Shown here piece after piece: positions 1-64,000 of a stretch of DNA of 64,000 bases. Location of the stretch: NCBI RefSeq assembly GCF_026870175.2, contig NZ_CP113977.2, positions 434,001-498,000 on the forward strand, written 5' to 3'. Position numbers and translations under genes: made by a program. The notes under the pieces were generated by a model that ran no database searches, was not told the DNA's origin, and saw only the letters and a program-made list of their open reading frames with translations. Source of the stretch: Flavobacterium aestivum (GTDB taxonomy: Bacteria; Bacteroidota; Bacteroidia; Flavobacteriales; Flavobacteriaceae). Within the stretch, counting starts at the first letter, position 1, and every line of letters starts with the position of its first letter.

Positions 1-143
1 CCGGAAAATACGCTGTAAGTACATCAAATAGAAACTTTGAAGGTCGCCAAGGTCCTGGTTCCAGAACATTACTAGCAAGTCCTATTATGGCTGCTGCTGC
101 TGCCGTTACCGGAAAATTGACTGATCCGAGAGATCTTTTATAA
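1..143 (+). CDS. leuC: 3-isopropylmalate dehydratase large subunit, 3' end only
   Basis: The window opens inside this gene; the reading frame starting at base 3 gives 46 residues ending in LTDPRDLL and a TAA stop at 141-143. The fragment contains [17 protein letters not shown] and a run of alanines, the conserved C-terminal segment of the aconitase-family large subunit (LeuC). LeuC binds the 4Fe-4S cluster and, with LeuD, isomerises 2-isopropylmalate to 3-isopropylmalate. It lies directly upstream of leuD on the same strand, as expected for the two subunits of one enzyme. Only the tail is visible, so nothing can be said about the cluster-binding cysteines. Confidence 0.93.
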
Positions 144-292
144 GAAGCAATAAGCTTTAAGCTATAGGCTTTAAGCAAGTAACGAACATCTAAAAAAGGC
201 TTACAGCTCATAGCTTACAAGCCTAAAGCAAATAATAATACAACTGTGGGAAAAGCCTAAGGCCTAAAGCCTACAGCCTAAAGCAAAACAAA
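144..292. repeat. leuC-leuD spacer made of AGCCTAAAGC-like short repeats
   Basis: The 149-base spacer has no credible gene. It is built of many near-copies of GCTTTAAGC / AGCCTAAAGC / AGCCTACAGC in both orientations, so it can fold into several alternative short hairpins. leuC and leuD are probably still co-transcribed through it. Low-complexity palindromic spacers of this type look like locally expanded repeats rather than a promoter. Confidence 0.55.
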
Positions 293-889
293 ATGGCATA
301 CGATAAATTTAATATCCTTACTAGTAGTGCAGTGCCACTACCAATAGAAAACGTAGATACGGATCAAATCATTCCTGCTCGTTTCCTGAAAGCTACAAAA
401 CGTGAAGGTTTTGGAGACAACCTTTTTAGAGACTGGAGATACAATGGGGACGATACTCCTAAAGCAGATTTCGTTTTAAACAACAAAACATATAGCGGAA
501 AAATATTAGTAGGCGGAAAAAACTTTGGTTCTGGTTCTTCAAGAGAACATGCAGCTTGGGCGGTTTATGACTACGGATTCCGCGCAGTAGTTTCTAGTTT
601 CTTTGCAGACATTTTCAAGGGAAATTGCTTGAATGTTGGTGTTCTACCTGTACAAGTTAGTCCAGAATTTGCCGAAACTATTTTTAAAGCTATCGAAGCT
701 GATCCTAAAACAGAATTAGAAATCAATTTGCCAGAACAAACCATTACGCTTAAAGTAACTGGTCAAAAAGAATCTTTTGCCATTAATGGATACAAAAAAA
801 ACAATATGATTAATGGCTTTGATGATATTGACTATTTGCAAAACATTAAAGAAGAAATTACGGGATTTGCAGATAAACTGCCTTACTAA
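293..889 (+). CDS. leuD: 3-isopropylmalate dehydratase small subunit
   Basis: A 198-residue protein of the usual LeuD length. Near the N-terminus it has ENVDTDQIIPARFLK, and around residues 76-92 GGKNFGSGSSREHAAWA, the swivelling-domain motif that contacts substrate. LeuD pairs with LeuC to form the cytosolic isopropylmalate isomerase of leucine biosynthesis. The gene follows leuC and precedes a LeuA-type synthase and leuB, so a leu operon is assembled here although two unrelated-looking genes are interposed. A hairpin follows the stop codon. Confidence 0.97.
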   Translation: MAYDKFNILTSSAVPLPIENVDTDQIIPARFLKATKREGFGDNLFRDWRYNGDDTPKADFVLNNKTYSGKILVGGKNFGSGSSREHAAWAVYDYGFRAVVSSFFADIFKGNCLNVGVLPVQVSPEFAETIFKAIEADPKTELEINLPEQTITLKVTGQKESFAINGYKKNNMINGFDDIDYLQNIKEEITGFADKLPY

Positions 890-916
890 AAAAACAAATA
901 CAATTAGTTAAGCAAG

Positions 917-956
917 AAACCCGACACATTTTTCAAAATCTGTCGGGTTTGTAAAT
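917..956 (+). terminator. Hairpin after leuD
   Basis: Ten-base perfect inverted repeat AAACCCGACA / TGTCGGGTTT (917-926 and 941-950) followed by a weak T-poor tail. It probably ends or attenuates leuCD transcription; the next gene starts at 967. Confidence 0.6.
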
Positions 957-966
957 AAAAATAGAT

Positions 967-1275
967 ATGGTTTTAGAAATGGCTATTCTACAGGTAAAAA
1001 AAGGAGAAGAAACTCATTTTGAAAGAGACTTTGCCATTGCCAGTCAATTTATTCAATCGATTCCTGGTTATATACATCATAGTTTGAGAAAATGCTTTGA
1101 GGAAGAAAACAAATATTTGCTACTGGTTGATTGGGAAAAATTAGAAGATCATACCATTGGCTTTAGAGAATCCGAAGCCTATTTCGAATGGAAAAAATTG
1201 TTACATCATTATTACAATCCATTCCCAGTTGTAGAACACTATGAGATGGTTTTTGAGAATAAAAAGCAATTTTAA
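967..1275 (+). CDS. Antibiotic biosynthesis monooxygenase (ABM) fold protein
   Basis: A 102-residue single-domain protein. The opening beta strand (VLEMAILQVKKGEE), the segment IPGYIHHSLRKC and the tail YNPFPVVEHYEMV match the ferredoxin-like ABM fold, whose members act as small dimeric oxygenases, heme-degrading enzymes or quinone-modifying proteins. The substrate cannot be told from sequence. It sits nine bases before a methyltransferase gene, and the pair is inserted between leuD and the leuA-type gene, so it may be transcribed with the leucine operon without having a role in it. Confidence 0.75.
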   Translation: MVLEMAILQVKKGEETHFERDFAIASQFIQSIPGYIHHSLRKCFEEENKYLLLVDWEKLEDHTIGFRESEAYFEWKKLLHHYYNPFPVVEHYEMVFENKKQF

Positions 1276-1284
1276 ATTATAAAA

Positions 1285-1989
1285 ATGAAATCAACATTAT
1301 CTGAAATACAACAGCGCTTTGACAATGAAGTAGAGCGTTTTTCTAATCTAGAAACAGGCCAAATCAGTACTATTGACGCCACTTTGAGTTTAGAATTATT
1401 AACCCAAGCAGCTAGCGCCTGTTGCCCTGATGCCAAACAGGTTTTGGATTTGGGCTGTGGTGCAGGCAATTATTCTTTAAAATTATTAAGTCTTATTCCT
1501 GACTTTGATTCCACTTTGATTGATTTGAGTCAACCTATGCTGGACAAAGCAATAGAAAGAATTTCTAAAGTTTCTAAAGGGAAAATCACTGCTATTCAAA
1601 CCGATTTTTTGAATATGGAATTGCCTGATGAAACTTTCGACATTGTGGTTACTGGTGCTGCCATGCATCATTTAAGATCAGATGAAGAATGGGAAACGGT
1701 CTTCACCAAAATATATAAAAGTTTAAAAAAGGGAGGCTGTTTTTGGATTTCAGATTTAATCAAACACGATCATCCTGCTATTGACCAATTAATGTGGAAA
1801 CGTTATTCGGATTATTTACAATCTGTTGGTGGTGTAGCCTATCAAGAAAATGTATTTGATTACATTGCCAAAGAGGACACACCACGATCAGTAATCTACC
1901 AATTGGATGTATTAAAAAAAACAGGATTTTCATATGTTGACGTCCTGCATAAAAACAGTAATTTCTCTGTGTTTGGAGGAATCAAATAA
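1285..1989 (+). CDS. Class I SAM-dependent methyltransferase
   Basis: A 234-residue protein with a clear SAM-binding motif I, VLDLGCGAGNYSLKLL (around residues 53-68), an acidic motif II (STLIDLSQPML) and motif post-I TFDIVVTGAAMHHL, the layout of a Rossmann-fold small-molecule methyltransferase of the UbiE/Methyltransf_25 type. The substrate is not recognisable. The gene begins nine bases after the ABM protein, suggesting one transcript and possibly a joint pathway. Confidence 0.85.
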   Translation: MKSTLSEIQQRFDNEVERFSNLETGQISTIDATLSLELLTQAASACCPDAKQVLDLGCGAGNYSLKLLSLIPDFDSTLIDLSQPMLDKAIERISKVSKGKITAIQTDFLNMELPDETFDIVVTGAAMHHLRSDEEWETVFTKIYKSLKKGGCFWISDLIKHDHPAIDQLMWKRYSDYLQSVGGVAYQENVFDYIAKEDTPRSVIYQLDVLKKTGFSYVDVLHKNSNFSVFGGIK

Positions 1990-2054
1990 TCAAATGAACG
2001 CTAAAAGACCATTTTAATCAAAAATGCTTCATCAATACTAACAGCAATAAAAAT

Positions 2055-3578
2055 ATGGAAAAAAGAAAAATTGAAATAATGGATACTACACTTCGCGATG
2101 GTGAACAAACCTCGGGAGTATCTTTCTCTGCTGCGGAGAAATTAACCATTGCACAATTATTGCTTGAAGAATTAAACATTGATCGTATCGAAGTTGCCTC
2201 TGCCCGTGTAAGTGAAGGCGAATTTCAAGGTGTAAAAGGCATTATGTCCTGGGCTCAGGAAAAAGGATATGACAATCGTATCGAAGTATTGGCTTTTGTC
2301 GATGGTGGTATTTCTATAGAATGGATGAAAAAAGCTGGAGCCAAAGTTCAAAATTTATTAACTAAAGGCTCTTTAAACCACTTAACACATCAATTAAAAA
2401 AAACACCTGAACAACATTTTTCCGAAATTGCCCAATCTATTGCTTTTGCAAATGAAAATGGAATAGCCACAAATATCTATCTGGAAGATTGGAGTAACGG
2501 AATGCGTAATTCCCCTGAATATGTTTTTCAATATTTAGATTTTTTAACGACTCAACCTATTAAGAGAATATTATTACCAGATACTTTAGGTGTTCTTATT
2601 CCAACTGATACTTTTGAATTTATATCTAAAATTACCGCCAAATATCCCAACATACATTTTGATTTTCATGCTCATAATGATTATGATCTAAGTGTTGCCA
2701 ATGTTATGGAAGCTGTAAAAGCAGGTATCAACGGATTACACGTTACCGTAAACGGAATGGGTGAACGAGCCGGAAATGCTCCTCTGGAAAGTACCGTTGC
2801 TGTAATAAATGATTTCATTACAAATGTAAAAATCAATATAAAAGAATCATCTCTATACTCCGTAAGTAAATTGGTCGAAACATTTACAGGTTATAGAATC
2901 CCAGCAAACAAACCTATTGTAGGTGATAATGTTTTTACACAAACCGCAGGAATTCATGCAGATGGTGACAACAAAAACAATTTATATTTTAATGATTTAC
3001 TTCCGGAGCGTTTTGGAAGAAAAAGAAAATATGCTTTAGGTAAAACATCCGGAAAAGCCAATATCGAAAAGAATCTTCAAGAATTAGGATTAAAACTAAA
3101 TCCTGAAGATTTAAAATTAGTTACCCAACGAATCATTGAATTGGGAGATAAAAAAGAAACTGTTACCAAGGAAGATTTACCATATATCATTTCTGATGTA
3201 TTAGACAGTCATTCTTATGAAGAAAAAATTGTAGTAGAATCGTATATCTTGGTTCACTCCAAAGGATTACGCCCTTCGACTACACTTTGCTTAAAAATTG
3301 ATGGAGAAATTATAGAAGAAAATGCACAAGGTGATGGACAATTTGATGCTTTTATGAATGCACTTTCTAAAATTTATAAAACCAAAAAAATGGTTTTACC
3401 AAAATTAATCGATTATGCGGTTCGTATTCCTCCTGGCAGTAGCTCGGATGCATTATGCGAAACCATCATCACATGGACACATAACGGAAAAGAATTTAAA
3501 ACAAGAGGATTAGACTCTGACCAGACCGTTGCCGCTATCATTGCTACTCAAAAAATGCTGAATGTAGTTTCTAATTAA
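2055..3578 (+). CDS. leuA: 2-isopropylmalate synthase / citramalate synthase family protein
   Basis: A 507-residue member of the DRE-TIM metallolyase family: MDTTLRDGEQTSG near residues 9-21 gives the catalytic Arg and metal-binding Asp, FDFHAHNDYDL (about 206-216) supplies the metal-binding HxH, and NGMGERAGNAPLE follows. Residues from about 390 to the end form an allosteric LeuA-dimer regulatory domain. The family condenses acetyl-CoA with 2-oxoisovalerate (LeuA) or pyruvate (CimA). Its position between leuD and leuB favours a LeuA role, but this longer divergent type could be a citramalate synthase, so the symbol is tentative. Confidence 0.8.
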   Translation: MEKRKIEIMDTTLRDGEQTSGVSFSAAEKLTIAQLLLEELNIDRIEVASARVSEGEFQGVKGIMSWAQEKGYDNRIEVLAFVDGGISIEWMKKAGAKVQNLLTKGSLNHLTHQLKKTPEQHFSEIAQSIAFANENGIATNIYLEDWSNGMRNSPEYVFQYLDFLTTQPIKRILLPDTLGVLIPTDTFEFISKITAKYPNIHFDFHAHNDYDLSVANVMEAVKAGINGLHVTVNGMGERAGNAPLESTVAVINDFITNVKINIKESSLYSVSKLVETFTGYRIPANKPIVGDNVFTQTAGIHADGDNKNNLYFNDLLPERFGRKRKYALGKTSGKANIEKNLQELGLKLNPEDLKLVTQRIIELGDKKETVTKEDLPYIISDVLDSHSYEEKIVVESYILVHSKGLRPSTTLCLKIDGEIIEENAQGDGQFDAFMNALSKIYKTKKMVLPKLIDYAVRIPPGSSSDALCETIITWTHNGKEFKTRGLDSDQTVAAIIATQKMLNVVSN

Positions 3579-3660
3579 AATATGAAAGATTTAAAGATTA
3601 AAAAATTAAAACTCCAATCTTTAAATAATTAAATAATTCAATCTTTAAATAAAAAATATA

Positions 3661-4722
3661 ATGAAATTCAATATTGCCCTTTTAGCCGGAGACGGAATCG
3701 GACCAGAAGTAATAAACGAAGCTGTTAAAGTTTCGGATGCCATTGCCAAAAAATTCAATCATGAAATCACTTGGACACCTGCTCTTACCGGTGCTTGTGC
3801 TATTGATGCCGTTGGTGTTCCTTACCCAGACGAAACACATGAAATTTGTATGGCTGCCGATGCTGTTCTTTTTGGGGCTATTGGACACCCAAAATATGAT
3901 AACAACCCAAGCGCAACCGTTCGTCCTGAACAAGGACTATTATTAATGCGCAAAAAATTAGGTTTGTTTGCCAATGTGCGCCCAACCTTTACTTTCCCGT
4001 CATTGATTGATAATTCTCCATTGAAGAAAGAGCGTATCGAAGGAACCGATTTGGTTTTCTTAAGAGAATTAACCGGAGGAATTTATTTTGGAGAAAAAGG
4101 AAGAAGAGACGATGGTGAAACAGCCTTTGATAATTGTGTATACACTAGAGACGAAGTTAAACGTTTAGCAAAAAAAGGATTTGAACTTGCAATGACACGT
4201 TCAAAAAAATTGTGTTGTGTAGATAAAGCGAATGTTTTAGAAACTTCTCGTTTGTGGAGAGAAACCGTTCAAGCTATGGAAAAAGATTATCCTGAGGTTG
4301 AAGTGAGTTATGAATTTGTAGATGCGGTTGCAATGCGATTGGTACAATGGCCAAACTCATATGATGTATTGATTACGGAGAATTTATTTGGAGATATTTT
4401 GACAGATGAAGCTTCTGTTATTTCGGGATCAATGGGATTAATGCCATCAGCTTCAGTGGGTGAACATACTTCATTATACGAGCCAATACACGGATCTTAC
4501 CCACAAGCAACGGGCTTGAATATTGCTAATCCACTAGCAACTGTTCTATCTGCTGCAATGATGTTTGAGGATGCCTTTGGATTAAAAGCCGAAGCAGATG
4601 CTATCAGAACTGTCGTTAATAAATCTTTAGCAGAAGGAATTGTTACCGAAGATTTAGTTGCCAAAGGAGCCAAACCTTACTCTACTAGTGAAGTGGGTGA
4701 CTGGCTTGTTGCCAATTTGTAA
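3661..4722 (+). CDS. leuB: 3-isopropylmalate dehydrogenase
   Basis: A 353-residue cytosolic enzyme that oxidatively decarboxylates 3-isopropylmalate with NAD. The N-terminus ALLAGDGIGPEV and the segments LTGGIYFGEKG (about 138-148) and ENLFGDILTDEAS (about 240-252, metal-binding Asp residues) are characteristic of LeuB. The gene follows the LeuA-type gene after an 82-base AT-rich spacer containing repeats of AATCTTTAAATA, and is closed by a strong terminator. Length is normal for the family. Confidence 0.97.
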   Translation: MKFNIALLAGDGIGPEVINEAVKVSDAIAKKFNHEITWTPALTGACAIDAVGVPYPDETHEICMAADAVLFGAIGHPKYDNNPSATVRPEQGLLLMRKKLGLFANVRPTFTFPSLIDNSPLKKERIEGTDLVFLRELTGGIYFGEKGRRDDGETAFDNCVYTRDEVKRLAKKGFELAMTRSKKLCCVDKANVLETSRLWRETVQAMEKDYPEVEVSYEFVDAVAMRLVQWPNSYDVLITENLFGDILTDEASVISGSMGLMPSASVGEHTSLYEPIHGSYPQATGLNIANPLATVLSAAMMFEDAFGLKAEADAIRTVVNKSLAEGIVTEDLVAKGAKPYSTSEVGDWLVANL

Positions 4723-4732
4723 AATAAAACAC

Positions 4733-4768
4733 AAAAAAAGGTGTCAATTTACATTGACACCTTTTTTA
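4733..4768. terminator. Bidirectional terminator between leuB and the RRM gene
   Basis: Perfect hairpin with stem AGGTGTCAAT / ATTGACACCT, loop TTAC, flanked by A and T tracts on both sides. It serves the converging leuB (+) and RNA-binding protein gene (-). Confidence 0.85.
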
Positions 4769-4788
4769 TAATATGATTGAAAAAAATA

Positions 4789-5127
4789 TTAATATCTTCC
4801 TCTGTCTCCACCGCCACGGTTTTCTCCACCACGGTTGTTTCCGTATCCTCCACGGTTGTTGTTAAAACTTCTTCTTTCACTTTCTGGTTTAGGTTCAGAT
4901 TTGTTTACAACGATTGAACGTCCTTGAACTGTAGCCCCATTCAATTCGTCAATTGCTTTCTGAGCTTCATCGTCATTTGCCATTTCAACAAAACCGAATC
5001 CTTTACTTCTTCCTGTAAATTTATCTGTGATAATTTTAACTGAATCAACTGCTCCGTAAGCCTCGAAAGACTCTCTTAAATCTGCTTCCTCAATACTGAA
5101 TGGAAGGCTTCCAACAAAAATATTCAT
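4789..5127 (-). CDS. RRM-type RNA-binding protein with glycine/arginine-rich tail
   Basis: A 112-residue protein. Residues 1-80 are a single RNA recognition motif: MNIFVGSLPF is RNP2 and KGFGFVEM (about 43-50) is RNP1. The last 30 residues are an Asn/Arg/Gly-rich tail with RGG and RGGG repeats, which in such proteins adds non-specific RNA binding. This architecture is known from bacterial Rbp proteins induced by cold and involved in RNA metabolism. It is transcribed alone from a TACATTTG promoter element 26 bases upstream of the start codon. Confidence 0.92.
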   Translation of the reverse strand: MNIFVGSLPFSIEEADLRESFEAYGAVDSVKIITDKFTGRSKGFGFVEMANDDEAQKAIDELNGATVQGRSIVVNKSEPKPESERRSFNNNRGGYGNNRGGENRGGGDRGRY

Positions 5128-5152
5128 AAGTACTTATTTATAATAGTTAAAA

Positions 5153-5160
5153 CAAATGTA
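5153..5160 (-). promoter_or_regulatory. -7 element for the RRM gene
   Basis: Reads TACATTTG on the minus strand, matching the Bacteroidetes TAnnTTTG consensus, 26 bases upstream of the ATG. No clear TTG -33 box is visible. Confidence 0.55.
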
Positions 5161-5361
5161 GACTATTTTTTTTCTAAATAACTATAAATTAGCTTATTTA
5201 TGATATAGAATCATTTGGTTTTGTATTGAATCTCTATTTTTACACTGAAAAACCAACTATTTTTCTCTTTATCAATTTCAAAAAAATAAAGAACAAAACA
5301 CTTCTAATACATTATCAATCATTAAAGTAATAATCATATTAGTTTGTTTCAATAAAAAATG

Positions 5362-5369
5362 TATCTTTG
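5362..5369 (+). promoter_or_regulatory. -7 element for rpsP-rimM
   Basis: TATCTTTG matches TAnnTTTG about 50 bases before the rpsP start. A TTTG at 5343-5346 may be the -33 box but is spaced slightly short (15 bases). Confidence 0.6.
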
Positions 5370-5418
5370 CACCCTTAATTAATCGAGGTCGAGTACCTCA
5401 AAATTTAATCACACGATT

Positions 5419-5973
5419 ATGTCAGTAAAAATTAGATTACAAAGACACGGAAAAAAAGGAAAACCTTTTTACTGGGTTGTAGCTGCAGATGCACGCTCAA
5501 AAAGAGATGGTAAATACTTAGAAAAAATTGGTACTTACAATCCAAACACCAATCCTGCAACTATCGATTTAAATCTTGATAGCGCAGTAAAATGGTTGCA
5601 CAATGGTGCTCAACCTACTGATACAGCAAAAGCTATTCTTTCTTACAAAGGTGCTTTATTGAAACACCACCTTGATGGAGGTATCCGTAAAGGAGCTTTG
5701 ACTCAAGAGCAAGCTGATGCAAAATTAGCAGCTTGGTTAGAAGCTAAAGCTGGAAAAGTTAATGCTAAAAAAGACGGTTTATCTAAAGCGCAAGCTGATG
5801 TTAAAGCTAAAGCTCTTAAAGCAGAACAAGAAGTTAATGCAAAACGTTTAGCTGCTGCTGCACAAGCTGAAGCTGATGCTATTGCTGCTGCAGCTGCTGC
5901 TGAGGCTCCTGCTGAAACTGAAGCTGAAGAAGCTCCTGCTGCTGAAGAAAATAACGAAACAACTGAAGCATAA
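5419..5973 (+). CDS. rpsP: 30S ribosomal protein S16 with alanine-rich extension
   Basis: Residues 1-80 are canonical S16 (VKIRLQRHGKKGKPFYWVV, then GKYLEKIGTYNPN), a small-subunit assembly protein. The protein is 184 residues, about twice the length of E. coli S16, because of a Lys/Ala-rich then Ala/Glu-rich C-terminal extension (about 105-184); such extensions are common in Bacteroidetes S16. It is followed after 14 bases by rimM, whose product assists 30S maturation around S16/S19, so the two form a conserved operon. Confidence 0.97.
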   Translation: MSVKIRLQRHGKKGKPFYWVVAADARSKRDGKYLEKIGTYNPNTNPATIDLNLDSAVKWLHNGAQPTDTAKAILSYKGALLKHHLDGGIRKGALTQEQADAKLAAWLEAKAGKVNAKKDGLSKAQADVKAKALKAEQEVNAKRLAAAAQAEADAIAAAAAAEAPAETEAEEAPAAEENNETTEA

Positions 5974-5987
5974 TTTAGAAGGCGAAA

Positions 5988-6512
5988 ATGCGTAAAGAAG
6001 ATTGTTTCTATTTGGGTAAAATCGCCAAAAAATTTAGTTTCAAAGGTGAAGTTCTGGCTTATTTAGACACAGACGAACCTGAGTTATACGAAAACTTGGA
6101 ATCAGTGTTTGTTGAATGCAACAAACACTTGATTCCTTTTTTTATTGAAAATAGCTCCTTACACAAAAATGATTTTCTTAGAATCAGTTTCGAAGATATT
6201 GATACAGAGGAAGCTGCCGATGCTTTAATTGGCAACGATTTATACCTTCCTTTAAAAATGTTACCTAAACTTACAGGTAACAAATTCTACTTTCATGAAG
6301 TTATTGGTTTTGAAGTAGAAGACAAACGCTTGGGATATGTTGGAGATATTCAATCAATCAACGATACCACAGCTCAGCCTCTTTTTGAAGTACTCAAAGG
6401 AGACACCGAAATCCTTATCCCTATGGTCGACCATTTTCTTGTAAAAATTGACAGGGAAAACAAAAAAGTCATTATGGATTTACCTGAAGGACTAATCGAA
6501 ATGTATCTTTAA
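5988..6512 (+). CDS. rimM: 16S rRNA processing protein RimM
   Basis: A 174-residue RimM. The N-terminal domain opens with DCFYLGKIAKKFSFKGEV, the usual G-K-I-x-x-x-x-G-x-x-G-x-V pattern, and the C-terminal PRC-barrel region contains GYVGDIQSINDTTAQPLFEV. RimM binds free 30S subunits and S19 and is needed for late 16S processing. It is in an operon with rpsP and, after a 116-base spacer, a tRNA methyltransferase gene. Confidence 0.95.
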   Translation: MRKEDCFYLGKIAKKFSFKGEVLAYLDTDEPELYENLESVFVECNKHLIPFFIENSSLHKNDFLRISFEDIDTEEAADALIGNDLYLPLKMLPKLTGNKFYFHEVIGFEVEDKRLGYVGDIQSINDTTAQPLFEVLKGDTEILIPMVDHFLVKIDRENKKVIMDLPEGLIEMYL

Positions 6513-6628
6513 GAAAAGGTTCTGTTTCCAATCGTTTTTTCAGTTTAAAAAATCTAAAATCAATATTCGTTACCCGAGTCTAAAAGGCGAACTGACGAAG
6601 TAATCTACAATCTGAAATCTAATTTCCC

Positions 6629-7336
6629 ATGTTTACTTTCAAGCAATTTTCTGTTAAACAAGATAAAACAGCTATGAAAATTGGAACTGATGGCGTTTTA
6701 TTAGGCGCTTGGGCTCCAATAGAAAACAATCCTTTTAGTGTTTTAGACATTGGAACCGGAACCGGTATCATTGCTTTAATGCTCTCACAAAGAAGTAATG
6801 CCCAACAAATTGATGCTTTAGAAATTGACGAAGACGCTTACGAACAAGCCGTAGACAATTTTGAGAACTCTCCTTGGGGTGACCGTCTTTTTTGCTTTCA
6901 TGCAGGATTAGACGAATTTGTCGAAGAACCTGAAGATGAATACGATTTAATTGTTTCCAATCCTCCCTTTTATACCGAAGACTATAAATCCGAAAACGGA
7001 CAACGTGATCTTGCCCGTTTTGCTGATGCTATGCCTTTTGAAGACTTAATTGAAGCCGCAGATTTATTACTTTCAGAAAACGGTGTGTTCGCTGTTATCA
7101 TTCCGTTCAAAGAAGAGGAAAACTTTATTGCTCTTGCTAAAGAATACGAATTGTATCCTATAAAAATCACTAGAGTTAAAGGAACTCCTACCACCGAAAT
7201 CAAGCGCAGTTTATTGGCTTTTTGCCGAAATGAAAACGCTACTATTTTGACAAATGAATTGATAATTGAAACAGCAAGACATGTCTATACTCCTGAATAT
7301 ATTGAACTGACTAAGGATTTTTATCTGAAGATGTAG
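6629..7336 (+). CDS. trmN6: tRNA1(Val) (adenine(37)-N6)-methyltransferase
   Basis: A 235-residue protein that begins FTFKQFSVKQDKTAMKIGTDGVLLGAW-like, the family signature, followed by SAM motif VLDIGTGTGIIALML (about 40-54) and the amino-methyltransferase motif NPPF (about 111-114) within IVSNPPFYTEDY. This is the YfiC/TrmN6 family, which methylates A37 of tRNA-Val. Length agrees with the family. It follows rpsP-rimM on the same strand, in keeping with a translation-related cluster. Confidence 0.9.
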   Translation: MFTFKQFSVKQDKTAMKIGTDGVLLGAWAPIENNPFSVLDIGTGTGIIALMLSQRSNAQQIDALEIDEDAYEQAVDNFENSPWGDRLFCFHAGLDEFVEEPEDEYDLIVSNPPFYTEDYKSENGQRDLARFADAMPFEDLIEAADLLLSENGVFAVIIPFKEEENFIALAKEYELYPIKITRVKGTPTTEIKRSLLAFCRNENATILTNELIIETARHVYTPEYIELTKDFYLKM

Positions 7337-7626
7337 TTTCACATCCTCAGAAATGAAATTGTTGTTTCTCCAGTAATCTGGATCTTCTTTAAGTTTTACA
7401 TCAAGTTTTAATCAATTGATTATTTCTACATTGTCAGTGTTTATATCTACAGACATCAAATCGTAATTCAACACATTTATTCTTTTATTGTTTTGAAAAT
7501 AATTGTTTTCAATTTTCTCATTACAATAATTTACGATATAGTTAATAAAATTAATATTAATCTGTCAACCTATTTTAGGACGGTTCAGAAGAAAAAATCT
7601 TTATGGTGGTTTCATTTAACTATCAA
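7337..7626. other. Intergenic region with no recognised gene
   Basis: An AT-rich 290-base stretch between converging genes. The only open frame (7493-7690, +) runs antisense into the next gene and has no family features, so I do not call it. No strong hairpin was seen. Confidence 0.5.
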
Positions 7627-8025
7627 CTACTTCGCTAGACAATATGTACTGCCTGGATCAACATCCCCTTCTGGAAAATTTTTACTGTAAAAAGTTCTTT
7701 TAACAGTAAAACAGTCGTCGTCAATACTCACAATTGTCATGATAATTCTGTCTCCTAATTCCATCTGAGATTCGCCAAGCTTTTTAACGCAAGTGATTTC
7801 ATATTCACAGTCGCTGATCCATTTAACACTCCAAACCAATTGAAGCACTCCATTGTCATAACTTTCTTGAGTGGCGCCTTTTACCACAAAAGTCCTTTTA
7901 GGATAATCCGGATTATACGCTTTGAAGTTTTTAAACTTACTGCAATTTAGAGCTTGTGTTTGTGTTTGTGAATACCCGATTGACCCTGCTACTAATAATA
8001 AAATAAGCGCTATTTGTTTTTTCAT
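7627..8025 (-). CDS. Small secreted protein, function unknown
   Basis: A 132-residue protein with a signal peptide of about 19 residues ending GSIGYSQ. The mature part has five cysteines and alternating strands (FVVKGATQESYDNGVLQLVWSV and following), so a small disulfide-containing beta protein in the periplasm or outside is likely. I do not recognise the family. It is the last gene on the strand that carries the HlyD/ABC exporter and precursor peptides, 160 bases downstream of hlyD; an accessory or immunity role is possible but there is no direct support. Confidence 0.7.
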   Translation of the reverse strand: MKKQIALILLLVAGSIGYSQTQTQALNCSKFKNFKAYNPDYPKRTFVVKGATQESYDNGVLQLVWSVKWISDCEYEITCVKKLGESQMELGDRIIMTIVSIDDDCFTVKRTFYSKNFPEGDVDPGSTYCLAK

Positions 8026-8186
8026 AATTTTGATTTTGGCTGATTTGGGGAAAACTGCTGATTAACATCTATTAATCTATCCTCCAATATTACAAAATTA
8101 CCTAGTTCTAACCAACACTTCTTGCTTACTTTCTTATATCTCTTTTAATTATCAGTTTTATCTTAAAACAGGAGATAAGTCCAATA

Positions 8187-9488
8187 CTACTCTGCTCTAA
8201 AAATATCCCTAAACTGGTAGAGAATACGTTCTAACAATCTCAAATCTTCGGTTACAATATCCGCAGAGCCTTTCATCTCTTGTTGAAAAGGAATTTGCTT
8301 TTTATAAGAAGACTCTAATCCATTTGGCAAAGATACATCTATTAGCAAATTACCTTCTTTATCTGGTACCAAAGAAATATTACTTACTTTACCTCTTAAA
8401 ACACCAAACTCTCTATCCGGGAAATTAAACAAACGAATATTTACTTTTTGTCCCACTTTAATTTTTCCGGAATTCAATGCAGGAGCTTTTACTTTACCAA
8501 GGTATCCTTCTTTTATTGTAGGTATAATTGAAAATACATTGTCTCCAGTTGTTATGGATTGATTCTTTGTCCAAACTTGTAAAAATGTAACCACACCAGA
8601 AACAGATGTTTTTAAAGTATAGGTCAGTTCCCAATCTTTTATTGCTTTTTTCAATTGATAAAAAGCTTGTGTGACACTTCTATCTAAATTTACCGTTTCT
8701 TTAGTCCCATTTATCTGTGAACTTTGGCTTGATTTTGTGTTATCAATCAAAGATGACTTTAATTGAGATATTGAGGACAATAGACTTTTATAATTCTTTT
8801 CGGCTTGTAGATATCCTAATTTTTTATTTTCAAAATCTTGTGCAGAAACAACTCCTTTGTTATATAAGGATTCAAAACGATTGACATCATTTTTTTGAAG
8901 TTGCAATTCGCTTTCATTTATTACTTTTTGTTGCTCTAACAACTTCAAACGCGCTCTTATTTCAATATTCTCAGAACGTTGTGCTTTGTTTTCTATTTGA
9001 TAAGGTTGTAGTTCTGTATTGAGTTCTTCTGCCGAATATTCTTTCTGGAAAATAGCATATGCACTTTCTATATCTCCTAATTGAGCATTTTGAAGTAAAT
9101 GAAAAGGGAATTTTGCAGTTCCGTTTAGATCAAAATGATTCAAACAATTCTTTAAAACAAATACATCTTTATAATTGGCATTATTCTCAATTATGGCAAG
9201 TGTCGTGTTTTCTAAAACTGCTGTTTTATCTTTTACTAAAATAGCTTCGATTCTTCCAGTAGTTTTAGCCACTATTTTTTCTGGTGGAATTGCAGTTGTA
9301 ATAACAATTTCTGTGCTTACTACATCTGGATACTTTAAGAACCAAGACACACAAAAAAGCATTACTATGATTCCAAAAATTAAAACCGTTCCCCAACGAA
9401 TCATCCAGTGCGGAACACGAGTAAGAATATCTTGAACTTCTTCACTACGAAGTTGAAAGTCGGTATTTGAAGCAGGTAATTCAGGCAT
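8187..9488 (-). CDS. HlyD-family membrane fusion protein
   Basis: A 433-residue adaptor. One membrane helix near residues 33-55 (WGTVLIFGIIVMLFCVSWFL) anchors it in the inner membrane; a biotinyl-lipoyl-like strand pair (AKTTGRIEAILVKDKTAVLENTTLA) follows, then a long coiled coil (about 150-260) and a second half-lipoyl/beta-barrel region. Such proteins bridge an inner-membrane ABC exporter to the outer membrane. It lies 110 bases downstream of the C39 ABC transporter on the same strand and must be its partner in exporting the peptides encoded at 11.9-14.8 kb. Confidence 0.9.
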   Translation of the reverse strand: MPELPASNTDFQLRSEEVQDILTRVPHWMIRWGTVLIFGIIVMLFCVSWFLKYPDVVSTEIVITTAIPPEKIVAKTTGRIEAILVKDKTAVLENTTLAIIENNANYKDVFVLKNCLNHFDLNGTAKFPFHLLQNAQLGDIESAYAIFQKEYSAEELNTELQPYQIENKAQRSENIEIRARLKLLEQQKVINESELQLQKNDVNRFESLYNKGVVSAQDFENKKLGYLQAEKNYKSLLSSISQLKSSLIDNTKSSQSSQINGTKETVNLDRSVTQAFYQLKKAIKDWELTYTLKTSVSGVVTFLQVWTKNQSITTGDNVFSIIPTIKEGYLGKVKAPALNSGKIKVGQKVNIRLFNFPDREFGVLRGKVSNISLVPDKEGNLLIDVSLPNGLESSYKKQIPFQQEMKGSADIVTEDLRLLERILYQFRDIFRAE

Positions 9489-9597
9489 TTTTTTATTGTT
9501 GAATTTTAGATATGATTATTTTTATGATATAATTTGAAAAACTGAAACTGGAAGACTGAAATAAAAAACTTCTTATTTCCAGCTTCCATAATCAAGC

Positions 9598-11856
9598 TTA
9601 GTTCCCTAATTGCAATTGATTTCTAACCAATTCAAAATAGTTCCCTTTTTGTTCTACCAATGCAGAGTGGCTTCCCATCTCGATAATTTTTCCTTTGTCG
9701 AGTACCACAATTTGGTCGGCATTCATCACTGTACTTAATCGGTGTGCAATAACCACCACTGTTTTGTTTTTGAAAAAAATATCCAATTTACCCATAATTA
9801 CTTTTTCATTATTAGCATCTAAAGCTGATGTTGCTTCATCAAAAAATAACATTTCTGGGTTTTTATAAACTGCTCTGGCAATAAGTAATCTCTGCTTTTG
9901 TCCAGTACTCATCCCTACTCCTTCTGTACCTATTTTAGTATTGTATCCTAGCGGTAACCCTAAAATATATTCAGTAATATTAGCCACATCAGCGGCATAG
10001 ACTAATCGTTCTTTATTAATTATACCTACTCCTACCGCTATGTTATTGGCAATAGTATCATTAAATATAAAGCCTTCTTGCATTACAGCACCAATATTGT
10101 CTCTCCAAGATTTTTGTGCTATATTCTTGAGTTGCGTATTCCCTAAATTGATTTCTCCTTTGTCTGGATCATAAAATTTAAGCAACAATTTCATTAAAGT
10201 AGTCTTTCCACTTCCGCTTACACCTACGATAGCGGTAACTTTTCGGGCTGGAATCTTTAGATTCAAATTGTCTAATACCGGAATATCTGACCCCAAATAA
10301 CGATAAGATAAATCCTTTATTATTATATCACTGTCCTTAGGAATATCATGTGTTTGATGTATTTCTTGTTGTGATTCATCTTCTTTTTCGTGAATTTCTG
10401 ACAAACGCGCCAATGATATTTTTGCATCTTGCAATTCACGAACAAACTCGATAAGTTGGGTAATTGGACCATTCAAACTCCCAACAATAGAGCTTATCGC
10501 CATCATCATCCCCAAAGTAATAGATCCATCTATCACTAATTTTGCCGAAAGAAAAATAATAAAGATATTTTTTAATTCATTTATGACAGACGAACCAATC
10601 GTTTGCGTTTGTTCTAATACCAACCCCTTTATAGATACCCTAAACAATCTTGCCTGTACATATTCCCAACCCCATCTTTTTTGTTTTTCGGCGTTATGCA
10701 GTTTAATTTCCTGCATCCCGTTTATAAGTTCCATTACTTTGCTCTGTTCCTGACTTACCTCCGAAAATCGTTTATAATCCAATTCTTTTCGTCTTTTAAG
10801 AAACAAGGTAATCCAACCAAAATAAAGAAGACTTCCCGCAAAAAAAACAAAGAAAATCTTTAGGTTATAATAGGCTAATACTCCTCCCATAATAATCATA
10901 TTGATTACAGAAAACAATACATTTAAGGAAGATGTGGTTAGAATTTTTTCTATACGATGATGATCATTTATACGCTGCAGAATATCTCCTGTCATCCTTA
11001 CATCAAAGAATGAAATGGGTAAATTCATTAATTTTATAAAGAAATCTGAAATTAAGGAAATGTTTATTCTGGTAGAAAGATGTAAAAGTATCCAACTTCG
11101 AATAAGCTCTAAGCCTGTTTTCCCGGCAAAAAGAAACAATTGCGCAAACAGAATTAAATAAATAAAATTAATATTCTGGTTCTGAATCCCTACATCGACA
11201 ATACTTTGTGTCAAAAAAGGAAAAATTAACTGCAATAAACTGCTTGCCAATAAGCCAACTGTTAATTGTATTAAAAATGACCTGTATCTCAATATGTATT
11301 GATACAATAAACCAAATCCTAATCCTTTGTTCTCTTCTTTTTCAAATTCAGATTGAAAAAATTTAGGGGTAGCTTCCAGTAATAATGCTATACCTTCTTG
11401 TGTAGTATCATCGGCATTATTACCTATCCAAAATTTTATAAAATCTGATTCACTATAATCGATTAATCCAAAACCAGGATCTGAAATAAAATATCTCCCT
11501 TTTTTAATATTATATAGGATTACGTAGTGTTCTTTGTTCCAATGCAAAACACAAGGCAAAGGCACTTCATCTAAACTTTTTAAATTGAGTTTTACCCCTA
11601 AAGTTCTGAAGCCTATTTTTTCGGCAGCATCACTTAAAAACAATAAATTACTGCCCTCTCGGGTCGTCTCGCTATAATCTCTTAATTCTTGAATGTTTAT
11701 GGATTTGCCATAATACTTGGCTATAATTTTTAAACAGGTAGGGCCACAATCTTTAGAATCGGCCTGTTTGTAGTTGGGGAATTTCTTCAATTTTAACTTA
11801 TTTTTTTTCGAAAGCAATTTAGTACAAAATATTTTACTTATCAATATTAAAAACAA
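9598..11856 (-). CDS. C39-peptidase ABC exporter for double-glycine peptides
   Basis: A 752-residue three-domain exporter. Residues 28-160 are a C39 cysteine protease: the catalytic Cys37 in KDCGPTCL, His in KEHYVILY and Asp in FISDPGFG are all present. Six membrane helices follow (about 190-460), then an ATPase with Walker A GVSGSGKTTL, signature STGQKQRL and Walker B MLFFDEATSALD. It should cleave precursor leaders after GG and translocate the cores. The listed start is a TTG at 11856; other TTG codons lie downstream (for example 11817), and no ATG occurs before the C39 domain, so the exact start is uncertain. A hairpin separates it from the last precursor gene. Confidence 0.93.
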   Translation of the reverse strand: MFLILISKIFCTKLLSKKNKLKLKKFPNYKQADSKDCGPTCLKIIAKYYGKSINIQELRDYSETTREGSNLLFLSDAAEKIGFRTLGVKLNLKSLDEVPLPCVLHWNKEHYVILYNIKKGRYFISDPGFGLIDYSESDFIKFWIGNNADDTTQEGIALLLEATPKFFQSEFEKEENKGLGFGLLYQYILRYRSFLIQLTVGLLASSLLQLIFPFLTQSIVDVGIQNQNINFIYLILFAQLFLFAGKTGLELIRSWILLHLSTRINISLISDFFIKLMNLPISFFDVRMTGDILQRINDHHRIEKILTTSSLNVLFSVINMIIMGGVLAYYNLKIFFVFFAGSLLYFGWITLFLKRRKELDYKRFSEVSQEQSKVMELINGMQEIKLHNAEKQKRWGWEYVQARLFRVSIKGLVLEQTQTIGSSVINELKNIFIIFLSAKLVIDGSITLGMMMAISSIVGSLNGPITQLIEFVRELQDAKISLARLSEIHEKEDESQQEIHQTHDIPKDSDIIIKDLSYRYLGSDIPVLDNLNLKIPARKVTAIVGVSGSGKTTLMKLLLKFYDPDKGEINLGNTQLKNIAQKSWRDNIGAVMQEGFIFNDTIANNIAVGVGIINKERLVYAADVANITEYILGLPLGYNTKIGTEGVGMSTGQKQRLLIARAVYKNPEMLFFDEATSALDANNEKVIMGKLDIFFKNKTVVVIAHRLSTVMNADQIVVLDKGKIIEMGSHSALVEQKGNYFELVRNQLQLGN

Positions 11857-11857
11857 T

Positions 11858-11881
11858 AAAGAGGAAATAAATTTCCTCTTT
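11858..11881 (-). terminator. Hairpin between peptide array and exporter gene
   Basis: Ten-base stem AAAGAGGAAA / TTTCCTCTTT with a short loop, followed on the minus strand by TATTGTTTTTAA. It could be a partial terminator that lowers exporter expression relative to the peptides. Confidence 0.5.
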
Positions 11882-11908
11882 ATATTTATAACAATTTAGT
11901 AACCTTTA

Positions 11909-12100
11909 CTATACACAAATATTTTCTTTTACTGCGCATTTACCAGTAGTTGCATTATATGTACCTCCTTCTTCTGCACACTCGGCAGCAATCATTGTCC
12001 AATAAAAAATTTTGATGCATCCAAATCCTCCATTAATTGATTTTTGCTCTTTTTGGGTTAATTTTTGAGCTCCTTCTAAATTCAAAATATTTTTTAACAT
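11909..12100 (-). CDS. Double-glycine leader precursor peptide P1
   Basis: A 63-residue precursor. Residues 1-25 are the shared leader (MLKNILNLEGAQKLT...INGG) recognised by C39 peptidases; the 38-residue core FGCIKIFYWTMIAAECAEEG and onward has four cysteines. It is the gene nearest the exporter and last in the direction of transcription. Predicted fate: leader removal after GG, disulfide formation and export. Function of the core (bacteriocin, signal or other) is unknown. Confidence 0.85.
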   Translation of the reverse strand: MLKNILNLEGAQKLTQKEQKSINGGFGCIKIFYWTMIAAECAEEGGTYNATTGKCAVKENICV

Positions 12101-12126
12101 AATATATTTTTTATAGTTTGGTTAAC

Positions 12127-12162
12127 ATCCCAATCCTTTTAAGATACTTGGGATTTGTATCT
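12127..12162 (-). promoter_or_regulatory. Array element E1 upstream of P1
   Basis: Two overlapping stems: AGATAC / GTATCT (12142-12162) and ATCCCAA / TTGGGAT (12127-12154). The first stem differs from the AGACAC/GTGTCT seen elsewhere by compensating changes on both sides. 27 bases from the P1 start. Confidence 0.6.
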
Positions 12163-12180
12163 TTTTATCCTTTCACCTCA

Positions 12181-12339
12181 TTAAGGTTCTAGACAATACC
12201 AACATGTCCCGCTCACGCAACATTGCCCTTTCGGACATAAATGAGTCGCATCACAAGCCATTCTACCACCATTAATTGATTTTTGCTCACTTTTAGTTAA
12301 TTTTTGAGCACCTTTTAAATTCAAAATGTTTTTTAACAT
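12181..12339 (-). CDS. Double-glycine leader precursor peptide P2
   Basis: A 52-residue precursor; I start it at the ATG at 12337-12339 that begins the shared leader MLKNILNLKGAQ rather than at an upstream in-frame ATG, because the shared leader always starts there. After INGG the core RMACDATHLCPKGQCCVSGT then CWYCLEP holds six cysteines in 27 residues. The ACxxxxxCPKGxxC pattern is shared with P11, and the sequences upstream of P2 and P11 are also nearly identical, so the two are paralogues. Confidence 0.85.
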   Translation of the reverse strand: MLKNILNLKGAQKLTKSEQKSINGGRMACDATHLCPKGQCCVSGTCWYCLEP

Positions 12340-12368
12340 GATTATAGTTTTTATTAATTTAGTTAAAA

Positions 12369-12400
12369 TCTCAATCATTTAAAGACACTTGGGTTTGTCT
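12369..12400 (-). promoter_or_regulatory. Array element E2 upstream of P2
   Basis: Stem AGACA / TGTCT (12383-12400) overlapping an imperfect CCCAA / TTGAG stem. Begins 30 bases from the P2 start and closely resembles E11. Confidence 0.5.
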
Positions 12401-12429
12401 CTATATTTCAAGAATATTTTAGTGTGCCT

Positions 12430-12516
12430 TTAAATTTGAATTAAAATTCTCCTTTCTACAAATACTTTCTCCTCAGAAAAGTTATTCAGGAAATATTTTA
12501 ATTCATTACTATCGTA
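12430..12516 (-). pseudogene. Remnant of a VKOR/thioredoxin 3' end
   Basis: On the minus strand this segment translates as YDSNELKYFLNNFSEEK followed by unrelated residues and a stop, against YSISELKYFLNDFSEEK at the C-terminus of the fusion protein encoded at 14885-16450. There is a stop codon immediately before it and no start, so it is a fragment left by duplication of the junction between the fusion gene and the adjacent peptide gene. Confidence 0.75.
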
Positions 12517-12530
12517 TTATAAGAAGAAAA

Positions 12531-12722
12531 TTATTCTATTGAGAAACAACAACCTCCTCCAGCTAAAGGATATTCTGCAGGGCATGGTCCAAATCCTTTA
12601 TATATAGCCCATCCACCACTAATTGCTTTAGCACAAACTTCAGTTATCCCTCCATTAATACTTTTTTGCTCACTTTTAGTTAATTTTTGAGCACCTTTTA
12701 AATTCAAAATGTTTTTTAACAT
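12531..12722 (-). CDS. Double-glycine leader precursor peptide P3
   Basis: A 63-residue precursor with leader MLKNILNLKGAQKLTKSEQK...INGG identical to that of P2 and a 38-residue core beginning ITEVCAKAISGGWAIYKGFG. The core carries four cysteines (two adjacent near the end, GGCC) and is glycine-rich, resembling pore-forming class II bacteriocin cores in composition, though I see no specific family match. Downstream lies the VKOR/thioredoxin remnant. Confidence 0.85.
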   Translation of the reverse strand: MLKNILNLKGAQKLTKSEQKSINGGITEVCAKAISGGWAIYKGFGPCPAEYPLAGGGCCFSIE

Positions 12723-12747
12723 GTTATCCTATTTAATAGTTTTACTA

Positions 12748-12775
12748 AAATTATTTAAAGTTACTTGGGATTCAT
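12748..12775 (-). promoter_or_regulatory. Degenerate array element E3 upstream of P3
   Basis: Retains the conserved core CCCAAGTAACTTTAAATAATT but neither stem pairs well, so this copy looks decayed. Confidence 0.35.
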
Positions 12776-12793
12776 CTACAGTATTAAACTGTT

Positions 12794-12958
12794 TTAACAA
12801 TAAATACAAATCCAAGTTCTACCTACGCGAAGTGGGCATGAATACAATTCGGTCTCAGGATCATAACAAGTTGGAGGAACATCTCCTCCATGAATATTTT
12901 TTTGCTCGTTTCTTGTTAATTTTTGAGCTCCTTCTAATTTTAAAATGTTTTTTAACAT
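12794..12958 (-). CDS. Double-glycine leader precursor peptide P4
   Basis: A 54-residue precursor starting at the ATG at 12956-12958. The leader MLKNILKLEGAQ...KNIHGG is followed by the core DVPPTCYDPETELYSCPLRV and then GRTWICIYC, with four cysteines. It starts only 16 bases after the P5 stop and is the only gene of the array with no repeat element in front, so P5 and P4 are probably one transcript translated in series. Confidence 0.85.
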   Translation of the reverse strand: MLKNILKLEGAQKLTRNEQKNIHGGDVPPTCYDPETELYSCPLRVGRTWICIYC

Positions 12959-12974
12959 GGTATCGATTTTAAAA

Positions 12975-13178
12975 TTAAAATTCTTCACACACTAACGCTC
13001 TGCAAGTATGATTAATTGAATTATAAGTTGCATTTGGGTATTCCACTCTACACTCTGCTAAAGAATTACCTGGATAATATGCAACGTAACAACCTACTGG
13101 AATACCTGCTTTAATGTTTTTTTGCTCTTTTTTAGTTAATTCCTGAGCTCCTTCTAAGTTTAAAATGCTTTTTAACAT
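12975..13178 (-). CDS. Precursor peptide P5 with AG cleavage site
   Basis: A 67-residue precursor. The leader MLKSILNLEGAQELT...NIKAG ends in Ala-Gly rather than Gly-Gly; C39 peptidases tolerate Ala or Ser at the -2 position. The 42-residue core begins IPVGCYVAYYPGNSLAECRV and has four cysteines. It is the longest core of the array and lies just after an intrinsic terminator, so it may start a separate transcript with P4. Confidence 0.82.
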   Translation of the reverse strand: MLKSILNLEGAQELTKKEQKNIKAGIPVGCYVAYYPGNSLAECRVEYPNATYNSINHTCRALVCEEF

Positions 13179-13205
13179 GATATAATATTTTATGGTTAAG
13201 TTAAT

Positions 13206-13242
13206 ATCCCAAATTATTTAAAGACACTTGGAACATGATGTC
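13206..13242 (-). promoter_or_regulatory. Array element E5 upstream of P5
   Basis: Short stem GACA / TGTC and stem TCCAA / TTGGGA around the conserved GTGTCTTTAAATAATT loop, about 28 bases before the P5 start. Confidence 0.5.
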
Positions 13243-13255
13243 GATTGAATTTCAA

Positions 13256-13299
13256 ATAAAAAAGCTATGAAATAATACTCTTTATTACATAGCTTTTTA
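13256..13299 (-). terminator. Intrinsic terminator splitting the peptide array
   Basis: Stem AAAAAGCTATG / CATAGCTTTTTT with an 18-base AT-rich loop, followed on the minus strand by a T tract. It lies between P6 and P5, so P11-P6 and P5-P1 are probably separate transcription units. It also has a T tract in the other direction. Confidence 0.75.
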
Positions 13300-13314
13300 T
13301 TTTATGAAAAATAA

Positions 13315-13482
13315 TTATGGACACATTATTCCATTCTTAACACATTTATAAGGACCTGAATCCTCACATTGATGTGTTCCGTATGGACAAGTATTGAATC
13401 TAGTTATTCCTCCATTCAATGATTTTTGTTCCTTTTTACTCAATTTTTGAGCTCCTTCTAAGTTTAAAATGTTTTTTAACAT
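13315..13482 (-). CDS. Double-glycine leader precursor peptide P6
   Basis: A 55-residue precursor found by its leader: MLKNILNLEGAQKLSKKEQK then SLNGG. The 30-residue core reads ITRFNTCPYGTHQCEDSGPY then KCVKNGIMCP and has four cysteines. It is the final gene before the terminator at 13256-13299. Too short to stand out by length, but the start, leader and cysteine pattern match the other members. Confidence 0.85.
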   Translation of the reverse strand: MLKNILNLEGAQKLSKKEQKSLNGGITRFNTCPYGTHQCEDSGPYKCVKNGIMCP

Positions 13483-13510
13483 AATATAAATTTTAAAAGT
13501 TTGATTAGTT

Positions 13511-13544
13511 CCTCAATTTTTAAAGACACTTGAGGCTTGTGTCT
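13511..13544 (-). promoter_or_regulatory. Array element E6 upstream of P6
   Basis: The cleanest copy: AGACAC / GTGTCT (13524-13544) and CCTCAA / TTGAGG (13511-13535), which share the central CTCAA bases and therefore cannot form together. 29 bases before the P6 start. Confidence 0.65.
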
Positions 13545-13564
13545 GTGTCTGTAGTTTGTGAGTA

Positions 13565-13723
13565 TTATACCTCGTCAGTACTACAGATCCATCTCCAACG
13601 ACCGTTTTCGAAAATACGAATTGGGTATCCAGTTTCACAATATGGAAGACCTCCTTTAATTACTTTTTGCTCTTTTTCAGTTAACACTTGAGCTCCTTCT
13701 AGGTTTGAAATTTTTTTTAACAT
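13565..13723 (-). CDS. Double-glycine leader precursor peptide P7
   Basis: A 52-residue precursor with a more divergent leader (MLKKISNLEGAQVLTEKEQK then VIKGG) and a 27-residue core LPYCETGYPIRIFENGRWRW then ICSTDEV. It has only two cysteines, enough for one disulfide, and is arginine/tryptophan-rich in the middle. A cationic-amphipathic core of this kind could act on membranes, but this is inference from composition only. Confidence 0.82.
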   Translation of the reverse strand: MLKKISNLEGAQVLTEKEQKVIKGGLPYCETGYPIRIFENGRWRWICSTDEV

Positions 13724-13753
13724 GGTAATAGTTTTTAATTAATTTAGTTAATA

Positions 13754-13788
13754 TCCCAATCATTTTGAAACACTTGGGACTTGTGTTT
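13754..13788 (-). promoter_or_regulatory. Array element E7 upstream of P7
   Basis: Stems AAACAC / GTGTTT (13768-13788) and TCCCAA / TTGGGA (13754-13779). Both differ from E6 by paired changes that keep the stems. Confidence 0.65.
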
Positions 13789-13901
13789 TTTATCTTAAAA
13801 TGAGGAAAAATTGATGTATTATTCCCTAACATTAATTTTGCATTGCTATTAGAAAAGCACTTTTTACTTCTACACTAACAGAAAAAATACAAAACGCTTA
13901 C
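13789..13901. other. Spacer between P8 and P7
   Basis: An AT-rich 113-base spacer upstream of E7 with no open frame, no obvious terminator and no clear TAnnTTTG promoter. It could hide a P7 promoter but I cannot show one. Confidence 0.4.
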
Positions 13902-14081
13902 TTAAAAACAGGCCTGACCAATAAGTCTGCAGATTCCCTCATCACTTCCTGCATAACAACAGTAAGTACCCGAAGAACGAGGACAAACTCCCCCTACACA
14001 AGCTAAACCGCCTTTTATACTTTTTTGTTCATTTTTAGTCAGTTTTTGAGCTCCATCTAATTTTAGAATATTTTTTAACAT
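13902..14081 (-). CDS. Double-glycine leader precursor peptide P8
   Basis: A 59-residue precursor. Leader MLKNILKLDGAQKLTKNEQK then SIKGG; core LACVGGVCPRSSGTYCCYAG followed by SDEGICRLIGQACF, 34 residues with six cysteines including an adjacent pair. With P2 it is the most cysteine-rich core, able to form three disulfides. Found by leader similarity and correct spacing to an upstream repeat element. Confidence 0.84.
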   Translation of the reverse strand: MLKNILKLDGAQKLTKNEQKSIKGGLACVGGVCPRSSGTYCCYAGSDEGICRLIGQACF

Positions 14082-14109
14082 GATTATAGTTTTTGATATT
14101 TACTTAATA

Positions 14110-14143
14110 CCCCAATCTTTGTGTAACACTTAGGGCTTGTGTC
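14110..14143 (-). promoter_or_regulatory. Array element E8 upstream of P8
   Basis: Stems GACAC / GTGTT and CCCTAA / TTGGGG. Each contains one G-U pair that is allowed in the sense transcript but not on the opposite strand. Confidence 0.6.
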
Positions 14144-14170
14144 AGTGACTCAATCAATATTTAAAATTTA

Positions 14171-14332
14171 TTACGGTAACTCTGGACGACATGGGCTAGC
14201 ACAAGCTAAGCTGATGTACTTACATCTATTTGTAGTTGGATCAATACAATCCTTTAAACCTCCGTTTATACTTTTTTGCTCATTTTTAGATAATTTTTGA
14301 GCTCCTTCTAATTTTAAAATGTTTTTTAACAT
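14171..14332 (-). CDS. Double-glycine leader precursor peptide P9
   Basis: A 53-residue precursor. Leader MLKNILKLEGAQKLSKNEQK then SINGG, core LKDCIDPTTNRCKYISLACA then SPCRPELP with four cysteines. Leader sequence is almost identical to that of P10, suggesting a recent duplication, while the cores share no sequence. Confidence 0.84.
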   Translation of the reverse strand: MLKNILKLEGAQKLSKNEQKSINGGLKDCIDPTTNRCKYISLACASPCRPELP

Positions 14333-14361
14333 GGTCATAATTTTTATAGGTTAGTTAATAT

Positions 14362-14390
14362 CTCCTCAATCACTTTAAAGTACTTGAGAA
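14362..14390 (-). promoter_or_regulatory. Array element E9 upstream of P9
   Basis: Keeps stem CTCAA / TTGAG and the central AGTACTTTAAAGTGATT; the outer GACAC/GTGTC stem is lost in this copy. Confidence 0.45.
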
Positions 14391-14428
14391 TTTAGGTTAG
14401 GCTTTTAAAATCTAAATAGTGAAATTAA

Positions 14429-14590
14429 TTACACTTCTTCTGGTTGCGGTTTACATCCTACTTTTGTACAATAGTATCTAGGATTAATACATCCGTCTAT
14501 AGCGCAAATATGAATTCCCCCTGAAATATTTTTTTGCTCGTTTTTACTTAATTTTTGAGCTCCTTCTAATTTTAAAATGTTTTTTAACAT
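14429..14590 (-). CDS. Double-glycine leader precursor peptide P10
   Basis: A 53-residue precursor started at the ATG at 14588-14590. Leader MLKNILKLEGAQKLSKNEQK then NISGG, core IHICAIDGCINPRYYCTKVG then CKPQPEEV with four cysteines. An upstream in-frame ATG would add 13 residues but runs through the repeat element, so the leader start is preferred. Confidence 0.84.
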   Translation of the reverse strand: MLKNILKLEGAQKLSKNEQKNISGGIHICAIDGCINPRYYCTKVGCKPQPEEV

Positions 14591-14618
14591 GATTCTAGTT
14601 TTTGTTGATTTAAAAATT

Positions 14619-14654
14619 CCCTCAATCATTTAAACACATTTGAGGCTTGTGTCT
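14619..14654 (-). promoter_or_regulatory. Array element E10 upstream of P10
   Basis: Long outer stem AGACACA / TGTGTTT (one G-U pair, 14632-14654) and CCTCAA / TTGAGG (14620-14645). It overlaps the P11 stop codon, so terminating ribosomes would influence folding. Confidence 0.6.
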
Positions 14655-14814
14655 AATTTTTAGGATAAACTCTACATATCCCTAATTCATCATTACAGTA
14701 TGAACCTTTAGGACAACTACCATCAGGTCTGCAAGCTAGCCCTCCATTAATGCTCTTTTTCTCGTTTTTACTTAATTTTTGAACTCCTTCTAATTCTAGA
14801 ATGTTTTTTAACAT
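14653..14814 (-). CDS. Double-glycine leader precursor peptide P11
   Basis: A 53-residue precursor, first in the direction of transcription after the VKOR fusion gene. Leader MLKNILELEGVQKLSKNEKK then SINGG, core LACRPDGSCPKGSYCNDELG then ICRVYPKN with four cysteines. It is the paralogue of P2. Started at the ATG at 14812-14814 by alignment with the other leaders. Confidence 0.84.
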   Translation of the reverse strand: MLKNILELEGVQKLSKNEKKSINGGLACRPDGSCPKGSYCNDELGICRVYPKN

Positions 14815-14843
14815 GATTATAATTTTTGTTAGGTTAGTTAATA

Positions 14844-14878
14844 TCCCAATCAATTAAAGACACTTGAGATTTATGTCT
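14844..14878 (-). promoter_or_regulatory. Array element E11 upstream of P11
   Basis: Stems AGACA / TGTCT (14858-14878) and TCTCAA / TTGGGA with one G-U pair (14844-14869). Lies between the stop of the VKOR fusion gene and P11. Confidence 0.6.
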
Positions 14879-14884
14879 ATATTT

Positions 14885-16450
14885 TTAAAGTTCAACTAAG
14901 CTTTCCATTTCTATAGAATCTTTCTCTTCTGAGAAATCATTTAGAAAATATTTCAATTCACTTATACTGTATTCATTTGGAAATTTTTTCCCGTTTACAA
15001 TCTTAACAGGAGTGTAGTTAAACTCATTTTCCAGACACCAATCGTATTGCTGTTGAATCTGCTGATTTACTTTCATCGAGATTGCCGCCACTTTCCATTT
15101 CTTTAACCATGGTTCCAATCCCATTTTATGTATATGCCAGTCCGAAATTGCTTCTCCTATTTTTTCAGGAAATGAATTATTGATTTCTAACAAACTATCG
15201 ACAACTGCTTTATAAGGATTGTCATTGTTCTCTGGATTAATATTAAATAAAACCTTCAAGAATACTTTTTCGGGATACTTACGAACCAAATTGATAGCAT
15301 CTTCAAATGCTTTATGACAATGACCGCAACTTGGGCTAAGAAAAATAGAAAGTCCTACACTCGAATTATTGTTCCCAAACTGTATTCCTTTTAGTTTAGC
15401 AAATCCATCCATCACAGGAACTTCTTTCGATAAAAACTCGAAAACAGAATAGCTTCGTTTAAACTTTTTCAGTTCTTTCACTTCATTTTCAGCTTTAAAC
15501 TTGGTCTCTAAAACTGGCTTTATCATTAACCATAAAGAAGTACAGACAATTACAGAAAATAAATAACTAAAATCATTAATAACTATATCTGTAACCAAAG
15601 GTTGCTCTAGAAAGTAGCCTATCAAACCTTGCAAAACAAGTATAGCGGATACTACCAAACAGAGCATACACCATTTTTTGATTTGAAATTTTTGAAGCCA
15701 AATAGAGTATAAAATGACTGGGAATGAAAATAAACTGAGTAATCCGATTATTTTACTGGAATAAATTGGATTCAATAAAATAGAAACTACATTAATGCTA
15801 AAAAAAAGCAATGGTAAATCTGTAAAACCCATCCATTTATTTATATCACCTTTCTCTGATTTAATAACTGAATCACAGGAAACATTAGCATTAATATTGC
15901 AAAATTTCGAAACTATTTCATTTTTTAACCCAAACTTTTCCTGAACAATAAAAATGCTAACCAAAACACCAACTACAGAAGTAAAAAGTAGTATCGCATT
16001 ACTTAAGCTATAATTATTATAAAAAATGGATAGAAGAATTAAACTTACAGTAGGAATACCGTATGTTATCCATTTAATATTGATTTCACCTTCAGTTATA
16101 ATAACTTGATTAGGCTCTATTGCTACTATTACACCATTCCAACCTTTGCAAAAATCATCTATAGTCACAATAGACTTTACTCCTTTTTCAGTCTCAATTT
16201 GAATAGTCTTATCATTTTTTGTCACTAAAACTAAATCATCATTATAAATAGCAAGAAAAGAAAGAGGTAATTCACCTAATTGTTCTTTTGGAACTTTTAT
16301 CGCTATATTTTCTATAGACAACATATCTAAAGAATCTGTTATAGCAAATACACTTGGATAATTGGGATGAGAAAGAAATAATTCTTCAAACTCTTCTTTT
16401 GCATTTAAATAAAAGTTTAAACTAAGATATTGGTTTACTAATTTTATCAT
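14885..16450 (-). CDS. C39-like / VKOR / thioredoxin fusion, predicted disulfide-forming enzyme
   Basis: A 521-residue membrane protein in three parts. Residues 1-115 resemble a C39 peptidase fold but lack the catalytic Cys and His (SHPNYPSVFAITDSLDML and FLAIYNDDLVLVTK occupy the equivalent places). Residues about 130-320 are a VKOR domain with four or five helices, the CNINANVSCDSV cysteine pair and the quinone-side WCMLC motif. Residues 340-521 are a thioredoxin domain with SPSCGHCH. VKOR-thioredoxin proteins oxidise cysteines using quinones. Placement at the head of an array of cysteine-rich precursors indicates that these are its substrates; the degenerate C39 part may bind their leaders. 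Confidence 0.88.
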   Translation of the reverse strand: MIKLVNQYLSLNFYLNAKEEFEELFLSHPNYPSVFAITDSLDMLSIENIAIKVPKEQLGELPLSFLAIYNDDLVLVTKNDKTIQIETEKGVKSIVTIDDFCKGWNGVIVAIEPNQVIITEGEINIKWITYGIPTVSLILLSIFYNNYSLSNAILLFTSVVGVLVSIFIVQEKFGLKNEIVSKFCNINANVSCDSVIKSEKGDINKWMGFTDLPLLFFSINVVSILLNPIYSSKIIGLLSLFSFPVILYSIWLQKFQIKKWCMLCLVVSAILVLQGLIGYFLEQPLVTDIVINDFSYLFSVIVCTSLWLMIKPVLETKFKAENEVKELKKFKRSYSVFEFLSKEVPVMDGFAKLKGIQFGNNNSSVGLSIFLSPSCGHCHKAFEDAINLVRKYPEKVFLKVLFNINPENNDNPYKAVVDSLLEINNSFPEKIGEAISDWHIHKMGLEPWLKKWKVAAISMKVNQQIQQQYDWCLENEFNYTPVKIVNGKKFPNEYSISELKYFLNDFSEEKDSIEMESLVEL

Positions 16451-16688
16451 TAATCAGATTGCTTTTTACTTCTTTAATTCAATTTCCAAAGAAGTTCAGT
16501 TGGTTATTATTTTATTAAAAAAAATATACTTTTTCATAACTTTTTGTACACAACCAATTGCAGTAAAAAGTTTATTTTTTTTCAAATATATATTTATAAA
16601 TAAAACGCATATCTACATAAACCAAACAATTTTCGCACATTTTTTAAACATATATAAATAATATCCTTACATTCGTAACAAAATATCA
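16451..16688. promoter_or_regulatory. Divergent promoter region of the peptide locus
   Basis: A 238-base very AT-rich region between the VKOR fusion gene (-) and an HTH gene (+). On the plus strand TACATTCG (16668-16675) is a one-mismatch -7 element just ahead of the HTH start. On the minus strand TTG followed after about 22 bases by TATATTTT is a weak candidate for the peptide operon. No strong palindromic operator was recognised. Confidence 0.35.
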
Positions 16689-17063
16689 ATGTTTATGGAA
16701 AAATCAAGATTGATTAAAATTCGAAAAAATCTAGGATTAAGCTGTAAAGAAATAGCAGATTTAATGTGTATGGAGGAGTATTCTTACAGGCGTAGAGAGA
16801 ATGGAAAAACCAAAATAAGCAATCAGGAATGGAAAAAATTAGCTAGTATTTTATCAGTTCCTTTTGAGACCATTTTTGAACCTGAATATATACCAACTGA
16901 TAGTTCAAAAAGCAATACTCCAGAGATAAGTTCCAATCAATATTACAGTATACCTAAAGAAATGATAGACAATCAGCAAGAGTATATCAATATTTTGAAA
17001 ATAGAAATTGATTCTCTAAAGAAAGAAAATCAACTATTAAGAGAAAAATTACCTATAGAATAG
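16689..17063 (+). CDS. XRE-family HTH regulator with C-terminal coiled coil
   Basis: A 124-residue protein. Residues 5-62 are an XRE helix-turn-helix (LIKIRKNLGLSCKEIADLMC, then YSYRRRENGKTKISNQEWKK); residues 95-120 form a Glu/Lys/Leu-rich coiled coil likely used for dimerisation. It is transcribed divergently from the disulfide-enzyme/peptide operon, so it is the natural candidate for its regulator, though this could equally be a solitary gene. An alternative ATG two codons downstream (16695) would remove only two residues. Confidence 0.8.
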   Translation: MFMEKSRLIKIRKNLGLSCKEIADLMCMEEYSYRRRENGKTKISNQEWKKLASILSVPFETIFEPEYIPTDSSKSNTPEISSNQYYSIPKEMIDNQQEYINILKIEIDSLKKENQLLREKLPIE

Positions 17064-17136
17064 AAAAAATACTACTTTAAAGCATATTTTAGAATAATAT
17101 AACAATTTATATTATTTTTGTTATATTTCTTTTACG

Positions 17137-17144
17137 TAAATTTG
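17137..17144 (+). promoter_or_regulatory. -7 element for the acyl-CoA dehydrogenase gene
   Basis: TAAATTTG, 22 bases before the ATG, with a TTTG at 17117-17120 as possible -33 box (16-base spacing). Confidence 0.55.
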
Positions 17145-17166
17145 TTGCTTTAAAAAACCATAAACT

Positions 17167-18345
17167 ATGAGACCCGATTTATTTCAAGCCCCTGATTATT
17201 ACAATCTAGATGATTTATTAAATGAAGAACACAAACTAGTTCGTGATTCAGCCCGTGCATGGGTAAAACGCGAAGTTTCTCCTATTATAGAAGAGTATGC
17301 TCAAAAGGCAGAATTTCCAAAACAAATTGTAAAAGGTTTGGGTGAAATAGGTGGTTTTGGACCGTACATTCCTGTAGAATATGGCGGTGCAGGATTAGAC
17401 CAAATCTCATATGGGTTAATCATGCAAGAAATTGAGCGTGGTGATTCTGGTGTTCGTTCCACCTCCTCTGTACAATCTTCTTTGGTAATGTACCCTATTT
17501 GGAAATACGGAAACGAAGAACAAAGAATGAAATATTTACCAAAATTAGCCACTGGTGAACTTATAGGCTGTTTTGGTTTAACTGAACCAAACCATGGATC
17601 AGATCCAGGAAGTATGATCACCAACTTTAAAGACATGGGAGATCATTATCTTTTGAATGGTGCCAAAATGTGGATTTCGAATGCTCCTTTTGCTGATATT
17701 GCTGTTGTATGGGCAAAAAATGAAGAAGGAAGAATACATGGTTTAATCGTAGAACGCGGAATGGAAGGCTTTAGCACTCCAGAAACGCATAACAAATGGT
17801 CACTTCGTGCTTCATCAACAGGAGAACTAATCTTTGATAATGTAAAAGTTCCTAAAGAAAACTTACTACCTAACAAATCAGGTTTAGGCGCACCACTAGG
17901 ATGCTTGGATTCGGCTCGTTATGGAATTGCTTGGGGCGCCATTGGTGCTGCTATGGACTGTTATGATACTGCTTTGCGTTATGCAAAAGAAAGAATTCAG
18001 TTTGACAAGCCAATTGCAGGTACTCAGTTACAACAAAAGAAATTAGCCGAAATGATTACTGAAATCACTAAAGCGCAATTGTTAACTTGGAGACTTGGAG
18101 TTTTAAGAAACGAAGGAAGAGCAACATCGGCACAAATTTCTATGGCTAAAAGAAATAATGTAGATATGGCTATACATATTGCTCGTGAAGCTAGACAAAT
18201 GTTAGGCGGAATGGGAATCACTGGTGAATACTCTATCATGCGTCATATGATGAACTTAGAATCAGTAATTACATACGAAGGAACACACGACATACACCTG
18301 TTAATCACAGGAATGGATGTAACAGGAATCCCAGCATTCAAATAA
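17167..18345 (+). CDS. gcdH: Acyl-CoA dehydrogenase, glutaryl-CoA dehydrogenase type
   Basis: A 392-residue flavoenzyme. It has the acyl-CoA dehydrogenase signature CFGLTEPNHGSDPGSM (about 138-153), where TEPNHGSD is the pattern of glutaryl-CoA dehydrogenases, ARQMLGGMGITGEYSIMRHM near 345-365, and the catalytic glutamate in TYEGTHDIH (about residue 375). The enzyme oxidatively decarboxylates glutaryl-CoA to crotonyl-CoA in lysine and tryptophan breakdown. It stands alone between its own promoter and terminator. Length agrees with the family. Confidence 0.87.
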   Translation: MRPDLFQAPDYYNLDDLLNEEHKLVRDSARAWVKREVSPIIEEYAQKAEFPKQIVKGLGEIGGFGPYIPVEYGGAGLDQISYGLIMQEIERGDSGVRSTSSVQSSLVMYPIWKYGNEEQRMKYLPKLATGELIGCFGLTEPNHGSDPGSMITNFKDMGDHYLLNGAKMWISNAPFADIAVVWAKNEEGRIHGLIVERGMEGFSTPETHNKWSLRASSTGELIFDNVKVPKENLLPNKSGLGAPLGCLDSARYGIAWGAIGAAMDCYDTALRYAKERIQFDKPIAGTQLQQKKLAEMITEITKAQLLTWRLGVLRNEGRATSAQISMAKRNNVDMAIHIAREARQMLGGMGITGEYSIMRHMMNLESVITYEGTHDIHLLITGMDVTGIPAFK

Positions 18346-18382
18346 GATAGCAAACTATTAAAGTATTTATAAAATTGATAAT

Positions 18383-18414
18383 AAAAGCTTCTTGGTAACG
18401 AGAAGCTTTTTTAT
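18383..18414 (+). terminator. Terminator of the acyl-CoA dehydrogenase gene
   Basis: Ten-base stem AAAAGCTTCT / AGAAGCTTTT followed by TTATTTTT. Its T tract contains the -7 element of the following gene. Confidence 0.8.
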
Positions 18415-18419
18415 TTTTG
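18392..18419 (+). promoter_or_regulatory. Promoter embedded in the preceding terminator
   Basis: TTG at 18392-18394, 17-base spacer, then TATTTTTG at 18412-18419: a full Bacteroidetes promoter lying on the terminator hairpin. It fixes the next gene's start at 18437. Confidence 0.65.
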
Positions 18420-18436
18420 CACAAAAATATACCACG

Positions 18437-19237
18437 ATGAATATTGCAACAGTAAACTCAAGCATTCAAATCCAAAAACAACAATTATTAAATCATCCTT
18501 TATATAAAAAAGTAAATACATTAGATGATTTACATCGATTTTTAGAAAATCATGTATTTGCTGTATGGGATTTCATGTCTTTATTAAAAGCCTTACAAGC
18601 AAAATTAACCTGTACTACAACACCGTGGACTGCAACATCCAATCCGGAAATAAGGTATTTGATTAATGAAATCGTACTTGCCGAAGAAAGTGATTTAAGC
18701 ATTGATGGACGCCGTTTGAGCCATTTTGAAATGTATATCGAAGCTATGCAAGATTGTGGTGCTCAAACTATAGCAATAGACCGTTTTTTAGAAGAGGTTC
18801 ATTCGTTTCAAAATATATTTGTTGCAATTAAAAAAAGTAATTTACACCCAAACATTAAAGCATTCCTTGACTTTACTTTCAGAGTAATTGAAGAAGGAAA
18901 GCCACATGAAATAGCTGCTGCATTTACTTTTGGTAGAGAAGATTTAATTCCAAGTATGTTCACTGAAATATTGAGAAATTTTCAAGCCAATTTCCCAGCA
19001 AGCGATTTAAGTAAGCTACTGTATTATTTTGAAAGACATATCGAATTAGATGCTGATGAACATGGCCCAATGGCAATGAAAATGATTACTGATCTTTGCG
19101 GAGATAATCAAAAAAAGTGGTTAGAAGTACAAGAAATTTCGGTTTTAGCCTTAGAAAAGAGAATAGGGCTATGGGATGCTATCGAAGAACAAATAACGAT
19201 AAACGCGGAAATTTCACATGATATAAAACCATCTTAA
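18437..19237 (+). CDS. DUF3050 family protein (heme-oxygenase-like fold)
   Basis: A 266-residue all-helical protein from the ATG at 18437. Its sequence (LLNHPLYKKVNTLDDLHRFL, HVFAVWDFMSLLKALQ, and HGPMAMKMITDLCG) matches the DUF3050 family, whose fold resembles heme oxygenases and diiron TENA-like proteins; conserved His/Glu residues (HFEMYIEAM, RHIELDADEHGPMA) could bind metal. The function of the family is unknown. An upstream in-frame ATG at 18392 is excluded because the promoter lies between it and the start used here. Confidence 0.82.
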   Translation: MNIATVNSSIQIQKQQLLNHPLYKKVNTLDDLHRFLENHVFAVWDFMSLLKALQAKLTCTTTPWTATSNPEIRYLINEIVLAEESDLSIDGRRLSHFEMYIEAMQDCGAQTIAIDRFLEEVHSFQNIFVAIKKSNLHPNIKAFLDFTFRVIEEGKPHEIAAAFTFGREDLIPSMFTEILRNFQANFPASDLSKLLYYFERHIELDADEHGPMAMKMITDLCGDNQKKWLEVQEISVLALEKRIGLWDAIEEQITINAEISHDIKPS

Positions 19238-19431
19238 AGTTTCGATCATATAAATCAACGAACTAAAAATGATACTACATTATTGATGTAAGCTATAAAA
19301 GGCTTTTAATACCCAAACTCAAAACTGCTTACATCTTTTCGAAAAGTTTACAACTTACTTGTTCGATTGTTTTTTTATCAAAAGTTAGGAGTCTTTACAG
19401 ACAAAAAGCTATTCCGATAATTTTTAAAAAT

Positions 19432-19470
19432 AAAAAAGACATTCGTTTTTAGAACGAATGTCTTTTTTTT
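19432..19470. terminator. Bidirectional terminator
   Basis: Stem AAAAAGACATTCGTT / AACGAATGTCTTTTT, loop TTTAG, with A and T tracts on either side; it separates the DUF3050 gene (+) from the ferredoxin gene (-). The rest of the 268-base spacer shows nothing else. Confidence 0.85.
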
Positions 19471-19505
19471 AATTAACTATAAATCTTAGATACTAAATAC
19501 TCTAA

Positions 19506-19823
19506 TTAATATTCTGGAGCTAATTCTAATTCCAATCCTTCTAGATTTTCGGTAATTGGTATTTGGCATCCCAATCGGCTATTCGATTTTACATAAAAAG
19601 CTTCAGAAAGCATTGCCTCTTCATCATCTCCCATTTCTGGTAACGCTACATCATTAAGAACATAACATTGGCAAGAAGCACACATTGCCATTCCTCCACA
19701 AGTTCCTTCAACAGGAAGCTCATAAGCTTTACATAATTCCATTATATTCATCGCCATGTCTGTAGGCGCTTGTAATTCATGAACAACTCCTTCTCTATCT
19801 TTGATTTTTATTAAAACATCCAT
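19506..19823 (-). CDS. 2Fe-2S ferredoxin, adrenodoxin type
   Basis: A 105-residue ferredoxin. Cluster ligands are in GTCGGMAMCASCQCYV (C-x5-C-x2-C) with the fourth cysteine in RLGCQIP, and the spacing matches adrenodoxin/ISC-type ferredoxins, which pass electrons to cytochromes P450 or to Fe-S cluster assembly. NFU and Mrp genes close by on the same strand support a role in Fe-S biogenesis. It is translated about 43 bases downstream of an unrelated secreted protein gene. Confidence 0.93.
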   Translation of the reverse strand: MDVLIKIKDREGVVHELQAPTDMAMNIMELCKAYELPVEGTCGGMAMCASCQCYVLNDVALPEMGDDEEAMLSEAFYVKSNSRLGCQIPITENLEGLELELAPEY

Positions 19824-19866
19824 TCTTGTAATTTGTATTTTAGTTTGAAGCTGTTAAGCTACAACT

Positions 19867-20340
19867 TTATCCTTTTATTTCAAGGTTTAATAGAAATTCT
19901 TTTTTGTTTTCATTATTAAGAATTTTTAAACCAATAATATCAGCTTGATTTATTATAAAAACAATTTTTGAGGATGGCGCATAAGCCCCGTCATGGGTCT
20001 TAAACACTAGTTTTCCCTCATAGGTTAGGTATACCAAACCATTTTTTTCTGTTTTCTCTTTTGTTAGTGTTTGAAAAGTAAACTCAGCAGAATTGTATGC
20101 GCTTCCTTCTATCATTTTGGCTTTACCATTACTAAGTTCAGTCAAAAATTCAGCGTTGACAATCTTTAATTGACCTTTCTTATTCGACATAACATTAACC
20201 ATCGAAGAGTAATTCACTTCACTCCACTCTTCATCAACATTGACTAATGTTTTGGACACATATGCCTCTTGTATTGGTTCTTGTCCGTAATTTTTATAAA
20301 AGCATAAAAATAAAATAATTAATAAGTACTGTTTCTTCAT
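19867..20340 (-). CDS. Secreted protein of unknown function
   Basis: A 157-residue protein with a signal peptide (MKKQYLLIILFLCFYKNYGQ) and a beta-rich mature part with no motif I recognise. A TACATTTG promoter element 26 bases upstream of the start (20366-20373) shows independent expression. It is on the same strand as the ferredoxin gene and may be co-transcribed with it. Confidence 0.7.
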   Translation of the reverse strand: MKKQYLLIILFLCFYKNYGQEPIQEAYVSKTLVNVDEEWSEVNYSSMVNVMSNKKGQLKIVNAEFLTELSNGKAKMIEGSAYNSAEFTFQTLTKEKTEKNGLVYLTYEGKLVFKTHDGAYAPSSKIVFIINQADIIGLKILNNENKKEFLLNLEIKG

Positions 20341-20365
20341 AATTCAAGGTTGTAGGTTAGTGTTA

Positions 20366-20373
20366 CAAATGTA
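20366..20373 (-). promoter_or_regulatory. -7 element of the 157-residue secreted protein gene
   Basis: TACATTTG on the minus strand, perfect match to TAnnTTTG. Confidence 0.55.
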
Positions 20374-20606
20374 TATTTTTATTTGAATTTTCAAAGAAAA
20401 AATACTTGAATTATTTACATGTATTTTTAGATATAAAAGAGAAAACCGCAGTTTTATTGACAATTCACCATTAATAATTATCTAAAAAATTCATTTTTAT
20501 CTCAATTTAACAAGTACAAATTAAGGATTTAACAAGAGCCTATTCAGTCACCATCATTTATAATAGTATTAATTCCACAAAAAAATGTAGTTAATATACT
20601 TCTTAT

Positions 20607-20646
20607 AAAAAAAGAGTGTGTTATAAACAAACAACAAACTCTTTTT
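20607..20646. terminator. Terminator after the NFU gene
   Basis: Stem AAAAAGAGT / ACTCTTTTT with a 20-base loop; on the minus strand it ends the NFU transcript. The rest of the 20374-20654 spacer is AT-rich with no gene seen. Confidence 0.65.
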
Positions 20647-20654
20647 CAATGCTC

Positions 20655-20894
20655 TTACAAAACATTAACAACCGTTTCTATTTGTGGTGCGAACTTCTTA
20701 ATAGTCGTTTCAACACCTGCTCTCAATGTCATTTGATTGACACTACAACTGGTACAAGCTCCTTCAAGACGCACTTTTACATGCTTCCCTTCATCAATAG
20801 AAATGAGGGTAATATCACCTCCATCTGAGTTCAGGAAAGGCCTGATTTCATCAAGCGCCATTAGAACGTTTTTGGTTAATTCTTCTGTTTTCAT
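20655..20894 (-). CDS. NFU-domain Fe-S scaffold protein
   Basis: A 79-residue stand-alone NifU C-terminal (NFU) domain: FLNSDGGDITLISI followed by GACTSCSVNQMTLRAGVE, where the CxxC pair binds a 4Fe-4S cluster for transfer to target enzymes. It lies about 110 bases downstream of mrp on the same strand, making an Fe-S carrier pair. Length is normal for the single-domain form. Confidence 0.93.
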   Translation of the reverse strand: MKTEELTKNVLMALDEIRPFLNSDGGDITLISIDEGKHVKVRLEGACTSCSVNQMTLRAGVETTIKKFAPQIETVVNVL

Positions 20895-21001
20895 ATCTAG
20901 ATACTATTTATTTTTACAGGAATACGAAATTGCCATTCTTCAAATTATGTTTTTCTGAAATTATGGCAATTTCATAACTATTTTATTTTCCCCTTAAAAG
21001 T

Positions 21002-22129
21002 TTATTTCTTAACAGCTGAACATCCAGCCATTGTTGTAATTTTTATAGCTTCAGTAGGTGCTAAATTTTCATTTCTGTTCACTACTTCACTCACCACATT
21101 ACGTGTAATTTCTTCAAAAACGCCTTCGATTACTGAACCTGTTTGTAATGCAGCTGGACGACCATAATCTCCTGCCTCACGAATAGACTGAATAATTGGC
21201 ACTTCACCTAAAAATGAAACTCCAAGATCTTGAGCTAAGTCTTTTGCCCCTTCTTTACCAAAAATGTAATATTTATTTGCCGGCAATTCTTCCGGTGTAA
21301 AATAAGCCATGTTTTCAATGATTCCCAAAACCGGTACATTTATTGCTTCTGACAAAAACATAGAAACTCCTTTTTTGGCATCAGCAAGAGCAACAGCTTG
21401 AGGAGTACTTACAACTACCGCTCCCGTTATTGGCAATGATTGCATAATCGAAAGATGAATATCACCTGTTCCTGGAGGTAAATCTATTAACATAAAATCT
21501 AATTCTCCCCAATCTGCATCAAAAATCATTTGATTCAAAGCCTTAGAAGCCATTGGTCCTCTCCAAATTACTGCCTGACTTGGAGAAGTAAAAAATCCTA
21601 TCGAAAGCATTTTTACTTCGTAGCTTTCAATAGGTTTCATTTTTGATTTTCCATTAACCTCAACCGAAATCGGTTTCTCATTTTCTACATCAAACATAAT
21701 TGGCATTGATGGCCCGTAAATATCAGCATCCAAAACACCAACAGAGAATCCCATCTTAGCCAATGTAACTGCTAAATTTGCCGTTACTGTTGATTTCCCA
21801 ACACCTCCTTTTCCAGAAGCCACAGCGATAATGTTTTTTATCCCAGGAATTGCTTTCCCTTTGACTTCATTTTTTTCAGGAACCTCTACTTTTATATTTA
21901 CTTTAATTTTGGCTTCTGGAGAAACTAATTCCAATATCGTTTTTCTAACATCATCCTCAGCTCTTTTTTTAATATGCATTGCTGGTGTATGTAATACCAA
22001 ATCAACAACAACCTCATCACCAAAAGTGACTACGTTTGCAACGGCTCCACTTTCTACCATATTTTTACCTTCACCAGCAATAGTTATTGTTTCTAATGCT
22101 TTAAGAATGTCTTTTCTATCTAATTTCAT
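21002..22129 (-). CDS. mrp: Mrp/NBP35 P-loop ATPase, Fe-S cluster carrier
   Basis: A 375-residue protein: an N-terminal MIP18/DUF59 domain (residues 1-80, KALETITIAGEGKNMVESGA), then a deviant Walker A ASGKGGVGKSTVTANLAVTL (about 108-127) and GVLDADIYGPSMP, followed by FMLIDLPPGTGD. This is the ApbC/Mrp family that delivers 4Fe-4S clusters. The CxxC cluster motif typical of many homologues is not seen; a single Cys occurs near the C-terminus (GCSAVKK). A TATCTTTG element at 22235-22242 is a plausible promoter. Confidence 0.93.
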   Translation of the reverse strand: MKLDRKDILKALETITIAGEGKNMVESGAVANVVTFGDEVVVDLVLHTPAMHIKKRAEDDVRKTILELVSPEAKIKVNIKVEVPEKNEVKGKAIPGIKNIIAVASGKGGVGKSTVTANLAVTLAKMGFSVGVLDADIYGPSMPIMFDVENEKPISVEVNGKSKMKPIESYEVKMLSIGFFTSPSQAVIWRGPMASKALNQMIFDADWGELDFMLIDLPPGTGDIHLSIMQSLPITGAVVVSTPQAVALADAKKGVSMFLSEAINVPVLGIIENMAYFTPEELPANKYYIFGKEGAKDLAQDLGVSFLGEVPIIQSIREAGDYGRPAALQTGSVIEGVFEEITRNVVSEVVNRNENLAPTEAIKITTMAGCSAVKK

Positions 22130-22234
22130 GCGTAATTACTATTTATTTTTATTTGATTCTGATGCTATTTTTTATGATTTTGAATCAAGATTTTGACTTT
22201 GAAAATTATCTTTATTTAAACTAATTTTAGATTG

Positions 22235-22242
22235 CAAAGATA
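22235..22242 (-). promoter_or_regulatory. -7 element for mrp-nfu
   Basis: TATCTTTG on the minus strand, about 105 bases from the mrp start. Confidence 0.45.
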
Positions 22243-22376
22243 ACGGATTAAGTTCTAATTCTAAAGGATTTGGATTGGATTTATTGATGGAGGTCTACAA
22301 TAAAAGCTATAGTGGTAAATGTATTTTTGAAGAGTATACTTTTTAGTTAAAAAAGAAAAAACAGGCATCATAGAAA

Positions 22377-22709
22377 TTAATCAATCATCTTGGGTTCCCA
22401 AAAAACAGATTCAAAATTCATAATTTGATTATCAACTACAACAATTCCCTCACTTTCCAGTAATTGCTGCATGAGATTAGTTCCATCAAAATGGTGTTTA
22501 CCAGTAAGCATCCCTTTTCTATTCACTACCCTATGAGCCGGAACATCCTCAAGATTGTGGGCTGCATTCATTGCCCATCCTACCATCCTAGCAGAACGTG
22601 CAGATCCTAAAACCTTAGCAATGGCTCCATAGGAAGTAACCTTTCCGTACGGAATACATCTTGCAACTGCATAAACCCTTTCGAAAAAATTATCGCTTGT
22701 GGTCTCCAT
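22377..22709 (-). CDS. Alkyltransferase-like protein (ATL)
   Basis: A 110-residue protein with the DNA-binding fold of O6-alkylguanine methyltransferases (IPYGKVTSYGAIAKVLGSARSARMVGWAMN). The active-site PCHRV motif reads PAHRV, so the alkyl-accepting Cys is Ala. Such ATL proteins bind O6-alkylguanine without repairing it and hand the lesion to nucleotide excision repair. The gene follows lysE by only five bases. Confidence 0.92.
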   Translation of the reverse strand: METTSDNFFERVYAVARCIPYGKVTSYGAIAKVLGSARSARMVGWAMNAAHNLEDVPAHRVVNRKGMLTGKHHFDGTNLMQQLLESEGIVVVDNQIMNFESVFWEPKMID

Positions 22710-22714
22710 GATAT

Positions 22715-23350
22715 TTATCCAAAATACACTTTAGCAAGTTTGAACAGTGTAAATAAAGAAACTAAACCGGTAATAGTTCCTATTATGTAATTCCCATTAT
22801 TCATCAAAAAAGAGGATTTGGACTCCCTTTTTTTGAAAAACAAAATATAAAGATAGAAAACCAAAAATGATCCAATAACTACGCCCGAAACAAAAGAAAA
22901 AATAAATCCTTTATTGAAAAAGAAATACCCATATGATGACAAAGTAATACTTATAAAAACATAATATGGGATAGGAAATAAGTTTAAAGCAGACAGTAAC
23001 ATCCCAAGAAAAAAACGGTTTGTTTTACTGTGCGTTTTTGTTTCAGATTTAGAAATTTTAGGTCTTTTTGCTTTCCAAAAAAAATAAATAGTCAATGCTA
23101 TAAATATAAAAAGCCCAAATTCCTGAAGCTTATTTATAATATCAGGTCTGCTATCAATAAAATTGGCAAATAACAGAGCCAAAAAAGTTTGAAAAAAAAC
23201 TATTATCGTAGCACCAATGACAAAAGAAATAGCTTCATTTCTGCCATCTTTCAAACTTACTTTTGCAGCAGTCATATTGATAAGACCTGGCGGTGTTATA
23301 CCAACCGCAGCAGCAACAAATCCAAAAAAAAAGGGTAATACTATAGCCAT
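22715..23350 (-). CDS. LysE-family amino acid exporter
   Basis: A 211-residue inner-membrane protein with about six helices. The N-terminal FFGFVAAAVGITPPGLINMTAAK contains the family's glycine/proline motif. LysE-type carriers export amino acids such as lysine or homoserine lactones; the substrate here is not evident. It is followed by the ATL gene in an apparent two-gene operon. Confidence 0.87.
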   Translation of the reverse strand: MAIVLPFFFGFVAAAVGITPPGLINMTAAKVSLKDGRNEAISFVIGATIIVFFQTFLALLFANFIDSRPDIINKLQEFGLFIFIALTIYFFWKAKRPKISKSETKTHSKTNRFFLGMLLSALNLFPIPYYVFISITLSSYGYFFFNKGFIFSFVSGVVIGSFLVFYLYILFFKKRESKSSFLMNNGNYIIGTITGLVSLFTLFKLAKVYFG

Positions 23351-23464
23351 CTTTTGTTTTTAGTCTCTCCTCAATAAAAATATTAAGAAGCAGTCCCAGT
23401 TTTCAGTTTATCCTCAAAAAATAATTTGCATCAGCAAATAAAAAGGAATACTGTAATCTAAATA

Positions 23465-24139
23465 CTATTTTATTTTAAAACGAATATACGTAATTGCTTT
23501 ATTAATTTCCAAATATTGCTTTTCGTAAAATGTCTGAAAAGCAGTAACTTCTTCTGGACTTCCTTCATTTACATACACATTATGATTTGCGTATAAAACC
23601 TCATGTCCTTCTCCATGAAGCAATCCTAATGTATAACCATGCATAAACTCGCTATCGGTCTTAAGATTTACAACACCATCCTTTTTCAATATCTTTTTAT
23701 ACAATTTCAAAAACTCAGAATTGGTCATTCTGTGTTTAGTTCTCTTGTATTTGATTTGCGGATCTGGAAAAGTAATCCAAATTTCATCAACTTCATTTTC
23801 AGCAAAAATGTGGTTGATTAATTCAATTTGAGTTCGGATGAACGCTACATTATGCAAACCTGTCTCTACCGCAGTTTTTGCACCACGCCAGAAACGAGCT
23901 CCTTTGATATCGATTCCTACAAAGTTTTTATTGGGGTATTTTTCGGCCAATCCAACAGAATACTCACCTTTACCACAACCTAATTCCAAAACCAATGGAT
24001 TTTCGTTCTTGAAAAAATCTGAATTCCATTTGCCCTTTAGCGGAAATAAATCACCTACTACTTCTTCTCTTGTTGGTTGAAAAACATTATTGAATGTTTC
24101 GTTTTCTTTGAACCTTTTTAATTTATTTTTACTTCCCAC
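23465..24139 (-). CDS. trmB: tRNA (guanine(46)-N7)-methyltransferase
   Basis: A 224-residue TrmB. SAM motif LVLELGCGKGEYSVGLAEKY (about 50-69), NFVGIDIKGARFWRGAKTA, and the family-specific IWITFPDPQIKYKRTKHRMT (about 118-137) with the catalytic Asp are all present. It methylates G46 in the variable loop of tRNAs. The gene has its own TAATTTTG promoter element 20 bases upstream. Confidence 0.97.
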   Translation of the reverse strand: MGSKNKLKRFKENETFNNVFQPTREEVVGDLFPLKGKWNSDFFKNENPLVLELGCGKGEYSVGLAEKYPNKNFVGIDIKGARFWRGAKTAVETGLHNVAFIRTQIELINHIFAENEVDEIWITFPDPQIKYKRTKHRMTNSEFLKLYKKILKKDGVVNLKTDSEFMHGYTLGLLHGEGHEVLYANHNVYVNEGSPEEVTAFQTFYEKQYLEINKAITYIRFKIK

Positions 24140-24158
24140 GATATAATTACAATTTCGG

Positions 24159-24166
24159 CAAAATTA
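24159..24166 (-). promoter_or_regulatory. -7 element for trmB
   Basis: TAATTTTG on the minus strand, 20 bases from the start codon. Confidence 0.55.
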
Positions 24167-24409
24167 AGCAATTATATAAGACCGAAAGCTTTGATAAAGA
24201 AAAAATGAAGATTTTAATCACTAACCCGTATTTTTAAGAAGAACATCTTTATCTCTATAAAAACATATTCTACCTATTTCCTCAAGTCATTTTTTTGAAC
24301 CAAAAACTGGTATCGAAAAACATTCAACCAAAGTCATTCTGCAGCAAACTTCGCCTCCTTTTACTTTTAGCTAAGAGCAAATTTGCTTACCTTTATATAA
24401 AATAATTAT

Positions 24410-26008
24410 TTGATGAAAAAAAAAGTTTTATTCATAATAATTATAGTATTGACTCTTTCGCTCATTTCTTTCTACCGTGACAGAATAGAAAATCTAACGA
24501 TTGATGGCACTTCTTTGGCTCAATCGCAACAGAATAAATCTGCATTTAATATTGATAAAACTGCCATTTCTAGTTTTTTCAAACAATATCCTTCTCTAAA
24601 AAAATACCAACCAGACGTTACTATTATATACAAAAAAAGAAATTTTAAGTCAATTTGGTATAATCGCACTGGACTTATCGAATTTGCCGATGTATTATAT
24701 ACTAAAGCAAATCTTCTCGATGAAGAAGGATTAAATTCCCGTTTGCCTTATAAAGATAAATTTGACAAGCTTCTTTATGATAAACCGATCAATAAACTTT
24801 CCCAAATCAATACCGAAATAATGTTATCTACCGTATACGTTTTTTATGCTCAAAAAGTATTTTACGGTATGGACACTAAAAAAATACAGGAAACAGGCTG
24901 GTTTATCCCAAGAAAGAATATTTCTTATGCAAATCTATTGGATTCCCTATTAGTCAATCCAGAATTGCTAAATAGAAATGAAAACCTAGTATTCGATCAA
25001 TATTACAAACTCCGGGATGTTTTAAAAAAATACCGACAAATAGAAAAAGAAGGTGGTTGGAATTACATAGATTCCATTTCCCAAGCAGAAGAATTGAAAC
25101 CAAATGACAGCTCCAAAGTCATTGGCCAAATCAGACATTGGCTCACCATTAACGGAAATTTAAAACGGGATTCCAAACTCAATATATATGATGATGAGAT
25201 GATGGCCGGCGTATTGAATTTTAAAAAAAGAAACGGCTTTAAGGTTAATTATACCATTACATATAGACACATTAGACAAATGAACATTCCTGCCGAAGAA
25301 CGCATTAAAACCATTATGATAAATATGGAACGCTGTAGATGGATTGATCCAAAATTAGCTAATGCCAACGAATATGTAATTATAAATATTCCATCCTTTA
25401 AATTAGTTTATAAAAAAAATGGTAAAAAGGAACTGGAATCGAATGTGTTTTTAGGACAAGTTATTACCGAAACCGCTGTCTTTAGTGCTAATATAAACAG
25501 TATTGTGTTTAGTCCCTACTGGAATATTCCCAAAAGCATTATTGAAAGTGAACTAAAAGTACAAATGGATAATGACAAAGATTATCTAACTAAACACAAT
25601 ATAGAATGGAACAACGGAAATGCTCGACAAAAGCCCGGAATAAATAATTCCTTGGGACTGGTTAAATTTATTTTTCCTAATCCCAATGGTATCTATCTTC
25701 ATGACACTCCAGCTCGAAATCTATTCGATATGGAATACAGAACATTTAGTCATGGCTGCATCAATGTACAAAAGGCCAAAGAATTGGCTATTGTAATTTT
25801 AAAAGATAATCCCGACTGGCCTATTGACAAGATCAACAATGCCATGAAAGGAGAAAAGGAAACCACTTGTATGCTCAAACATAAAATCCCAATTCATATT
25901 AGCTATTTTACAGCATGGGTTAATGATTCCGGGGAAATCTGTTTTTATAATGATATCTATCTAAGAGATGACCATCTAGTAGAATTACTGTTTTCAGAAG
26001 ATTCCTAA
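24410..26008 (+). CDS. L,D-transpeptidase (YcbB/LdtD type)
   Basis: A 532-residue periplasmic enzyme anchored by an N-terminal helix (VLFIIIIVLTLSLISFY). The central region carries a helical peptidoglycan-binding-like section, and the YkuD catalytic domain lies at about 320-480 with IYLHDTP and FSHGCINV, where Cys is the nucleophile. It makes 3-3 crosslinks or attaches proteins to peptidoglycan. A second, homologous gene lies at 30286. The ATG at 24413 is an equally good start. Confidence 0.92.
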   Translation: MMKKKVLFIIIIVLTLSLISFYRDRIENLTIDGTSLAQSQQNKSAFNIDKTAISSFFKQYPSLKKYQPDVTIIYKKRNFKSIWYNRTGLIEFADVLYTKANLLDEEGLNSRLPYKDKFDKLLYDKPINKLSQINTEIMLSTVYVFYAQKVFYGMDTKKIQETGWFIPRKNISYANLLDSLLVNPELLNRNENLVFDQYYKLRDVLKKYRQIEKEGGWNYIDSISQAEELKPNDSSKVIGQIRHWLTINGNLKRDSKLNIYDDEMMAGVLNFKKRNGFKVNYTITYRHIRQMNIPAEERIKTIMINMERCRWIDPKLANANEYVIINIPSFKLVYKKNGKKELESNVFLGQVITETAVFSANINSIVFSPYWNIPKSIIESELKVQMDNDKDYLTKHNIEWNNGNARQKPGINNSLGLVKFIFPNPNGIYLHDTPARNLFDMEYRTFSHGCINVQKAKELAIVILKDNPDWPIDKINNAMKGEKETTCMLKHKIPIHISYFTAWVNDSGEICFYNDIYLRDDHLVELLFSEDS

Positions 26009-26016
26009 TATCATTC

Positions 26017-26526
26017 TTATTTCTTCGCCTGAAGGTTTTTTATCACGACATCCTCTATCCCTTCTTTAATTTTCACTACTGCATTTGTATTGTCATTTGG
26101 AACCGTCATGGACAAAACATAGTGTTTAATTTTCCATTCCTTACCGATCTTTACAAGCACACCAGAACCTCTACAAATTTTCATCTGTGTATTTAACAGC
26201 TCGTCGAACCAAGCCAACTTACCCGATTTATCAAAATAAATATGACGTTCCAATGCTGTAAAATTCCAGGCTCTCCCCCTGTCAAAATAAGGTTTTGCAA
26301 AAGCCTTAAAAGCATTCATATCCCAATTTTCTGTTGGATCTGTTCCTATGTAAATCGCATCATCCGTCAACGTTCCAAAATAAGCATTAAAATTCGCTTC
26401 AGCTGCAGCTTTGTGCCATGCATCGAGAGTTTTATTAATCTCTTGTTTTTCATCCAATTCATTATAACGCAAAGAGTCAAAACTAACTAATGCCAATACC
26501 GCTAAGCTTAAAAAAAGTGTTTTCAT
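26017..26526 (-). CDS. Secreted SnoaL/NTF2-like protein
   Basis: A 169-residue protein with a signal peptide (MKTLFLSLAVLALVSFDS) and one NTF2-like domain: INKTLDAWHKAAAEANFNAY, FGTLTDDAIYIGTDPTENW and GKEWKIKHYVLSMTVPN match the DUF4440/SnoaL_3 family. These small cone-shaped domains bind or isomerise small molecules; no specific function can be given. Converges on the L,D-transpeptidase gene with an 8-base gap. Confidence 0.83.
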   Translation of the reverse strand: MKTLFLSLAVLALVSFDSLRYNELDEKQEINKTLDAWHKAAAEANFNAYFGTLTDDAIYIGTDPTENWDMNAFKAFAKPYFDRGRAWNFTALERHIYFDKSGKLAWFDELLNTQMKICRGSGVLVKIGKEWKIKHYVLSMTVPNDNTNAVVKIKEGIEDVVIKNLQAKK

Positions 26527-26671
26527 ATGTTGATATTTATTATTTTTTATAGGTCATATGTAATTCGCATATCATCATTGGTGTTTGCGACCAATTTACG
26601 GTCACGCTCATTTCATATGAAGTTTATATTTATTTTTTTGATTTTATTTCTATTCAAAATGTTAAGTGAAT

Positions 26672-29152
26672 CTATTTACTAGCCGTTGATTTATTTTTAT
26701 CTGACAGACTTCCCATTTTTATTTTCATTTCACCATCCTTGCCATCTACAACCAACAAATGCAGAACAATTCCTTTGTATCGCAATGCATCTCTTTTGGC
26801 CTTATCCTTAATTCCTGCATCATCTTTTGGGTTTCTCAACGGAATCGTCAACCCTAATTTAGTACCTTTTTTAAAGGAATAAATCCCCTCAACATCAAAA
26901 TTCAGTACATTCGAACTCACTTTGAAATAATCAATATTGACCAAACTACCGCTCATATTCAATCGTCCCGACAAATCATTAAAAACAATATGCCTTACAT
27001 CCCTATTAGGAAAAGCATATTTCCCAACCTTCATTATGGGTTTAAAATCGGTTAGTGACCCATTTTTAATATCATATTGCAGATTCCCTTTGGCAGAATC
27101 ATCAACCAAATCACCACTTTGAGTCATTTTTATCGATAAATCAGCCTTTGCTGAAAGATTCCCCTTTATGTTTTGAGGCTGAAAGGATTTAATCCCAAAA
27201 TTTTTAAAAGAAGTCAAAAATTGAGGGATATCAACTGTTGCAATATTCACATTAGTTTTTACATCAAATAAATTCCCCTGAGGAATTAGCTGAGAAGCAA
27301 ACGTAATTTTTCCTCCACAGGTTTCAATCATACCCTGTTTGATATAAAAGCGTCTGTTATTGGCCAAAATATTAATTTTGGCATTTCTGGCAGTCAAATT
27401 AGAATACACCATCTTTTCCAGATTCAAATTTATCACCACTTGGCATTTTTCAACAAGTGCTATTCTTTTTTTAGTATCTACTTTTTTAACTTCTTTTTGA
27501 GACTCTTTCTTATTTTCACTATGGGTTAAAACCCCCATAAATTTTTTCACATCCATAAAAGGACTATTGATATTCAGGACTGCTACCATTTTTTCTGGAT
27601 CATCATAGTAGAGATTAAGAAAATTATCAATTTTCCCATCAAGAAAAACTATATTCTTATCCCTTTGGTACTTAATATTTCTAATAAATAATGCCTCATC
27701 GGTAAAATCAAGAAGAATATTGGTTTGAAAACTAAGGTTCTTAGATCTAAGAAGCATATTGGCCTTTTCTATGTTTACTTTTCCAGTAAAACGAGGTTTT
27801 GAAATTCGTAATGCCACAATATCTACATTGAATTTAAAATCTACATTGGCCGTTCCGCCATTAAATTTTATAAAATCATCCCCAAAAATATTGCCTAATT
27901 TTTCTACATCAAATTTAGAATGCAAATTCCCTGTTGCTACCGGCTTCTCTAAATTATTAATTGCCGCTGCTGGAATTTCTATTGGTATCCCTTTGTAATT
28001 TCCAGTAAAATTTTTGACAATAACTGCCGAGTTGATATCATTATACCCCAAACCATTTTTAAAATTATTGGTATACCTCCCTTCAAAACTACAATCTTTG
28101 GTTTCCCCTTCTGAAGATACCAATACATTATCTTTGATTTGAGCATCTACAATTATTTCAGGATCACCTACTGCATTCATATCTCCTTTGATGCTGCATT
28201 GTGCGTCTAAGGGTTTGGTTATGTTAAAATGATTTAGAATCTTGAAAATGTGAGGATCCAACAAATGTGCAGCATTCAACCACAGGATATGGGTTTTTAT
28301 ATTAATATCCATCATCGGATGATCCTTGTCTAAACCAAAACTCGCTTTGATGTCAAAATCATCATCTCCTATTCCTAGTTTTTCTGTAAGTACATCTATT
28401 TTATTTTTGGTTTTGGAGAATTGAACCGCCAGTTTTCCTTTTACCCTTTTGTCTTTTATGAAACTACCTTTTTTGGTATTAAAAGCCATGCTCTTAGCAA
28501 AAACATCCAGATACAAATCCGTATCCCAGCCATCGTCATTATAATTTATTTTACATCTTAAAGAGTTTACTTCAAAATGAAACAATTTATTCCTTTGCAG
28601 ATTTTGGGAGATAAAAACAACATCCTTAAAATCAACCTCCCCGATTTCAGTTTCTGTTTTACTTTTTGGTTCGTTAGTTTTTGGCTTTGGCTTGAAAATA
28701 TTAGAATTGGAAACTCCGTTTTGATCCTTAAACAAATCAATTTTGGTATCTATCAATACGACCTTTTCTATATCGACTTTTTTATGTAATAAACTCAATA
28801 CATTCAAACGCACTTCGATTTCGGCTGCTTTAAGCACACTTCTTTTATGAATAGCATATAAACTATCCCGAAGTTCTACTTTATTCAACACCACCGTGAA
28901 ATTTGGAAAACCAATTAAGAATTTATACCCTACATCACCAATACTGGCATGACCCGAAATATTATCATTGATTTTCTGATTGATTTCGGTCATTATTGTT
29001 GCTTTATTTTGATTAAAATAAATCCTCAACCCAATAAAAAAAATAAGTATTATCCCCAAAAAGCCAATAATAAAAAAACCGATTCTTTTTAAGATTTTTC
29101 TAAATCGATTTGTTTTCACTAATGCTTTCCCTTTTTCTATAATTTGATGCAT
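26672..29152 (-). CDS. AsmA family outer-envelope biogenesis protein
   Basis: An 826-residue protein with one N-terminal membrane helix (ILKRIGFFIIGFLGIILIFF, about 19-40) and a very long periplasmic beta-rich region. The start resembles AsmA domains, and the C-terminal part (KADLSIKMTQSGDLVDDSAK, then GNLQYDIKNGSLTDFKPIMK) is the AsmA_2 region. AsmA/TamB-like proteins bridge the envelope and are linked to phospholipid transport and outer membrane assembly. No partner gene is adjacent. Confidence 0.87.
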   Translation of the reverse strand: MHQIIEKGKALVKTNRFRKILKRIGFFIIGFLGIILIFFIGLRIYFNQNKATIMTEINQKINDNISGHASIGDVGYKFLIGFPNFTVVLNKVELRDSLYAIHKRSVLKAAEIEVRLNVLSLLHKKVDIEKVVLIDTKIDLFKDQNGVSNSNIFKPKPKTNEPKSKTETEIGEVDFKDVVFISQNLQRNKLFHFEVNSLRCKINYNDDGWDTDLYLDVFAKSMAFNTKKGSFIKDKRVKGKLAVQFSKTKNKIDVLTEKLGIGDDDFDIKASFGLDKDHPMMDINIKTHILWLNAAHLLDPHIFKILNHFNITKPLDAQCSIKGDMNAVGDPEIIVDAQIKDNVLVSSEGETKDCSFEGRYTNNFKNGLGYNDINSAVIVKNFTGNYKGIPIEIPAAAINNLEKPVATGNLHSKFDVEKLGNIFGDDFIKFNGGTANVDFKFNVDIVALRISKPRFTGKVNIEKANMLLRSKNLSFQTNILLDFTDEALFIRNIKYQRDKNIVFLDGKIDNFLNLYYDDPEKMVAVLNINSPFMDVKKFMGVLTHSENKKESQKEVKKVDTKKRIALVEKCQVVINLNLEKMVYSNLTARNAKINILANNRRFYIKQGMIETCGGKITFASQLIPQGNLFDVKTNVNIATVDIPQFLTSFKNFGIKSFQPQNIKGNLSAKADLSIKMTQSGDLVDDSAKGNLQYDIKNGSLTDFKPIMKVGKYAFPNRDVRHIVFNDLSGRLNMSGSLVNIDYFKVSSNVLNFDVEGIYSFKKGTKLGLTIPLRNPKDDAGIKDKAKRDALRYKGIVLHLLVVDGKDGEMKIKMGSLSDKNKSTASK

Positions 29153-29473
29153 GCCTATTAAATTTTTAGTTCATAAAAAGCACAAAGAGTGAAAAACTAT
29201 TTTTTCACAGTAGTAATTCCTTAATTATCATAAAGAATAATAAAACACCTGATAACCAAAGTTAATGCAATAAATTTCAATTTTCATTGATTTCTCATGA
29301 AAAATCTTAACAATTAATATCAATAAATTCAAAACTCAAATGACCGTTTTGTTTATATCAAAACCCCTTTTTACTACTATTTTATTTTAAATACACAGAT
29401 GTATATTAAAATTTATAGTACTTTTGGAATTAATAAACCCTACAAATGGGTTGTTAATTTAAAAATAAAAACT

Positions 29474-30037
29474 ATGCGATCATTAAAAATTTTACTATTA
29501 AGTGCTTTTATAGTATTAATATCTAATGCTGCTTCAGCGCAAGCATTCGGAGTTAGAGCTGGGGTTAATATATCAACTATAAGTGGTGATTACTACAACT
29601 CAACTACCCAAACTGGTTATTATGCAGGTATCTATAAAGAAATTCCTTTAGTAAAAAGTTTACTTTTTATACAACCTGAGATACAATATTCTAGTCAAGG
29701 TTTCAGCAACAACATAGGTGATTACAAGATTGACTATATCACTGTACCTGTATTGGCTAAGATATATGCTGTAAAATTATTGAGTTTTGAAACAGGACCT
29801 CAATTTGGTTTTAAAATAGGTGATAAATCAGACCCTAACTCTCCACTTATTAATCCTGACTTTGATTATGAAACTTTTGATCCAGCTTGGGCATTTGGAA
29901 CATCATTAAATTTACCATTCGGATTATCAATCAACGGTCGTTTCATTACTAGTTTTAATAGCGTATTCAAAGAAGGTAATTACAACAGTCAAGGAAAGAA
30001 TCAAGTTTTCCAAATAGGAGCTGCTTTCCAATTCTAA
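29474..30037 (+). CDS. Outer-membrane beta-barrel protein (PorT-like)
   Basis: A 187-residue protein from the ATG at 29474, where the signal peptide MRSLKILLLSAFIVLISNAA ending SAQA begins; an upstream in-frame ATG at 29399 would put 25 extra residues before it. The mature part is about eight amphipathic strands (FGVRAGVNISTISGDYY, IQPEIQYSSQGF, KIDYITVPVLAKIYA) ending in Phe, the outer-membrane barrel signature of the OMP_b-brl_2 family. Function unknown; closed by a strong terminator. Confidence 0.87.
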   Translation: MRSLKILLLSAFIVLISNAASAQAFGVRAGVNISTISGDYYNSTTQTGYYAGIYKEIPLVKSLLFIQPEIQYSSQGFSNNIGDYKIDYITVPVLAKIYAVKLLSFETGPQFGFKIGDKSDPNSPLINPDFDYETFDPAWAFGTSLNLPFGLSINGRFITSFNSVFKEGNYNSQGKNQVFQIGAAFQF

Positions 30038-30063
30038 GAAAGCATTCTACATTACATACTTCT

Positions 30064-30105
30064 AAAAAAGTTGTCTTAGAGTTCGATCTTTAAGACAACT
30101 TTTTT
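30064..30105 (+). terminator. Terminator after the beta-barrel gene
   Basis: Fifteen-base perfect stem AAAAAAGTTGTCTTA / TAAGACAACTTTTTT with a 12-base loop. Confidence 0.88.
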
Positions 30106-30285
30106 AGTATACAAAGCATTTATTATGATCTCAATACTACGTTTATTTTTGTAATTTTATATTCGTAGCTGAATAAAAACTAATTATAAAATCATTACAA
30201 TTTCATAATTAAAAAAAGTAATGAGAAATGGCAATACCTATCAAAATAGTCATAGGAGTTCCATAAAACAAATATTACCTTAGAT

Positions 30286-31863
30286 ATGAAAAAATTTTTA
30301 TTATCCCTCATTATAATTAGTTTTGGCTTTTCTTTTTTCATCATTTCCTGTGAACAAAAAAACACTAAGCGTTCTGAACCAAAGGCAGCCAAAATCAATC
30401 TAGGCCCCACTTTTGACAGCACCCTTGTTCGTCCTTTTTTTAAAAAATATCCTGAATTACAAGAATACCAAAAAGAAGTAACTCAATTGTACCTTAAGCG
30501 GGACTATCAATACATTTGGTATGACAAGAAAGGTATACTTGAAGTAGGGCATTTGCTGTATAATAAAATAAACCATTTAGAAGAGGAAGGGGTTAAAACC
30601 ACTATTCCTTACAAAAAAAAATTGAATGCTATTTTTCAGAATTCGGCAGCATTTTCAAAGCCGGATGCTACGGATGAATTATTCATGTCTTCTTATTATT
30701 TTCTATACGTCCATAAAGTTCTAAAAGGGCTAGACACAAAAAAGACTATCGAACTGGGTTGGTTTTTACCTCGAAAAAAACTATCCTATGTTAATTATCT
30801 AGACTCTATAATTGCCAATCCTTCTTTGATTGAAAAGAACGAAAAAGAAGTGTTTGGTCAATATTACAGCTTAAAAGATGTACTTCAAAAATATAAAAAA
30901 ATAGCAAAAGACAACCCTTGGGATCCTATCGAGACCGACACTAGTTTCGTTGCTTTTAAGCCTGGAGATTCTTCCCAAACTATTGCCCAAATAAGACACC
31001 GTTTGTTTATTTTGGGTGATTTGACTAACGATTCTAAAAGTAGCACCTATGACGACTCCCTTATTACCGGAATTTTGAAATACAAAAAGCGTATGGGTAG
31101 CCTCAAGAGCAATCATATTACAAAAAAAACTATCGCATCTTTGAACATTCCTATTGTAGACCGTATCAAAACCATTATGGTCAATATGGAACGTTGTCGC
31201 TGGATAACTGCAGACATTGCAGCATCTAAAGAGTTAATAGTAGTAAACATCCCTTCGTATGAGCTGACTTATTTTAAAGATGGAAAAACCGTTTTGACAT
31301 CGAATGTTGTAGTAGGGAAAGACTTGAATAAAACCGCGATTTTTAGCGCCAATATGCGGTATATTGTTTTTAGTCCGTATTGGAATGTACCTCGAAGCAT
31401 TGTCAAAAAAGAAATCGAGCCAGGCATAGCCGAAAACAAAAATTATCTTGCTCAACATAACATGGAACGAATTAACGGTGCTATAAGACAAAAGCCTGGG
31501 CCAAAAAATTCGTTGGGATTAGTGAAATTTTTATTCCCTAACCCCTATTCTATCTATTTGCACGATACGCCTTCTAAAGAATTATTTAACAGAGAAAAAA
31601 GAGCTTTTAGCCATGGATGCATTCGTATTGCCAAACCAAAAGAATTGGCAATGGAAATTCTAAAAGACGAGCCAATTTGGACACCCGAAAAAATAGACTC
31701 TGCCATGAATAAGGATAAAGAAGTTTGGCACACACTAAAGAACAAAATTCCAGTGTTTATTGGTTATTTTACAGCTTGGGTAGATGCAGATGGTGTGATT
31801 CATTTTTATGATGATGTGTACCAAAGAGACGAACAACTAGCCACTTTGTTGTTTGATGAATAA
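30286..31863 (+). CDS. L,D-transpeptidase lipoprotein, paralogue
   Basis: A 525-residue homologue of the enzyme at 24410. It begins with a lipoprotein signal (SFGFSFFIISC at about 12-22), so it is lipid-anchored, whereas the paralogue has a membrane helix. The YkuD domain contains IYLHDTP and FSHGCIRIA with the catalytic Cys. The two proteins align along nearly their full length (for example VDRIKTIMVNMERCRWI against EERIKTIMINMERCRWI), pointing to a local duplication with differing membrane anchors. Confidence 0.92.
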   Translation: MKKFLLSLIIISFGFSFFIISCEQKNTKRSEPKAAKINLGPTFDSTLVRPFFKKYPELQEYQKEVTQLYLKRDYQYIWYDKKGILEVGHLLYNKINHLEEEGVKTTIPYKKKLNAIFQNSAAFSKPDATDELFMSSYYFLYVHKVLKGLDTKKTIELGWFLPRKKLSYVNYLDSIIANPSLIEKNEKEVFGQYYSLKDVLQKYKKIAKDNPWDPIETDTSFVAFKPGDSSQTIAQIRHRLFILGDLTNDSKSSTYDDSLITGILKYKKRMGSLKSNHITKKTIASLNIPIVDRIKTIMVNMERCRWITADIAASKELIVVNIPSYELTYFKDGKTVLTSNVVVGKDLNKTAIFSANMRYIVFSPYWNVPRSIVKKEIEPGIAENKNYLAQHNMERINGAIRQKPGPKNSLGLVKFLFPNPYSIYLHDTPSKELFNREKRAFSHGCIRIAKPKELAMEILKDEPIWTPEKIDSAMNKDKEVWHTLKNKIPVFIGYFTAWVDADGVIHFYDDVYQRDEQLATLLFDE

Positions 31864-32040
31864 CTTCTTATGACTATCCGTGACTATAATTTTCTACACA
31901 AATTTGAAGAAAATGGAGACTTTGACAACTGATAGCTAACTTGAATGCATTGTCAGTTGAACGCAGATGATACAGATTAGCTAAAGCTAAAGCGCAGAAA
32001 AAAACTGATTTTCAATAATATCAAAAAGAGTTAGATAGAA

Positions 32041-32112
32041 TTAAAAAGATTTCCGCAGATTAGAGAAAAGTGAATTAGATTTATTGAATAAAATCTGCGG
32101 AAATCTTTTTAA
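32041..32112. repeat. Long inverted repeat
   Basis: 21-base perfect arms (32041-32061 and 32092-32112; TTAAAAAGATTTCCGCAGAT and its complement) with a 30-base AT-rich loop. It sits in a 330-base gene-free spacer between an L,D-transpeptidase and the hibernation factor gene. Nearby (31961-32000) are related fragments such as AACGCAGATGATACAGATTA. This looks like a dispersed palindromic repeat. Confidence 0.7.
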
Positions 32113-32128
32113 TCTGTGGCAAAAATAA

Positions 32129-32160
32129 AGAGAGGCTGTCTTTTTGGGACAGCCTCTCTT
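32129..32160 (-). terminator. Terminator of the hibernation factor gene
   Basis: Twelve-base perfect stem AGAGAGGCTGTC / GACAGCCTCTCT with a 7-base loop, followed on the minus strand by TTTATTTTTG. Confidence 0.8.
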
Positions 32161-32193
32161 GTTATATATACTTCGCTAATTTGCATTGTTGTT

Positions 32194-32508
32194 TTAATAT
32201 GCTTTCTGTTTTTCGAACGCAGTAGTCAACGTTTTTTTAATTTTATCCAAAGCTCCATTAAATGCTTTTTCGATTGTTTCGGCATGTTCTGTCACCGCTA
32301 TAGGCTGCATGTTGGCTGGTCTGGCTTCGATAACACAACGTTTATCATTCAATCCGAATTTTGCACTATTCTCGTCTCCAAAATGCACTTCTATACGGGT
32401 AACTCTATCATCAAAACGGGATAATACTCTTTGTGTTTCACTTGAAAAATAAGCATCAAGTCTTTCGCTACCTTCTACATTCTTGTCTGTGTTGATTTGT
32501 ACTTTCAT
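32194..32508 (-). CDS. hpf: Ribosome hibernation promoting factor (HPF/RaiA family)
   Basis: A 104-residue protein from the ATG at 32506-32508 (MKVQINTDKNVEGSERLDAY). The sequence VTRIEVHFGDENSAKFGLND and KRCVIEARPANMQPIAVTEH fits the short HPF/YfiA family, which binds the 30S decoding site and inactivates ribosomes in stationary phase. A longer reading frame to 32547 is rejected because the promoter element TAAATTTG lies within it. Confidence 0.9.
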   Translation of the reverse strand: MKVQINTDKNVEGSERLDAYFSSETQRVLSRFDDRVTRIEVHFGDENSAKFGLNDKRCVIEARPANMQPIAVTEHAETIEKAFNGALDKIKKTLTTAFEKQKAY

Positions 32509-32534
32509 AATAGTATTGATTTTTTGATATATCT

Positions 32535-32542
32535 CAAATTTA
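32535..32542 (-). promoter_or_regulatory. -7 element for hpf
   Basis: TAAATTTG on the minus strand, 27 bases upstream of the chosen ATG. Confidence 0.6.
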
Positions 32543-32762
32543 AACATTTTTCCCTAGAGTTCCTCCTTTTTAGTAAAACATTATGAAAGAATATAGCTAT
32601 TTTTAAGAACTTCCACAGAAGTGATTGAAGACGAAAAGGATACTATTATTTTTGTCTTAAAGCGATTTCTTGTTAGATTATGACAATACAATTTTCTAGA
32701 TTTTTTTCTATTTCGTGGCTCCAAATATTTATTTACCTCAACATCAAGTCGACGGTTTAATT

Positions 32763-33758
32763 CTATCCTTTTTGCTCGCGATGTTCGTTTAGAACTTGAT
32801 CCATGACCCAAGTGGTTCTAGCCGCAGTGGTTCCTGTAGAAGGACAACCTGTCTCTCCCAAAAGCTCCTTTACTACTGTCTCGATAAGGGATTGCTGAAT
32901 GTGTTCTGGATTTTCGACAATGATGGTTTGTGTCAAGCCTTGTGCATCATATACCAAAATGGGTCCATCGCCAAAGGTCGCGAAGGTAATCTTGCCTTGG
33001 TCGCCCACAATCTCTACCGTATCGAGACGGGTGTGACTGCCAAAATTCCACATACCACTACCATGCATCCCATTTTCAAAAAGAAAAGACATAGAAACGG
33101 TATCTTCGGCTGGATAAGCTTTTTGTTGTGATGTGGCATGTCCCCGCACCGAGACAATAGACCCAAAGAGATAATCTAACAAATCGAGTGTATGACAAGC
33201 CAAATCAACAAAGATTCCACCACCTGAGATTTCAGGTTGAACGGTCCAAGGGAGTTGCTGCGGATTTTGATAACGGGTTTCTAACGAGTGATACAACACA
33301 CAGTTTACATGACGTGGCGTACCAATGACCTTCTCCTTATGTAGCAGTTCTTCAATTTTTAGAAATCTGGGAAGACGTCTTCGGTAATATGCCACAAAGA
33401 GAGGAACTTGGGCTTCTTGACATGTGCTGATCATTTCGTTACATTCTTCAAAAGTCATGGCCATAGGCTTTTCTACATAAACTGGTTTTCCTGCTTTGGC
33501 ACACATCAAGGTGTATTCTTTGTGAGCAGAAGGCGGAGTGGCTATATAAACGGCGTTTACCTCTGGATCGTTGATGAGTTCTTGTGCATTGGTGTACCAT
33601 TTGGGAACATTGTGACGACGGGCGTAATCTTCGGCTTTAGCGGGATCGCGTCGCATAACGGCAACCAACTCTGAGTTGGCGATTTTCTGGAACGCTGGTC
33701 CACTTTTGACTTCGGTAACGTTACCACATCCTATAATTCCCCATTTGACTGTTTTCAT
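32763..33758 (-). CDS. Gfo/Idh/MocA family oxidoreductase
   Basis: A 331-residue NAD(P)-dependent dehydrogenase from the ATG at 33756-33758. The Rossmann motif KWGIIGCGNVTEVKSGPAF starts at residue 4 and the catalytic Lys lies in GKPVYVEKPMAMTFEEC; the C-terminal half is the substrate domain. Family members act on sugars, inositol or trans-dihydrodiols; the substrate is unknown. The gene is visibly richer in G+C and uses codons such as CGG, GCC and GTG more than its neighbours, a sign of horizontal origin. About 215 bases downstream hold no gene I can support. Confidence 0.9.
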   Translation of the reverse strand: MKTVKWGIIGCGNVTEVKSGPAFQKIANSELVAVMRRDPAKAEDYARRHNVPKWYTNAQELINDPEVNAVYIATPPSAHKEYTLMCAKAGKPVYVEKPMAMTFEECNEMISTCQEAQVPLFVAYYRRRLPRFLKIEELLHKEKVIGTPRHVNCVLYHSLETRYQNPQQLPWTVQPEISGGGIFVDLACHTLDLLDYLFGSIVSVRGHATSQQKAYPAEDTVSMSFLFENGMHGSGMWNFGSHTRLDTVEIVGDQGKITFATFGDGPILVYDAQGLTQTIIVENPEHIQQSLIETVVKELLGETGCPSTGTTAARTTWVMDQVLNEHREQKG

Positions 33759-33929
33759 TTTCAGCTTTTTGTTGCATTTATGTCTCAAATATCGGGAACT
33801 TTTTTATAAAAAAATTATGCCTTTTGTAATTAAAAATTTAACTACAAAAGACATAAAAGCTTGTTTTCTAAAAAGTATTAAGATTTATTCTTCTTGCAAA
33901 GTTACTGAGACGTAAAAAATTAAACTATT

Positions 33930-36047
33930 TTATTTTGGCAATTCCGTAAAACCCATATTATAGAGTGTAAAAGCTTGAATATCTACATTCTCCTGTATCG
34001 TTGCCGCAACCGATTTTCCAGCCCCATGACCTGCATTGATATCGATTCTAATTAAAACAGGATTAACTCCTGTTTGCTTTTCCTGTAACTCAGCAGCATA
34101 TTTAAAACTATGCGCAGGAACCACTCTATCATCATGATCGCCAGTGGTTACCATTGTTGCTGGATATTGAACGCCTTTCTTTACGTTTTGTACTGGTGAA
34201 TACGATTTTAGATATTCAAACATTTCTTTACTGTCTGACGAGGTTCCGTAATCAAAAGCCCAACCTGCTCCAGAGGTGAAAGTATGATACCTTAACATAT
34301 CCATAACTCCTACTGCTGGCAAAGCTACTTTCATTAAATCTGGGCGTTGGGTCATGGTTGCACCTACCAATAATCCTCCATTGGATCCTCCACGAATGGC
34401 AAGAAAATCTGAAGAAGTATATTTTTGAGCGATTAGGAATTCTGCAGCTGCAATGAAATCATCAAAGACATTTTGTTTTTGCATTTTGGTTCCTGCATCA
34501 TGCCATTTTTTACCGTATTCTCCTCCTCCACGAAGGTTAGCAACTGCATAGATTCCTCCGTTTTCCATCCAAACAGCATTCGAAATTCCAAAACTAGGGG
34601 TCAAGCTAATATTGAATCCACCATATCCGTAGAGAATTGTTGGGTGCTTTCCGTTAAGTTTCAATCCTTTTTTATGAGTAATAATCATCGGAATCTTTGT
34701 TCCGTCTTTAGAAGTATAAAACACTTGGGTAGAAACAAAATTTTCACTTTTGAAGTCTACTTTCGGTTTTTGATATACTGCTGACTTTCCTGATTTTGGC
34801 TCAAAAGAATATATCGATCCTGGTGTGATATAATTGGTAAACGAATAATAAAGTGTTTTTTCTTTTTTCTTGGCACCAAAACCTCCTACTGTTCCCAATC
34901 CCGGTAATTGTATTTCGCGTATTAATTTCCCAGAATAATCATATTGTTTTACGATAGACACTGCATCTTTCATGTAATTAGCAAAGATGTATCCACCTCC
35001 TGTAGATGGAGTCAAAACATACTCGGTTTCAGCAATAACATCTTTCCAGTTTTCTGGTTTTGGATCATTGACATCTACACTCACAATGCGTTTGTTGGGT
35101 GCATTTAAATCAGTTACTATAAACAGTTTTTCACCCTCGTTATCAATAATATGATTGTCACTATTAAAGTTGTTTACAATGCAAACAATAGGACTGTTAG
35201 GTTTTGTTAAATCCTGAATATATAACTCGCTTCCGTAAGTAGAATTGGCTGCATTAATTACCAGATAATGGTTGTCTTCGGTTACGTTACCATATACATA
35301 ACGTCTTTTTAGGTCAGCGCCAAAGATAACTTTATCTTCTTTTTGAGAAGTTCCTAACTTATGATAATACAGTTTATGCTGATCCGTTTTGGCAGAAAGC
35401 TCGCTTCCTTTTGGCTTATCATAACTGGAATAATAAAACCCTTCATTTCCTTTCCATGATATTCCGCTAAATTTTATGTCTACCAAAGTATCCTCCAAAA
35501 TTTTAAAATTGTTGACATCCATTAAGATTACTTTTCGCCAATCGCTTCCTCCTTCCGAAATAGCATAAGCCACTTTTGAACCATCTTCAGAAAAATCAAC
35601 TCCGCCTAAAGAAGTCGTTCCTAATTTTGAAAAGGTATTGGGATCCAGAAAAACTTCTTCCTTTCCTTTGGCATCTTTTCGATACAAAACAGATTGATTT
35701 TGCAATCCATTATTTTTATAATAATAAATAGAATTCCCTTCTTTGAATGGTGCACCTATTTTTTCGTAATTCCATAGTTTTTCCAACCTAGCTTTCAAGG
35801 CTTCACGAAAGGGAATTTTGGATAAATAATCATAAGCAACCTTGTTCTCTTCTTTTACCCAGGCGGCTGTTTCTGGAGATTTATCATCTTCGAGCCAACG
35901 ATAAGGATCATCCACTTTGGTGTCAAAATAAACATCAACCGTTTCCCCTTTTGGAGTAGTAGGATAAGTTATTGCGTTTGTTTTTTGTGCTTGAGCCAAG
36001 GAAGCAATTGAAGTAGATACAGCCATCAGAAATAGGATTTTTTTCAT
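33930..36047 (-). CDS. Prolyl oligopeptidase (family S9A)
   Basis: A 705-residue secreted peptidase from the ATG at 36045-36047, with signal peptide MKKILFLMAVSTSIASLAQA. After YRWLEDDKSPETAAWV comes a seven-bladed propeller and, from about residue 430, an alpha/beta hydrolase with the nucleophile in RGGSNGGLLVGA, acid Asp in GDHDDRVVPAHSFK and His in NAGHGAGKS. It cleaves short peptides after proline, in the periplasm. A TATTTTTG promoter element lies 25 bases upstream, excluding the longer frame to 36143. Confidence 0.94.
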   Translation of the reverse strand: MKKILFLMAVSTSIASLAQAQKTNAITYPTTPKGETVDVYFDTKVDDPYRWLEDDKSPETAAWVKEENKVAYDYLSKIPFREALKARLEKLWNYEKIGAPFKEGNSIYYYKNNGLQNQSVLYRKDAKGKEEVFLDPNTFSKLGTTSLGGVDFSEDGSKVAYAISEGGSDWRKVILMDVNNFKILEDTLVDIKFSGISWKGNEGFYYSSYDKPKGSELSAKTDQHKLYYHKLGTSQKEDKVIFGADLKRRYVYGNVTEDNHYLVINAANSTYGSELYIQDLTKPNSPIVCIVNNFNSDNHIIDNEGEKLFIVTDLNAPNKRIVSVDVNDPKPENWKDVIAETEYVLTPSTGGGYIFANYMKDAVSIVKQYDYSGKLIREIQLPGLGTVGGFGAKKKEKTLYYSFTNYITPGSIYSFEPKSGKSAVYQKPKVDFKSENFVSTQVFYTSKDGTKIPMIITHKKGLKLNGKHPTILYGYGGFNISLTPSFGISNAVWMENGGIYAVANLRGGGEYGKKWHDAGTKMQKQNVFDDFIAAAEFLIAQKYTSSDFLAIRGGSNGGLLVGATMTQRPDLMKVALPAVGVMDMLRYHTFTSGAGWAFDYGTSSDSKEMFEYLKSYSPVQNVKKGVQYPATMVTTGDHDDRVVPAHSFKYAAELQEKQTGVNPVLIRIDINAGHGAGKSVAATIQENVDIQAFTLYNMGFTELPK

Positions 36048-36071
36048 ATAGAAATTAGTTTGCATATCTAA

Positions 36072-36079
36072 CAAAAATA
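36072..36079 (-). promoter_or_regulatory. -7 element of the prolyl oligopeptidase gene
   Basis: TATTTTTG on the minus strand, 25 bases from the ATG at 36047; decides the start. Confidence 0.6.
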
Positions 36080-36127
36080 GAAAAAGTTTTTTTAGGAAAT
36101 AGGAGTTGTGATAATGTGGGAAATAAA

Positions 36128-36163
36128 AAACCCTAAAGTTCACACAATGAACATTAGGGTTTT
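36128..36163 (-). terminator. Terminator of tRNA-Ala
   Basis: On the minus strand AAACCCTAATGTTCA pairs with TGAACTTTAGGGTTT around a short loop, one bulge, followed by a T run. Confidence 0.75.
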
Positions 36164-36169
36164 ATACTG

Positions 36170-36243
36170 TGGAGAATACCGGATTCGAACCGGTCACCTC
36201 TTGCCTGCCAGGCAAGCGCTCTAGCCAAATGAGCTAATCCCCC
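36170..36243 (-). tRNA. tRNA-Ala, anticodon GGC
   Basis: A 74-base cloverleaf on the minus strand. Acceptor GGGGGAT pairs with ATTCTCC, the D arm contains AGCTCATTTGGCTAGAGC, the anticodon stem CTTGC / GCAAG encloses loop CTGGCAG giving anticodon GGC, and the T arm is ACCGGTTCGAATCCGGT. The CCA end is not encoded. It reads GCC and GCU alanine codons. A terminator follows. Confidence 0.95.
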
Positions 36244-36371
36244 ATAATGATGGAGCAAATATAACATTTAATTGTAGCAATATGCAAATTTCAAAATGAC
36301 TATTGTTCAAATCCAAAAAAAAATAATTTGCTTCCATTCCTTTTTCTAACTTTACGTCAAAATTTTGCATT

Positions 36372-37130
36372 ATGCTAACACCAGATAAAAACGGAACACT
36401 CTTAACAACCATAGAGAATAAAATTGCAACGGTTCAATTTGGACATCCTGCCAGTAACTCTTTTCCAAGAGTATTATTGGATCGATTAACAAATGAACTA
36501 ACCTTTTTGAGCGACAACCCAGAAATTTCAATTATTGTTTTGAAAAGCGAAGGCAGCGGTGCTTTTTGTGCAGGTGCATCGTTTGATGAATTACTTGCTG
36601 TAACAACACTTGAAGAAGGGACTCGCTTTTTTTCTGGATTTGCCAATCTGATCAATGCCATGCGTACTTGCAAAAAATTAATAGTAGGACGCATTCATGG
36701 AAAAGCCGTAGGTGGAGGTGTTGGTATTATTGCAGCTTGTGATTATGCTTTGGCCACTACTGAAAGCTCCATCAAATTATCTGAATTAGCAATTGGCATA
36801 GGACCATTTGTGATCGAACCTGCTGTAAGTAGAAAAATTGGAAAAATAGCAATGTCCGAAATGACTTTGGCCGCTCACGAATGGAAAGCAGCCTCTTGGG
36901 CCAACCAAAAAGGATTATATGCCAAAGTACTGGAATCTCATGAAGAACTAGATCTGGAGATAAACTCTTTCTCCAAAAGATTGGCTAATTACAATCCAGA
37001 CGCTCTTGCCGAAATGAAAAAAGTAATCTGGGAAGGCACAACTCATTGGGATAAATTACTAAAGGAAAGAGCTGCCATTTCCGGAAAACTTGTACTTTCT
37101 GATTTTACCAAAAACGCTTTAATCAAATAA
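36372..37130 (+). CDS. Enoyl-CoA hydratase/isomerase family protein
   Basis: A 252-residue crotonase-fold protein. The oxyanion-hole segments are SGAFCAGASFDELLA (about 62-76) and GRIHGKAVGGGVGIIAACDY (about 101-120), followed by KLSELAIGIGPFVIEPAVS. Members hydrate or isomerise acyl-CoA thioesters in fatty acid or amino acid breakdown. One of the usual catalytic Glu residues is replaced in GKAVGGGVG, so the exact reaction is uncertain. A small membrane protein gene follows after two bases. Confidence 0.9.
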   Translation: MLTPDKNGTLLTTIENKIATVQFGHPASNSFPRVLLDRLTNELTFLSDNPEISIIVLKSEGSGAFCAGASFDELLAVTTLEEGTRFFSGFANLINAMRTCKKLIVGRIHGKAVGGGVGIIAACDYALATTESSIKLSELAIGIGPFVIEPAVSRKIGKIAMSEMTLAAHEWKAASWANQKGLYAKVLESHEELDLEINSFSKRLANYNPDALAEMKKVIWEGTTHWDKLLKERAAISGKLVLSDFTKNALIK

Positions 37131-37132
37131 CA

Positions 37133-37303
37133 ATGAAACCTTATTTTTTGTTACTTCAAAATGCAAATATTGAAGAAAAAATTAAAAATGCGCCCGATGA
37201 TGGCTATCAAATTGGAGTACTAATTGGTTCATACCTCCCTTTTATTTTGCTAGTTGTACTTGCCTATTGGGCATACAATCGTGCCAAAAAAAGAAAAGAG
37301 TAA
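37133..37303 (+). CDS. Small single-helix membrane protein
   Basis: A 56-residue protein that begins two bases after the enoyl-CoA hydratase stop. A polar N-terminal third (NANIEEKIKNAPDDGYQIG) is followed by one membrane helix (SYLPFILLVVLAYWAY) and a basic tail NRAKKRKE, which would lie in the cytosol. No family recognised. Tight spacing implies co-translation with the upstream gene. Confidence 0.75.
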   Translation: MKPYFLLLQNANIEEKIKNAPDDGYQIGVLIGSYLPFILLVVLAYWAYNRAKKRKE

Positions 37304-37322
37304 CCCATAAAATAATCTCTCT

Positions 37323-38327
37323 TTGAAAAAATTATTCCTTTTTGGTTTTATCATCTGCCTCTTTTTTTCTTGTCAACAAAAAGAGAAACCTACTATTTCT
37401 TTTTATTACTGGAAAACCATATTTAGGCTTACACCAAAAGAAAAAAATACCTTGAACACAAACCAAGTCAAGAGACTTTATATTCGGTATTTCGATATTG
37501 ACTTAAGCCCAGAAAAACAAAAAGCTTACCCTAAAAGTCCCATTCGTTTTGAAGAGGCAATCACAAATTTTGAAGTCATCCCTGTCGTATACATCAAAAA
37601 CAAGGTCATGCTCAATCCGAAGTTAAACGTGCTGGATTTAGCAAAAAAAATAAATAATTTCATTTATCAAATCAATACAAAAAACAATATCAATATTCAA
37701 GAAATCCAAATTGATTGTGACTGGACTCTTTCAAGCAAAGACAATTATTTAAAATTCATTGAAGCTTTTAAAAAAGTATCGAATAAAAAACTCTCAGCTA
37801 CTATCCGCCTACATCAAATAAAATATTTCAAAAAAACGAAAATTCCCAATGTAGATCATGGTGTATTGATGTATTATAATATGGGCAAAATAGCTCCTGA
37901 TTCTTTAAACTCAATCTACGATCGTAACATTGCCAAACGCTATTTGTCGAGTCTAAAAAACTATCCTTTACCCATAAACATCGCATTACCAATTTATTCA
38001 TGGGGCATACATATAAGGGACGGAAAAATAATTGGTCTTCGTAACAAAATAGACATAAATAATCTAAAAAATAACAGTAGTTTTGTTCTTACAAAAGAAA
38101 ACTGGTTTAAAGTTACTCGTTCTAATTTCAGAGATGGCACGTATTACAAAGAAAATGATCTCTTGAAAATAGAAACAATTACTTCAACCAATTTGCTAGA
38201 AATGGCAACCGATCTTGAAGAAAATACAGTACAAAATCCTAAAGAAATTATCTTTTACGATTTAGACGAATTCAATATTAAAAATTATGATACAGCCCTT
38301 TTTGAAAAAATTATTGATTGCTTTTAG
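37323..38327 (+). CDS. Uncharacterised lipoprotein, possible TIM-barrel fold
   Basis: A 334-residue protein starting at a TTG codon directly before a lipoprotein signal (FGFIICLFFSCQQ, lipidated Cys near residue 17). The mature part alternates strands and helices (IQEIQIDCDWTLSSKDNYLK, SATIRLHQIKYFK, HGVLMYYNMGK, INIALPIYSWG), reminiscent of glycosidase-like TIM barrels (DUF3142-like), but catalytic residues cannot be assigned. Its 3' end overlaps the next gene by 41 bases, so the two are translationally coupled. Confidence 0.75.
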   Translation: MKKLFLFGFIICLFFSCQQKEKPTISFYYWKTIFRLTPKEKNTLNTNQVKRLYIRYFDIDLSPEKQKAYPKSPIRFEEAITNFEVIPVVYIKNKVMLNPKLNVLDLAKKINNFIYQINTKNNINIQEIQIDCDWTLSSKDNYLKFIEAFKKVSNKKLSATIRLHQIKYFKKTKIPNVDHGVLMYYNMGKIAPDSLNSIYDRNIAKRYLSSLKNYPLPINIALPIYSWGIHIRDGKIIGLRNKIDINNLKNNSSFVLTKENWFKVTRSNFRDGTYYKENDLLKIETITSTNLLEMATDLEENTVQNPKEIIFYDLDEFNIKNYDTALFEKIIDCF

Positions 38328-40548
38328 CGGTCTTACCCTTTTAGTTTACGGAACCATTTATGCTTGTGCAGATGGAGATTGGGGTTGGTCATTTGATTCC
38401 AATTTTACTCCTGAAACTTTTGTGGATAAATCATACTCCCCACTTTTTTTATCAAACGATATTTTTTACGGAATTGGTTTTGACACTGAACATCTAACAA
38501 GATTCAACAATGAAAATGTATCAGATTGGTCGACTTATCTTGAAGGCAAAATCAATGAGAAAGATTTAACTTTTTTCCTGACGGACTCCAGCAGCGCTGA
38601 CGTAGCCGACATAATCCTGTATTACAAAAATGGGAAAAAAAATAAATTTTCTGAAAAGTGGAATAAAAAATTCCAGATAAATGACAGTAAAACAAAAGAC
38701 TTTCTGTTGTTTTTGAATGATGCCCAAACTGTTGAAATCTACTCGACTCAACAATATGATTCTTGGAATTATGACGAAACCGTTCAACCCCAAAAATTAA
38801 CGAATTTAAATTGGATTAAATCCATTGAAAAAAAATACAATGAAGCCAAAGATCCTTTCTTAAAAAATAGATATTGGTTTTTGGTTATGAAAGCAAATTT
38901 CTATAGTGATCGACAAACAAACGCGGTAAGTTTTTTTTACCAAACGGAAAAAACAATGCCCAAAAACACATTGTATTATAGAGCACTGGCTTATGTGGCT
39001 GGCGCAGAATACAAACAAAAGAATTATGCCAAATCCAATTTTATCTACAGTCAAGTATTTGACAAATGCCCTACTTTGAGGATCGTCTCAGCTTATTGTT
39101 TTCACCCCCAAGACCAAAAGGACTGGAAACAATCATTAGCTATGGCTAAAACCGACGACGAAAAAGCAGCTCTTTGGGCTGTTCAGGGTTATTATAATGA
39201 TGAAGAAAAAGCCATTGCCGAAATCTATAAAATACAACCTAAAAATCAACATTTGGATTTTTTATTGACCCGATTAGTTAATAATCAAGAAAATAAAATA
39301 GATCAATCCTTCAAAGACAAAACCGTTCTTCAAAACAAAAAAAGAACTAAAGACAGTATTCATAAGTCGGCTATTGATTTGGTTACCAAAATTGCACAAT
39401 CAGATAAAACGTCAAAACCTTATTTATGGAATGTAGCTGCCGGTTATCTAGAAACACTAAACGGAAATTTCAAGCAAGCTGACAAAAATTTTGACAAGGC
39501 CGAAAACAAAATGCCTAAAACGCCTTTGGCCATTGGTCAAGTTCGTTTGCTTAGATTCGTAAATAACCTTAGTAAAATTGACCAACTCAACCCGGAAAAC
39601 GAAAAGACCATACTTGCTGATTTATCTTGGTTGTATTCTGAATTACCTAAAAACCCTATTGAGAATTTCCGTTACGAGAATGCCTCACAATGGAGTAAAA
39701 ACTATTTGGCAGCACTTTATCGTTCTCAAAAAAATACCGTGATGAGCGAAATTTTCAATCATGAATCTAGTTTTTATGACAATGAAAAACAGCTCCTTGC
39801 CATGAAGACTTTCCTATCTAAAGAGAATAAAACCGAAATAGAAAAAATTGGTATGTCTATTTATGAAATAAAACTAGCCGACATTAATTACTTTCAAGGA
39901 GTTAAAGCCACGTTTGAAAATAAAATTCCAGAAGCCATTGCGTTTATGAAACAATCAGATAAGCTTCAAAACACTCTTTTTTATGGAAATCCGTTTCTAG
40001 GCAACATCCAAGATTGCCACGACTGTGATCACCAAGCATCACAAAAGAAGAAATACACCATTATTGATTTTCTAACCATCATCAATAAAATGCAAGATAA
40101 TGTGACCAAACAAGCAGATGTTTATAACAACAATCTTTTGATTGCAAATGCTTTTTACAACATTACTCATTTTGGCAATGCCCGACTGTTCTATGAAGGA
40201 AATATAGCTGGATTTGGTTCTACACCAGATTTTTTCAGAGATCCTATCCGAAATATGATTACCAATTGTTCATTGGCAAAAGCCTATTACGAAAAAGCAT
40301 TTTTGGCAACCAAAAACAACGAACAAAAAGCTAAAACCCAGTACATGATTGCTAAATGTGAACGCAACGACTATTACAACAAAAAATACTATTCGCTAAA
40401 TTTATCAACTTGGGACATTCAGGATGATAAAACCAATTTTATTGCTTGGCAAGGTTTCAAAAATCTAAAAGCTAATTATTCGAAAACGAAATACTATAAA
40501 GAAATCATCAATGAATGCGGGTATTTCAAAACCTATGCACGAAAATAG
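38287..40548 (+). CDS. Large secreted helical-repeat protein of unknown function
   Basis: A 753-residue protein with an N-terminal signal (LLIAFSGLTLLVYGTIYACA) followed by ADGDWGWSFDSNFTPETFVD. The rest is mainly helical with TPR-like stretches (YRALAYVAGAEYKQKNYAKS, NFKQADKNFDKAENKM, YEKAFLATKNNEQKAKTQYM). A conserved CHDCDHQ cysteine/histidine cluster lies at about residue 577. No family recognised. Overlap with the lipoprotein gene suggests that the two act together in the envelope. Confidence 0.75.
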   Translation: MIQPFLKKLLIAFSGLTLLVYGTIYACADGDWGWSFDSNFTPETFVDKSYSPLFLSNDIFYGIGFDTEHLTRFNNENVSDWSTYLEGKINEKDLTFFLTDSSSADVADIILYYKNGKKNKFSEKWNKKFQINDSKTKDFLLFLNDAQTVEIYSTQQYDSWNYDETVQPQKLTNLNWIKSIEKKYNEAKDPFLKNRYWFLVMKANFYSDRQTNAVSFFYQTEKTMPKNTLYYRALAYVAGAEYKQKNYAKSNFIYSQVFDKCPTLRIVSAYCFHPQDQKDWKQSLAMAKTDDEKAALWAVQGYYNDEEKAIAEIYKIQPKNQHLDFLLTRLVNNQENKIDQSFKDKTVLQNKKRTKDSIHKSAIDLVTKIAQSDKTSKPYLWNVAAGYLETLNGNFKQADKNFDKAENKMPKTPLAIGQVRLLRFVNNLSKIDQLNPENEKTILADLSWLYSELPKNPIENFRYENASQWSKNYLAALYRSQKNTVMSEIFNHESSFYDNEKQLLAMKTFLSKENKTEIEKIGMSIYEIKLADINYFQGVKATFENKIPEAIAFMKQSDKLQNTLFYGNPFLGNIQDCHDCDHQASQKKKYTIIDFLTIINKMQDNVTKQADVYNNNLLIANAFYNITHFGNARLFYEGNIAGFGSTPDFFRDPIRNMITNCSLAKAYYEKAFLATKNNEQKAKTQYMIAKCERNDYYNKKYYSLNLSTWDIQDDKTNFIAWQGFKNLKANYSKTKYYKEIINECGYFKTYARK

Positions 40549-40605
40549 TTTTCAATTTCATTTACTTTATCAGTACGCTAAACTTAGTTTGGGCGTGCCA
40601 CAATA

Positions 40606-40652
40606 AAAAAAGGGACCAACTCATCATACTGGTGAATCGGTCCCTTTCTTTA
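40606..40652. terminator. Terminator after the helical-repeat protein
   Basis: Stem AAGGGACC / GGTCCCTTT with a 21-base loop and flanking A and T tracts; serves genes on both strands. Confidence 0.7.
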
Positions 40653-40712
40653 TTCTGTCGGGCTATCCGCGCTACTTCGGTAGCTAGCTTCTATCCCTCA
40701 CGCGCATCACGA
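40653..40712. repeat. G+C-rich extragenic repeat element
   Basis: A G+C-rich island (TGTCGGGCTATCCGCGCTAC, then TTCGGTAGCTAGCTTCTATC, then CCTCACGCGCATCA) that differs sharply from the surrounding AT-rich sequence. On the minus strand it reads GCGTGAGGGATAGAAGC...GGATAGCCCGACAG, the form of a repeat that I recognise as frequent downstream of flavobacterial genes. It starts at the comF stop codon. Confidence 0.55.
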
Positions 40713-41390
40713 ATGTGCCATAGCCATACAAACGATACTAATCTTTGCTCCAGGGATTTTAAGTAATGCTCTCGAACATGCCTCCAGAGTCGCTCCAGTA
40801 GTTAGTACATCATCTATCAAGAGATAATGCTTATTGGCGTCTTTTTCGGTAAAAGCAACGTCAAAAACAGTCTCAATTCCTTCAGATCTTCCCAAAAGAT
40901 CTTTCTTTGATTGGGTTTTAGAATATCTTTTTCGGTAAAGAATTGTATCATTCAATGGAATATTAAAATTTTCGGATAACGCCATACCAAAATTGGTAAC
41001 TTGATTATAACCTCTCTCTTTCAATCTTTTTTTATGCAAAGGCACCGGAATAATCACATCTGCATTTTTGGCTATCTCACTGTTCATTAAATCAGCAGCA
41101 TACCATTCGCCTAAAACAGTCCCTATCTCTTCATGCCCTTTGTACTTCAAATTATGAATCAATTCCTGAACGATTCCCTTTTTATGGAAATACAATAAAG
41201 CCGAAGCATATTCGACAGGAATCTGTCCATAAAATTTCTTGAAAGCTTCATTTTCAAGACTCAAATGATGGTTCGTTAAAGGTAATTCATGACGGCAAAA
41301 AGTACAAATTACATATTCATTCGCGCCTATAAATGATTTACAACCAGCACAAACCTTTGGGAAAAATAAATTAATCAAGGAATTAAACAT
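40707..41390 (-). CDS. comF: ComF family phosphoribosyltransferase
   Basis: A 227-residue protein from the ATG at 41388-41390. An N-terminal zinc-binding double-zinc-ribbon (FPKVCAGCKSFIG, ICTFCRHEL) precedes a PRTase fold with VIIPVPLHKKRLKERGYNQ and the PRPP-binding loop YLLIDDVLTTGATLEACSRAL. ComF proteins assist DNA uptake during transformation, though many homologues lack a proven role. The TGA stop lies in the repeat element. Confidence 0.92.
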   Translation of the reverse strand: MFNSLINLFFPKVCAGCKSFIGANEYVICTFCRHELPLTNHHLSLENEAFKKFYGQIPVEYASALLYFHKKGIVQELIHNLKYKGHEEIGTVLGEWYAADLMNSEIAKNADVIIPVPLHKKRLKERGYNQVTNFGMALSENFNIPLNDTILYRKRYSKTQSKKDLLGRSEGIETVFDVAFTEKDANKHYLLIDDVLTTGATLEACSRALLKIPGAKISIVCMAMAHS

Positions 41391-41470
41391 AAAAAATAGA
41401 TTTATCCATAAAAATAAGAAAACCATGACTTCAAATTTCATTTTTTTTCTTTTTTTAATTTCTCTTTTTA

Positions 41471-41478
41471 TATTTTTG
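41471..41478 (+). promoter_or_regulatory. -7 element for glyS, only seven bases from the ATG
   Basis: TATTTTTG at 41471-41478 with ATG at 41486-41488. Initiation at the usual distance would leave no or almost no 5' leader. Confidence 0.5.
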
Positions 41479-41485
41479 CAATACT

Positions 41486-43027
41486 ATGGCAAAACAAGAA
41501 GATTTATTTAAGAATGTAATTTCGCATGCAAAAGAGTACGGATTTATCTTTCCGTCAAGCGAAATATACGATGGTTTAAGTGCAGTCTATGATTATGCAC
41601 AAAACGGAGTAGAATTAAAAAAGAATATACGCGAATATTGGTGGAAATCGATGGTTCAAATGAACGAGAACATCGTAGGTCTAGACGCGGCTATATTGAT
41701 GCATCCAACCACTTGGAAAGCATCAGGTCACGTAGATGCCTTCAATGATCCATTGATAGACAACAAAGATTCGAAAAAAAGATATAGAGCCGATGTCCTT
41801 ATTGAAGATTATGCTGAAAAGTTAAATCAAAAAGCAATCAAGGAAATCGAAAAAGCCAAAACTCGTTTTGGCGATGCTTTTAACGAACAAGAGTTTGTAA
41901 CCACCAACGCAAGAGTGATGGAATACAAAGCCAGAGAAAGAGAAATTCTGGAAAGAATGGGACGTTCTTTGGGTAACAATGATTTGGATGATGTAAAAGC
42001 ATTGATTGAAGAATTGGAAATTGCCTGCCCTGAATCAGGTTCCAGAAACTGGACAGATGTAAAACAATTCAACTTAATGTTTGGCACCAAATTAGGAGCT
42101 TCTGCTGAAAATGCAATGGATTTGTATTTGCGTCCAGAAACTGCACAAGGTATTTTTGTTAACTTCCTAAACGTACAAAAATCAGGAAGAATGAAAGTTC
42201 CTTTTGGAATTGCACAAACTGGAAAAGCTTTTAGAAATGAAATCGTAGCAAGACAATTCATCTTCCGTATGCGTGAATTTGAACAAATGGAAATGCAATT
42301 TTTTGTGCGTCCAGGCGAAGAAATGCAATGGTACGAACACTGGAAAGCAACTCGTTTAAACTGGCATTTATCTCTAGGATTAGGAAAAGAAAATTACCGT
42401 TTTCACGATCATGAAAAATTGGCTCATTATGCCAATGCTGCGGCCGATATTGAATTTAATTTCCCTTTTGGTTTCAAAGAATTGGAAGGAATTCACTCTA
42501 GAACTGATTTTGACTTAAAAGCACACGAACAATATTCAGGTAGAAAACTACAATATTTTGATACCGAACTAAATCAAAACTACGTTCCTTATGTGGTAGA
42601 AACCTCTGTGGGATTAGATAGAATGTTCTTGGCTGTTTTCGCTACTTCGCTAAAAGAAGAAACACTAGAAGATGGCTCTACAAGAACAGTACTGAAATTA
42701 CCAGCAGTTTTAGCCCCAACAAAAGCGGCCGTTTTACCATTAGTTAAAAAAGACGGATTACCAGAAATTTCTAAAAAAATCATTGATGATTTGAAATGGG
42801 ATTTCAACGTTGCTTATGATGAAAAAGACGCTGTAGGTCGTCGCTACAGAAGACAAGATGCATTGGGAACTCCTTTCTGTATCACAGTAGATCATCAAAC
42901 TATCGAAGACCAAACGGTAACTATTCGTCATAGAGATACAATGAAACAAGATCGTGTATCCATTGCCGACTTGAAATCTATTATTGAAAACGAAGTTTCT
43001 ATGAAAAACTGGTTAATGAAAATGTAA
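41486..43027 (+). CDS. glyS: Glycyl-tRNA synthetase (single-chain, class II)
   Basis: A 513-residue class II synthetase of the homodimeric bacterial/eukaryotic type rather than the alpha2beta2 type. Motif 2 region is GKAFRNEIVARQFIFRMREF, preceded by YLRPETAQGIFVNF, and motif 3 is ETSVGLDRMFLAVF; the C-terminal anticodon-binding domain starts near 415 (LAPTKAAVLPLVKK). It charges tRNA-Gly. The gene stands alone with a strong terminator. Confidence 0.97.
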   Translation: MAKQEDLFKNVISHAKEYGFIFPSSEIYDGLSAVYDYAQNGVELKKNIREYWWKSMVQMNENIVGLDAAILMHPTTWKASGHVDAFNDPLIDNKDSKKRYRADVLIEDYAEKLNQKAIKEIEKAKTRFGDAFNEQEFVTTNARVMEYKAREREILERMGRSLGNNDLDDVKALIEELEIACPESGSRNWTDVKQFNLMFGTKLGASAENAMDLYLRPETAQGIFVNFLNVQKSGRMKVPFGIAQTGKAFRNEIVARQFIFRMREFEQMEMQFFVRPGEEMQWYEHWKATRLNWHLSLGLGKENYRFHDHEKLAHYANAAADIEFNFPFGFKELEGIHSRTDFDLKAHEQYSGRKLQYFDTELNQNYVPYVVETSVGLDRMFLAVFATSLKEETLEDGSTRTVLKLPAVLAPTKAAVLPLVKKDGLPEISKKIIDDLKWDFNVAYDEKDAVGRRYRRQDALGTPFCITVDHQTIEDQTVTIRHRDTMKQDRVSIADLKSIIENEVSMKNWLMKM

Positions 43028-43047
43028 TTACCGATTCTATTTAATAT

Positions 43048-43086
43048 AAAAAGTGCTTCCAATTTATTGAGAAGCACTTTTTTTTA
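43048..43086 (+). terminator. glyS terminator
   Basis: Stem AAAAAGTGCTTC / GAAGCACTTTTT, loop of about 11 bases, followed by a long T run. The remaining 340 bases before the next gene are AT-rich with no gene or clear promoter. Confidence 0.85.
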
Positions 43087-43427
43087 CCCATAAATAAACA
43101 AACTATCTACAGCTTTTTTAATTTATCTTTTACTCAAAAGAATATAGTTTGTTTGACACTTTTCATCGACAAACAAATGCATTTTATCGTATTTATATGT
43201 ATTTCGTCACAATGTATTAACATTCAATTTATAGATATTAACAAATAAGCATAAAAAAAATTGATTTGCGTAATTTTATTATATTTAAACAATATCAATT
43301 CCATTTTAGAGTCACAATTAGCTAGTTTTTTTCATTAGTCCCAATGAATTATTATAATTAGCTAAAGCAAAAGTCTACCAAAAGAACTACAGTTCGTTAC
43401 GCAATTAACCAAATAGGAAAACTATTA

Positions 43428-44240
43428 ATGAATTATTCGTACATTATAATTGACGATGATCCAGAAAGTGTTTTGAAAACGAAAGCCATTACTGCTAATT
43501 TTTCAGAACTTCACTTTATTGCAGAAGCATATAATTATGCCGACGCTCTAAATCTAATTATAGAGCATAGCCCCAAACTAATTTTTATCGAAATAGATCC
43601 AGTACACAAAAAAAGCAAGCTTTCCCTGAATCTAATTGATACATTGTATAGATACCTAACAGTTATCCCAAAAATTATTATAACCACATCAAAAAAAGAT
43701 TTAGCCTATGAAGCTATACAATATGAAGTAACTGATTATTTAATAAAACCTCTAAAGAAAATCGATTTTAAAAAATTAATCTTAAAATTGAAAAAAATAC
43801 ATTGGGATGATGAGATTTTTATAATTCAATCCCCACACCATGAAGAAAACTCTATATCAACCCTATCTATTGAAACTTCACACAAGAAAAAAAATCATAT
43901 ACTATGCATCAAATCGTATGGGGACCATAGATATATTGATTCGAAAGACATTTGCTATTTACAAGCCGATAATAATTCAACAGATATTCATTTGAATAAC
44001 GGAGAAGTCGTCACCGCTTTTAAAACTTTAAAACATTTTGAAGCTGTACTGTCAACCCCCTTTGTTAGAATTCACAATAGCTTTATTATCAATCGCAACT
44101 ACATAGCTAGAATTCATACCGGAAACTCAGTTTGCTATATTAAAAATACCACCATAAAGCTTCCGTTTTCTAAATCTTACAAGAAAAATATAGACTTCAT
44201 TATAAGTGATTTTTCCAACGAAAATTACATAGAAGTATAA
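43428..44240 (+). CDS. LytTR response regulator with Glu in place of the phospho-Asp
   Basis: A 270-residue protein. Residues 1-125 form a receiver: acidic IIIDDDPE, then KLIFIEIDP where the usual phosphorylated Asp is Glu, IITTSKK and the conserved Lys in DYLIKPLKK. Residues 160-268 are a LytTR DNA-binding domain (YGDHRYIDSKDICYLQADNN, FVRIHNSFIINRNYIARIH). The Glu may mimic permanent phosphorylation or remove kinase control. It is upstream of a repeat-tail peptide gene and a TPR lipoprotein gene. Confidence 0.9.
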   Translation: MNYSYIIIDDDPESVLKTKAITANFSELHFIAEAYNYADALNLIIEHSPKLIFIEIDPVHKKSKLSLNLIDTLYRYLTVIPKIIITTSKKDLAYEAIQYEVTDYLIKPLKKIDFKKLILKLKKIHWDDEIFIIQSPHHEENSISTLSIETSHKKKNHILCIKSYGDHRYIDSKDICYLQADNNSTDIHLNNGEVVTAFKTLKHFEAVLSTPFVRIHNSFIINRNYIARIHTGNSVCYIKNTTIKLPFSKSYKKNIDFIISDFSNENYIEV

Positions 44241-44413
44241 AAACAAACCATTCACCATGATTTAATATCCATCCACTAACAGACGAAGGTGAACCACCAC
44301 AAAGGCCTTGTAATGTAAGAAAAGTTGAGTTTTGAGATGTAATTTTACAATGGAAATCCTGCAAAAAGGGATTGAAAAAAGTAAAAAATTTATAACCATA
44401 AAAAACTCAAATC

Positions 44414-44677
44414 ATGAAAAAATCTACAGTAACAATCGGACTAATTGCAGTAGTAATGGCATTAACTTCATTTACTACAACTGAAACAACAGCATCAACA
44501 ATTGCTAGCAACACCACAATCACTCCTATTGATGGTAGTGGAGGGCAAGATTCTGGTGGACATAGAAAAGCAGATTATACAGGAAACGAATCATTAGCTT
44601 CATTAAACAGCCAAATACTAGTAGATATAGATGGTAGTGGAGGTCAAGATTCTGGAGGACATAGAAAAGCAGATTAA
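44414..44677 (+). CDS. Small secreted protein with duplicated 15-residue tail
   Basis: An 87-residue protein. A signal peptide (TVTIGLIAVVMALTSFTTT) is followed by a Thr/Ser-rich segment and two copies of DGSGGQDSGGHRKAD (about residues 40-54 and 73-87), the second at the very C-terminus. The repeat is glycine-rich and hydrophilic. Its place between a LytTR regulator and a TPR gene suggests a secreted signal or surface role, but no family is recognised. Confidence 0.75.
   Translation: MKKSTVTIGLIAVVMALTSFTTTETTASTIASNTTITPIDGSGGQDSGGHRKADYTGNESLASLNSQILVDIDGSGGQDSGGHRKAD
44531..44577 (+). repeat. Direct repeat copy 1 in the small secreted protein gene
   Basis: 47 bases, matching copy 2 at 44630-44676 with only two differences, both silent or near-silent at third positions. 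Confidence 0.85.
44630..44676 (+). repeat. Direct repeat copy 2 in the small secreted protein gene
   Basis: Second copy of the 47-base repeat, ending at the stop codon; 99 bases from copy 1. Confidence 0.85.
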
Positions 44678-44701
44678 TTATTCTAAAAAATAAATCAATA
44701 T

Positions 44702-44735
44702 AAAGGCTGTCAATTATAATGACAGCCTTTTTTAT
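44702..44735 (+). terminator. Terminator after the small secreted protein gene
   Basis: Stem AAAGGCTGTCAAT / ATGACAGCCTTT with a short loop, then a T run. Confidence 0.8.
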
Positions 44736-44750
44736 TAACAAAAAAATTAG

Positions 44751-44758
44751 TATTTTTG
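44751..44758 (+). promoter_or_regulatory. -7 element of the TPR lipoprotein gene
   Basis: TATTTTTG, 20 bases before the TTG start; the gene retains its promoter although its 3' part is lost. Confidence 0.55.
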
Positions 44759-44778
44759 ATTGAACCCAAATCTATCTT

Positions 44779-45264
44779 TTGAAAAATAATTATTTCATAT
44801 TATCCTTTTTTTTCATTCTTCTTATTGCTTGCACCAATAAAAATAAATCAAAAGATAATGTCATTTCATCTAAAGACAGTCTTTCATCTTATTTATCGCT
44901 AGCTAATGACATTCGTTTACCACTTAAGTCTAAACAGCAATACAATCAGAAAGCATTTGAAATTATTATAGCTCAAAAAGATGACTCCATAAACAAAGTC
45001 AACTTATTTAAAATTGCCAATCGTTATTATAACATGAATGATTGGAAAGGTTATTTTGACACTTCTAAACTCATTCTAGAACGATCAAAAAACAGTAATG
45101 ATACCGCTAACATTGCTAAATCCTATACTTATTTGGGAGACTATTATACTGCAAAATCCATATCAGATAGTGCCTTTTTGTGCTATTTTAAAGCTGAAAA
45201 ATTATATGTTAAAATTGGCAACAATTACAATCTTATTAGGGGCAATACCAAACATACACTATAA
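44779..45264 (+). pseudogene. TPR lipoprotein (sensor-type), cut off by the prophage
   Basis: 161 residues from a TTG start. A lipoprotein signal (FILLIACTNKN) is followed by TPR-like helices (FKIANRYYNMNDWKGYFDTS, AKSYTYLGDYYTAKSISDSA, FLCYFKAEKLYVKIGNNYNL). Full-length proteins of this type continue with more TPRs, a membrane helix and a kinase or DNA-binding domain and pair with LytTR regulators. Here the repeat pattern breaks after NYNLIR and an unrelated tail GNTKHTL ends at a stop, so the prophage left end lies at about 45238-45264. Confidence 0.75.
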
Positions 45265-45330
45265 ACTAAGACATTAATACTAAAAAAGGTTTAAAAAGGT
45301 TTAATTCTTCTTTAATAAAAAAGGTCGAAA
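45240..45330. mobile_element. Left end of the Mu-like prophage
   Basis: The host TPR frame loses similarity near 45238. Just inside, three copies of A(5-6)GGT occur at 45282-45290, 45293-45300 and 45317-45325 and may be transposase-binding sites. The exact terminal bases and target duplication cannot be set because the right end is not in the window. Confidence 0.55.
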
Positions 45331-45354
45331 ATTAAAGTTAGTCAAATGAATGGT

Positions 45355-46230
45355 TTAATTTTTGCTTTTTAAAAGTGATTTTATATGGTCGATTTCAGCT
45401 TCTAAGTCCCCTACACGGTCATATAATACGGTTGGGTCAGGTAATTCAAAAGAAAGGTGCATTTTTACAGCCCAGACTTCTTTTATATGATATGTCTCTA
45501 GAGATATATTAGGATACTCCTTTCTATTATCTGATTTCAAATATAAATTGTCATATTTTTTCAAACGGTTTAAAACACGCTTAACAAGAATACCATCATT
45601 ACTGACAATCACATATATACGATTGTCTTTTATGTCTTTAATCCAATTCTCTACCCATTCACCAACTACATAAGACCCATCGTTTAAAGTTGGATACATA
45701 GAATGACCTGATACTTGAAACATTCTAAAAGTACCATTCTGAATATTTGGCAAACTAAAGGTTGGTAATGTCTGTACAAAGTGTGGATCTCCATAACCTA
45801 ATAAATACCCAGCTGCAGCTTTAGTAGGTACCAGTACTACATTATCCTTCCCGCTTTCACTTACAGTAACAATCTTTGGCATTTTGCTAGACAAAACAGA
45901 TTTGTCCTCATTTACTAAAAGTGATACATTTTCTTTATTTTTCGTTTCTTCCGAAAATGTGACAGTTTTTGTGACATTTTCAAAGTGTGACATATCCTGC
46001 ACATTTGGTTTTAACATCTCACCCTCTCCTAAAACAAACCAAATAGGATTTAAGTCTATATAAGAATGTAGAATTTTTTCTATAGTATCTGAGTTCAAAC
46101 CAGCTGAATTCTTAATGGCTTTACCAATTAATCCTACAGATAAGCCTGCGTCAACGGTAATATTGTTAGGATTCAATCCTTTGTATTCCATGTATTTACA
46201 TAACCTATGTGTAATTTTTTCTATACTCAT
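45355..46230 (-). CDS. Phage repressor, HTH plus S24 peptidase
   Basis: A 291-residue LexA/CI-type repressor. An N-terminal helix-turn-helix (ITVDAGLSVGLIGKAIKN, about 24-41) is joined to an S24 autoprotease with cleavage site KAAAGY (Ala140-Gly141), Ser177 in VSGHSMYPT and Lys217 in ILVKRVL. It should keep the prophage silent and self-cleave on RecA activation after DNA damage. It diverges from the early operon, with a perfect inverted repeat between. Confidence 0.93.
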   Translation of the reverse strand: MSIEKITHRLCKYMEYKGLNPNNITVDAGLSVGLIGKAIKNSAGLNSDTIEKILHSYIDLNPIWFVLGEGEMLKPNVQDMSHFENVTKTVTFSEETKNKENVSLLVNEDKSVLSSKMPKIVTVSESGKDNVVLVPTKAAAGYLLGYGDPHFVQTLPTFSLPNIQNGTFRMFQVSGHSMYPTLNDGSYVVGEWVENWIKDIKDNRIYVIVSNDGILVKRVLNRLKKYDNLYLKSDNRKEYPNISLETYHIKEVWAVKMHLSFELPDPTVLYDRVGDLEAEIDHIKSLLKSKN

Positions 46231-46275
46231 ATTGAAATAAGTCTATGTTTTTATTAATTAGTATTGAAAAATATC

Positions 46276-46283
46276 TATATTTG
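46276..46283 (+). promoter_or_regulatory. -7 element of the phage early promoter
   Basis: TATATTTG, about 41 bases before the first early gene; overlapped by the operator-like palindrome. Confidence 0.6.
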
Positions 46284-46304
46284 TATCACTCTAACGATAC
46301 AAAT
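46279..46304. promoter_or_regulatory. Operator-like inverted repeat
   Basis: Perfect 9-base arms ATTTGTATC / GATACAAAT with an 8-base spacer, on top of the early -7 element and downstream of it. A good candidate for repressor binding. Confidence 0.65.
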
Positions 46305-46323
46305 GTATAATAAATTTTAAGAT

Positions 46324-46503
46324 ATGAGCATATTAATTGAACAAGCGAGAAAATTTAAAACTTGGGAACTGCTTCATAGTATGACAGGTAAGAGTAAAGT
46401 TTATTGCAAAAAAGTAGTGACAAACGAAAGAAAACAAGAATCAGTTGCTGCCAAACTAATCATGGAAAAGTTTGCAGAATTAGAAAAAATGTTAATCAAC
46501 TAA
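46324..46503 (+). CDS. Small early protein in the Ner position
   Basis: A 59-residue basic, helical protein (MSILIEQARKFKTWELLHSM, then TGKSKVYCKKVVTNERKQES). It is the first gene of the early operon, directly downstream of the operator and nine bases ahead of the transposase gene, the position of the Ner/Cro-like regulator in Mu. A DNA-binding role is inferred from position and composition; I do not see a clear helix-turn-helix. Confidence 0.7.
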   Translation: MSILIEQARKFKTWELLHSMTGKSKVYCKKVVTNERKQESVAAKLIMEKFAELEKMLIN

Positions 46504-46512
46504 TTCGTACGA

Positions 46513-48684
46513 ATGCAACTGTTACCCCAAGACATCATTATACGTAATTACAAAGACGGTGAAACCTTATGGGTTTCGCAACGCTTGGTATTACAAATTT
46601 GTCAAGTAACAGAAGAATATTTAAGAACACGTGCTAGAGCACTATTCAAAAAATCAATCCAAAAAGGCTATAAATACGGCGACTTTTTACCCAATACAGG
46701 AAGTGCTTGGCGTTGGGGCAAAGCAAACGGGACGTTTTACTACGACTACGATTGTTTACCTGATCGCAAACCAACTCACTACCGTTCAAAATTTGGCGCA
46801 AAGCATGAGCTTCTACAAGCGTATGAGGCTCTGCAAAGTGCTGATAAATCTAACAAGCAAAATCAATTAAAAAACGCTATCCAAGCGCAAGTAAACACGT
46901 TCATTGACAATACTGACATTACTTATTACATGTACAGTGCAATTGTAGGCTTCAATCAAAAACAAGCCGAACAAATGGCGACTGGACGTGCTTGGTGCAT
47001 TTGGATAATGAAACAATTGTTTAATGATAACTTCAAGTTACTTGGAATCAATAAAAAACAGGACTTCTACCAAGTGTGTACTGATATGTTGGCACCGCTG
47101 GAACTGGAAGGTTTTAAAATCAATTCTCCTGCCTATTTACGCAATAAGATAAATGAGTTTCCATTTACAGGCGATACAATCGAACAATTGAAGTTCTTTA
47201 TTTCGGGTAAATATGGAAATGACAACGCCCAAATAGTGGGTAAATTCCCTTTAATTGACGAAAGCACAGGTCAAATTTACCAGTTTGATATACATCAGGC
47301 TATGATGTTTCATCTGTATATGAATCCTGGCGGTTCGTCAAAAGAATATATCCGCACACTTTGGGAGCGTGATTATTGCGAAGATGTTCAAGAATTTGAC
47401 TTACAGCCTGTAGCCTATCGTACTTTTTGTCATCATTTGACCCGTTTTAGCTCACAAATCAAAACAGCTAGAGCGCGTCACGGTGAAGACTATTACAAAA
47501 AGCACGTTCAAACATACGTAACTACAGAAAGATTACAATACGCACACTCATTATTTGCGGGTGATGGTTCAGGAACTATCAACTACAAGTATAAAAAAGC
47601 TGACGGCAAGTGGCATACAATGAAACTATATGTAATTCTTATTACTGATGTAGCAAGTAGACACATTGCGGGTTGGTCCGTTGCTCCTGTAGGTTCTCAC
47701 AAAGAAACTGAAGCTATGACTAAAGCAGCTGTTAAAATGGCTATTGAAAACGGAGGCAATCAAACGATGTTCGAGTTTATTTCTGATAACCACGGAGCAT
47801 TTACTTCAAAAGAAAGCAAATCATTCTTAAATCTTGCTTTCAACAAAGTAAGAACCATTGAAGCGGGTAATTCACAAGCAAACCCTGCAGAAACTCAATT
47901 CCGTTTGTTTAAACGCAGTTTAAAAGACATTCAAAACTTCCTTTCAACATCATGGGGAACTGGTTTAGAAGGTCAGGCAAATCCTGATCATATCAATATC
48001 GATGATATGCCGACCTATGATGATGCTGTAATTCAGATGCATGAACTTATTAAGCGTTGGAATGCTACCAAACTACGTGATGGTGTTGCGCCTGTAGAAC
48101 GCTTCGCAATTAAACACCCAAATTGCCAACCGCTTGAACCAATAGTAATGCGCTATTTGTTTGCTAAGCATACCAAAGTAGATGTAAGTTATATGCGAGG
48201 ATATGTAAATGTTTATCGTACCAAAGGATACAGTGATAGTGAGTTATTCCAGTTCGAAATACCACAATTTGGAGGCGTAGGGACTGAATTGATTGCTAAA
48301 GCTACAGGTTACACCACAGGCGCTCAGGTAAAAGTAGTATGGGATGAAACCTTTGCTGATTTATACACACTGGATGAAAAATTTATAATGAGTTGTCCTA
48401 GATCGATTGGGACTTCACAATCTCATGCTGAAATGGACGAACAAAAAACCAATGCTTTAGGACACTTGAAAGGACGCAAAGCAAAACAAACTGAGTATAT
48501 CGATGATTTCGAAACTTCACTTAATGAAGTAATGGAAGGATTAAGCTATGAGCATAGCATCGCACTTGGTGGCAATAAAGAATCTTATAATAAAAATCAA
48601 ATAAATAACGAGAATACTAACCTTAAAAATACGACCAAACAGAGAGTAAATAGAGACTTTAATAGCTCTGAATGGTCGGCTTAA
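46513..48684 (+). CDS. MuA-type DDE transposase
   Basis: A 723-residue transposase. An N-terminal DNA-binding region is followed by an rve/RNase H catalytic core with Asp351 in FAGDGSG, Asp425 in ISDNHGAF and Glu460 in NPAETQF, then a Mu-transposase C-terminal beta-barrel domain (residues about 560-640). It joins phage ends to target DNA for integration and replicative transposition. Length is slightly above MuA (663). The 3' end is 11 bases before the MuB-type gene. Confidence 0.95.
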   Translation: MQLLPQDIIIRNYKDGETLWVSQRLVLQICQVTEEYLRTRARALFKKSIQKGYKYGDFLPNTGSAWRWGKANGTFYYDYDCLPDRKPTHYRSKFGAKHELLQAYEALQSADKSNKQNQLKNAIQAQVNTFIDNTDITYYMYSAIVGFNQKQAEQMATGRAWCIWIMKQLFNDNFKLLGINKKQDFYQVCTDMLAPLELEGFKINSPAYLRNKINEFPFTGDTIEQLKFFISGKYGNDNAQIVGKFPLIDESTGQIYQFDIHQAMMFHLYMNPGGSSKEYIRTLWERDYCEDVQEFDLQPVAYRTFCHHLTRFSSQIKTARARHGEDYYKKHVQTYVTTERLQYAHSLFAGDGSGTINYKYKKADGKWHTMKLYVILITDVASRHIAGWSVAPVGSHKETEAMTKAAVKMAIENGGNQTMFEFISDNHGAFTSKESKSFLNLAFNKVRTIEAGNSQANPAETQFRLFKRSLKDIQNFLSTSWGTGLEGQANPDHINIDDMPTYDDAVIQMHELIKRWNATKLRDGVAPVERFAIKHPNCQPLEPIVMRYLFAKHTKVDVSYMRGYVNVYRTKGYSDSELFQFEIPQFGGVGTELIAKATGYTTGAQVKVVWDETFADLYTLDEKFIMSCPRSIGTSQSHAEMDEQKTNALGHLKGRKAKQTEYIDDFETSLNEVMEGLSYEHSIALGGNKESYNKNQINNENTNLKNTTKQRVNRDFNSSEWSA

Positions 48685-48695
48685 ATTTTAAATCT

Positions 48696-49622
48696 ATGGC
48701 AAAGTTAACACAAATTCAAAAACTAGACCTAATACCCTCAGCAATTGAAGTGTATTTATCGGACAACTCCACTACACAGGTGGCATTGGCAAAATTAGCA
48801 GGAATTGATAAAGCCTACGTGAACCAAATAGCAAAATCTAATGAGTTTATTGGTAAAGCAAAAATTGCTGACAAATATTATGAAGCAATAGCTTTGGTTA
48901 TTGGTTTTAAGTTAGAAAAAACCTATTGGCAACACTTCAATACGTTCAATTTCAAACAATCGATTATCACTTTTGAAAAAGCACGTGAAAAGAAAATCAG
49001 GTTAGGAGTTGATGGTGATACAGGACTAGGCAAAAGTTATGCGGCCGATATGTTTAAAAGAAAACATCCTGCACATGTATTCCTAGTTAAGTGTTCAGGC
49101 ATAGAAAATTCAAAAGAGTTTGCTATCAATTTGGCAACTGAAGCTGGAGTAACCACCACAGGAACTAAAGGCGCAATTATCAAAAGAGCTTGTGAGAAAA
49201 TCAAAAATCTAGGTAATAACCCAATATTGATTATTGACGAATTCGAGAACTCAAAAGCAGGCAACATTCCAACCGTTAAAACTATTGCAGACGAATTACA
49301 AGGCTATGCTTCAGTAGTGGTTATTGGTATTGATGTGCAAAAAATGCTAAAAAAAGCAGCAGATAGTCGTAAAAATGGCTTTGTACAAACTAATCGCCGC
49401 TGGTCATTTGGATGGACAAACTTAGATCCATCAATTAGCGAAGACATTGAATGTATTTGCAACGAATTAGGAATAATCAACAAACCTGCTATCAACTGGC
49501 TTAAAGCACGTGTAAAAGACTTCGATAGTCTTAAAAATATCATTACCACGGCACTTGAAGAAGCTGAAATATCAGGTCAAGAAGTTACCATCTCAATGTT
49601 AAATGATTTATACCCATTATGA
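48696..49622 (+). CDS. MuB-type AAA+ ATPase, transposition target selector
   Basis: A 308-residue ATPase from the ATG at 48696. An N-terminal helix-turn-helix (TQVALAKLAGIDKAYVNQIA) precedes the AAA core with Walker A GDTGLGKS (Lys113) and Walker B NPILIIDEFEN. MuB polymerises on target DNA, activates the transposase and gives target immunity. An upstream in-frame ATG at 48672 overlaps the transposase gene and is less likely. The stop overlaps the next start as ATGA. Confidence 0.93.
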   Translation: MAKLTQIQKLDLIPSAIEVYLSDNSTTQVALAKLAGIDKAYVNQIAKSNEFIGKAKIADKYYEAIALVIGFKLEKTYWQHFNTFNFKQSIITFEKAREKKIRLGVDGDTGLGKSYAADMFKRKHPAHVFLVKCSGIENSKEFAINLATEAGVTTTGTKGAIIKRACEKIKNLGNNPILIIDEFENSKAGNIPTVKTIADELQGYASVVVIGIDVQKMLKKAADSRKNGFVQTNRRWSFGWTNLDPSISEDIECICNELGIINKPAINWLKARVKDFDSLKNIITTALEEAEISGQEVTISMLNDLYPL

Positions 49623-49762
49623 TAACAGTTTATAACCCAACACAGCGAATCCTTATTGTAAAAAACAAAAAAGGAAAAATAGTAAAAGCCTTTGGAGGTG
49701 ATATTGCAACCGAAAAGTGGAATGAAAAGTTAAATAGCTGGATTAATAAACGTAAAAATTAA
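49619..49762 (+). CDS. Small phage early protein, unknown
   Basis: A 47-residue basic protein (MITVYNPTQRILIVKNKKGK) coupled to the MuB-type gene by an ATGA overlap. Beta-rich start and helical end; family not recognised. Confidence 0.65.
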   Translation: MITVYNPTQRILIVKNKKGKIVKAFGGDIATEKWNEKLNSWINKRKN

Positions 49763-49767
49763 ACTTA

Positions 49768-49941
49768 ATGAAAGTATCAAAACAATGGCTTGAAACCAAA
49801 ATTAAAGAACTAAATGATTGGCTTTTTGCAAACGAAAAAGGAATTCATTTTGAATTTACTCACAAAAAACGCAGTCGAGATTATTATGTAAACAAGCTAA
49901 TAGAACTCGAAGAAAACCAACTAATGTCAATAAAAGTATGA
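49768..49941 (+). CDS. Small phage protein, possibly broken by an in-frame TGA
   Basis: 57 residues (MKVSKQWLETKIKELNDWLF ... NQLMSIKV) up to a TGA at 49939-49941. The same frame stays open beyond the stop for 23 more codons (VKEVDTHWPVEGDTLELIEH and onward) to a TAA at 50011-50013. Either the gene has acquired a nonsense mutation, or two short proteins are encoded. Function unknown. Confidence 0.6.
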   Translation: MKVSKQWLETKIKELNDWLFANEKGIHFEFTHKKRSRDYYVNKLIELEENQLMSIKV

Positions 49942-50026
49942 GTAAAAGAAGTGGACACCCACTGGCCAGTAGAAGGCGACACTTTAGAACTGATAGAACA
50001 CAATTTTAATTAATAAAATAAGAAAA

Positions 50027-50668
50027 ATGGAAACTACGAAACCAATTGCTGAAATGACAGCATCAGAATTAAGAGAATTAGCAAAACAAAAAGAAGCCGC
50101 AGAACAATCACAGCAAATACAGCGTAAAAAAGCTTATGATACTGATAAAGAAAACTTTTTAAACGAGGTTGCAACAAAGTTTACAGAGGTAAAAAAGATT
50201 CTATTCTCACTTAAAAATGATACGATTAGCCACTCCGAAAACTTCAATGCTTTGAAGTATCATCTAGAAGACAAAGCGGTTAAAGAAGCTAAGAGTTTCG
50301 AACTTAAAAATGACCGTGTAAAAATAGTAGTCGAAAACCAAGACAAGTTTGATTTTAACGACAGTGCCATTGTACACATCAATGCTATCAAGGACATTTT
50401 TAGAGACAAATTCGAGGCGAGAAATAAAGGTTTTTATAACCTTTTGGATAGCATTCTTATGAAAAACTCAAAAGGCGAATATGATGCTAAATTATTAAAC
50501 AAGGCACGCCGTCAAGCTAAAGAATTAGGAGATGAAGCCTTGATGGATGAGTTTGACAAATTGAATGATTGCTTAGTGGTGGTAGGAACTGCGAAGTATG
50601 TGAGGGTTTATACCAAGGACGATAAGAACCGATGGAAAGATGTTTCTCTGAGCTTCTCAAGCTTGTAA
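50027..50668 (+). CDS. DUF3164 family phage protein
   Basis: A 213-residue protein of the DUF3164 family found in the early region of Mu-like phages. A charged helical N-terminus (MTASELRELAKQKEAAEQSQ) and the C-terminal VVGTAKYVRVYTKDDKNRWK, then DVSLSFSSL, are the family features. Function is unknown; position next to transposition genes suggests a role in DNA metabolism of the phage. Confidence 0.83.
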   Translation: METTKPIAEMTASELRELAKQKEAAEQSQQIQRKKAYDTDKENFLNEVATKFTEVKKILFSLKNDTISHSENFNALKYHLEDKAVKEAKSFELKNDRVKIVVENQDKFDFNDSAIVHINAIKDIFRDKFEARNKGFYNLLDSILMKNSKGEYDAKLLNKARRQAKELGDEALMDEFDKLNDCLVVVGTAKYVRVYTKDDKNRWKDVSLSFSSL

Positions 50669-50742
50669 AAATTGAATACACAATCCCGAAAGGCATGCGC
50701 TTACGTTCGAGTCGTAAGCGGGAGCGAAAAAATGAAAACTAG
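50632..50742 (+). CDS. Possible 36-residue overlapping small protein
   Basis: An alternative frame from ATG at 50632 overlaps the end of the DUF3164 gene and gives a very basic product ending SSRKRERKNEN. Part of it coincides with a perfect 8-base hairpin (50698-50720), so the constraint may be RNA structure, not protein. Weakly supported. Confidence 0.25.
   Translation: MERCFSELLKLVKIEYTIPKGMRLRSSRKRERKNEN
50698..50720 (+). promoter_or_regulatory. Hairpin upstream of the RecA-like ATPase gene
   Basis: Perfect stem CGCTTACG / CGTAAGCG with a 7-base loop, 28 bases before the next start; G+C-rich in an AT-rich region. No T tract, so not a classical terminator. Confidence 0.5.
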
Positions 50743-50747
50743 TAAAA

Positions 50748-51371
50748 ATGAAAGCAATCGGAATCACACAGTTTCTAGAAAAGTCCTTCGATACATACGA
50801 CATTGAAGGCGAATGGTTAGACAGTTTCGGCTTGATTGAAAAGAACTTCAAAATGTCGGTTACTGGCGATTCTGGACACGGTAAAACAGAATTTGTGGTT
50901 AAGTTCGTTAAAGAAATATGCTTAAAATTCAAAGTAAAAGCAGATTATTTCTCATATGAGCAAGGTCATTCAAAATCTTTACAAACCGCTATCCAACGTA
51001 ATAACATGGAAGAAGTAAAAGGCAAAGTAATGTTTATGACAGGTGGTACTTTTGACGAACTTTTAGCGAGGTTAAAACGTAGAGCTTCTGCAAGAATTGT
51101 AATTATTGATAGTCAGGATTATTCTGAATTATCGACTAAACAATACAAATTGCTTGTCAAAAGCTTTCCTAAAAAATCATTCATTATCGTTAGTTGGGCA
51201 AAGAATGAAAAGCCAAAGAATCAAGCTGCACGAGACATCGAATATATGTCCTGCATCAAAGTGTATGTAAACAGCTTTAAAGCACACCCACGTAGTCGTT
51301 TTGGAGGAAATAAACCCTTTGTTATTTGGGATAAAAAAGACAGCACACCAGTTCAACAAAAACTTTTTTAA
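50748..51371 (+). CDS. RecA-like phage ATPase
   Basis: A 207-residue P-loop protein: Walker A VTGDSGHGKTEFVVKFV (about 38-54), Walker B ARIVIIDSQDYSEL, and sensor-like SFIIVSWAKNEKP. The layout is that of RecA/RadA-type ATPases used in phage recombination or replication initiation. It forms part of the early operon. Substrate and partner are not known. Confidence 0.75.
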   Translation: MKAIGITQFLEKSFDTYDIEGEWLDSFGLIEKNFKMSVTGDSGHGKTEFVVKFVKEICLKFKVKADYFSYEQGHSKSLQTAIQRNNMEEVKGKVMFMTGGTFDELLARLKRRASARIVIIDSQDYSELSTKQYKLLVKSFPKKSFIIVSWAKNEKPKNQAARDIEYMSCIKVYVNSFKAHPRSRFGGNKPFVIWDKKDSTPVQQKLF

Positions 51372-51372
51372 G

Positions 51373-51780
51373 ATGAGACAACCGAAAAAACAAAGCAGAA
51401 TCTACAACACTTTTAATGATTCGGATAGTGCTGTAAATAACTATTTCAATAACAAAAATCGTGTTGAAACCCAAAAAAAGGAAAGTGAACAATCCCTTTC
51501 GGCAGAAATGGAGTTGATTATGAAACGCAAACGAAGCACTATTCTAACGCTTGCCACACATACGGGCATAAAAGAGGCTGACAGTTGGACAAAATTCAAT
51601 AATTGGATGATCAACTCCTCTGTTCATAAAAAAGCGCTTAATGCATACGATTATGATGAGTTGGACGATTTAACAAAACAGTTCCATGCATTGAAAGCCA
51701 ACTATGAAAATAGTGCAGAAAAAACAGGGACTAAAGCTTGGCATCATGCCACAGGAATCCCGAAGCCATCTGATAATTAG
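51373..51780 (+). CDS. Phage early protein of unknown function
   Basis: A 135-residue protein from the ATG at 51373, one base after the previous stop codon. Charged and helical (SLSAEMELIMKRKRSTILTL, then YDYDELDDLTKQFHALKANY). The C-terminal part might correspond to a GemA/gp16-like region by position, but the sequence does not let me assert this. Confidence 0.65.
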   Translation: MRQPKKQSRIYNTFNDSDSAVNNYFNNKNRVETQKKESEQSLSAEMELIMKRKRSTILTLATHTGIKEADSWTKFNNWMINSSVHKKALNAYDYDELDDLTKQFHALKANYENSAEKTGTKAWHHATGIPKPSDN

Positions 51781-51799
51781 GTATAAAAAAAGCCCTAAA

Positions 51800-51855
51800 T
51801 AATACTATCTAGAGCCTCTCAACTTGGCGGTTGTGTGGCCCCAAAGATAGTATTA
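51800..51855 (+). ncRNA. Candidate structured leader RNA
   Basis: Perfect 11-base outer stem TAATACTATCT / AGATAGTATTA encloses GCC / GGC (51814-51816, 51837-51839) and CAAC / GTTG (51820-51823, 51830-51833) around loop TTGGCG. The hairpin ends one base before the ATG of the next gene, a position where it would block or control translation. Confidence 0.5.
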
Positions 51856-51856
51856 A

Positions 51857-52096
51857 ATGGCTTATAATCGAGAAAATTTCTTAACAAAAGTTTTAAAAAT
51901 TCAGGAAATTGCTTTGTATCACAACAAGCAAGGGCTGTTTTTTAAAGAAATATTCCATTTGTATATAGAGAAACAATTTCACATTAGTAAACGCACCTTC
52001 GACACTTACTTAGGTATAAATGCCCGAAAAGAACTCAAAGAATTAAAGTCAAAAAAGGAGCAAAACCAACAAAATCAACAATTACAACTCTTTTAA
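51857..52096 (+). CDS. Small phage protein, HTH-like
   Basis: A 79-residue protein, mostly helical (FLTKVLKIQEIALYHNKQGL, FHISKRTFDTYLGINARKEL) with a Gln/Lys-rich tail. The segment HISKRTFDTYL resembles the second and third helices of a helix-turn-helix. It starts immediately behind a structured RNA element. Confidence 0.6.
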   Translation: MAYNRENFLTKVLKIQEIALYHNKQGLFFKEIFHLYIEKQFHISKRTFDTYLGINARKELKELKSKKEQNQQNQQLQLF

Positions 52097-52098
52097 TT

Positions 52099-52344
52099 AT
52101 GAACCACGAACTAAAAATTCACCCTCAATTTTACAAAGATGTATTATTAGGGGTAAAGAAAGTAGAAGTCCGAAAAAATGATCGGAATTATCAAGAAAAT
52201 GACCTTCTAATACTCAATGAATTTGACCCAAAAAAGGAAAAATATACCGGTGGTCAAATTAAAAGACGGGTAGATTATATCATTAAAGATGTTTTGGGTT
52301 TAGACCCTGAATATGTAGTCTTACAAATATCAAAACCTTTGTAA
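52099..52344 (+). CDS. DUF3850 (ASCH-like) protein
   Basis: An 81-residue protein beginning NHELKIHPQFYKDVLLGVKK and continuing VEVRKNDRNYQENDLLILNE, the pattern of DUF3850, a beta-barrel of the ASCH/PUA class predicted to bind RNA. These are frequent small phage proteins with unknown targets. Two bases separate it from its neighbour. Confidence 0.8.
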   Translation: MNHELKIHPQFYKDVLLGVKKVEVRKNDRNYQENDLLILNEFDPKKEKYTGGQIKRRVDYIIKDVLGLDPEYVVLQISKPL

Positions 52345-52345
52345 A

Positions 52346-52663
52346 ATGAACATTGAAATTAAAATTTCCTTCACCCAATTAACATATTTAAATGATTGTT
52401 TCGCCGAAATGGAAACCCCAATTTCATCAGAAAGAGTTTCAAGAATATCATATAATATCTTATTTAATTTACATAAGAAGCTTTTAAAAAAAACCATTAA
52501 TAAAATAGGTGTAAAAGATAAATTCAAATTATCTCTTGAATATTATGAAGGGCATTTTTTAGAGCAATACTTGTTACATAAAATCGAATATGTGTCAAAA
52601 TATGAACTTGCATACCACTCAATTCAAAGTGTTATTAATGATTTAAACCAAAAATTAGCATAA
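52346..52663 (+). CDS. Phage protein of unknown function
   Basis: A 105-residue helical protein (FTQLTYLNDCFAEMETPISS and onward). No family recognised. It is separated by one base from the DUF3850 gene and overlaps the next start by one base, so it is part of the early operon. Confidence 0.65.
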   Translation: MNIEIKISFTQLTYLNDCFAEMETPISSERVSRISYNILFNLHKKLLKKTINKIGVKDKFKLSLEYYEGHFLEQYLLHKIEYVSKYELAYHSIQSVINDLNQKLA

Positions 52664-52794
52664 TGCATACTAAAAAGATGCCAAAAAAAGCACTCCGAAA
52701 AATGGAAACGATATTCGAATACGATGCACGATTAAAAAAAGAAGCTATCGAAATTTCAAAGAATTTCGCTCACACCAAACCAATTAAGTATTGA
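52663..52794 (+). CDS. Small basic phage protein
   Basis: A 43-residue protein (MHTKKMPKKALRKMETIFEY, then DARLKKEAIEISKNFAHTKP), strongly basic and helical. Its ATG overlaps the preceding TAA stop (TAATG). Family not recognised. Confidence 0.6.
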   Translation: MHTKKMPKKALRKMETIFEYDARLKKEAIEISKNFAHTKPIKY

Positions 52795-52809
52795 CTAAAA
52801 TAGAAGAAT

Positions 52810-53238
52810 ATGGAAGACTACATCACTTACGAAGTTACCTTCATTGAAACTAAAGAGAGATGGATATTTCAATACCGTAAATCGGATGAAATTTTACACT
52901 GTTTTATCAATTTGAAAGGCTCAAGCTTTATCAATTTGCTCCGAAAACAGACCTTTCCTGAAAATGTAGCAATGATAGAACAATGGGCAAAGTTTAAAAA
53001 AATAGTAACTATAGAACTTAAACTGGAAGATTATTCTTTTGAAACGTTTTGGGACAAATATGATCTTAAAAGAAAAAAAGAGCTATCGCAAAAAGCCTTT
53101 GAAAAACTGGATTTAGTTAGTAAAGTAAAATGCTTTACAGCATTAAAACATTATAACGAAGATTTAAAGAAAACAGGTCAAGCAAAGGCACATATGGTTA
53201 CTTGGCTAAATCAAAAAAGATTCAATGACGAATATTAA
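52810..53238 (+). CDS. Phage protein with replisome-organiser-like C-terminus
   Basis: A 142-residue protein. The C-terminal half FETFWDKYDLKRKKELSQKA ... HMVTWLNQKRFNDEY resembles the final segment of phage DnaD/replisome-organiser proteins (FW..Y... with ..TWLNQ.R..DE). The N-terminal half is a beta-rich region without a match. A part in phage DNA replication or helicase loading is possible. Confidence 0.6.
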   Translation: MEDYITYEVTFIETKERWIFQYRKSDEILHCFINLKGSSFINLLRKQTFPENVAMIEQWAKFKKIVTIELKLEDYSFETFWDKYDLKRKKELSQKAFEKLDLVSKVKCFTALKHYNEDLKKTGQAKAHMVTWLNQKRFNDEY

Positions 53239-53294
53239 TTTAAATGCTGTTTAAACAATGCGGAAAACCGTAATAATTCGAGTAAATCTTTAAA

Positions 53295-53302
53295 TAAATT
53301 TG
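53295..53302 (+). promoter_or_regulatory. -7 element upstream of a small membrane ORF
   Basis: TAAATTTG ending only four bases before the ATG at 53307, which would give a leaderless mRNA or a short RNA ending at the hairpin 53344-53374. Confidence 0.45.
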
Positions 53303-53306
53303 CAAA

Positions 53307-53438
53307 ATGAACCAACATTTAGAATTATTAATAAAAGCAGAAAAAAAGCAATCCTTCGCAAAAGGATTGCTTTTTGGTTTTACAATTGCTTCCGTTTTCG
53401 TAATAGCAATATTATTTTTTATATTTGATAAACTTTAA
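53307..53438 (+). CDS. Small single-helix phage membrane protein
   Basis: A 43-residue protein: a charged N-terminus (MNQHLELLIKAEKKQSFAKG) and one membrane helix (LLFGFTIASVFVIAILFFIF). It could be a holin-like or superinfection protein. An intrinsic-terminator-like hairpin lies inside the coding sequence, so a non-coding RNA is an alternative. Confidence 0.55.
   Translation: MNQHLELLIKAEKKQSFAKGLLFGFTIASVFVIAILFFIFDKL
53344..53374 (+). terminator. Terminator-like hairpin inside the small membrane ORF
   Basis: Stem AAAAGCAATCCTT / AAGGATTGCTTTT, loop CGCAA, ending in TTTTT. Looks like an intrinsic terminator about 65 bases after a promoter element. Confidence 0.5.
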
Positions 53439-53447
53439 ACTACAAAA

Positions 53448-53792
53448 ATGAAAAAAATACTAGCAATATCAGTAACGACGCTTTTTTTGTCATGCAATAA
53501 TTCAGGAAAGACGTACACAAAATGTATAGAAACAAGTTATAACCTTAACAAAGAGGCTATAGACAAAGTGATTAGTGTCAATAAAACCGACGGAGGGTTT
53601 ACCGTTGAAATAGTAAATAACACAATTAAAATTGTAGACAAAAACGGAAAGGAAACTTTGTTAAATGATGATAATGGGTATTCTGTTGCAAATAAAATGA
53701 TTGGTGACACCTTAGTAATTGAAAGCTTGCCTACTGAAGCTACACCTTCAAACATTCTAAAATATGGTAATGAATATAAATTTTACAACTAA
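53448..53792 (+). CDS. Phage-encoded lipoprotein, unknown
   Basis: A 114-residue protein with a lipoprotein signal (AISVTTLFLSCNNSG, lipidated Cys at about 16) and a small beta-rich domain. Lipoproteins of prophages often alter the host surface or exclude other phages; nothing in the sequence shows which. Its stop overlaps the next start by one base (TAATG). Confidence 0.65.
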   Translation: MKKILAISVTTLFLSCNNSGKTYTKCIETSYNLNKEAIDKVISVNKTDGGFTVEIVNNTIKIVDKNGKETLLNDDNGYSVANKMIGDTLVIESLPTEATPSNILKYGNEYKFYN

Positions 53793-54397
53793 TGAAAAAA
53801 CTACTCTTTACTTTACTACTCATTCCAACGCTTTTAATGGCTCAAAATCGTCCTGATTGGGATTATGATGTGCGCCAGCCAATAAGTGTCGATTTTCCAC
53901 AGAAACTACCATTTTACAATGATTATTTGCCATTGCAAAACACCTATTACGAGCTAAATGTAACATTGAATAACATTAGAAAATTGGTAACGGATAACTT
54001 GAAAATGAACCCAAAACAAAACGCTCCAAGTGGTTCAGGGTTTCAGTATGAAATTTACACCAATCCAACCCACAGATTACCGCTAAAAGTAAAATACAAT
54101 ACGTTTACAGCTTATGGGTTAGAAGTGGTTAAATCAATCGAAATAAATGGCGATTTTAAAGATGTAGCAACGCTTTTTATTTACATGTACGACACTAACT
54201 ATTCAGTTAACGAAATGCCAATTAATAAAGCTACAAAACATTATAAACAAGATTACGCCTTATTTACGGTTAACAAAGAAGGTAAAGCTTCTATTGTAAT
54301 ATCAAACACCAAATACAACGACAATACAGCCGAATTTATAAAGGATTTTAATACTACAAAAGAAGCTTTAAAAATTAATCAAACAAATACGAATTAA
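53792..54397 (+). CDS. Phage-encoded secreted protein, unknown
   Basis: A 201-residue protein with a signal peptide (MKKLLFTLLLIPTLLMAQN) and a mature domain with no recognised motif. It forms a tightly packed cluster with the preceding lipoprotein and the following gene (both overlaps one base), likely a lysogenic-conversion cassette. Confidence 0.65.
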   Translation: MKKLLFTLLLIPTLLMAQNRPDWDYDVRQPISVDFPQKLPFYNDYLPLQNTYYELNVTLNNIRKLVTDNLKMNPKQNAPSGSGFQYEIYTNPTHRLPLKVKYNTFTAYGLEVVKSIEINGDFKDVATLFIYMYDTNYSVNEMPINKATKHYKQDYALFTVNKEGKASIVISNTKYNDNTAEFIKDFNTTKEALKINQTNTN

Positions 54398-54729
54398 TGA
54401 AAGATGTTATAATTTCAATTGAAAGAACTTTAGATACTATAATTATTGAAACCGAACATGAGTTTTCAGGATACATTACAATAGGAATTGTAAAAGGAGA
54501 TGATTTTTATGTTAAGTTAGAATTTACAGACTTGGACACAACTAAGGTTAGTTTATTAAACAAGTTGTTTCATTTGCCAAAAGCCCTGAAAATAGAATCT
54601 AAAATAATTTCTAAAGAACAATTCCCTATCACACATATTGTGGTTGAAACGATAAACGCAGATTCCGACCTAAATGTAACTTGGGATTGCCTTTCAGATG
54701 ACCCTGATTTTTCTTTGGTTTTATCCTAA
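54397..54729 (+). CDS. Phage protein of unknown function
   Basis: A 110-residue beta-rich acidic protein (IISIERTLDTIIIETEHEFS and onward) without a signal peptide. It is the last gene of the rightward early region, and its stop overlaps by four bases the stop of the convergent tail gene. Confidence 0.6.
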   Translation: MKDVIISIERTLDTIIIETEHEFSGYITIGIVKGDDFYVKLEFTDLDTTKVSLLNKLFHLPKALKIESKIISKEQFPITHIVVETINADSDLNVTWDCLSDDPDFSLVLS

Positions 54730-55241
54730 TCAAAATCAATAATAAGTTTTCCTTTTAAATCTAGTGTATCATAATCACCCGCTTGGTATTTGTCAAGCGG
54801 GTTTTTTCTGCCCGAATAACTACACTCAAAAGTCAGTAAATAAATATCCACAATGCTGTCCATTTTATGGAATCCCTCCGAAACAAGCTCGAGTTTTCCC
54901 GTTGTTTCACTCTCGATGGTTCTGACCACTCCGTCAATGGTTGCCACATAGTCAAGAAACTTCAAACCAAGGTCACGATTCAATGAAATATTCGAAGTGT
55001 CACGCAATTGCTCGTAGCAACAATAAAGCGTTATCGTTGCCATTGGCGGGGAGCTTTTATGATCAACATCCCAATCAATCAATAAGGCATTTTGAGCGAA
55101 CAATTCAAAATTTTCTTCGAACTGTTCCTGTCCAGCATACAAATCAATATACTGAACTGGATTAATGTTTTGTTTGCTAAACTTTTCTTTGTTTTCGACC
55201 TTTCCAAAAGCTTCTATTGCTTTTTTATAAAATATGTTCAT
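54726..55241 (-). CDS. Predicted phage tail-associated protein
   Basis: A 171-residue protein (MNIFYKKAIEAFGKVENKEK ... VDIYLLTFECSYSGRKNPLD). It lies directly downstream of the gpG-like gene on the minus strand, and its tail-terminator-like alternation of helices and strands plus position suggest a tail completion or connector role. No precise family can be named. Confidence 0.6.
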   Translation of the reverse strand: MNIFYKKAIEAFGKVENKEKFSKQNINPVQYIDLYAGQEQFEENFELFAQNALLIDWDVDHKSSPPMATITLYCCYEQLRDTSNISLNRDLGLKFLDYVATIDGVVRTIESETTGKLELVSEGFHKMDSIVDIYLLTFECSYSGRKNPLDKYQAGDYDTLDLKGKLIIDFD

Positions 55242-55260
55242 AGTTTAAACCTCGTTTAAA

Positions 55261-55770
55261 TTATTTTAAAATCTCGTTTATTTCCTTTTGTACCAATCGC
55301 TCCACTCTACGCAATAAAACGGCAGACTCGCCAATAAACCGCCTTTCCGGTAGTTTTATTTTGCGTTTTCTTCGATGTGCTTTCACAGTGCTCTCCCTTC
55401 CTTTTCGCTTTCGGCTATGTGATTTTATATTTACAGCGGTATTAATTTCTGCACCTTCATTGTGCGCCTCTGCGTAGGGAACATCTGTACCAATAGTTAC
55501 ACTGTTACGGGTTACTTTTATCTTACGAATAGAACGTTTCAAACGCCCGGACTTTACCATTAACGAACCTCTAGCAGCTGCTTTTTTTTGCGCTTCACTA
55601 TGCCATTCTGGTGACGGTTTTCTCGCAGGCCAAGCCGTTACGGTTCTGTCCACCCAATTTTTACGAACAAAGCGCTCCTTACTGAAATTGACCGCTTCAA
55701 TAGCGGCCATTTCAGGAAACTTTCGATACAGTTTGGAAAGTCTATCCAGTTTTATTAAAAAGTCTTGCAT
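55261..55770 (-). CDS. Phage virion morphogenesis protein (Mu gpG-like)
   Basis: A 169-residue protein from the ATG at 55768-55770, just after the tape-measure stop. It is very basic, with AVNFSKERFVRKNWVDRTV, WPARKPSP and LMVKSGRLKRSIRKI ... VPYAEAHNEG, the signature of the phage virion morphogenesis (tail completion) family of Mu gpG and P2 gpS. It should act at tail-head joining. Confidence 0.85.
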   Translation of the reverse strand: MQDFLIKLDRLSKLYRKFPEMAAIEAVNFSKERFVRKNWVDRTVTAWPARKPSPEWHSEAQKKAAARGSLMVKSGRLKRSIRKIKVTRNSVTIGTDVPYAEAHNEGAEINTAVNIKSHSRKRKGRESTVKAHRRKRKIKLPERRFIGESAVLLRRVERLVQKEINEILK

Positions 55771-55771
55771 A

Positions 55772-57523
55772 CTAAGCTGTTTCAGCATTAACAATCACAC
55801 GACGCATCATTTCTTTAAACCATGCTTCGACATCATCTTTAGTCATTCCTGCATAAGCACTTTCAGCTACATTGATACCGCCTTTGTTAAATGAGTCAAT
55901 ACGAATGTCGATTTTTCGAATTTGATTGGCAGACCCAGCCACTCGGTTCACGTTTTCACCTTGCTTTTTCTTCTTATCGTCTGGAGCTAGCTTACCGTCG
56001 ATAACAGGAGCTTTAAGCAACGGACTTATAGGAGCGTTATCTGCAGGTGAATTTGATTTAGGAGATAGCTTGGGGTCTTTTTCTCCAGACGTAATCAAAT
56101 TGTTTGATTCTCTAAACTGTTTGATTTTATCCAGTCCTTTTTGAGCCAATCCTGTTGGGTCAATTTTAGCGGCTAACTCCAGTATTTGTTGTAATGGCTT
56201 GAGCAAAGCATCTAGCAAAACAACTCCTATTCGTTTTAAACCTCCTACAATGCCATCGGTTTGGAATGCCGATTTAATGCTTTCCCAATGGTCATAAAGT
56301 GATTTAAAGGCACTAACAACTAGACCTATTGGTCCTAAAAACAGCATTAACGATGCGCCCCATTCATCCCATTTTGCAATAGCAAGAACAATAATTCCAA
56401 TTAATGTCGCGATTCCTATAACTATTAACCCTATTGGATTCATACTCATTGCGATATTCCACAACCATTGAGCGCCTTCTACAAGTTTAAGTGATTTGGC
56501 TACCTTACCAAGCATTGGAAATAATTCAGTTCCTAAGCTTATAATTCCCGATATTGCCATTCCGCCCATACCTAACGCTTGTATTAAAGGCATCCAACCG
56601 CCTACGCTTTCCGCAATAGAGGTCTGTATTTCTGCCACCCAAGTTTTAAAATCGGCATCAGCAGATTTAAACGACTTTAATTTATTAGGGTCGAGTTCCA
56701 TAGTTCCAAGACCTAAAATAAAACTCATACCTGCATCCTCACCTGCACCTTTAAAGATATCAGTCAATGCGAGTTGCTTGGCTTGTGCAGTTGCTCCTTC
56801 CATTGATTTTGAAATCAATTGTACGGCTTCAAAAGAAGTCTTTCCAACCAAATCTTTTACACCTAACCCTATTCCTTTTAAAGCAGCTAGTTGATTGGGT
56901 CCCATTTCTTTTAAACTCAAATTCGCCTCCTTAATGGAGTCGATTGCTTTGTCGGAGAAAATACCCTGCTTACCTGCGTTGGTCATAATGGCCAGCATTT
57001 GAGAGGCATCCAAACCAAGTTCACGTACTTGTGGCCCATATTCTTTGAACTGGTCAAGCATATCGCCGTTTAGGTTTGCTCCTTTTTCGTAACCCGCCTG
57101 TAATAATGCTAAATTGCTTTCAAAACTGCCTCCAATTTGTTTAGTCATAGCATTGGCTGCTTTTGCAATTTCGATGCTGTCTTCGTTGAAAAGCTTGCTT
57201 ATTTTATGAATTTTGGCACTCATTTCGTCTACATTAGAAACATCCATTTGCTGTAAAGCAGTTTGCGTATTGCTAATGTCATTTGTGAAGTCCAACTGTT
57301 CGGATACGCTATTAAATAAATCCGTCATTTGGTTTATTTTAATAGGGTCAAATGCTTCACCAATATTAGAAAATACTTTGATTTGTTTCATATTAAAGCT
57401 TTGCAGTTTTTCTTCCATCTTATCGGTTGCATGCGATAACTTCGCCTGTACTTGAGATAATTTGTTGTTAAACATTTTATCACCAAGCTCCATAATCAAC
57501 TCTAATTTTGATTTTTTGCCCAT
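55772..57523 (-). CDS. Phage tail tape-measure protein
   Basis: A 583-residue protein. The N-terminal half (SIEIAKAANAMTKQIGGSFE, QFKEYGPQVRELGLDASQML, GIFSDKAIDSIKEANLSLKE) is the TP901-type tape-measure core; two to three hydrophobic segments follow (GMGGMAISGIISLGTELFPM, MNPIGLIVIGIATLIGIIVL), then a Pro/Lys-rich tail. It sets tail length and is ejected with DNA. At this size the tail would be short for a contractile phage. Confidence 0.87.
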   Translation of the reverse strand: MGKKSKLELIMELGDKMFNNKLSQVQAKLSHATDKMEEKLQSFNMKQIKVFSNIGEAFDPIKINQMTDLFNSVSEQLDFTNDISNTQTALQQMDVSNVDEMSAKIHKISKLFNEDSIEIAKAANAMTKQIGGSFESNLALLQAGYEKGANLNGDMLDQFKEYGPQVRELGLDASQMLAIMTNAGKQGIFSDKAIDSIKEANLSLKEMGPNQLAALKGIGLGVKDLVGKTSFEAVQLISKSMEGATAQAKQLALTDIFKGAGEDAGMSFILGLGTMELDPNKLKSFKSADADFKTWVAEIQTSIAESVGGWMPLIQALGMGGMAISGIISLGTELFPMLGKVAKSLKLVEGAQWLWNIAMSMNPIGLIVIGIATLIGIIVLAIAKWDEWGASLMLFLGPIGLVVSAFKSLYDHWESIKSAFQTDGIVGGLKRIGVVLLDALLKPLQQILELAAKIDPTGLAQKGLDKIKQFRESNNLITSGEKDPKLSPKSNSPADNAPISPLLKAPVIDGKLAPDDKKKKQGENVNRVAGSANQIRKIDIRIDSFNKGGINVAESAYAGMTKDDVEAWFKEMMRRVIVNAETA

Positions 57524-57630
57524 ATTGTTATTTTTTATATCTTTGTAATCAAGTTATTAAAGACGCCTTTCACGATATCGCTCACTGAAGAGGAATAGCA
57601 CAGCAGTAAGGAACCATTAAATTGGGGGTG
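57524..57630 (-). other. Spacer between MuF and tape measure
   Basis: A 107-base gap with no gene. Its middle is less AT-rich than the flanks and could fold, but I see no clear stem or promoter. Confidence 0.4.
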
Positions 57631-58971
57631 TTAAATAGCTTTATTCCTAACAAGAAGACCTTTGCGTAAGTTTAGGTCTTCTTTTTTTGCCTGATACCAA
57701 GTCAATACTTCAAGCCCATTGTTATTCAATTTACAATCTACTATAACCATAGTATCTTGATAGAACTTGATATAACGAGACTGGAATTTCCCTTCTAATT
57801 TATCGGGGTTATTATACCAAACTTCATCCGGACTATTCAATATTTCTTTGATATGCGGGAATATCTGATGTCTGTTTTCAATTGGTTTCACATACTTTCC
57901 TTTGGTGTGAAAATCGAAGTTCTTTTCAGTTAACACCATCTTACGGCCATAGTAGTCTTTGAACCCCATAAAAGCTCCTGATTTGTCCTTTTTAAACAAT
58001 TCTTTTACATTGTCTGCAGTAATGCTTTCGTCTAGTGAAATAGGGTTTAAATCGAATTTAAACGAATCCCATTTTTTTAGATCATACTTATCTAAAGTCA
58101 TATCGTTTAACTTTTTCGGCAGTCCTTTGATATCGCTGTAAAACTGTGATTTGGTAAATACTTCTTTCAGGTCACCTCGATTGATATTGAATTGACTTTT
58201 TGACCAGTTTGCATTGTCAGCGTTAAGCATTTCCTGAGCGACTTTACCGCTCATTACTTCACCTGATTTCGGAGTTTGGTTATATTGTGTAAACTCGCAG
58301 CGACACCCGTGACCATTTGGAGGAAATAACTTCATAGCTTCACGGTCGCTTAAGTTGAATATTTTACCATCCAGTTTGGCGTGTTCATTTCTTACTTTTG
58401 AATCTCCTGCAGTTTGATATTGAACATAAGAAGTAACCGTGTCCTTTTCGGCTAAAAAACGGTGATATGCTGCCGAATTTTGACCCACGGCCACCGAAAG
58501 ATTATATTCAGTGGTTAGATAGTTTTGATTCAAATTAGCTACACGTTCATTAGCCAGTTTCTTAAAATCGGCTTCTGATCTAATTTCGTTTTTATCCTGG
58601 TCTAATAGTAAATCAGTCATGGCGGCCAAACGTGCCTCCGTCTTCGATTCCGAAAATTCAAAAAGGTTATATTCCATCAGCTGATAAGCCAAACTATCGG
58701 GCGTATTAAACCCTGAAATTGTGCCATAACCCGATTTTAAACCGTCAACTAATTGCAAAGCTTCAGCAACTATTAACTGTCCCTGTGTGCCTATTGTTTC
58801 CTCTTTGTTCCATACAGCAGTAAGTAATTTATTAGTTAAATCGTCTAGTATTTTGGTGCTTGCTTCAACTACAGGAGCGATGGAACCGCAGCACTTATGA
58901 TAAGTAATCTCTTTTCCATGGTTTATCGCCTGAATGGTTATCTTTTTGCTCGGGATTTTGAATTGCTTCAT
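57631..58971 (-). CDS. MuF minor head protein with C-terminal nuclease-like (PBECR-type) domain
   Basis: A 446-residue protein. Residues 80-260 are the phage head morphogenesis (Mu gpF/SPP1 gp7) domain with AGDSKVRNEHAKLDGKIFNL and LFPPNGHGCRCEFTQYN. Residues about 340-446 (LTEKNFDFHTKGKYVKPIEN, NSPDEVWYNNPDKLEGKFQS, RYIKFYQDTMVIVDC) resemble the phage barnase/EndoU/colicin-like nuclease domains found on MuF proteins. The minor head protein binds the portal, and the toxin-like end may be injected with DNA. It overlaps the portal gene by 77 bases. Confidence 0.83.
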   Translation of the reverse strand: MKQFKIPSKKITIQAINHGKEITYHKCCGSIAPVVEASTKILDDLTNKLLTAVWNKEETIGTQGQLIVAEALQLVDGLKSGYGTISGFNTPDSLAYQLMEYNLFEFSESKTEARLAAMTDLLLDQDKNEIRSEADFKKLANERVANLNQNYLTTEYNLSVAVGQNSAAYHRFLAEKDTVTSYVQYQTAGDSKVRNEHAKLDGKIFNLSDREAMKLFPPNGHGCRCEFTQYNQTPKSGEVMSGKVAQEMLNADNANWSKSQFNINRGDLKEVFTKSQFYSDIKGLPKKLNDMTLDKYDLKKWDSFKFDLNPISLDESITADNVKELFKKDKSGAFMGFKDYYGRKMVLTEKNFDFHTKGKYVKPIENRHQIFPHIKEILNSPDEVWYNNPDKLEGKFQSRYIKFYQDTMVIVDCKLNNNGLEVLTWYQAKKEDLNLRKGLLVRNKAI

Positions 58972-60256
58972 TTTTTATAAGTTTTAAAATAGCCTCCATT
59001 ATCGGTGCTGATGCTACAATTTGGTTATTTGATTGAGTTTGTTTTTTGCCAGTTATCGGTACGTTAAATGTTTTAGAAACCCACTCTTCGTCTACGTCAA
59101 ATTCTTCCATAATGCCTTTTACGATTTCCCAAAACTTAGTTAGATCTATTTCTTCTTTCGATTCTATCCATTCAAAAATATCATCATCAGAAATGTAGCT
59201 GTAGCCTTGAATTTGTAACAAAGGCAATAATTCATCATTGATATTAAAGCCTATATTTTTCCTATCGGATTGACTAATTTTGAAATCTAAAGAGCGTTCG
59301 TGAACTTCGGTATTAGATCGATTGGCTTCATTGCTTCCTATCGTATTAGAACCCACTAACACACCTGAAATTTCAGTAGTATTGTATTCAATAAATTTTG
59401 AATACACATTGTAAGCATCGGTTCTATTAGCTTCGTCAAACTTGATAGTAGTTCCTTCAGGGAAAACACCTACTGAAGCTTCAGCTAATGCCAATAATTG
59501 CTTTTCGACATTATCGATGTGCGTAGAATTGCTATTATTGGTAGTTGCTGAAATCATCGGCATTCCAAACTTTTCGCAAAACTCAGCCCATGACTGTGCT
59601 ACATTTCGTTTCCAAATTAAGTTTGGAATAATATTATTAATAAGTCCTAAAGGGTCGTCTTGATTAAGTTCAATTATCCACGGCTTATTTTGATCAGAAT
59701 CATATTCTATAAAAATTTTATCTTTTGATAAATCAGGATAAATTCTTTTTTGACTAGGTACTAAGTTTCTTGAAGGTAGAACAGAAAATTTAATTTTCTT
59801 ATCGTTAAACTCTGAAAACTCAATTAATTTAGTTCCAAAAAGTATAGCATCTAATTCAAGATTTAAATAGCGATAGAACCATTTTTGATTAAGTAATTTG
59901 GTTGCTTCTTCATTTATATCACCTGTTTTTTCATTTCTTATTTGAAATCCAACACTTAAAGTTGCTGTCTTTCTAAGGATAACATTTTTTAAAAGTGTTC
60001 CGTCCGTTTTCAAATCATCAACTAAATCAAAATAGCGATTGTACCGTGGTGTTTCAATATGTTCAATAGCGGTTAGTGCCAAACGCCATGATTGAATTTC
60101 TTTTCTAGAGCGGTCTTTGTATGATTTGGCAATTTGCATAATGATGGCATCAGCATTTCGTTTGCCTGATTTCAAAGGCAAAGTATCTGTTTTCGCTACA
60201 GGCGAAAAACCGCCCTTATTACGGTTGTTAAGTATTCTGTTTGTATTCTTTCTCAT
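58895..60256 (-). CDS. Phage portal protein (DUF935, Mu gp29-like)
   Basis: A 453-residue portal. SWRLALTAIEHIETPRYNRY, LLKNVILRKTATLSVGFQIR, GMPMISATTNNSN, GTTIKFDEANRTDAYNVY and NTIGSNEANRSNTEVHERSL fit DUF935, the Mu gp29 family. It forms the dodecameric ring through which DNA enters the head. The long overlap with the MuF gene suggests coupled translation. Confidence 0.9.
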   Translation of the reverse strand: MRKNTNRILNNRNKGGFSPVAKTDTLPLKSGKRNADAIIMQIAKSYKDRSRKEIQSWRLALTAIEHIETPRYNRYFDLVDDLKTDGTLLKNVILRKTATLSVGFQIRNEKTGDINEEATKLLNQKWFYRYLNLELDAILFGTKLIEFSEFNDKKIKFSVLPSRNLVPSQKRIYPDLSKDKIFIEYDSDQNKPWIIELNQDDPLGLINNIIPNLIWKRNVAQSWAEFCEKFGMPMISATTNNSNSTHIDNVEKQLLALAEASVGVFPEGTTIKFDEANRTDAYNVYSKFIEYNTTEISGVLVGSNTIGSNEANRSNTEVHERSLDFKISQSDRKNIGFNINDELLPLLQIQGYSYISDDDIFEWIESKEEIDLTKFWEIVKGIMEEFDVDEEWVSKTFNVPITGKKQTQSNNQIVASAPIMEAILKLIKNEAIQNPEQKDNHSGDKPWKRDYLS

Positions 60257-60311
60257 AAATTATAAAATTGCGCCTTAGAATTGAGTTTAAACGTGTTTTA
60301 AATCGCAAACA

Positions 60312-60758
60312 CTACCACTTGTTATTCGTGAATGTGTTTTTGCTGCTTAATCGAAAGCTGTCCTTTGCTTCTCCCGTGCTTTCGTCTTTGATTAATGGCA
60401 GGTCAGCATAGCCTTTTCCTTCGGCTATTAATTTGAGCCATTCCATTACGTCTTGGTATCGGTTGGAACGGTGTTCTGGAATCTTATTGGGAGCGATGGA
60501 ACAATACAAATGATACAAGGCACAATCAATAGTAATCATTACGATATAAGCGTTCCGGATATCAGTGGTAGCTCCATCAGCTAAAGTTGTAAATATGGCA
60601 GCCACATCATAACGCCCGGCTAAATAGTTCTTGATTTGAGCTATTGCCATTTCTTCTGCACTCAACAGCTTGGTTTCAGTGTAATTTTCTAGCAAAATGT
60701 TTTTGATTTCATTTCGAATCAATACAGCGTAGTCGGTATCTTTTAAAAATCGGCTCAT
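60312..60758 (-). CDS. Mu gp36-like head-tail protein (DUF1320)
   Basis: A 148-residue protein (RFLKDTDYAVLIRNEIKNIL ... AIAQIKNYLAGRYDVAAIF ... NAYIVMITIDCALYHLYCSI) with the DUF1320 pattern; in Mu, gp36 is a head-tail connector component. Its start overlaps the terminase stop by one base. In Mu this gene lies elsewhere in the structural cluster, so its place between terminase and portal is a rearranged order. Confidence 0.8.
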   Translation of the reverse strand: MSRFLKDTDYAVLIRNEIKNILLENYTETKLLSAEEMAIAQIKNYLAGRYDVAAIFTTLADGATTDIRNAYIVMITIDCALYHLYCSIAPNKIPEHRSNRYQDVMEWLKLIAEGKGYADLPLIKDESTGEAKDSFRLSSKNTFTNNKW

Positions 60759-62332
60759 TAGAATCTGTTTTTGTTATTTTTTATTATTTCTTTACGAGAT
60801 GTGGCTTTAGGCTCAAATTTGGTTACGAATGTGATTTGATTTACTTCTACTATTGCAGATTGTAACGCATCGGGACCATCATCATTTGCGCCGCTTCCTT
60901 TTTCGAAAGCATATAGTTGTTCTAGCAACATATCAAAGTCAATCGATTCTTTGCATTCATCATTAAACCAAATATTAGCACGTTCAAAATAGCCCATCAT
61001 ACTTTCAATACGGTCGAATTTGCCGTCCTTACTTTTCTTGTCTGCTACAACTGGAATGTACCAACCACGCTCATCACCTTCAATATCAAAATCATTCACA
61101 AACTCATCTTGAGCAAACAAACCCTCAATTCGGTAGCGGCAATTGTATTTTAAGAAATCATTTTGTTGTACAAAATCATACAGCCATTTAGCAACATTCA
61201 TTCTTGATGTTTTTCGAACGTAAGCGGCTAAAACGTGAAATTCACGTCCAATTTTACCCACTAGAATCATTGCCTTATAATCTCCTGCATCCTTATAACT
61301 TAAATCGCCATAGAAACACATTCCTTCATATTTGCTCCATTCTAACCTAGTTTTCCATTGGATTTGTTCGGGTTTAAACATTTCGCCATCTTGTATGTGT
61401 ACGTGCATGTATTCACGCATAAAGGAACGATAAGGCGTTTCTTCATATTTATCCCTCCAATATTGGGCGTTTGTTTTTTCTGGCCATGTAGGTTCGAATG
61501 TGTGTAAATCTTTGACGGCTTTGGCAGTAACGATAAAGTGCTTTATTTTTCGTTTTGCCTTTAAAGCCTTTTCATTGATTTTTTCAAACTCTTTTTTCAA
61601 TAAATTGATAATACAGTTTTTGTGAAAGTTGTTATTAGCAACAATAAAGCGTTGTCTCAAACCTCCTTCGTCAAAACAACCTCTTAAATCCTCCCAAGCC
61701 CATTCGTAAGCTTCACGTGAAAGCTTATCATTCTTTACTCTTTTTCGAGTATCAGCATCATCCATTAAGATATAATCGGGACGGTTTTCCTCCTCGCTTT
61801 CTCCACGGGGTGACTGACCGATACTCATTGCTTTGAATTTTACACCATCAGTCGTTGTAAAATCTCCATTTGTCCAGTCTCCATAATTAAATCGTTTACC
61901 GTAATCGTTTATTAATCGGGTATTCGATTTTAATTGTGCCTGTATTTTACCAATCAATTTTTTTGCTTTTGGGTCGGTTTGACCAATCAAAAGCATATAA
62001 AACAAATCTTTTGTGAAGTATAAAAACAAAGGGATTCCCATACCTAAATGCACACTTTTTGCACCTGATCTGTAAATCTCTCCAAGGACACTACATATTT
62101 TATTATTAATAATTATGGTCGCTAAATCCACGTGATAAGGCGCACAAGGACTTTTGGCATAGTTCGGAAAGTAATATTCAAACCATTTTATATAATCACT
62201 TTCAAGTCTTTTGATACGGTTGAGTTTATCAATAGGCTTTTCATTGATATCAATTGTTGTAGCTTTCTTAATTCTTACACAATGTGCATCATACTCCTTT
62301 ATAAGTTTTTCCCATTTTGGACTCATTGCCAT
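60758..62332 (-). CDS. Terminase large subunit (Mu gp28-like)
   Basis: A 524-residue packaging motor. An N-terminal ATPase (Walker A-like RSGAKSVHLG at about 91-100, deviating from the classical GKS/T form by lacking the usual glycine before Lys; Walker B PDYILMDDAD) is followed by an RNase H-fold nuclease with acidic residues in CFYGDLSYKDAGDYKAM and GANDDGPDALQSA. It cuts and packages phage DNA together with flanking host DNA. One-base overlaps on both sides imply coupling. Confidence 0.9.
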   Translation of the reverse strand: MAMSPKWEKLIKEYDAHCVRIKKATTIDINEKPIDKLNRIKRLESDYIKWFEYYFPNYAKSPCAPYHVDLATIIINNKICSVLGEIYRSGAKSVHLGMGIPLFLYFTKDLFYMLLIGQTDPKAKKLIGKIQAQLKSNTRLINDYGKRFNYGDWTNGDFTTTDGVKFKAMSIGQSPRGESEEENRPDYILMDDADTRKRVKNDKLSREAYEWAWEDLRGCFDEGGLRQRFIVANNNFHKNCIINLLKKEFEKINEKALKAKRKIKHFIVTAKAVKDLHTFEPTWPEKTNAQYWRDKYEETPYRSFMREYMHVHIQDGEMFKPEQIQWKTRLEWSKYEGMCFYGDLSYKDAGDYKAMILVGKIGREFHVLAAYVRKTSRMNVAKWLYDFVQQNDFLKYNCRYRIEGLFAQDEFVNDFDIEGDERGWYIPVVADKKSKDGKFDRIESMMGYFERANIWFNDECKESIDFDMLLEQLYAFEKGSGANDDGPDALQSAIVEVNQITFVTKFEPKATSRKEIIKNNKNRF

Positions 62333-62763
62333 TAGCCTTCCTGATTTATTTTAAACAAAATGAACTGTTTGTGATATTCCGTAAATAAGACGGCTGTTTT
62401 GGGGTCTTGGTCTGCCATCCAGTTATCGAATTCTTTGAAAACTGAAAAGACAATTTGTGTACTTGTGCTACTTGATAGTGTTTCGATTACCTTATTAATC
62501 TTAGCGAGTGCATCGGCATCGATAAGCGATACTCCACCAGTAGCAACGGTTTTTAATTCCTTAATCAATATTTCGCGAATCTTATGAGGAGATGCCAACA
62601 TTTCGGCACGCTTGTCTTCCCAACGTCCGTCTTTTCTCCATTTTGACAGTGTTTGTTCGGATACGTCTAGCTGTTCGGCAATAGCTTTTGCTGTCATTCC
62701 GTCTTCGACAAACATCCTTTCGGCCATTACTTTTTTTGCCTGATTTGTGAGCAAATTTGACAT
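62332..62763 (-). CDS. Terminase small subunit-like protein
   Basis: A 143-residue protein from the ATG at 62761-62763. The helix-turn-helix GMTAKAIAEQLDVSEQTLSK, then WRKDGRWEDKR (about 24-54), is of the type seen in phage terminase small subunits (DUF1804/Mu gp27-like), which recognise the packaging site. It is the first gene of the leftward structural operon and is directly followed by the large subunit. Confidence 0.85.
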   Translation of the reverse strand: MSNLLTNQAKKVMAERMFVEDGMTAKAIAEQLDVSEQTLSKWRKDGRWEDKRAEMLASPHKIREILIKELKTVATGGVSLIDADALAKINKVIETLSSSTSTQIVFSVFKEFDNWMADQDPKTAVLFTEYHKQFILFKINQEG

Positions 62764-62889
62764 GTTTTTATAGTGATTTAAATGCAAAAATCCTTATAAA
62801 TCAAGGTGCAAACTAAAATTGTTGCAACCCTTGCGAACAATTTTTCATACCCTATTTTATCATCACATCTTTGCTTCAAAGTTTTAAAA
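62764..62889. promoter_or_regulatory. Divergent late-gene promoter region
   Basis: A 126-base AT-rich gap between leftward packaging genes and the rightward protease gene. CATCTTTG (one mismatch from TAnnTTTG) lies about 20 bases before the protease ATG; the minus strand has no clear match. Probably holds late promoters in both directions. Confidence 0.4.
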
Positions 62890-64000
62890 ATGATTTTTCA
62901 AGTACAGCAAAACACGATAGCCGCATACGGTCAAATTTGGGAAGGAAACGGAATGGAGTTCGTTTCGATATTCACACAAATGGAAAGTCAATACAGTGAT
63001 ATTACTGTAAAGATTCACACCTATGGAGGTTCTGTGTTTGACGGAAATCTAATCTTTAACACTATCCAAAACAGTAAAAAAAACATTGATATACAAATCA
63101 TTGGTATAGCTGCATCGATGGGTGCAATAATCAGTCAGTCCCGCAAAAATAAACCTCGTATGGTAAGAAATGGATATTTGATGATTCACGCCCCATCAGG
63201 TGGTACCGATGGAACAGCAACCGACCACGAGAATACCGCTAAACTATTACGCTCAATAGAAAAAAACTTTAAAACTCTTTTAGTTAATAGTACAGGAAAG
63301 CCTGAAAGTTATGTCGCTAAATGGATGGTTGGGGACAACTGGTTTGATGCAGAACAGGCGCTGAAGGAAGGTTTGATTTCTGAAATCATAGAACCCGAAA
63401 GCGATACTATAATCGCTAATTTAAACCCACAAGAATTAGGTGTACAAGGAATGTATTACCAATTCACGGCTTTACTGACTCCTAAAAACGAATCAAAAAT
63501 AAATTTAGATCATACTATGAAAAAACCAATTATTGAAGCTCTAGCCTTAACTGGTGTAAATGAGCAAAGTTCGGATACAGCGATTATTGATGCTGTTAAT
63601 GCAAAGTTTGCTGCTGAAAAGTCAGAGCTTCAAGGTAAGCTAGATGCCGAAATTAAAAAGCGTGAAACTGCCGAAGAATCATTAAAAGCCAAAGCCAAAG
63701 CAGCTATTACGGCTGTTGTTGAAGCAGCTAAAAAAGCGGGTAAAATTACTCAAGACCAAGTGGCTACTTATGAAAGTATTGCTGAAGCTTCAGGAATTGA
63801 AGTTTTAAACACTGTTCTTGGTGCTATTCCGGCACGCAATCCTATCTATTCACAAATACAATCACATGGTAAAACGGATGCAGTTTTAGGTCGTGAGGAA
63901 TGGGATTTTGACAAATGGCAAAAAGAAGATCCAAAAGCCTTAGAAGCTATGGCCGGAAAAGAACCAGAAAAATTCAAAGAATTGTTTAACGCAAAATATA
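62890..64000 (+). CDS. ClpP-like head maturation protease with scaffold region, 3' end missing
   Basis: At least 370 residues, open at the window edge. Residues 1-190 are a ClpP-fold protease: VKIHTYGGSVFDGNLI, catalytic Ser76 in GIAASMGAII and His100 in MIHAPSGG. From about 210 (MKKPIIEALALTG) the sequence is Glu/Lys/Ala-rich and coiled, typical of a capsid scaffold, then ends in FDKWQKEDPKALEAM. The protease trims scaffold during head assembly, like Mu gpI/gpZ. An internal ATG at 63517 could start a separate scaffold product. The major head gene should follow. Confidence 0.88.
   Translation, partial: MIFQVQQNTIAAYGQIWEGNGMEFVSIFTQMESQYSDITVKIHTYGGSVFDGNLIFNTIQNSKKNIDIQIIGIAASMGAIISQSRKNKPRMVRNGYLMIHAPSGGTDGTATDHENTAKLLRSIEKNFKTLLVNSTGKPESYVAKWMVGDNWFDAEQALKEGLISEIIEPESDTIIANLNPQELGVQGMYYQFTALLTPKNESKINLDHTMKKPIIEALALTGVNEQSSDTAIIDAVNAKFAAEKSELQGKLDAEIKKRETAEESLKAKAKAAITAVVEAAKKAGKITQDQVATYESIAEASGIEVLNTVLGAIPARNPIYSQIQSHGKTDAVLGREEWDFDKWQKEDPKALEAMAGKEPEKFKELFNAKY

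Follow-up and report, generated by a model that had tools for sequence, protein, structure and literature searches.

The peptide array and its repeated upstream element

The window, a stretch of 64,000 nucleotides of Flavobacterium aestivum DNA, carries on its minus strand an array of eleven genes for double-glycine-leader peptides (11909..14814), delimited by open reading frames, start sites and alignment: P1 (11909-12100), P2 (12181-12339), P3 (12531-12722), P4 (12794-12958), P5 (12975-13178), P6 (13315-13482), P7 (13565-13723), P8 (13902-14081), P9 (14171-14332), P10 (14429-14590) and P11 (14653-14814). The same-strand neighbour immediately upstream encodes a VKOR/thioredoxin-like protein of 521 aa (14885..16450; PF07884, E 2.7e-14; PF13462, E 2.9e-5), whose N-terminus has a weak C39-like match under the Pfam cut-off (PF03412, E 0.0042). 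The minus strand also encodes a C39-peptidase ABC transporter predicted to cleave and export peptides (9598..11856; PF03412, PF00664, PF00005) and an HlyD-family adaptor (8187..9488; PF13437). Since the leaders end in GG or a similar pair and a C39 ABC transporter is present in the cluster, the genes are classed, from their sequence, as encoding C39-exported double-glycine-leader peptides, predicted to be small, secreted and bacteriocin-like. Leaders of the kind described by NCBIfam NF047798 (leader_Chryseo) and NF038153 (lant_leader_L1a), which are protein families only, are encoded behind the element described here; of three window peptides compared with NF047798, two score under its cut-off and the third does not match, and of eight other peptides tested one passes NF038153.

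The original prediction placed a repeat with two stems, S1 and S2, before ten of the eleven genes. The repeat lies on the minus strand where it had been described, every named substitution was recovered, and of the ten copies eight are clear, a ninth is weak and the last is degenerate. R1, a covariance model of the RNA family whose alignment (A4) contains E1, E7, E8 and E11, detects the eight at E <= 0.0025. E11 (14836..14879; 59.3 bits, E 2e-9) starts right behind the stop of the VKOR gene and precedes P11 with the stems AGACAT/GTGTCT and TCTCAA/TTGGGA. The others are E7 before P7 (13746..13789; 53.5 bits; AAACAC/GTGTTT, TCCCAA/TTGGGA), E1 before P1 (12120..12163; 49.0 bits; AGATAC/GTATCT, TCCCAA/TTGGGA), E6 before P6 (13503..13545; 47.1 bits; AGACAC/GTGTCT, CCTCAA/TTGAGG), E10 before P10 (14612..14655; 47.1 bits; S2 CCTCAA/TTGAGG), E8 before P8 (14102..14145; 39.2 bits; CCCTAA/TTGGGG with one U.G pair), E2 before P2 (12361..12403; 31.4 bits), with the single C.A mismatch in S2 that had been singled out as an exception, and E5 before P5 (13199..13244; 28.5 bits). 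The copy before P9, E9 (14356..14399), is weak (15.8 bits, E 0.8); that before P3, E3 (12745..12778), was missed by R1, is read from the sequence and has lost S2; and the R1 search of the window returned no copy upstream of P4.

A predicted H-type pseudoknot and its covariation

The two stems had been proposed to be mutually exclusive. However, CCCAA is part of the S1 loop and TTGGG is found 3' of S1, an arrangement that lets the two stems coexist: the 3' strand of the second helix, itself 3' of the first, pairs with the loop of the first, and the predicted structure of the repeat is an H-type pseudoknot. Its layout is an S1 of 6 bp, an L1 of 2-3 nt, an S2 of 6-7 bp, no L2 and an A-rich L3 of about 8 nt. 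Coaxial stacking in H-type pseudoknots follows a loop-length rule, with which the short L1 and the L3 of about 8 nt agree. Each stem alone has a predicted median energy of about -3.8 kcal/mol. Across 163 copies none of the four strands has a conserved alternative partner in the spacer or in the first 40 nt of the open reading frame, the fractions with a 6-of-6 partner (0.03, 0.09, 0.23 and 0.51) being no different from those obtained with swapped sequences (0.02, 0.07, 0.24 and 0.50). Of the suggested RNA switch or processing site, a structured RNA ahead of the peptide genes is supported; the competing stems are not, and no sign of switching emerged from the analysis. An upstream start codon within L3 (AAATG) was also considered and rejected, as by eye it is missing in some lineages and the distance to the AUG, mostly 24-31 nt, gives no preferred frame.

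Pairing was judged in 119 foreign rows selected by the L3 motif only and not by stem pairing. S1 is fully paired in 44 of these (permuted mean 15.7, maximum 23 in 500 permutations) and S2 in 68 (permuted mean 14.1, maximum 22). In alignment A7, both-sided changes occur at 12/12 pairs, with 187 such cells against 58.5 when shuffled and at most 30 when the structure is slid. A4 comprises 59 of 61 rows with a loop of 9 and an L3 of 8, drawn from 106 canonical rows (two looked like chance matches on inspection and were removed, and the 45 canonical rows of other geometry were left out). A6 with 50 rows and A7 with 68 are sets of diverse 44-nt matches picked by hand. Since either pairing itself or an S2-based model guided the choice of rows in all three, their pairing percentages are biased upward. 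Wobble counts, like the 119-row test, come from rows not selected on the judged stem: G-U outnumbers A-C by 37 to 5 in S2 (71 rows selected on S1) and by 34 to 1 in S1 (75 rows selected on S2), or 71 to 6 together, and by 37 to 4 and 32 to 0, respectively, once rows from the same genome are removed. Given that G-U lies so far above A-C, the sense RNA, rather than a DNA operator, is judged to be under selection, in line with the structured RNA originally preferred. Finally, a fixed-geometry detector (score >= 26) finds the knot in 11/19 unique leader-gene upstreams of the same genome (shuffled mean 0.4) and in 132/371 from other genomes (shuffled mean 4.0), so the repeat exceeds chance.

Gene partners, spacing and array position

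Two outcomes had been named that would speak against the original prediction, a lack of covariation in larger alignments and copies elsewhere away from leader-peptide genes, and neither holds: larger alignments covary strongly, and copies elsewhere are located ahead of leader-peptide genes. In the host genome all 13 matches up to E 1.6 precede genes for double-glycine-leader peptides; at E <= 10 this is true of 13 of 14, the fourteenth (E 6.8) having no convincing knot by eye, and model R2 places 13 of 13 ahead of leader peptides. The element occurs in 26 of 237 sampled genera of the Flavobacteriaceae, in searches that applied stricter filters beyond 40 genomes and so lost weak matches; for the phylum, class and order draws the number of genomes outside the family is unstated. 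The leaders behind the knots differ widely. By genomic context the knot is linked near-exclusively to leader-peptide genes, with a few copies ahead of other kinds of gene (loci L227, L171, L175, L238 and L246). Conversely, 131 of 274 related leader genes have no clear knot, which is therefore not essential; this count is used because an alternative one of 113/286 misses knots found by the detector only. No Rfam 15 family matches the element at the gathering cut-off in the window and nine other loci, the window's only gathering-level matches being a tRNA and an S16 leader, both elsewhere. For F. psychrophilum, PMC9723704 mentions 64 structured 5' regions. Upstream of some leader genes in Flavobacterium there is an apparently separate type, AAGC-TCA with TGAGGCTT.

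The knot ends 26-29 nt before the AUG in 162 of 211 copies. The intervening spacer is A-rich and G-poor, with A at 88% at -11, 90% at -12, 77% at -13 and 86% at -3, and with T (47%) over A (29%) at -6. According to PMC6847099, A at -12, -13, -3 and -6 boosts translation in F. johnsoniae, and PMC9976891 describes the ribosomes of this phylum as not using Shine-Dalgarno sequences. The predicted unpaired probability from -20 to +15 averages only 0.58, a value obtained without a control that does not establish an open start region.

A further 5' hairpin, P0, accompanies 39 of 60 head-of-array copies and 6 of 57 inner copies. Because the search for it accepted only perfect dyads of even length, a self-complementary centre is built into every one of its 94 finds, a few of which are probably chance. 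Where an open reading frame of at least 100 aa was found upstream of P0-flagged units, the nearest shares their strand in 86 of 89, at a median of 61 nt, and by eye is often of VKOR, HlyD or ABC type. Within arrays the gap to the previous stop has a median of 103.5 nt with a knot (n=78) and 57.5 nt without (n=104), a difference that is partly arithmetic because knot and spacer occupy room. A sigma-A promoter just upstream of the knot was considered and rejected, as TAnnTTTG is unenriched within 320 nt upstream in 202 units, with 31 units also viewed singly.

Models for function

Taken together, these observations point to an undescribed RNA element that may help to control the amount of each peptide. 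We propose, at about even odds (roughly 0.5), that the knot marks and insulates the translation start within a polycistronic mRNA. First, the VKOR or export genes and the peptide genes would share one transcript. The knot just upstream of each peptide cistron would then mark and insulate its initiation site, so that each cistron could load its own ribosomes, without Shine-Dalgarno pairing and independently of ribosomes finishing the upstream gene. P0, mainly on head-of-array copies, would reinforce the boundary. Against plain insulation, the strong conservation of letters in S1, L1 and L3 suggests that the knot may be recognised by something, which insulation would not need.

More tentatively, the element may be a new cis-RNA family in which a pseudoknot borders the initiating ribosome on its upstream side and recruits or positions it without Shine-Dalgarno pairing; that such a family is dedicated to secreted-peptide precursors, its head-of-array members often joined by a 5' hairpin, is offered with the same reserve. 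Equally tentative is a regulated element, in which a protein, ribosomal component or small molecule binds the knot and shifts all precursor cistrons together. The same element is repeated ahead of co-functional genes, and paired and unpaired letters alike (AA in L1, an AAATG-like L3, AGACA/TGTCT in S1) are conserved across genera; yet across the 163 copies no alternative pairing to the spacer or start region is conserved, and with so small an unpaired part and no L2 a pocket would be hard to fit between the helices.

Known leader RNAs offer partial parallels. The preQ1-I class riboswitches are H-type pseudoknot leader RNAs of similar size (about 37 nt), likewise with two interleaved helices and an A-rich third loop before a start codon, but they cover the ribosome-binding site, whereas our element ends about 27 nt before the AUG, has a longer S2 and no L2, does not match them in Rfam and precedes peptide precursors. 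The rpsO and alpha-operon leaders are mRNA pseudoknots that overlap the ribosome-binding site and are bound by a ribosomal protein; they too lie close to the translation start, which here is outside the knot. Bacteriocin operons have intercistronic hairpins between precursor and processing genes, again RNA structure among such genes, although our element is knotted, sits before the precursor and recurs ahead of many precursor genes.

Less probable still is a role in RNA processing or stability, in which upstream cleavage would yield mRNAs with a protecting knot at the 5' end and hence more peptide than enzyme mRNA. Copies do occur where one cistron gives way to the next, often 16-60 nt behind a same-strand gene, the second hairpin is immediately 5' of many head-of-array copies and the unenriched TAnnTTTG would agree, but a knot that shields a 5' end would have no need of so narrow a distance to the AUG. 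A DNA operator with interleaved dyads is very improbable: the inverted repeats exist in DNA, and the 5' dyad is mostly self-complementary at a centre that the search forces to be so, but the wobble pairs are not strand-neutral and within one genome the stem letters vary between copies while pairing is kept. A functionless by-product of tandem cassette duplication is just as improbable: adjacent copies do resemble each other and long arrays contain decayed or absent copies, but compensatory changes across genera and before unrelated leaders contradict it.

If the recruiting or positioning role is correct, it would represent structure-guided marking of start sites in polycistronic mRNA. The element makes it possible to test how RNA structure may act on translation starts in bacteria that do not use Shine-Dalgarno sequences. 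It also represents an RNA family with strong covariation and a clear partner in the genome, and provides a sequence handle for finding precursor peptides whose leaders look unlike each other.

Architecture of the element and the strand under selection

ORF reading and alignment of the window gave eleven short minus-strand ORFs (P1-P11) that share the leader MLKNILxLxGAQKLxxxEQKSINGG; on that strand they lie between a 521-aa VKOR/thioredoxin-like gene, which precedes them, and the genes for a C39-peptidase ABC transporter and HlyD adaptor, which follow. Adjoining the cluster is a gene for a small helix-turn-helix protein (16689-17063, +), possibly its local regulator. The original prediction placed a repeated RNA element before ten of the eleven peptide genes, and the repeat is indeed present before ten, but R1, a covariance model of the element, recognised only eight copies clearly; E9 (the copy before P9) was weak, E3 degenerate, and P4 had none.

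From 5' to 3', the RNA unit opens with S1 (AGACAC), which 2-3 nt separate from S2 (CCCAA or a variant of it); S1' (GTGTCT) follows, then an A-rich stretch of some eight nucleotides and S2' (TTGGG). As S2 is placed inside the loop closed by S1 and its partner S2' is 3' of that stem, the predicted fold is an H-type pseudoknot; its two stems could form simultaneously and need not be mutually exclusive as first proposed. The preQ1-I, rpsO and bacteriocin-operon RNAs are systems for comparison.

In 71 rows picked on S1 only, S2 held 37 G-U cells vs five A-C, and in 75 rows picked on S2 only, S1 held 34 vs one; with the host's own rows removed, the ratios were 37 to 4 (S2) and 32 to 0 (S1). This excess of G-U over A-C in both stems reflects selection on the sense RNA.

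The predicted covariation of the stems persisted in larger alignments, with two-sided changes at 13/13 (A4), 9/12 (A6) and 12/12 (A7) pairs; as these alignments were picked with pairing in view, slid and shuffled controls weigh more than such percentages. A scan of named genomes by peptide, blind to RNA, retained the 80 best of its 169 matches, which fall in 74 loci, and the upstream set comprised 390 unique leader-like upstreams from 96 loci. A fixed-geometry detector scored at least 26 in 132 of 371 foreign upstreams, vs a shuffled mean of 4.0 and maximum of 8 (20 shuffles), and in 11 of the host's own 19, vs a shuffled mean of 0.4. Among 119 foreign rows picked by the motif of loop L3 only, which include shifted or chance motif matches whose poor pairing dilutes the signal, all six pairs formed in 44 rows for S1 (permuted mean 15.7) and in 68 for S2 (permuted mean 14.1).

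Association with leader peptide genes

A peptide search of the host genome added eight leader genes, seven of them within G000:C1:1428452-1430367 and the eighth at 2718353-2718430. Several have the element with fresh compensations upstream (for example AGTCAT/ATGACT with ACCTCAA/TTGAGGT; also ACTCAA/TTGAGT); other copies are imperfect and one gene lacks the element. All 13 host R1 matches at E <= 1.6 precede leader peptides: the window array accounts for eight, the second array for four and a solo gene for one. The same holds for all 13 from the second model, R2; a 14th R1 match (E 6.8, cut-off 10) showed no convincing knot by eye.

Among 138 matches in 84 loci, the downstream gene fitted the leader pattern automatically in 123; by eye, the other 15 comprised six GG-ending leader peptides, one leader without GG, two broken leader genes, two other proteins, two cases without an ORF and two weak, probably false, matches. 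Most of these loci were fetched for their leader genes, so a fairer test comes from the whole-genome searches. In the wider searches 82 rows were checked, a few places being represented twice; all but six had a leader-type peptide, nearly always GG-ending; the exceptions were two broken genes, the same 379-aa protein twice, a 647-aa ORF 53 nt away and one weak match. Good knots before genes of other kinds include L238:1406-1449 (379 aa, lipoprotein-like by eye), L227:1470-1513 (the 647-aa ORF, membrane-protein-like by eye) and L171:1724-1767 (200 aa). The leaders behind the element are highly diverse; one of them scores above the cut-off for class I lanthipeptide leaders. Leader genes with stops or frameshifts are still preceded by pseudoknots at L180, L190, L173 and L048:8838.

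In the genus, a peptide search turned up leader genes in 44 of 150 genomes, and R1 matched in 24 of 150. Wider draws gave R1 matches in 33/397 genomes of the family (26/237 genera), 14/296 of the order and 9/296 of the phylum, and R2 matches in 6/295 of the class; all class and phylum matches fell within the host's family. These draws, that of the genus among them, overlap, contain the host and apply stricter filters. The order draw included two from other families, one before a GG peptide (L247) and one, a good knot at L246:939-982, before a 114-aa protein without GG, secreted-like by eye.

The element is common before leader genes, not universal, and often absent or imperfect within long arrays: a knot (clear core or high detector score) precedes 65 of the 92 leader genes that are solo or head an array and 78 of the 182 inner ones, and exact R1 cores alone mark 113 of 286. 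At L067, L069, L079, L080, L085, L111, L114, L117 and L124, a different pairing, between AAGC-TCA and TGAGGCTT or variants of either, recurs upstream of leader genes, mostly 25-28 nt before them in some Flavobacterium species; it is perhaps a divergent pseudoknot.

Rfam 15 gave no family at threshold at the element; elsewhere in the window, at 5378-5409 (+), the S16-Flavobacteria ribosomal protein leader (RF03138) scored 39.4 bits, above its gathering score of 35.7. Among papers that were mostly open-access journal articles, none combined pseudoknots with the Flavobacteriaceae, and no description of the element was found in titles and abstract openings on pseudoknots, leaders and RNA motifs of this group; searches on bacteriocins and RiPPs returned papers on those and unrelated subjects. 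One study mentions that F. psychrophilum has 64 structured 5' regions (PMC9723704).

A second hairpin and the distance to the start codon

Directly 5' of many knots lies a dyad, for example TATTCTTGGCCAAGAA, TTCTCTCGCGAGGAA, CCTTTCGCGAAGGG or TATAATGGCCATTATA; such palindromic, covarying hairpins occur at L021:4391-4435 (+), L022:6448-6491 (-) and many foreign loci. A strict even-dyad search found the hairpin in 94 of 211 copies (48 distinct sequences), with 85 U.G and five G.U pairs; a search allowing A.C instead gave only 38 instances and five such pairs. The strict search forces a self-complementary centre, so that centre frequency alone is no evidence; by eye, most have a four-base self-complementary centre, with few exceptions to self-complementarity. 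At the named loci, 39 of the 60 copies that are solo or head an array have the hairpin, vs 6 of 57 inner ones; E11, directly after the VKOR gene, has none. For 89 units found with a looser pattern, the closest ORF of at least 100 aa was on the same strand in 86, and 31 flagged units had no same-strand ORF of at least 50 aa ending within 150 nt.

The end of S2 lies 26-29 nt from the next ATG in 162 of 211 copies. G is almost absent from the spacer, and A prevails at -11, -12, -13 and -3. In an uncontrolled fold prediction for the region past the knot, the unpaired probability averaged 0.58 over positions -20 to +15. In F. johnsoniae, A at such spacer positions, and also at -6, where the spacer here has T more often than A, increases translation (PMC6847099). 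Mainly for this reason, we infer that the element would act at translation initiation of the genes that it precedes.
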